A stretch of DNA of 15,439 nt. Source: Thermoflexales bacterium. Its GTDB lineage: Bacteria; Chloroflexota; Anaerolineae; Fen-1058. A model generated the notes under the pieces. The model did not search any database, was not told the origin of the DNA, and saw only the letters and a list, made by a program, of their open reading frames with translations. Of the stretch, positions 1-15,439 are shown one piece after another. Each line of letters starts with the position of its first letter. The first letter of the stretch is position 1. Position numbers and translations under genes: made by a program. The stretch lies in contig JAUQXD010001078.1 in the NCBI GenBank assembly GCA_030834835.1, positions 1 through 15,439 on the forward strand, in the 5' to 3' direction.

Positions 1-187
1 GACGATACTCGTATTTGTAAATGAGTTCAGCCCAGAATTCAGCACGAACCTTTTCCTCGGGGTCAGACCAGCGTTCGGAATGAGCGGCGGCAATGTAACG
101 AATACGTTGCGTCTTGCCTTCTCCGGTGATTTCTGCATAGCCATCGGCGATGGCTTGTTCGAGATAGGTCTTGGGCTCAGTGGTCAT
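1..187 (-). CDS. N-terminus of a type I restriction-modification-like protein (partial)
   Basis: The ATG at 187 opens a frame that stays open to the window edge (62 codons). The product begins MTTEPKTYLEQAIADGYAEI and continues with a segment containing DPEEKVRAEFWAELIYKYEY. The 'EEKVR.EF...LI.KY.Y' pattern is what I know from the N-terminal region of type I restriction R proteins and of fused N-6 adenine DNA methylases, where it precedes the nuclease-like domain. No catalytic motif lies inside the window, so methylase and restriction subunit cannot be told apart. An AAGGA-like Shine-Dalgarno sequence lies about 12 nt upstream of the ATG, and a good promoter lies 121-150 nt upstream. It is transcribed away from the antitoxin gene to its right. 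The family assignment rests on one conserved block. Confidence 0.6.
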   Translation of the reverse strand, partial: MTTEPKTYLEQAIADGYAEITGEGKTQRIRYIAAAHSERWSDPEEKVRAEFWAELIYKYEYR

Positions 188-307
188 TTGTCAGTTGTCC
201 TTGATTGTTGATTCAATGTTCAAGCGGGGCTTCTTTCACAGTTCACCTTAGCGTGCTGTCTTCCAGGGTTACGAGGCAATGTGAATTGCATGATACGCGA
301 CGAGGCA

Positions 308-337
308 AGTATAGCGCAGAACGAAGGCGGGGGTCAA
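308..337 (-). promoter_or_regulatory. Sigma-70-type promoter for the restriction-modification gene
   Basis: On the minus strand the sequence reads TTGACC, 18 nt spacer, TATACT. Both boxes match the consensus at five of six positions. The predicted start is near position 301, giving a leader of about 114 nt before the ATG at 187. It is divergent from the antitoxin promoter about 100 bp away. Confidence 0.6.
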
Positions 338-412
338 ACGGCGCACGCGGCAGTGAGCTCACGATTCGCGTGACCTATCAGACGCCTAACTTCATCAGCA
401 ACCAGCAGGGGC

Positions 413-441
413 TTTGCGCCATTCAGGCTTATCGCTATAAT
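413..441 (+). promoter_or_regulatory. Probable promoter of the antitoxin gene
   Basis: A perfect TATAAT box lies at 436-441. The -35 region is poor: TTTGCG at 413-418 with a 17-nt spacer, or TTGCGC with 16 nt. The predicted start is near 448, directly in front of a palindrome at 451-462, and leaves a leader of about 79 nt. A weak -35 box next to an operator is what an autoregulated antitoxin promoter would look like. Confidence 0.5.
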
Positions 442-450
442 CGCCGTTAG

Positions 451-462
451 CCTCAAGTGAGG
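451..462. promoter_or_regulatory. Palindromic operator candidate (CCTCA-AG-TGAGG)
   Basis: This is a perfect 5-bp inverted repeat around a 2-bp centre. It begins about 3 bp after the predicted transcription start of the antitoxin gene. Phd/YefM antitoxins bind small palindromes at their own promoters, so autoregulation is the natural guess. The repeat is short and could be chance. Confidence 0.35.
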
Positions 463-526
463 TTGTCGGTTCGGAGCGTGCAGCGTTGGCTAATCATCCA
501 AATAGCACTGAGATTGGCGGTGTGAG

Positions 527-748
527 ATGAAAGTGTATACCTATTCTGAAGCGCGTCAGAAATTGGCGACGCTCCTGGACAAGGCCGCCGAAGAGGGCGA
601 GGTTCGCATTCGACGGCGTGACGGCCAAGTGTTTATCATCAAACCGCAAACGCGCCGGCGCTCGCCGCTGGAGGTTGATGGCCCAGACTTGAAGTTGACG
701 CTGCCGGAGATCCTGCAAAGCATTCAGGAAGGGCGCAAGTCATACTGA
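527..748 (+). CDS. Phd/YefM-type antitoxin without an adjacent toxin
   Basis: The 73-aa product starts MKVYTYSEARQKLATLLDKA and continues through RIRRRDGQVFIIKP. This is the N-terminal DNA-binding fold of Phd/YefM antitoxins: a 'ya.arq.la.lld.a' helix, then a strand 'v.i.rr.g..v.i'. The C-terminal third (about 45-73, with ...LPEILQSIQEGRKSY) would be the flexible toxin-neutralising tail. In this subgroup the partner is often a PIN-domain VapC ribonuclease encoded immediately downstream. Here the only ATG after the stop (752) gives six codons, and no PIN-like frame follows before a strong hairpin at 840-873. It therefore appears to be an orphan antitoxin, either a relic or a solitary regulator or anti-addiction gene. 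The Shine-Dalgarno sequence is weak (GGTGTGAG). Confidence 0.75.
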   Translation: MKVYTYSEARQKLATLLDKAAEEGEVRIRRRDGQVFIIKPQTRRRSPLEVDGPDLKLTLPEILQSIQEGRKSY

Positions 749-839
749 GCTATGACCAGGGGAGTGTCCTAACCGGCTTACAAACGCCGGCTGGCTGATT
801 CGTCTATTCGCTCCGCATATATCGTTGACCGCTATCCGC

Positions 840-873
840 GGCCCATCGTCAGTGAGTTTTCTGACGATGGGCC
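840..873 (+). terminator. Intrinsic terminator-like hairpin after the antitoxin
   Basis: GGCCCATCGTCAG (840-852) and CTGACGATGGGCC (861-873) form a perfect 13-bp stem with an 8-nt loop. The following bases GTTTGTCGTTT are U-rich though interrupted. It lies 91 bp after the antitoxin stop and is oriented to end that transcript. A stem this perfect could also be a transposon-end remnant or operator, but the T-rich 3' side favours termination. Confidence 0.6.
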
Positions 874-1069
874 GTTTGTCGTTTGCCCTGCACCGCGCGC
901 GATCGAGCGATCGGTTGGCGCCTTGCCAGTTCGCCGCTGGCCGGTGTCGTCGTGCCACTTCACTTTGCTGAAGTGTGTCACTGGTCGTCACAGGTTGCTA
1001 CCGGCAACTTCATAGGAGGAACTGGATCACGATTGGAGGAAATAGCTGGACTTGAGCGGAAAATCTTAA
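874..1069. other. Gene-free stretch with small hairpins before the first small membrane gene
   Basis: No convincing gene is seen. Two small perfect stems are present: CACTTCA/TGAAGTG (956-962 with 969-975, 6-nt loop) and GTTGC/GCAAC (994-998 with 1004-1008). They are followed by AGGAGGA at 1014-1020, which looks like a strong Shine-Dalgarno sequence but has no ATG at a usable distance. The frame open from 883 runs into the 1102 gene but has no family-like content before it. A leader RNA for the downstream small gene is possible. Confidence 0.3.
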
Positions 1070-1084
1070 ACCACACCGTGTGGT
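1070..1084. promoter_or_regulatory. 15-bp palindrome in front of the first small membrane gene
   Basis: ACCACAC-C-GTGTGGT is a perfect 7-bp inverted repeat around one base. It ends 6 bp before the GGAGG Shine-Dalgarno sequence at 1091-1095. The single-base centre makes an RNA hairpin unlikely and a dimeric repressor site more likely. No clear promoter boxes are seen around it. Confidence 0.4.
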
Positions 1085-1101
1085 GTTATTGGAGGATAGC
1101 G

Positions 1102-1224
1102 ATGGAGATCCTGTTGGCCGTTGGGATCGGCGTGGTCGTCGTCTGGGTGATCGGCTGGGTGCGTGCAGTCCGGCGCCAGCCCATCAACGATCGACTGAAC
1201 GCCTATTGTCGCCGCACAAATTAA
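1102..1224 (+). CDS. Small single-pass membrane protein A (paralogue of the gene at 1349)
   Basis: The 40-aa product starts MEILLAVGIGVVVVWVIGWV and ends RAVRRQPINDRLNAYCRRTN. Residues 2-20 form one strongly hydrophobic helix. The basic tail (RAVRR) predicts N-out/C-in topology with a charged cytoplasmic end. GGAGG lies 6 nt upstream of the ATG. Its start was chosen over upstream in-frame codons because the 1349 paralogue begins at the same aligned residue with the same spacing. The two proteins share the pattern ME[IL]L..., WVIG[WF][VI]RA.RRQPI[ND]DRL..YC.R. I do not recognise a named family. The tail vaguely recalls the cytoplasmic juxtamembrane part of TadB/TadC-type secretion proteins, but a 40-aa product cannot be one. 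Function unknown. Confidence 0.75.
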   Translation: MEILLAVGIGVVVVWVIGWVRAVRRQPINDRLNAYCRRTN

Positions 1225-1236
1225 CGGTGACGTGAG

Positions 1237-1328
1237 AGGCTCAACGATCGACAGCTTATCCGATCGATGAAGTTGAGCCTACTCATCTGCGCTGGTGCTA
1301 CGCAGCAACGCAGGTGGGTAGGCTCAAC
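1237..1328 (+). promoter_or_regulatory. Two mutually exclusive long RNA stems between the small membrane genes
   Basis: Three related arms occur. AGGCTCAAC (1237-1245) can pair with GTTGAGCCT (1272-1280), extended by GATCG/CGATC (1246-1250 with 1261-1265). The same middle arm, as GTTGAGCCTAC (1272-1282), pairs instead with GTAGGCTCAAC (1318-1328). That second stem continues through 1283-1291 with 1309-1317, giving about 20 consecutive pairs with two G-U wobbles and a 17-nt loop. The second stem ends 8 nt before the GAAAGGA Shine-Dalgarno sequence of the 1349 gene. This is the 1:2 versus 2:3 architecture of attenuators and riboswitches, or of coupling between adjacent genes. No U-tract follows either stem, so control of translation or mRNA stability is more likely than termination. 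The pairing is seen directly; the role is inferred. Confidence 0.6.
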
Positions 1329-1348
1329 TCTAAACGAAAGGATCGGCG

Positions 1349-1477
1349 ATGGAACTCCTATCAATTCTGGTGTCAGGGGCAGTGATCGGCGGTGGGCTGT
1401 GGGTGATCGGCTTCATTCGAGCGGCACGGCGGCAGCCGATTGATGATCGGTTGAAGACTTACTGTCAGCGCCGCTGA
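1349..1477 (+). CDS. Small single-pass membrane protein B (paralogue of the gene at 1102)
   Basis: The 42-aa product starts MELLSILVSGAVIGGGLWVI and ends GFIRAARRQPIDDRLKTYCQRR. Residues 3-23 form one glycine-rich hydrophobic helix. The rest is a basic tail almost identical in pattern to protein A: RA.RRQPI.DRL..YC.RR, with a single cysteine at the same place. GAAAGGA lies 6 nt before the ATG. Two adjacent genes this small sharing about half of their aligned residues show purifying selection on real proteins and a local duplication. It sits between two structured elements (1237-1328 and 1494-1558), which suggests post-transcriptional control. Candidate roles are a membrane-targeting peptide, a type I toxin-like peptide or a small subunit of a membrane complex; none can be chosen from sequence alone. 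Confidence 0.75.
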   Translation: MELLSILVSGAVIGGGLWVIGFIRAARRQPIDDRLKTYCQRR

Positions 1478-1493
1478 TCAGCCTGACCGGGCA

Positions 1494-1558
1494 GTCGGGG
1501 ATCGGCTTCGGCCGATCCGCTAGAGGCGGTGCAATCTGTACCGCCTCTAGTCCCCGGC
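1494..1558 (+). ncRNA. Compact three-way-junction RNA fold or terminator after the small genes
   Basis: Three helices fit together without conflict. The closing stem is G1494-G1500 with C1552-C1558 (7 pairs, one G-U). The second is ATCGGC-TTCG-GCCGAT (1501-1516) with a C(UUCG)G tetraloop. The third is CTAGAGGCGGT/ACCGCCTCTAG (1520-1530 with 1540-1550, 11 perfect pairs, 9-nt loop). Only CCG and one T are unpaired at the junction. It begins 17 nt after the stop of protein B. It may be a 3' mRNA-stabilising or terminating structure or an independent small RNA; there is no U-run to make it a classical terminator. Confidence 0.5.
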
Positions 1559-1932
1559 GTCGTAATGGATAACGGTTTTGCGCATCATCAAACTCTGAAG
1601 GTCGGATCTCACAGATTTAGAGGCTGAATACACCGCCCAGTCTAGCCCACGGCACCAGCCGGTCGAGCTATCTGTTCAGCAGCGCGCGAGATCTTCGTCG
1701 ACAAATGCTCGTGAAAGCACGTCCGTGGAAGAGACGGAGCAGCTGCATCATGAGTGTGGCGTCACAAATCAGCAACTTCTTAAGCAGGCATAACCTCATG
1801 GCTTGCCTACAGGCATTACTATAACGCAACCGTCACTTGATGTCGGCGGCTTCGATCGCACCGCGCATGTTCTACATCGCACCTGCATCCGCGCCGTGGA
1901 AAGATGTCATCGCACCTTCGCAAAGCCAGTTG
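1559..1932. other. Gene-free stretch between the small genes and the polymerase
   Basis: Stop codons interrupt all frames and I find no gene, RNA gene or promoter with confidence. ATCGCACC occurs three times (1855, 1876, 1909), with spacings of 21 and 33 bp; this is too irregular to call an iteron array. A 7-bp stem CAAAGCC/GGCTTTG (1921-1927 with 1939-1945) spans the polymerase stop codon. It lacks a T-tract, so a terminator for the polymerase unit is not evident. Confidence 0.3.
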
Positions 1933-4230
1933 TTAGTCGGCTTTGGCAGATTTGCATGGGTTGACAGGCGCGAACCAGTCTAGCGGGATCTGCCAGACCC
2001 ATGGCTGGGTGGGAGTCTGAGCAACCTTTTGTTCGATCTGTTCCTGATCGATACCGGCCGGCTGCAAAATCGTCGCCATGGCCCGCAGCAGCAACTCCGC
2101 GTATTTTTCGACATCGTAGCCGTACGAAGCATCCATGAGATCGACTGGCCGGGCCCGAGCATGAGGATCACGTGCTTGCGCGTCGGTGATGACGTAGCGG
2201 ATGGATTCGCCGGGATGCAGGTGTACCCCGCGCTGGCTCAACTGCCGCGCCACAACCGCATTCAGGGTGTTGTGCCGATACGCTTGCGGGTCACGTGTCA
2301 GGCGATAGGTGAGGGCCAGATCGTGATAATCCACCTGTTGTGCTCGCAACTCGGCCAGGCGCTCACGGATGAGATCGATGACCTGCGGCACTTGATCGAA
2401 GAACTCCTTTCGAGTGTGGGCGACGGACAGCACATCGATGGCTTGCTGCTGCACAGCCTTGATCCACGGCGCCGTATCGCCGCGGCGCAACTCGATCCCG
2501 CGGGTCTTGATTGCCCCGTTCCGAAAGACGCCGAAGTAGCGATTGGGCACGCCGATCTTTTCATGCTCCCGCGCTGGCAGAAAAGCCACCCAGTCGTAAA
2601 CGCCTTCCAGCGCGATGGGCACCCCCGTTTTTTCGGTGATCTCGGCCAGCAATGGCGGATACTCGTCGTCGTGAGAATTTCTTTTCTTGATCCAGAGCGA
2701 ATCGATCAGCAGATGTAGAACATCAAAGCCATGGTCTTCGACGATTTCTTTCGCCTGGATGAGCACCGCGCGACCATAGGCCGTGATCGCTTCATGCGCC
2801 TCGATCTTGCCAAAGCGCGCATTCTTGTAGCCGGTATACCCAAAGCATGTGACGAGCAGCCCTTTGATGGCCTGCGAGCGCTGCCGGTAGATTTCCTGGC
2901 GCGGGCCGGCCGCCAGTTCTTTCGCCCCCAGCTTATAGCGAATGCGCTTGGCAACGAGCGGCTCCAGAGATTCAGGAATCAGCCCGCGCTGGTGGGTGCA
3001 GATCGAATAACCGATGTCCGGCACCACCGAGTTGTGACAGCAGGGGCAGTTGATGGTCTCCGGGCTGATGTTGAATTTCGCCATGATGAACGGATACATC
3101 GAGACAAAGTCGATCTCGGCGACGTTCTCATGCAGGCCCACGATCGGCCGATAAGTCAGCCCGCCCTTATCGGTGAGGATGAGCTCGCCCGCGCTTTTGA
3201 AATCCTCGGCTTCGCGTTTGTAGTAGGGGATCAGGATTTTTCGGCGATAAGCCGTCGCCGCTTCGATCGCCGAAATGCCGGTGCCCGTTGACGTGCGGGC
3301 CACTTTCTGCACGTTGAGGCCGGTGAGCCGCGCCAACTCGAAGATGCCATCCAGCCAGTAGTCACCCATCCGAAAGGCATTGTGCAGATCGATGTGCCAG
3401 CGTCCGAACAGGAGGTGCGAGGCCGAGCGATAGACGATGCGTCCATAGGAAGCGTAGGAGTAGGCCTGCCTGGAAAGGGGCGCTTGCTTCGGATCGCGGT
3501 TGAGCGGCAGGTGCATGCCATAGCGATTGGCTAACTGGATCAGTTGCGGAAGAATAAAGGAATCGCCATATTCCGAAATCAACAGATCGGGATCATACTT
3601 CTGCAAGAGTCTATTCAGCGTCCTGAGTAATTCGCGTGGATCGCTCGTGTCCAGGACACACACGCGATCTTCCGTGTGTATCTCCAGTTCGCCGCGAAAC
3701 TCGTGAGTCGGATTCGCAGCTTGCCCGGCAAGGCGCACCGACATCGTTCTTAAGGGCGGCAGCCGATACTCCAAATCCCAGCATGAGTCCTTGACCTCCA
3801 GAGCGTTTATCCAGCCGGCCGCATTCGTTTGAATCTCACAGTAGGCCAGGGGAAACAGGCCCTTCTCGAAATAGTAGAACTGGGCCGGTGAGAGATCGGC
3901 GTTGTAGTAGGTCAGTGCCGGTCGGAAGGTTCGCACGCGCGCAAAAATCGAGGCGAACAGCAGCGGGCGCAGGACCTGGACTTCGAGTAGCGTAAGGTCG
4001 CGGCGTAGAAAGAGATCGTGCCGTTCCGCGCGGCGCAGTCGGACCGGCAAATGTGCGGCGGACAGCATGACACAGACCGCGTGCAAGTCCGCGTGAGAGC
4101 CAAAGACAAAGAACGACGGTGCGACCGTATCGCGCAATTGATGCGCGACGCCTGCCGTGTCAATAACCCACACCACCAGCCCTTGTTCATCGGCATAGAC
4201 GTCAAAGATCCAACCATTGATCCGATTCAA
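1933..4230 (-). CDS. Family B DNA polymerase, exonuclease residues degenerate
   Basis: The 765-aa template-dependent polymerase has motif A DFVSMYP at 374-380. Motif B is replaced by K456..VTCFGY, without the usual Asn-Ser. Motif C is LLIDSLWIK, with D510 only. The thumb block RYFGV...IKTRGIELRR lies at 564-583. A CPCC...C cluster (395-411) after motif A may bind zinc. In canonical enzymes motif C is YGDTDS; here the first Asp is Leu and the second, the conserved metal ligand in RB69-type enzymes, is kept. In the 3'-5' exonuclease region, DPDLLISEYGDSFILP (213-228) replaces DPD...N..FD.P, so the ExoII Asp is Ile. No FD.E ExoI motif is found; MSVRLAG (163-169) occupies its place. I infer a non-proofreading polymerase suited to repair, translesion or element replication. 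The start is TTG at 4230, because the frame has a stop just upstream; it overlaps the preceding gene by 29 nt, implying translational coupling. Confidence 0.88.
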   Translation of the reverse strand: MNRINGWIFDVYADEQGLVVWVIDTAGVAHQLRDTVAPSFFVFGSHADLHAVCVMLSAAHLPVRLRRAERHDLFLRRDLTLLEVQVLRPLLFASIFARVRTFRPALTYYNADLSPAQFYYFEKGLFPLAYCEIQTNAAGWINALEVKDSCWDLEYRLPPLRTMSVRLAGQAANPTHEFRGELEIHTEDRVCVLDTSDPRELLRTLNRLLQKYDPDLLISEYGDSFILPQLIQLANRYGMHLPLNRDPKQAPLSRQAYSYASYGRIVYRSASHLLFGRWHIDLHNAFRMGDYWLDGIFELARLTGLNVQKVARTSTGTGISAIEAATAYRRKILIPYYKREAEDFKSAGELILTDKGGLTYRPIVGLHENVAEIDFVSMYPFIMAKFNISPETINCPCCHNSVVPDIGYSICTHQRGLIPESLEPLVAKRIRYKLGAKELAAGPRQEIYRQRSQAIKGLLVTCFGYTGYKNARFGKIEAHEAITAYGRAVLIQAKEIVEDHGFDVLHLLIDSLWIKKRNSHDDEYPPLLAEITEKTGVPIALEGVYDWVAFLPAREHEKIGVPNRYFGVFRNGAIKTRGIELRRGDTAPWIKAVQQQAIDVLSVAHTRKEFFDQVPQVIDLIRERLAELRAQQVDYHDLALTYRLTRDPQAYRHNTLNAVVARQLSQRGVHLHPGESIRYVITDAQARDPHARARPVDLMDASYGYDVEKYAELLLRAMATILQPAGIDQEQIEQKVAQTPTQPWVWQIPLDWFAPVNPCKSAKAD

Positions 4231-4492
4231 GGCCCTGTTGCTCCAGGAGAAATTGGATCACTTTCTGCTGATGCAGAATCAACTTGTGCTGTTCCAGCAG
4301 CATCGCAAAGAACATGATCGTCTGTGGTTCAGCCGTACCCGAATAGGCTAACGGCGCGATGTGAAATTGCGCCAGAGCAAACAGATCCGCAAACGCCTCC
4401 TGATCAGATTTACGGAGCGCGCTAAAGAACTTCGCCAGTTCCTGTTGTTGGAACCGGATCAATTGTGTGGCGGTTTCATTGGTGCGCCCCAT
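4202..4492 (-). CDS. Small helical protein between RecA-like protein and PolB
   Basis: The 96-aa product starts MGRTNETATQLIRFQQQELA. It is Gln/Leu-rich and predicted almost wholly helical, with possible coiled-coil stretches at 8-30 and 62-90 (LLEQHKLILHQQKVIQFLLE). There is no signal peptide, cysteine cluster or recognisable catalytic motif. The ATG follows the stop of the upstream gene by one base (TAA-T-ATG), and its own end overlaps the polymerase start by 29 nt. Such tight packing suggests stoichiometric co-production, for example an adaptor linking the RecA-like protein to the polymerase. I do not recognise the family; the role is inferred from position. Confidence 0.7.
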   Translation of the reverse strand: MGRTNETATQLIRFQQQELAKFFSALRKSDQEAFADLFALAQFHIAPLAYSGTAEPQTIMFFAMLLEQHKLILHQQKVIQFLLEQQGLESDQWLDL

Positions 4493-4493
4493 A

Positions 4494-5063
4494 TTATTTC
4501 CCGGCCTTGAGTCTTAACGGGATTTGCGTGGGTGATTGGAAATCCGGCTCGAGTTGCGTGACCTGGACAAAATCGGCCTGCTGCATGAGGGTCTGGATAA
4601 GCCCCTGGCGGTTGCGCGCTTTTGACGACGGTGGGCGAACAGTCACTAGAACCAGCCGCTGTTTAGATAGCGACTTGAGGCGAGCAATCACCTCCTGGAG
4701 CAGTCGCTGCGCTTCGGACCAGGCCACGTCTTCATCGTAGAACGTTCCCAGCAGCCCCAGGCAAACTATACCGGCACAGTTGACGCCGACACAGCCGGCC
4801 GTATCCACCTGTCGGCTTAAGCGCTCCACGATTGTCGCGATCTGATAACAGGTAAAGGCGCGCGACACCTGCACCTGTGCAAGGGCCAGGCGTGGATCGA
4901 GACTCATGACACGTGCGTAGCGCGCAATGAGATAGGAGCGAAACGAGTTATCGCCGTCCACGACATACAGGGGGCTGCCCAGGCCGGCCAGCCGTGCGAT
5001 CGGCTTGAAGACCAGCTCGCTCGGGATTTCGGTGCCGCAGAGGAGAGCAAGACCATTTTTCAT
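4494..5063 (-). CDS. RecA/Rad51-like core protein without a recognisable Walker A motif
   Basis: The 189-aa product starts MKNGLALLCGTEIPSELVFK. Four features resemble the RecA/RadA ATPase core: a hydrophobic strand followed by a loop where the P-loop should be; SPLYVVDGDNSFRSY (30-44); the block VSRAFTCYQIATIVERL (66-82), like the 'arA...q...ll..l' segment of RadA/Rad51; and two further hydrophobic strands, GIVCLGLLGTFYDED (about 98-112) and RLVLVTVRPP. A GxxxxGK[ST] motif is absent (GTEIPSEL at 10-17), so ATP hydrolysis is doubtful. ImuA-type RecA-like proteins partner translesion polymerases in mutasome cassettes and offer a functional analogy, not a demonstrated homology. The start ATG has no good Shine-Dalgarno sequence. 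It is first in a coupled unit with the 96-aa protein and PolB. Confidence 0.6.
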   Translation of the reverse strand: MKNGLALLCGTEIPSELVFKPIARLAGLGSPLYVVDGDNSFRSYLIARYARVMSLDPRLALAQVQVSRAFTCYQIATIVERLSRQVDTAGCVGVNCAGIVCLGLLGTFYDEDVAWSEAQRLLQEVIARLKSLSKQRLVLVTVRPPSSKARNRQGLIQTLMQQADFVQVTQLEPDFQSPTQIPLRLKAGK

Positions 5064-5219
5064 ACGAACAATCTAGCACAGACTGAGCGCGCACACACTC
5101 AGCTTGAGTAGGGAAAAGGCGGGGATCAGGCCTGTACAAAGGTAGGGGAGTCAAACAAAGACGGCGTGAAAGTGAACGACGGCGGCTTAAGCGGGCCATC
5201 ATCTCGTTGAGGCGGACAA

Positions 5220-5579
5220 TTATTCAAGCATCGTCCATTCTCGAGAACCGCCGGGGGGCAGGGTGGCTAATAAGGCCAGCAGCTGCCGGCTCGATTGAAC
5301 TTCAAATTTTCCCAGGATGTTGGTCATGTTCCACTTGACCGTGGTGACGGCAATCCCTAACTCTTGAGCGATTTCTTTGTTCGAGTACCCTTTGCGGAGT
5401 AGGCGCACGATTTCGACCTCGCGCGGTGTTAAGTCGGGGACCGACCTGGTCAATTTCATTTGATATTGCGTAGCCGGCGCGTCCAAGGTAACAATACGTG
5501 TTGGGCTTGTGGTTTCTGCGTCCGACCGCCTACGTTTGTTGCCTTGAGACACTCTCTGAAGCCACTGTCGTAGTGACAC
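5220..5579 (-). CDS. Stand-alone LuxR/GerE-type transcriptional regulator
   Basis: The 119-aa protein has a C-terminal LuxR helix-turn-helix at about 50-107: LTPREVEIVRLL..G.SN.EIA..L.I...TVK....NI..K. The N-terminal 49 residues are basic and low-complexity, with no receiver or ligand-binding domain, so it resembles a bare DNA-binding module. I chose the GTG at 5579, not the TTG at 5618, for two reasons. The TTG lies upstream of the predicted transcription start, and the GTG has GAAGGGGG a few bases before it. It precedes the RecA-like/small/PolB unit on the same strand by 156 bp and is a plausible regulator of that unit and of itself. In the recognition helix, TTVKWNMTNI has Trp-Asn where the common pattern is K.H...I. 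Confidence 0.85.
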   Translation of the reverse strand: MSLRQWLQRVSQGNKRRRSDAETTSPTRIVTLDAPATQYQMKLTRSVPDLTPREVEIVRLLRKGYSNKEIAQELGIAVTTVKWNMTNILGKFEVQSSRQLLALLATLPPGGSREWTMLE

Positions 5580-5581
5580 AG

Positions 5582-5601
5582 CGCCCCCTTCTTGTGGGGC
5601 G
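5582..5601 (-). promoter_or_regulatory. Inverted repeat overlapping transcription start and ribosome binding site
   Basis: On the minus strand CGCCCC-(8 nt)-GGGGCG forms a perfect 6-bp inverted repeat. The predicted transcription start (about 5597) lies inside its first arm and the Shine-Dalgarno G-run lies in its second. Because most of the first arm would be only partly transcribed, an operator for the regulator itself is more likely than a full RNA hairpin. Confidence 0.35.
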
Positions 5602-5603
5602 GC

Positions 5604-5632
5604 ATTATATACGCACAAATGTTCTATGTCAA
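5604..5632 (-). promoter_or_regulatory. Consensus sigma-70 promoter of the LuxR-type regulator
   Basis: The minus strand reads TTGACA, 17 nt, TATAAT: a perfect match to the consensus in both boxes with ideal spacing. The predicted start is near 5597, leaving an 18-nt leader. It is the strongest promoter in the window by sequence. A gene with such a promoter normally needs repression, in line with the inverted repeat at its start site. Confidence 0.85.
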
Positions 5633-5865
5633 GGTTTGAATTTGGTTTGAGAGTGGGTCGGCGGCAAAACTTACCTTTTTGCCCTTGTATACTAAGTCAC
5701 TTGACCAGCGCGAGCTGGCTGATAATCTCCGTAGAAGCTGAGACCGACGTTGTTGTCCTTGTAAGGCGTTTCGTATGTAGGCAAATGATGGACGGTGCGG
5801 GCGACACATGTGCCGACTGCGCGACCGCAGTGCGATGTTCTGTGGATGGCAGCGACCTGCACCTG

Positions 5866-6120
5866 CATCGGCACTCATTTGTCGAATTGCGCCGCGATGC
5901 TTTCACGCGGGCGGGCGCGACATCGATCGGTGAACTGGCGAGATTGAAGCATGGCCAGCCGATCAAGATTGGCGGTCTGCTGGTCGCGGTGCAGCGCCCG
6001 CCGACGGCGAAAGGCTTTGCCTTTCTCGCCGTCGAGGATGCCTCAGGCCTGGTGAATGTCATCGTTGCGCCGCTGGTCTATGAGCAATACCGGGTGTCTT
6101 CCGGCATCCTGTGGCTGTCA
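5866..6120 (+). pseudogene. Remnant of a DnaE-type (probably error-prone) DNA polymerase III alpha gene
   Basis: Translating the plus strand gives LRRDAFTRAGATSIGELARL, then ...IGGLLVAVQRPPTAKGFAFL, then AVEDASGLVNVIVAPLVYEQYR. This matches the C-terminal OB-fold region of DnaE2/DnaE polymerases (pattern: GLV..RQRPPTAKGF.F.TLED..G..N.IV.P..Y..YR). Everything N-terminal is missing: PHP domain, palm, fingers. The homology stops at about 6105, and the frame ends at 6150. An intact DnaE exceeds 1000 residues, so this is a small decayed piece with no plausible start of its own. It sits back to back with the LuxR/PolB unit and convergent with the 75-aa gene. DnaE2 family members act in translesion synthesis with ImuA/ImuB; no trace of those is seen here. 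Confidence 0.75.
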
Positions 6121-6121
6121 G

Positions 6122-6349
6122 CTACTCGCTCTGTGACGATGACCTATTGACTGAGACCAAGGTCAAATTGAGATTGTGGATTTTGGTGAGCACACCGAAC
6201 AGCGCCGCTTGATCAGTTAACCGTCCGCTCAGCGTTGTCTCACCGTTGGAATCAGTGTGGATCGCCAGCCCGTCAAACCAATCTGACCAGCGAGCTGCCA
6301 GGTGATCTTCAATTCGAATCTCATAGATGCACGGTTGGTCCATGGTCAT
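6122..6349 (-). CDS. Conserved small protein downstream of the short-chain dehydrogenase
   Basis: The 75-aa product starts MTMDQPCIYEIRIEDHLAAR and continues WSDWFDGLAI..., SNGETTLSGRLTDQAALFGV and LTKIHNLNLTLVSVNR. The pattern 'YEIRIEGHL..RWS.WF.GL......GET.LSG...DQAALHG.L..I..L.L.L.SV' is one I know from many short uncharacterised actinobacterial and chloroflexal proteins. They likely form a small alpha/beta fold. Its ATG overlaps the dehydrogenase stop (ATGA, 6346-6349), so it is translationally coupled as the last gene of the operon. An in-frame ATG at 6343 is an alternative start. The biochemical role is unknown. Confidence 0.8.
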   Translation of the reverse strand: MTMDQPCIYEIRIEDHLAARWSDWFDGLAIHTDSNGETTLSGRLTDQAALFGVLTKIHNLNLTLVSVNRSSSQSE

Positions 6350-7164
6350 GCTGAAGCGATCTTGAACAGGTGTCTGACCACCAGGTCCCAGACAGAATCC
6401 CCCAACAAAAGGACCAATCTGCCCGAGACGGGAAAGCCAGCCACATAGCGCGCCTTTGGTCTGGATGCTTCAATAGCCTGCTGAACAACTCGGGAGACGA
6501 CTTCCGGACCGGGTTCCTTACGCCGCATATCGGCTGTCACTTGCTCAACCTGTCGGTAGAGGGATTGATAAGGCGAAGCCGGATTAGCGAAGATCGCTTG
6601 CGCATTGGCCTCGACTGTGGCATGGAATTGGGTTTTGATGCTTCCCGGTTCAATCAGCACCACCTGAATCCCGAAGGGCTTCAGCTCCAGGCGCAGCGCA
6701 TCGTTCAGGGCTTCCAGGGCAAACTTGGTCGCCGAGTAGGCTCCGTTCGCCGGGGTCACCAGTTCACCGGCGATCGAGCTGATGCTGATAATTCGGCCGG
6801 CCTGGTGTTGGCGCATGTGTGGGGCGACAGCCTGGATGACACGCATAACGCCAAACACGTTCACCTCAAACATCTGTTGAGCCTGTTCGATCGGGACTTC
6901 CTCGATTGCCCCGCGCACGGCATAACCGGCATTGTTGATCAGAACATCGATGCGGCCAAACTGCTGGAGGATGCGCTCGACTGCCTGGTTGATGGATTCC
7001 GGTTGAGTAACATCCAGCGGCAGCTTCAAAGCGGCCTGGACATTCTCAAGGCTATCCACGTTTCGGGCGGTTGCCACGACGGTATAACCCGATCGCGTCA
7101 GTCGCTGTGCGAGATCGCGCCCAATTCCGGTGGAACAGCCTGTAATCAGCACGACTTGAGACAT
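6346..7164 (-). CDS. Short-chain dehydrogenase/reductase (classical SDR)
   Basis: This 272-aa NAD(P)-dependent oxidoreductase has a Rossmann fold. Visible signatures are TGCSTGIG (8-15, cofactor glycine motif), Arg34 after strand beta-2 (often an NADP preference), DV at 51-52, NNAG (77-80), Asn103, Ser130, and the catalytic pair YSATK (Tyr143, Lys147). The loop IEPGSIKT (about 171-178) is the usual PG motif. The substrate cannot be read from sequence; this oxidoreductase subgroup includes many general ketone or alcohol dehydrogenases. AAAGGA sits 7 nt before the ATG. It lies 52 bp after the flavodoxin-like gene on the same strand and is coupled to the 75-aa gene downstream. Confidence 0.93.
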   Translation of the reverse strand: MSQVVLITGCSTGIGRDLAQRLTRSGYTVVATARNVDSLENVQAALKLPLDVTQPESINQAVERILQQFGRIDVLINNAGYAVRGAIEEVPIEQAQQMFEVNVFGVMRVIQAVAPHMRQHQAGRIISISSIAGELVTPANGAYSATKFALEALNDALRLELKPFGIQVVLIEPGSIKTQFHATVEANAQAIFANPASPYQSLYRQVEQVTADMRRKEPGPEVVSRVVQQAIEASRPKARYVAGFPVSGRLVLLLGDSVWDLVVRHLFKIASA

Positions 7165-7216
7165 CTGTTATTCCTTTCAATTTTTCGGTAATGCGTGTGA
7201 ATAGGGCCAGTGGATC

Positions 7217-7738
7217 TCATGCGGCTAACACGGGTTTCAGAGCCGCTGCCCAGGCGCGAATCGCAGCCCAATCCCGATGATCGCCCGCTTTCCAAACGCC
7301 AAAGACGACGCTCAGACGAAACTTCAATCGATCAGCCAATGACGGAACTTTGCGAATGTCCAACGCCCCGGCAAACAGGCCCTCGCTCATCGGCTTCACC
7401 AGGGCGCGCACTGGCTGCATGAAGTCCGCTACGAACGGGCGGTATTTGCCGGCGTTGGGCATGGCCAGTGTCATACACACCAGAAATGCCGCGAAAGGTT
7501 TTTGCGTCAAGGCCGCTTGATGCGTCTGCATGAACTGCATGGCCTGCGGTAGCCACTGCGCGGCTTGAATAGCACTGCCAGCCACCACCGCCCGATAGGG
7601 CGTGAGGTCGGTGACGTCTTGCATGGGCAGTACTTCTACCTGCGCGCCGTTTTCGGTCAGAGTTTTGCCGATGGCTTCGGCTACGCCAGCGGTGGAGCCG
7701 GCTCGACTGGCATAGGTCACCAGTATTTTGTTCGACAT
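7217..7738 (-). CDS. Flavodoxin-domain protein (HemG-like type)
   Basis: The 173-aa product begins MSNKILVTYASRAGSTAGVA. The loop TYASRAGST (8-16) is the FMN phosphate-binding loop of flavodoxins, and YRAVVAGSAIQAAQWLP (about 48-64) is the second flavin-contacting segment. Length and pattern fit the flavodoxin_5/protoporphyrinogen-oxidase HemG-like group. Because many members of that group act in unrelated redox chemistry, I assign no specific reaction. No N-terminal signal or membrane helix is present. GGAG lies 8 nt before the ATG. Its neighbours, a membrane protein upstream and a dehydrogenase downstream, make a redox operon likely. Confidence 0.88.
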   Translation of the reverse strand: MSNKILVTYASRAGSTAGVAEAIGKTLTENGAQVEVLPMQDVTDLTPYRAVVAGSAIQAAQWLPQAMQFMQTHQAALTQKPFAAFLVCMTLAMPNAGKYRPFVADFMQPVRALVKPMSEGLFAGALDIRKVPSLADRLKFRLSVVFGVWKAGDHRDWAAIRAWAAALKPVLAA

Positions 7739-7813
7739 GGTGGTTTCTCCAAAAATGATTTCGTGAAAGGGACTGAATGATTGGTCGGCAGCCGGTTGCG
7801 TTGATCCCTCACT

Positions 7814-8566
7814 TCAACTCCGATCGGCCGCTTCCGACAAGGTACCGTGTCTTATCTGGAAGAGTCCTCGAGTAACCAGACCGAGCCATAGCGCGTAAAA
7901 CAGCAGAGAAAAGATCGAGATATAGAGACCAATCACGGGCACGAACAGGCCCAGGGTGATGACACTGGCCAGTAGGCCTATATACGCGGCACCTTTGCCA
8001 AAGACGCGGCTACGGCTGCGCAGCATGACGGCTGAGATCAGCAGCGTCGCAACCGCCCCGAAGATGTAACTCACGTTGAACGCCGTGCTGCTCTGATAGA
8101 TCGTCAGTGTCGTCTGCCCGGCTGCCAGCAGGATCGCGCGCTGCGCCTCGGTAGTCGCAACTGCATATTGATCGTTGAGGGATAGCAGAGCGCAGGCTGG
8201 ATTCGTGGTGACATAGAGTGCGGCGGCTACGATGCCCAGGGTCGTCGCAATGGCCATCAGCGACTCATTCGTTCGTCTGAGAGCAGCATAGAGGGCGAGA
8301 TAGAACAGGATCGAAATAATATTGACGCCCAGGTTCGGAAGGTCAAGTAACGCCAGCCCCAGGAGCCGGTTGCTTTGCAAGAGCGCAAACCAACCGCTGA
8401 CGGTGTCGGGACGCTGCGCGATGATGAAAGGGATGGCGCCGATGGGCATCAGCACCAGCATGATCAGGGCGGCCGCGCCGCCGATCGGATAAAGGCTCGT
8501 CCAGCGGGAATCCGCAGATTCAGCGTCAGGCTCATGCATCTGGATAGTTCTAAGCGCGGCAGTCAT
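7814..8566 (-). CDS. Multi-pass membrane protein, DUF4386-like
   Basis: The 250-aa protein has about six hydrophobic segments, for example LYPIGGAAALIMLVLMPIGA near 26, LGLALLDLPNLGVNIISILF near 70 and GLLASVITLGLFVPVIGLYI near 195. The internal LLDLPNLGVNI and the overall layout resemble the DUF4386 family; that is a recollection, not a search. The start at 8566 was chosen because AAGGAG lies 6 nt upstream and a good promoter lies just before it; a longer in-frame start at 8683 would lie inside the upstream terminator. It is the first gene of the operon with flavodoxin, SDR and the 75-aa protein. No transport or enzyme motif is visible. Confidence 0.75.
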   Translation of the reverse strand: MTAALRTIQMHEPDAESADSRWTSLYPIGGAAALIMLVLMPIGAIPFIIAQRPDTVSGWFALLQSNRLLGLALLDLPNLGVNIISILFYLALYAALRRTNESLMAIATTLGIVAAALYVTTNPACALLSLNDQYAVATTEAQRAILLAAGQTTLTIYQSSTAFNVSYIFGAVATLLISAVMLRSRSRVFGKGAAYIGLLASVITLGLFVPVIGLYISIFSLLFYALWLGLVTRGLFQIRHGTLSEAADRS

Positions 8567-8581
8567 TGACTTCTCCTTGAT

Positions 8582-8623
8582 GGGTGTTGCACCCACTATA
8601 CGCCGTTGAATTCGCCCTGTCAC
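8582..8623 (-). promoter_or_regulatory. Promoter with start-site palindrome for the membrane-protein/redox operon
   Basis: The minus strand reads GTGACA (8618-8623), 17 nt, TATAGT (8595-8600), each five of six to the consensus. The predicted start, about 8588, falls in the centre of GGGTG-CAA-CACCC (8582-8594), a perfect 5-bp inverted repeat. A dimeric regulator bound there would block initiation. The LuxR-type regulator encoded immediately upstream is an obvious candidate. Confidence 0.6.
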
Positions 8624-8651
8624 TGCACCAAGGTGGTGTCTTTTCGACGGA

Positions 8652-8691
8652 GACAAAATAAGAGGAGGTATACCAAAGTACACCTCCTCTT
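8652..8691 (-). terminator. Intrinsic terminator of the large LuxR-type regulator
   Basis: On the minus strand AAGAGGAGGT pairs perfectly with ACCTCCTCTT (8682-8691 with 8660-8669). Three further pairs lie above a mismatch, closed by a 4-nt loop, and ATTTTGTCT follows at 8652-8659. It starts 30 bp after the regulator's stop and insulates the downstream redox operon, which has its own promoter. Confidence 0.8.
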
Positions 8692-8720
8692 CAAGCCGGA
8701 CAGATTGGAAAAGCAGGGAA

Positions 8721-11534
8721 TTACCCGTCTAAGGAAAGTAGCCCGATCTGACGCGCGCGGGCCACTGCTTGAGTGCGGCTGTTGACGGTCAGTTTGCCGA
8801 AGATACTGCCGGTGTGCTTCTTCACGGCGCTGACCGTGATGACCAGCTTCTCTGCAATCGTCTGGTTCGAGTCGCCAGCGGCGATGAGCTGCAGAACTTT
8901 CAATTCCCGCGCAGTCAAGGGCTCGACCGGAGCCAATGACTCGGTCATCGCGGTCGCTTCTCTTGAAATTGGCATATTCGAAGCGGGCTGTTCGCCGCGC
9001 GCTACTGTGGAAGGTTGTTTTTCAGGAAAGGCTACCAGGATGTTGCGGATAAACGGCAACCGCCGAGCGTAGCTCGATTGATCCATTGCAGGCGGATTGC
9101 GCTCAAGCAGACTTGTCAAGGCTTCAGCTATGGGCCGGCCTTCCTCAACAAAAATGCTGATAAACCCTTCCGGTTCCGCCAGTTCCACCGCCCGGGCAAC
9201 GTCGGCCATGCTATTTGGGTTATCGCCAAGTGCGGCATAGATTTGACTCCGCAGCAGCAGTGTTTCCAGCGCGATCGGGATGTGGCGACATTGGAGCTCC
9301 CCCGCGAGCACACGCGAAGCCAGCTCAATCCCACGCTTTAAGTTCAGCGGGTCAGATTTGGTTCTGGCCTGGAACAAGAGGACGCGCAGCGCGCTGTTAT
9401 ACAGCAAGCCGATCGGCTGGGTGACATTGGAACCCGGCGCAAGATCAGGAAAACCCAAAACCGCGCCGAACGTAAACCCGTCCGCCTTAAGGATCGCCTG
9501 AGCCGCGGCGAGACGGTCGGTGGCCAGATCGACGCGCACCTGTTGGGAGATGATCTCCTCCCGGATCATGACCGGCGGTATTACCTGTGCCAGATCGCCA
9601 GCCTGTTGCATCTCTCGCGTAGCGGCGTCCCAGTCCCCTTCCATTTGGGCCATGCGGGCGAGCATCACGTGGTGGTAAATCTCGGAATCACTATAGCCGC
9701 TCAGCGCACTGGCTTGAATCGAGCGCAATGAATAGTCGCGCGCCTGGTCGAGGTGATGCCACTGATAGCGGATCTGTCCGAGTTCTCCATACAGGGTGGC
9801 GCTGAAGGGCGTTGACCGCCGGGTGGTCTCCAGTCGTTGGATCGCCTGCGACGCAATCTCAAACCCACGGCGAAGTTGGCCCTGCTGCAACACCATCTGC
9901 GCCTGACCGGATGCCCCCAATATCTCCAGGGCGAAGTTGCCCGTCGCCTGGGCATCTCGCACAATGATTTGGAATATCTCAGCGGCGTGGTCGTAGTCCA
10001 GCATCTGCTGATAGGCGATAGCTAGGTTGGCATAAACCATGCTGCGCACGTGAGCATCGGCCTCGGACAGCAGCTGCAGGGCTCGGTTGGCCAGATCCCG
10101 GCTCTCGGCCGGTTTGCCCTGTAAACCAAGCAGTTTGGATTGAAGGGCCAGCCATTCACCCAGCAGCGGAGAATCCTGATCACTCACTTCGGACGAAGCA
10201 AACAGGGCGGCCAGTCGCTCCAGGTAAGGCGCGGCCTGCTCAAAACTTCCGCGCACCAGATGCAGCCAGGCGAAAGCCATGCTGGCTCTGGGACTCTGTT
10301 CCAGATAGGGTTGCGGAATGGCTTGTAGCCAGCCTTCGACCGTTCGCACATGGGCCTGCAGGATCATTGGCAGGGCGATCTTTTCAACCAGCCGCACGAC
10401 ATGGGAATAGTTGGCGGCGGCCAGGGCATGTTCAATAGCCTCAGGGGATGAGCCGGCCCGCTCATACCAGTCTGCGGCGCGCTGGTGCAAGGTGGCGATT
10501 GCGTCGGCCGACAGGGTCTGTCGGAGACGCGCCTGAAGCAAATCGCCGAACAGGTGATGATAGCGAAACCAGCCACCTTCATCATCCAGCGGGATGACAA
10601 AGAGATTCGATCGGTGGAGTGCCATCAGCATGGTCTGTCCATCTTGATCGCCGGTGACGGCTTCACACAGCGTTGCGGTCATGCGATCCAGAATGGCCGT
10701 CTTGATCAGAAAGTCCTGGACCGGCGCGCTCTGCCGAGCGATGACTTCCTCGATCAGATATTCTGCGATATAGACGTGACTACCCGTAAAGGCTTTGACG
10801 AACCCTGCGAGATCGTTGCGTCCCTTCATAGAGAGTGCCGCCAGTTGCAGCCCGGCGATCCAACCCTCGGTGCGCGCTTCCAGCGCGGCCACTTCTTCCG
10901 CGGACAGAGTGCAGCCCAGCATCTGATTGAGGAAGGCTGCCGCCTCGTCGGTGCTGAAGCGCAAATCGGCCGTGCGCAATTCGATCAGCTGGTTGCGGAC
11001 GCGCAGGCGTGCGAGCGGCCAGGGGGGATCGACGCGGGTGGCCAGCACGAGATGCAGCCGATCGGGCACGTGATCGATCAGGAATGCGACCGCCGCATGG
11101 ATGGACTGATTCTGGATGACGTGGTAGTCATCGAGGATCAACACCAGGTCGCCGTCAAGCGTCGCGAGGTCGTTGATCAAAATCGTGGGGATCGTCTCGT
11201 CCGGCAGCGGCTGGGGCGTGTTAAACAACGCCAATGCCGAGTCACCCAAACCGGGGTGGATCGATTGACAGGCCGCGATCACGTAGGTCCAAAACCGGAT
11301 CGGGTCGTTGTCCCCTTCGTCCAGTGATAGCCAGGCCACCGGCCGTTGGAGTTGCTCGATAAACTCACTCAACAGGGTAGTCTTGCCGAAACCGGCCGAG
11401 CCGGAGAGCAAGACCAAACTACGCAGCTGGTTCACACCGGCCAGCAATTTTTCAGTCAGGTGTGGGCGCGCGATGGTCTGCGATCGTGCGCGGGGGATAT
11501 ATAGTTTGGTGGAGAGCAGGGCAGTAGACATCAT
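8721..11534 (-). CDS. Large MalT-like LuxR-family ATP-dependent regulator
   Basis: The 937-aa protein is of STAND/MalT architecture. The N-terminal part carries Walker A GSAGFGKTT (45-53) and Walker B LVLILDDYH (130-138). The winged-helix and sensor region runs to about 370. A long helical TPR-like middle (about 390-830, e.g. ALAAANYSHVVRLVEK) is the usual inducer-sensing platform. A LuxR helix-turn-helix lies at 873-930 (LTARELKVLQLIA.G.SNQTIAEKLVIT.SAVKKHTGSIF.KL). MalT-type proteins are ATP-bound when induced, oligomerise and activate transcription. The ligand here is unknown. The gene lies upstream of, and codirectional with, the redox operon, its likely target. No Shine-Dalgarno sequence precedes the tandem ATG ATG, and the predicted transcription start coincides with the first ATG, suggesting a leaderless mRNA. 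Confidence 0.92.
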   Translation of the reverse strand: MMSTALLSTKLYIPRARSQTIARPHLTEKLLAGVNQLRSLVLLSGSAGFGKTTLLSEFIEQLQRPVAWLSLDEGDNDPIRFWTYVIAACQSIHPGLGDSALALFNTPQPLPDETIPTILINDLATLDGDLVLILDDYHVIQNQSIHAAVAFLIDHVPDRLHLVLATRVDPPWPLARLRVRNQLIELRTADLRFSTDEAAAFLNQMLGCTLSAEEVAALEARTEGWIAGLQLAALSMKGRNDLAGFVKAFTGSHVYIAEYLIEEVIARQSAPVQDFLIKTAILDRMTATLCEAVTGDQDGQTMLMALHRSNLFVIPLDDEGGWFRYHHLFGDLLQARLRQTLSADAIATLHQRAADWYERAGSSPEAIEHALAAANYSHVVRLVEKIALPMILQAHVRTVEGWLQAIPQPYLEQSPRASMAFAWLHLVRGSFEQAAPYLERLAALFASSEVSDQDSPLLGEWLALQSKLLGLQGKPAESRDLANRALQLLSEADAHVRSMVYANLAIAYQQMLDYDHAAEIFQIIVRDAQATGNFALEILGASGQAQMVLQQGQLRRGFEIASQAIQRLETTRRSTPFSATLYGELGQIRYQWHHLDQARDYSLRSIQASALSGYSDSEIYHHVMLARMAQMEGDWDAATREMQQAGDLAQVIPPVMIREEIISQQVRVDLATDRLAAAQAILKADGFTFGAVLGFPDLAPGSNVTQPIGLLYNSALRVLLFQARTKSDPLNLKRGIELASRVLAGELQCRHIPIALETLLLRSQIYAALGDNPNSMADVARAVELAEPEGFISIFVEEGRPIAEALTSLLERNPPAMDQSSYARRLPFIRNILVAFPEKQPSTVARGEQPASNMPISREATAMTESLAPVEPLTARELKVLQLIAAGDSNQTIAEKLVITVSAVKKHTGSIFGKLTVNSRTQAVARARQIGLLSLDG

Positions 11535-11540
11535 CTACGC

Positions 11541-11569
11541 ATTGTATATCATCGGCCCCCGATCATCAA
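11541..11569 (-). promoter_or_regulatory. Promoter of the MalT-like regulator, predicted leaderless
   Basis: The minus strand reads TTGATG (11564-11569), 17 nt, TACAAT (11541-11546). The spacer contains ATCGG-GGG-CCGAT, a perfect 5-bp inverted repeat (11551-11563) that may be an operator. With a -10 box ending at 11541, the expected start is 11534, exactly the A of the first ATG. Confidence 0.55.
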
Positions 11570-11576
11570 TGTGGCT

Positions 11577-11694
11577 GAACGATCGTGTGCACGCAAAGTT
11601 TGTCAGACGCTTAGCAAAGCGGGCTCCCACGCCCGCGTGACCGGCGGCGTGGGAGCCGCCTCTGCTGACACCTTTTGCGTGCACACGAACGATC
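11577..11694. mobile_element. MITE-like palindromic element with 8-bp target-site duplication
   Basis: The 102-bp element (11585-11686) has perfect 13-bp terminal inverted repeats, GTGTGCACGCAAA and its complement. Direct repeats GAACGATC flank it at 11577-11584 and 11687-11694. Inside are two further matched arms: TGTCAG/CTGACA (11601-11606 with 11665-11670) and GGCTCCCACGCC/GGCGTGGGAGCC (11622-11633 with 11646-11657). The whole element can therefore fold into one long hairpin. It contains no open frame, so it must be moved by a transposase encoded elsewhere. I cannot assign the parent IS family; several families make 8-bp duplications. It lies just upstream of the MalT-like gene's promoter. 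Confidence 0.8.
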
Positions 11695-12041
11695 TCATGT
11701 TTTAGGTCAGCAAGGATTTTGGCGTGCGTTGCTCACGCTGATGAATCGGTAAACGACCGCTTTTCGGACAGCGATACCGGATCCAGCGACGGCCTGTGCC
11801 CTCCTCAAGCGATCGAGTGCACGGCAAAGCCGCACGGCGCGATGCAGCGTAAGACAACGGCCCAGCGAGAGTCCGGCATTGCCTGCCACTCACCAATCCA
11901 CTTACTCGCATCACCGTTATCAGCATAGCCCGCATGTCATCACACGGCCGCTGACAACAGTCATCGCCGGCTGAGCGATTCTTTCCCCCTCGTTGAGTCA
12001 CGCCTGACTTCAGGCGTTGCTCCTGGCGCTGGAACGACGCC
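11695..12041. other. Gene-poor stretch with serial hairpins upstream of the recombination cassette
   Basis: No frame here resembles a gene; those open on either strand have no start signal and low-complexity products. Close to the right end are ACGCCTGA-CT-TCAGGCGT (12000-12017, 8-bp stem) and GGCG/CGCC (12025-12028 with 12038-12041). The terminator at 12042 follows directly. A plus-strand non-coding transcript or long leader ending at that terminator is possible; I see no confident promoter for it. Confidence 0.3.
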
Positions 12042-12074
12042 GCCCCACTTCGCACGAAGCGGGGCATTTTCGTT
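12042..12074 (+). terminator. Intrinsic terminator/attenuator upstream of the annealing-protein gene
   Basis: GCCCC-A-CTTCG-CA-CGAAG-C-GGGGC (12042-12065) forms two 5-bp stems around one A-C mismatch. ATTTTCGTT follows. The T-run is only on the plus strand. No plus-strand gene precedes it, so it either ends an unseen transcript or attenuates the downstream operon 166 bp later. Confidence 0.65.
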
Positions 12075-12230
12075 CACCCATCCCGCCTCATATCGAGGCT
12101 TCATTGGAGGACACCTATTGATCTCAACGGAGGCAGCGTAGTCCAACGCGGGTCTTGATCGCCGTCGATGACGATCGGGATCGTGTAACACACTTCATCG
12201 ACCACATCTCAAACGGAGGGAATGCTTCAC

Positions 12231-13031
12231 ATGGACGAGCAACTGTTTGACTTCACGACAGCCAAAACCGTCACCGGCTTCACGCTCGAGCAAGTCATTG
12301 CTGAGATGCAGAAGCCGTTGCCGGCGTCGGCGTATAAACCCGTGCCGGGTGCCAGCGATCTGACCGACATCGATCCGGCCTATCTGACCGAGGTCGCGAC
12401 GAAGATCTTCGGACCGATCGGCTTCGGGTGGTGGTATGACTTCGCGCCGGCCGATCTGACGATCACCGCCGAGGCGCGCACCGCCAAATCGGGCCGCGAG
12501 TACACCGTCTACACCGCCTCGCTGCACAAGTTGATCGTGCGCTATCGCTTGATCGACGCGAGCGGCAAGGTGTTGATCAGCGAGCCGATTACGGCGACGG
12601 GCGGCAACGACAATGAGGTGGAGTCGTATGCCGTGCGCGGCGCGCTGACCAATGCGATCGGCGCGGCCTTCGCCAAGCTGACCTGGCAGCTGCCCGTCTA
12701 CAAAGGGCAGTTGTCGCACCGCAATGCGGCGACCTTCGGCGACAAGAAGCCGGCGACCGCCAAATCAGCGGCGACGGCCCGGTCTGCCACAGCAACCGAT
12801 GCCGCGCCGGAGTCAGCTGGTAGCAACGGTCACGATGCCGAGCTGGAGGCGCTGCTCAACTTCGTCATCCCGCCCGCAATCCAGAGCAAGCATGCGGGCA
12901 AGAAGTTGAGCGAGGTGTCGGCGCAGGTGCTGGAATGGTACGCGACCAAGATGGCGGTCACCACGCCTGAATCGCAGGTGCTCAAGGATAAGGCGGCGGC
13001 GTTGCTGGCTTTGCAGCTGCAGCCCGCCTAG
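12231..13031 (+). CDS. Rad52/Rad22-like single-strand annealing protein
   Basis: The 266-aa product has the Rad52-type core in its first about 160 residues: MQKPLPASAYKPVPG (26-40), DIDPAYLTEVATKIFGPIGFGWWYDF (46-71 region), a strand series, then TGGNDNE and YAVRGALTNAIGAAFAKLTW (about 133-152), matching the 'gGsd.E..AyRgAlt.AigrA....g' helix of Rad52-like annealers. Such proteins bind ssDNA as rings and anneal complementary strands. An Ala/Lys/Thr/Ser-rich linker (about 168-202) joins a C-terminal helical domain ending LQLQPA. The start at 12231 is preferred because GGAGGG lies 10 nt upstream; the in-frame ATG at 12222 has only 1-2 nt spacing. It is first gene of the recombination cassette. 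Confidence 0.75.
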   Translation: MDEQLFDFTTAKTVTGFTLEQVIAEMQKPLPASAYKPVPGASDLTDIDPAYLTEVATKIFGPIGFGWWYDFAPADLTITAEARTAKSGREYTVYTASLHKLIVRYRLIDASGKVLISEPITATGGNDNEVESYAVRGALTNAIGAAFAKLTWQLPVYKGQLSHRNAATFGDKKPATAKSAATARSATATDAAPESAGSNGHDAELEALLNFVIPPAIQSKHAGKKLSEVSAQVLEWYATKMAVTTPESQVLKDKAAALLALQLQPA

Positions 13032-13039
13032 CCGACAAC

Positions 13040-13092
13040 CACGTGTGAGTGCAATCACACGTGTGATCGCGATCCCGCGGGATCGCACTCAC
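13040..13092. repeat. Nested perfect palindromes between annealing protein and nuclease genes
   Basis: Outer arms GTGAGTGC (13045-13052) and GCACTCAC (13085-13092) enclose two perfect palindromes: ATCACACGTGTGAT (13054-13067) and an 18-bp GCGATCCCGCGGGATCGC (13069-13086, sharing two bases with the outer arm). CACGTGTGA/TCACACGTG (13040-13048 with 13055-13063) is an alternative pairing. The region can extrude as a cruciform or fold as a three-way junction in RNA. It ends 6 bp before the GGAGGG of the nuclease gene. It may be an operator pair, an mRNA-processing structure, or a junction-forming site recognised by the cassette's own proteins. Confidence 0.7.
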
Positions 13093-13110
13093 GCCTATGG
13101 AGGGAATGCT

Positions 13111-14055
13111 ATGCCCCTGAGCGGGTTTATCTGCGATGCGCTGGACGCGCCGATCGCGGTGACGGACTGCCTGGCCTGCGCGCGTCAAGGCGCGCTGCCG
13201 GGCTGTCATCAGACTGCACCCGTGATTGCCGGCATCCTGCGCGGCTTGCGGCCCGATGATCCGGCCGCGGCGCTTCAAGCGGGGCTGGGCCTCACCGTCA
13301 CCACGTTGATCAGCTGTGTGCGCAAAGCGCGGTTGATGCGGAACACCACGTACTGGCTGAAGCCCGCGCATGCCTACTGGGCGTATCGCGGGCAGCTTAT
13401 GCACGGTGTCGCCGCCCAGTATGCTGCTGAGGCAGAACAGATCGTTGCGGAACAGCGGTTCGCGATGACGGTAAGCCTGGCAGATGGTCAGCGGATCCAC
13501 GTCACCGGTCAACCAGATCTGGTGCTCGTTGATCGAAGACATGTGATTGATTTCAAAACGACCAAGAGTGTGCCCACGCACTGGCGCAGATACATCTGTC
13601 CCGAAACGGATCAACTGATCAGTGAAGGCCTGTATGCTCTGCGTCGCAAGTGGATCGAGTGTCCACACTGCGCCCCTGGCCGGCATGAAGTCAAAACGAT
13701 CGAAGTCACCAGCGAGCCGCGCGCCAAGCTGCATCATGTGCTGCAGCTCAGCCTGTATCGCCTGCTGTTACATCGCAACGGTCTTGAAGTGGAGACCGGG
13801 GAAATCATCTATCAGGACATGGATACGCAGTGCCGGGTCGCCGTCGACTTGCTGTCGTTGGTGGATACGGAGCGCTACCTGATGGAGCGGGTGACGTTGG
13901 CAGCACAGGCGGAGTTGCCGCCGATCTTGATCGACGAAGCCGAACTCTGGCAATGCGGGTTTTGTCCTGCCCGCGACGAATGTGAACGAATCCATGGCGG
14001 CCCGGTTGGTAAGGCCGCTCAACCTAAAACTATCAATCCACTGGAGGAAGTGTAA
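13111..14055 (+). CDS. Cas4-like PD-(D/E)XK nuclease with Fe-S cluster cysteines
   Basis: The 314-aa protein has the RecB/Cas4 nuclease pattern. Motif I is RGQLMHG (93-99, His98), motif II GQPD (133-136, Asp136), motif III VIDFKTTK (145-152, Asp147 and Lys149), followed by QLSLY (212-216), the Q-x3-Y motif of the RecB family. Cys69 (LISCVRKARL) with C282, C285 and C291 (CGFCPARDEC) matches the four-cysteine [4Fe-4S] arrangement of Cas4/AddB. Extra cysteines C20, C23 and C32 near the N-terminus, and CPHC at 184-187, may form zinc sites. There is no CRISPR array nearby, so end resection for recombination is the likelier role. GGAGGG lies 6 nt before the ATG; upstream in-frame codons pass through the palindromes and are not used. 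It overlaps the SSB gene by one base. Confidence 0.85.
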   Translation: MPLSGFICDALDAPIAVTDCLACARQGALPGCHQTAPVIAGILRGLRPDDPAAALQAGLGLTVTTLISCVRKARLMRNTTYWLKPAHAYWAYRGQLMHGVAAQYAAEAEQIVAEQRFAMTVSLADGQRIHVTGQPDLVLVDRRHVIDFKTTKSVPTHWRRYICPETDQLISEGLYALRRKWIECPHCAPGRHEVKTIEVTSEPRAKLHHVLQLSLYRLLLHRNGLEVETGEIIYQDMDTQCRVAVDLLSLVDTERYLMERVTLAAQAELPPILIDEAELWQCGFCPARDECERIHGGPVGKAAQPKTINPLEEV

Positions 14056-14495
14056 TGTCGACTGCAACTGCTGCACCCACCAAGCGAACGAACACCACAG
14101 CGAAGCCGACCGACAAGAAGTCGCCGCCCATGAACCTGTTCACCGGCATCGGCCGGCTCGGTCAAGAGCCGGCGCTGCGCTACTCCGGCGAGGGCCGCGC
14201 CTGGTGCGCGACTTCACTAGCGATCTTTCAAGGCGAAGACAAAGAGCCGATCTGGTTGAAGCTCAAGGCCTTCGCCAAACCGCTGGACAAAGGCGGCTGG
14301 GACGAAGGCGTGCCCCTGGCGCTGGCCGAACTGAAGAAAGGCCAGAAGGTCAGCGTGCGCGGCAAGTTGTTCTGCGACAAGCGCGACTACAAGGGCAAGG
14401 AATACGTTGATTGGGGTCTGGTGCTGTATGCGGTCCCGGCTCCGGTCGCGGATGATGCGCCGGCCAGCGCTGACGCAGGCGATGAGCCTGATTAG
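14055..14495 (+). CDS. ssb: Single-stranded DNA-binding protein (SSB)
   Basis: The 146-aa product has one OB fold: NLFTGIGRLGQEPALRYSGE (27-46), WCATSLAIF, IWLKLKAFAKPLD (66-78) and KKGQKVSVRGKLFCDKRDYKGKEY (94-117) follow the usual SSB strand order. A 25-residue Lys/Thr/Ala-rich extension precedes the fold, which is unusual. The tail is short and acidic (VADDAPASADAGDEPD) but lacks the terminal Asp-Ile-Pro-Phe that recruits partner proteins in housekeeping SSBs. An element-encoded or recombination-specific SSB fits. GGAGGAAG precedes the ATG, which overlaps the nuclease stop (TAATG). Proposed role: coats ssDNA for the Rad52-like annealer. Confidence 0.9.
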   Translation: MSTATAAPTKRTNTTAKPTDKKSPPMNLFTGIGRLGQEPALRYSGEGRAWCATSLAIFQGEDKEPIWLKLKAFAKPLDKGGWDEGVPLALAELKKGQKVSVRGKLFCDKRDYKGKEYVDWGLVLYAVPAPVADDAPASADAGDEPD

Positions 14496-14530
14496 TCTCA
14501 AGCGATCACAACTGAAGCAGTATCACACCG

Positions 14531-14557
14531 GAAGGGGATGTGTTGAACATCCCCTTC
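14531..14557 (+). promoter_or_regulatory. Perfect hairpin between SSB and the resolvase-like gene
   Basis: GAAGGGGATGT (14531-14541) and ACATCCCCTTC (14547-14557) form an 11-bp perfect stem with a 5-nt loop. The downstream bases TGCATTCTC are not a U-run. It ends 13 nt before the GGAGGAAG of the next gene. It may limit read-through or stabilise the SSB mRNA so that SSB is made in excess over the resolvase and RuvB. Confidence 0.55.
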
Positions 14558-14579
14558 TGCATTCTCAAATGGAGGAAGT

Positions 14580-14882
14580 ATGACGCCCTATCAACGCGGG
14601 GCGCGCCTCGAATACCTGGCGCGTGACGTCTTGCGACAACGCGGTTACAGCGTGGTACGCAGCGCGGGCTCGCATGGCGCGATCGATCTGGTCGCCTTGA
14701 ATGAGCGCGAGCTGTTGCTCATTCAAGTGAAGCAGAGTGGTCAGCCGGTTGGAGCTGCGCTCAACAAACTGAGTGAGGTGCCGGGACCGCGCGGCACGCG
14801 GCGGCAGGTGTGGGTCTATCACCGGGCATGCGGCCGGACCACCGCCCGCTGGGAAATCATCCAGTCAAAGCGGAGGCCGTGA
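14580..14882 (+). CDS. Hjc-like PD-(D/E)XK Holliday junction resolvase/nuclease
   Basis: The 100-aa product shows the archaeal-Hjc-type fold: YQRGARLEYLARDVL (4-18, Glu11), RSAGSHGAIDLVAL (27-40, Asp36), LLLIQVKQ (45-52, Gln49 and Lys51). Classical Hjc has E-V-K where this has Q-V-K, as do several small phage and actinobacterial relatives I recall. Expected activity is structure-specific cleavage of four-way junctions or flaps. The C-terminal half (RRQVWVYHRACGRTTARWEI) closes the fold. GGAGGAAGT precedes the ATG closely. It lies directly before ruvB (stop TGA followed by ATG without a gap), which pairs a branch-migration motor with a non-RuvC nuclease. Confidence 0.75.
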   Translation: MTPYQRGARLEYLARDVLRQRGYSVVRSAGSHGAIDLVALNERELLLIQVKQSGQPVGAALNKLSEVPGPRGTRRQVWVYHRACGRTTARWEIIQSKRRP

Positions 14883-15439
14883 ATGACGTCCGTCAGCACA
14901 GCCTACACCCTGACCCCGGCGCAGCAGCCGGGTGAAGCGCCGCTGGAGATCAGCCTGCGCCCCAAAGCGCTGACTGAGTTCGTCGGACATGATCACATCA
15001 AAGGCGGTCTCGGCCTGATCCTGGCTGCGGCCAGGCGTCGCGATGAGCCGGTCGATCACATCCTGTTTCACGGCCCGCCCGGCACCGGCAAGACTACGCT
15101 GTCGGGCATCATCGCGAACGAGATCGGCGCGCCGATGCGTGAACTCTCCGCACCCGCGCTGCAAAAAGTCGGTGATCTGGCCGCGGTGCTGGTCGCGCTC
15201 GATCGTAAGAGCGTCCTGTTTCTGGATGAAATCCATCGCTTGAAAACTGAAGTGGCTGAAACCCTGTATGCCGCGATGGAAGACTTTCACCTGTCGATCA
15301 TGAGCGGGCGCGGCGAGAGCGCCGCGGTGGTCTCGCTGGATCTCCAACGCTTCACGCTGGTCGGCGCGACGACCGAATTCGGTTCGCTGCCCGCGCCGCT
15401 GCGCGATCGGTTCGGGCAGGTCTTTGCCCTCGATCTGTA
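14883..15439 (+). CDS. ruvB: RuvB-type Holliday junction branch-migration ATPase (partial, 3' end beyond window)
   Basis: 185 residues are visible of a family usually near 340. LRPKALTEFVGHDHIK (25-40) is the RuvB entry motif (LRP..l.e.iGQ). Walker A is GPPGTGKTT (64-72), Walker B VLFLDEIHRL (111-120), sensor 1 GATT (161-164), then PLRDRFG (172-178). In typical RuvB an Arg follows GATT (GATTR.G.L..PLR.RFG); here it is Glu (GATTEFGSLPAPLR). RuvB also usually reads GPPGLGKTT. These departures suggest a lineage distinct from the housekeeping gene. The lid/helical domain and the C-terminal winged helix lie outside the window. No ruvA or ruvC is adjacent. The GGAGG in the end of the preceding gene serves as ribosome binding site. 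Confidence 0.88.
   Translation, partial: MTSVSTAYTLTPAQQPGEAPLEISLRPKALTEFVGHDHIKGGLGLILAAARRRDEPVDHILFHGPPGTGKTTLSGIIANEIGAPMRELSAPALQKVGDLAAVLVALDRKSVLFLDEIHRLKTEVAETLYAAMEDFHLSIMSGRGESAAVVSLDLQRFTLVGATTEFGSLPAPLRDRFGQVFALDL

Follow-up and report, generated by a model that had tools for sequence, protein, structure and literature searches.

The locus described here is best explained as the operon for a PolB2 mutasome in a member of the Chloroflexota, one that is probably induced by DNA damage. On the minus strand of the window, the whole 15,439-nt stretch of DNA that was analysed, four genes lie in the order of transcription luxR, iRadA, PPB2 and PolB2 (Table 1). The spacing between iRadA and PPB2 is 1 bp, and PolB2 starts with a TTG codon within PPB2, at a place where several homologs start with Met. 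The GTG start of luxR was reassigned from the sequence, the start in the list of open reading frames being TTG 5618. The PolB2-iRadA-PPB2 system is itself already known; what is new, as far as searched, is an operon in Chloroflexota that is led by a LuxR-type gene and carries a LexA-type box. Neither LuxR genes nor a LexA box of Chloroflexota PolB2 operons were found in the titles and abstracts of the open-licence literature that was searched.

Table 1. Features of the PolB2 locus, with positions in the window.
Feature	Position	Strand	Description
PolB2	1933..4230	-	765 aa, polymerase of family B whose exonuclease domain has decayed
PPB2	4202..4492	-	96 aa, begins MGRT
iRadA	4494..5063	-	189 aa, ATPase core of the RadA/RAD51 type, lacking Walker A
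Non-coding stretch upstream of iRadA	5064..5149	-	Possible second control element; one genome pair
LuxR-type (GerE) HTH gene	5220..5579	-	119 aa from GTG 5579; first gene of the operon
luxR promoter TTGACA-17-TATAAT	5604..5632	-	LexA-type box inside the spacer
LexA-type box GAACATTTGTGC	5613..5624	-	One mismatch to GAAC-N4-GTTC

The initial annotation had considered an independently evolved complex. The unit is not new in this sense and belongs to the PolB2-iRadA-PPB2 family, since its arrangement and motifs match those described in PMC11791011 and the gene link is given in PMC4104785. The three genes were linked in 2014, when bacterial lexA neighbours were also reported (Makarova et al., PMC4104785), and were modelled as a mutasome in 2025, the proposed complex being a heteropentamer, PolB2-iRadA-PPB2(3) (Timinskas et al., PMC11791011); the PolB2 group is also named in a 2026 survey of bacterial polymerases (PMC12926913). 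With the bacterial PolB2 mutasome the window shares the gene order, the MGRT start of PPB2, a DK motif before the palm, a motif C without its first Asp, the decayed exonuclease, the Walker-less iRadA and, possibly, a clamp-like iRadA tail. It differs at the head of the operon, where the window has the LuxR-type gene with the LexA-type box and Nitrospirota have lexA. The main text of PMC11791011 contains 0 occurrences of LuxR and 0 of Chloroflex.

From an alignment search with PolB2, the best 80 of 529 relatives were kept; the titles of their contigs name bacteria of several phyla. Eleven of the 80 loci were set aside as short, and in 66 of the 69 loci with at least 1100 nt upstream, iRadA, PPB2 and PolB2 occur in the same order and on the same strand. 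One of the 66, L009, has a weak and partial iRadA match (E 0.0022), and the short loci L025, L057 and L072 do contain all three genes. In the PolB2 relatives L040, L047 and L084, neither iRadA nor PPB2 was found upstream despite sufficient sequence. The suggestion that the three genes belong together, for which co-occurrence across genomes had been named beforehand as a test, is thus borne out.

The polymerase gave a Pfam match to DNA_pol_B. Among the best 80 of 529 relatives, the Asp of motif A and the second Asp of motif C are retained in all 80 loci, and the first Asp of motif C is replaced in all 80. Compared with E. coli Pol II, the ExoII Asp is missing and the ExoIII residues are gapped in the same 80 of 80 loci; ExoI is less clear, with Asp in 1/80 and Glu or Asp at the Glu column in 41/80. 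The loss of exonuclease residues and the retention of motif A and of one motif C Asp, both noted in the initial annotation, therefore extend to these relatives, ExoI being the less certain part. A DKGG element precedes motif A, and in 14 sequences its D354 is invariant and its K355 is kept in at least 90%; judged by position, these two residues would correspond to the published D(K/R) motif. A predicted structure of PolB2 (mean pLDDT 72.1, pTM 0.53, 13 sequences) was set aside as too weak.

For iRadA, the Pfam match to Rad51 was below threshold, and the fold check showed the RadA/RAD51 core fold, without an N-terminal domain, rather than an unrelated fold. Walker A is absent, as read from the sequence. 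The 189-aa protein is an inactivated member of the RecA family, as its initial description as a Walker-less RecA-like protein had implied. Among 400 genomes of the phylum, 24 gave an iRadA match, the genome of the window being one of them and L133 being an unconfirmed case. The phylum was taken as Chloroflexota because the iRadA of L003, a genome of the window's class, is the same as that of L010, whose contig is titled Chloroflexi. Some PolB2 mutasomes, but not all, have been described as carrying a C-terminal clamp-binding motif on iRadA or on PolB2 (PMC11791011). The window iRadA ends in QIPLRLKAGK, in which QIPLRL resembles a beta-clamp-binding peptide, and iRadA ends of the form Q-x-x-L-F, once with one residue more, were counted by eye in 25 of 45 Chloroflexota loci. 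A looser scripted tail pattern, which missed the type of tail found in the window, matched 32 of the 45. These tails suggest that the Chloroflexota proteins may use the clamp.

The motif MGRT of PPB2 is described in PMC11791011, where the fold of the protein is given as sigma-factor-like. The window PPB2 begins MGRTNETATQ, and exact MGRT was found in 64 of 72 PPB2 loci and in 15 of 15 aligned homologs. Pfam family PF26485 is present in all 37 PPB2 homologs listed, and the window protein gave a weak, sub-threshold MiaE match alone. The HTH part of the LuxR proteins matched Sigma70_r4_2 in 21 of 23 cases. A split sigma factor made of PPB2 and the LuxR HTH was considered and set aside, because archaea have PPB2 as well and because HTH domains are similar to one another.

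The ImuA-ImuB-DnaE2 mutasome combines the C-family polymerase DnaE2 with the Y-family protein ImuB. The analogy with this system drawn in the initial annotation was apt, as the window unit shares with it, and with Pol V (UmuD'2C-RecA), a polymerase, a RecA-family protein, a further partner and, probably, the link to SOS. However, its polymerase is of family B, its RecA-like part is RadA-type and inactive, and its third component is small and helical. The genome has one Y-family (IMS) match, and this is located on a different contig, C268. The unit is thus an analog of these mutasomes, which it would resemble in its working, and not a member. The function of bacterial PolB2 is deduced from an archaeal relative and from published models. 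That relative, Sulfolobus Dpo2, shares with the window protein the polymerase group, the lack of proofreading and, probably, damage-linked expression, and differs in being archaeal and in its length of 555 aa (PMC7390963) as opposed to 765 aa. Dpo2 lacks an exonuclease and is able to extend ends that are mispaired (PMC8764526), and it is reported to be damage-inducible and responsible for targeted mutagenesis (PMC7390963).

We next turned to the control region. In the window, GAACATTTGTGC sits between the -35 and -10 elements of the luxR promoter and departs by one mismatch from GAAC-N4-GTTC, the LexA motif of Gram-positive bacteria according to PMC3323433. This motif would also hold in Chloroflexota, and it is probably the LexA operator of the genome studied here, since three exact copies adjoin the two lexA genes of the genome and a further one precedes the Y-family polymerase match, starting 66 nt before it. 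Two different lexA genes stand in tandem (C1035:3159-4178), with two boxes before the first and one before the second; no exact box was found at the recA locus. Genome-wide, exact boxes are not enriched (45, against 45 for a reversed control pattern), so the boxes carry weight by position alone; this equality slightly lowered our confidence in the preferred reading. A degenerate nested-promoter pattern that tolerates the mismatch of the window matched at two places in 6.48 Mb, namely in the window and in the lexA promoter, and its control matched once. In L002, a genome of the same family, the promoter is laid out in the same way and its box is exact.

In all 28 luxR-headed loci (27 relatives and the window), luxR is preceded by a box that has no more than one mismatch, and in 23 of them this box is exact. 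Boxes of this quality have a background of 0.13 per 330 nt, which would give about 4 of 28 loci by chance, and an isolated site of this kind is not unusual. The head regions of 13/22 and 16/24 Chloroflexota loci of two sets contain exact boxes, where resampled sequence gave 0.18 and 0.23; among loci of other phyla, 1/47 contains one. The strict nested promoter, with fixed spacing and an exact box, is present in 3/22 and 4/24 head regions and a looser form in 5 and 13, which indicates that the promoter geometry varies between loci. Boxes in both places, before luxR and before iRadA, were found in 4 of the 28 loci alone, so this arrangement is not general. The GAAC-N4-GTGC variant of the window was also seen near the iRadA start in L008 and L011 and before luxR in L013. 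Its recurrence in other genomes suggests that this variant may be functional and not a product of decay.

A LuxR-type gene heads the operon in 9/22 Chloroflexota loci and in 18/24 of the second set, which amounts to 27 of 45 distinct loci, the window not counted. All aligned LuxR proteins (23/23) matched GerE. The initial annotation had placed a stand-alone LuxR-type regulator with a consensus promoter before the trio; the gene is indeed there, and it is not just adjacent to the trio but heads the operon in many Chloroflexota, behind a LexA-type box. Among the loci compared, L003, L119 and L122 were dropped as duplicates of L010, L004 and L005; L133, with its unconfirmed iRadA, and L117, whose iRadA is the same as that of L050, were also dropped; the close pairs L112/L114, L005/L120 and L123/L134 (iRadA 94-96% identical) were retained, and L121 and L134 come from one genome. 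Within the 80 relatives, a LexA-like gene lies directly upstream on the same strand in 12 loci, all titled Nitrospirota, two of them from one bin (Manganitrophaceae are taken by us to be members of Nitrospirota), and on the opposite strand in 7 further loci titled Ignavibacteria or Ignavibacteriae. The search for LexA and LuxR genes relied on small profiles built for this analysis, and diverged copies may therefore be missed in these counts.

With respect to the role of this fourth gene, we tentatively propose that the Chloroflexota PolB2 mutasome gained a LexA-controlled LuxR protein that would tune or delay the polymerase through a second element before iRadA, giving a two-step SOS switch; we hold this as a possibility somewhat short of an even chance. 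The 86-nt stretch directly before iRadA is a possible candidate for such an element, being identical to L002 at 70 of 86 positions, as compared with 34 of 70 over the remainder of the gap between luxR and iRadA in this one genome pair. Among the 18 of 25 loci covered, L010 and L080 have terminator-like repeats in this gap, and some further loci have palindromes. It is comparably plausible, again with less than even confidence, that luxR is a passenger that shares the LexA-controlled promoter and does not regulate iRadA, PPB2 and PolB2. The N-termini of the LuxR proteins differ widely between loci, some looking membrane-anchored and some having a longer domain in an alignment inspected by eye, and no luxR lies upstream in 18/45 loci, at least one of which is on a contig that ends too soon. 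Moreover, six of these 18 (L012, L022, L026, L038, L113 and L125) have an exact box near the iRadA start instead. The conserved position and strand of luxR in the 27 loci and the window argue the other way, as does the finding that all nine LuxR-like matches among the 22 loci of the first set are directly upstream on the same strand. The luxR DNA is also more similar to L002 in its HTH half (140/151 identical) than in its N-terminal half (105/150).

Copies of the system were also found in phage sequences. The Leptospira phage record KF114879 (L006:4198-7454), as well as L089 and L090, carries a complete iRadA-PPB2-PolB2 trio; the record annotates a 55-aa protein where a longer frame (4730-5014, 94 aa) starts MGRT. 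One IMG/VR contig (L087:5741-8379) has PPB2 and PolB2, with iRadA not found, and another (L088:5968-8460) has PolB2 with neither partner found and with neighbours that look phage-like. Of 22 phage records with a PolB match, four, all from Leptospira phages, match over 80% or more of the query, and one of the four was examined; the other 18 cover 18-53% and were taken as ordinary family B polymerases. Neither phage nor virus is mentioned in the main text of PMC11791011. Elsewhere in the window, a Phd/YefM-type antitoxin gene lies at 527-748, and two related small proteins (40 and 42 aa), which have a single hydrophobic stretch apiece and the common tail RRQPI(N/D)DRL, are encoded in tandem on the plus strand (1102-1224 and 1349-1477). 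The plus strand at 12222-15437 encodes a protein with a weak match to a phage exonuclease family, a PD-(D/E)XK nuclease, an SSB, an Hjc-like nuclease and, as read from the sequence, the start of RuvB.

Given the phage-borne trio in the Leptospira phage LE1 record, the PolB2 genes on IMG/VR contigs and the separate recombination-gene cluster of the window, the trio could be the replication module of an integrated element and not a damage-response operon of the host. We consider this very improbable, since Pfam scanning of a part of the window ORFs revealed no phage structural or integrase family, the 80 best of 529 relatives are on contigs whose titles name bacteria from several phyla, and the luxR promoter resembles the lexA promoter. 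Likewise, a tblastn search of 50,697 phage records gave no match to the window iRadA, although it missed a diverged relative, as the Leptospira phage copy exists. The element-replication option of the initial annotation thus gained little support. A catalytically dead PolB2 that serves as a scaffold or regulator alone, the first proposal made for the family, is slightly less remote and still improbable. Inactivity was predicted early (PMC4104785), and the substitution of the first motif C Asp throughout the best 80 of 529 relatives would fit it. However, the motif A Asp and the second motif C Asp are kept in the same 80 loci, and robust polymerase activity is reported for Dpo2 (PMC8764526), in which the first motif C Asp is likewise missing (PMC7390963).

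Under the preferred reading, a damage-induced PolB2 mutasome, LexA bound to the box between -35 and -10 would block the luxR promoter. By comparison with other bacteria, DNA damage would lead through RecA to cleavage of LexA and so free the promoter, whereupon luxR, iRadA, PPB2 and PolB2 would be made, either on a single transcript or with a second promoter upstream of iRadA contributing. PolB2, whose sequence lacks the proofreading residues, would then extend primer ends past lesions. Following the published models and archaeal Dpo2, it would be held by iRadA and a PPB2 trimer with the MGRT arm reaching the active site, and the beta clamp would perhaps be engaged through the iRadA tail. From its position, LuxR is a probable modulator of its own operon or of a few damage genes.

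How bacteria switch on the PolB2 mutasome had earlier been inferred from the presence of lexA next to it. With a LexA-type box in the core promoter and a luxR gene in the place that lexA takes in Nitrospirota, the control of this mutagenic machine becomes directly testable, and if LuxR does serve as a second switch, it would add an unusual layer to the SOS response.
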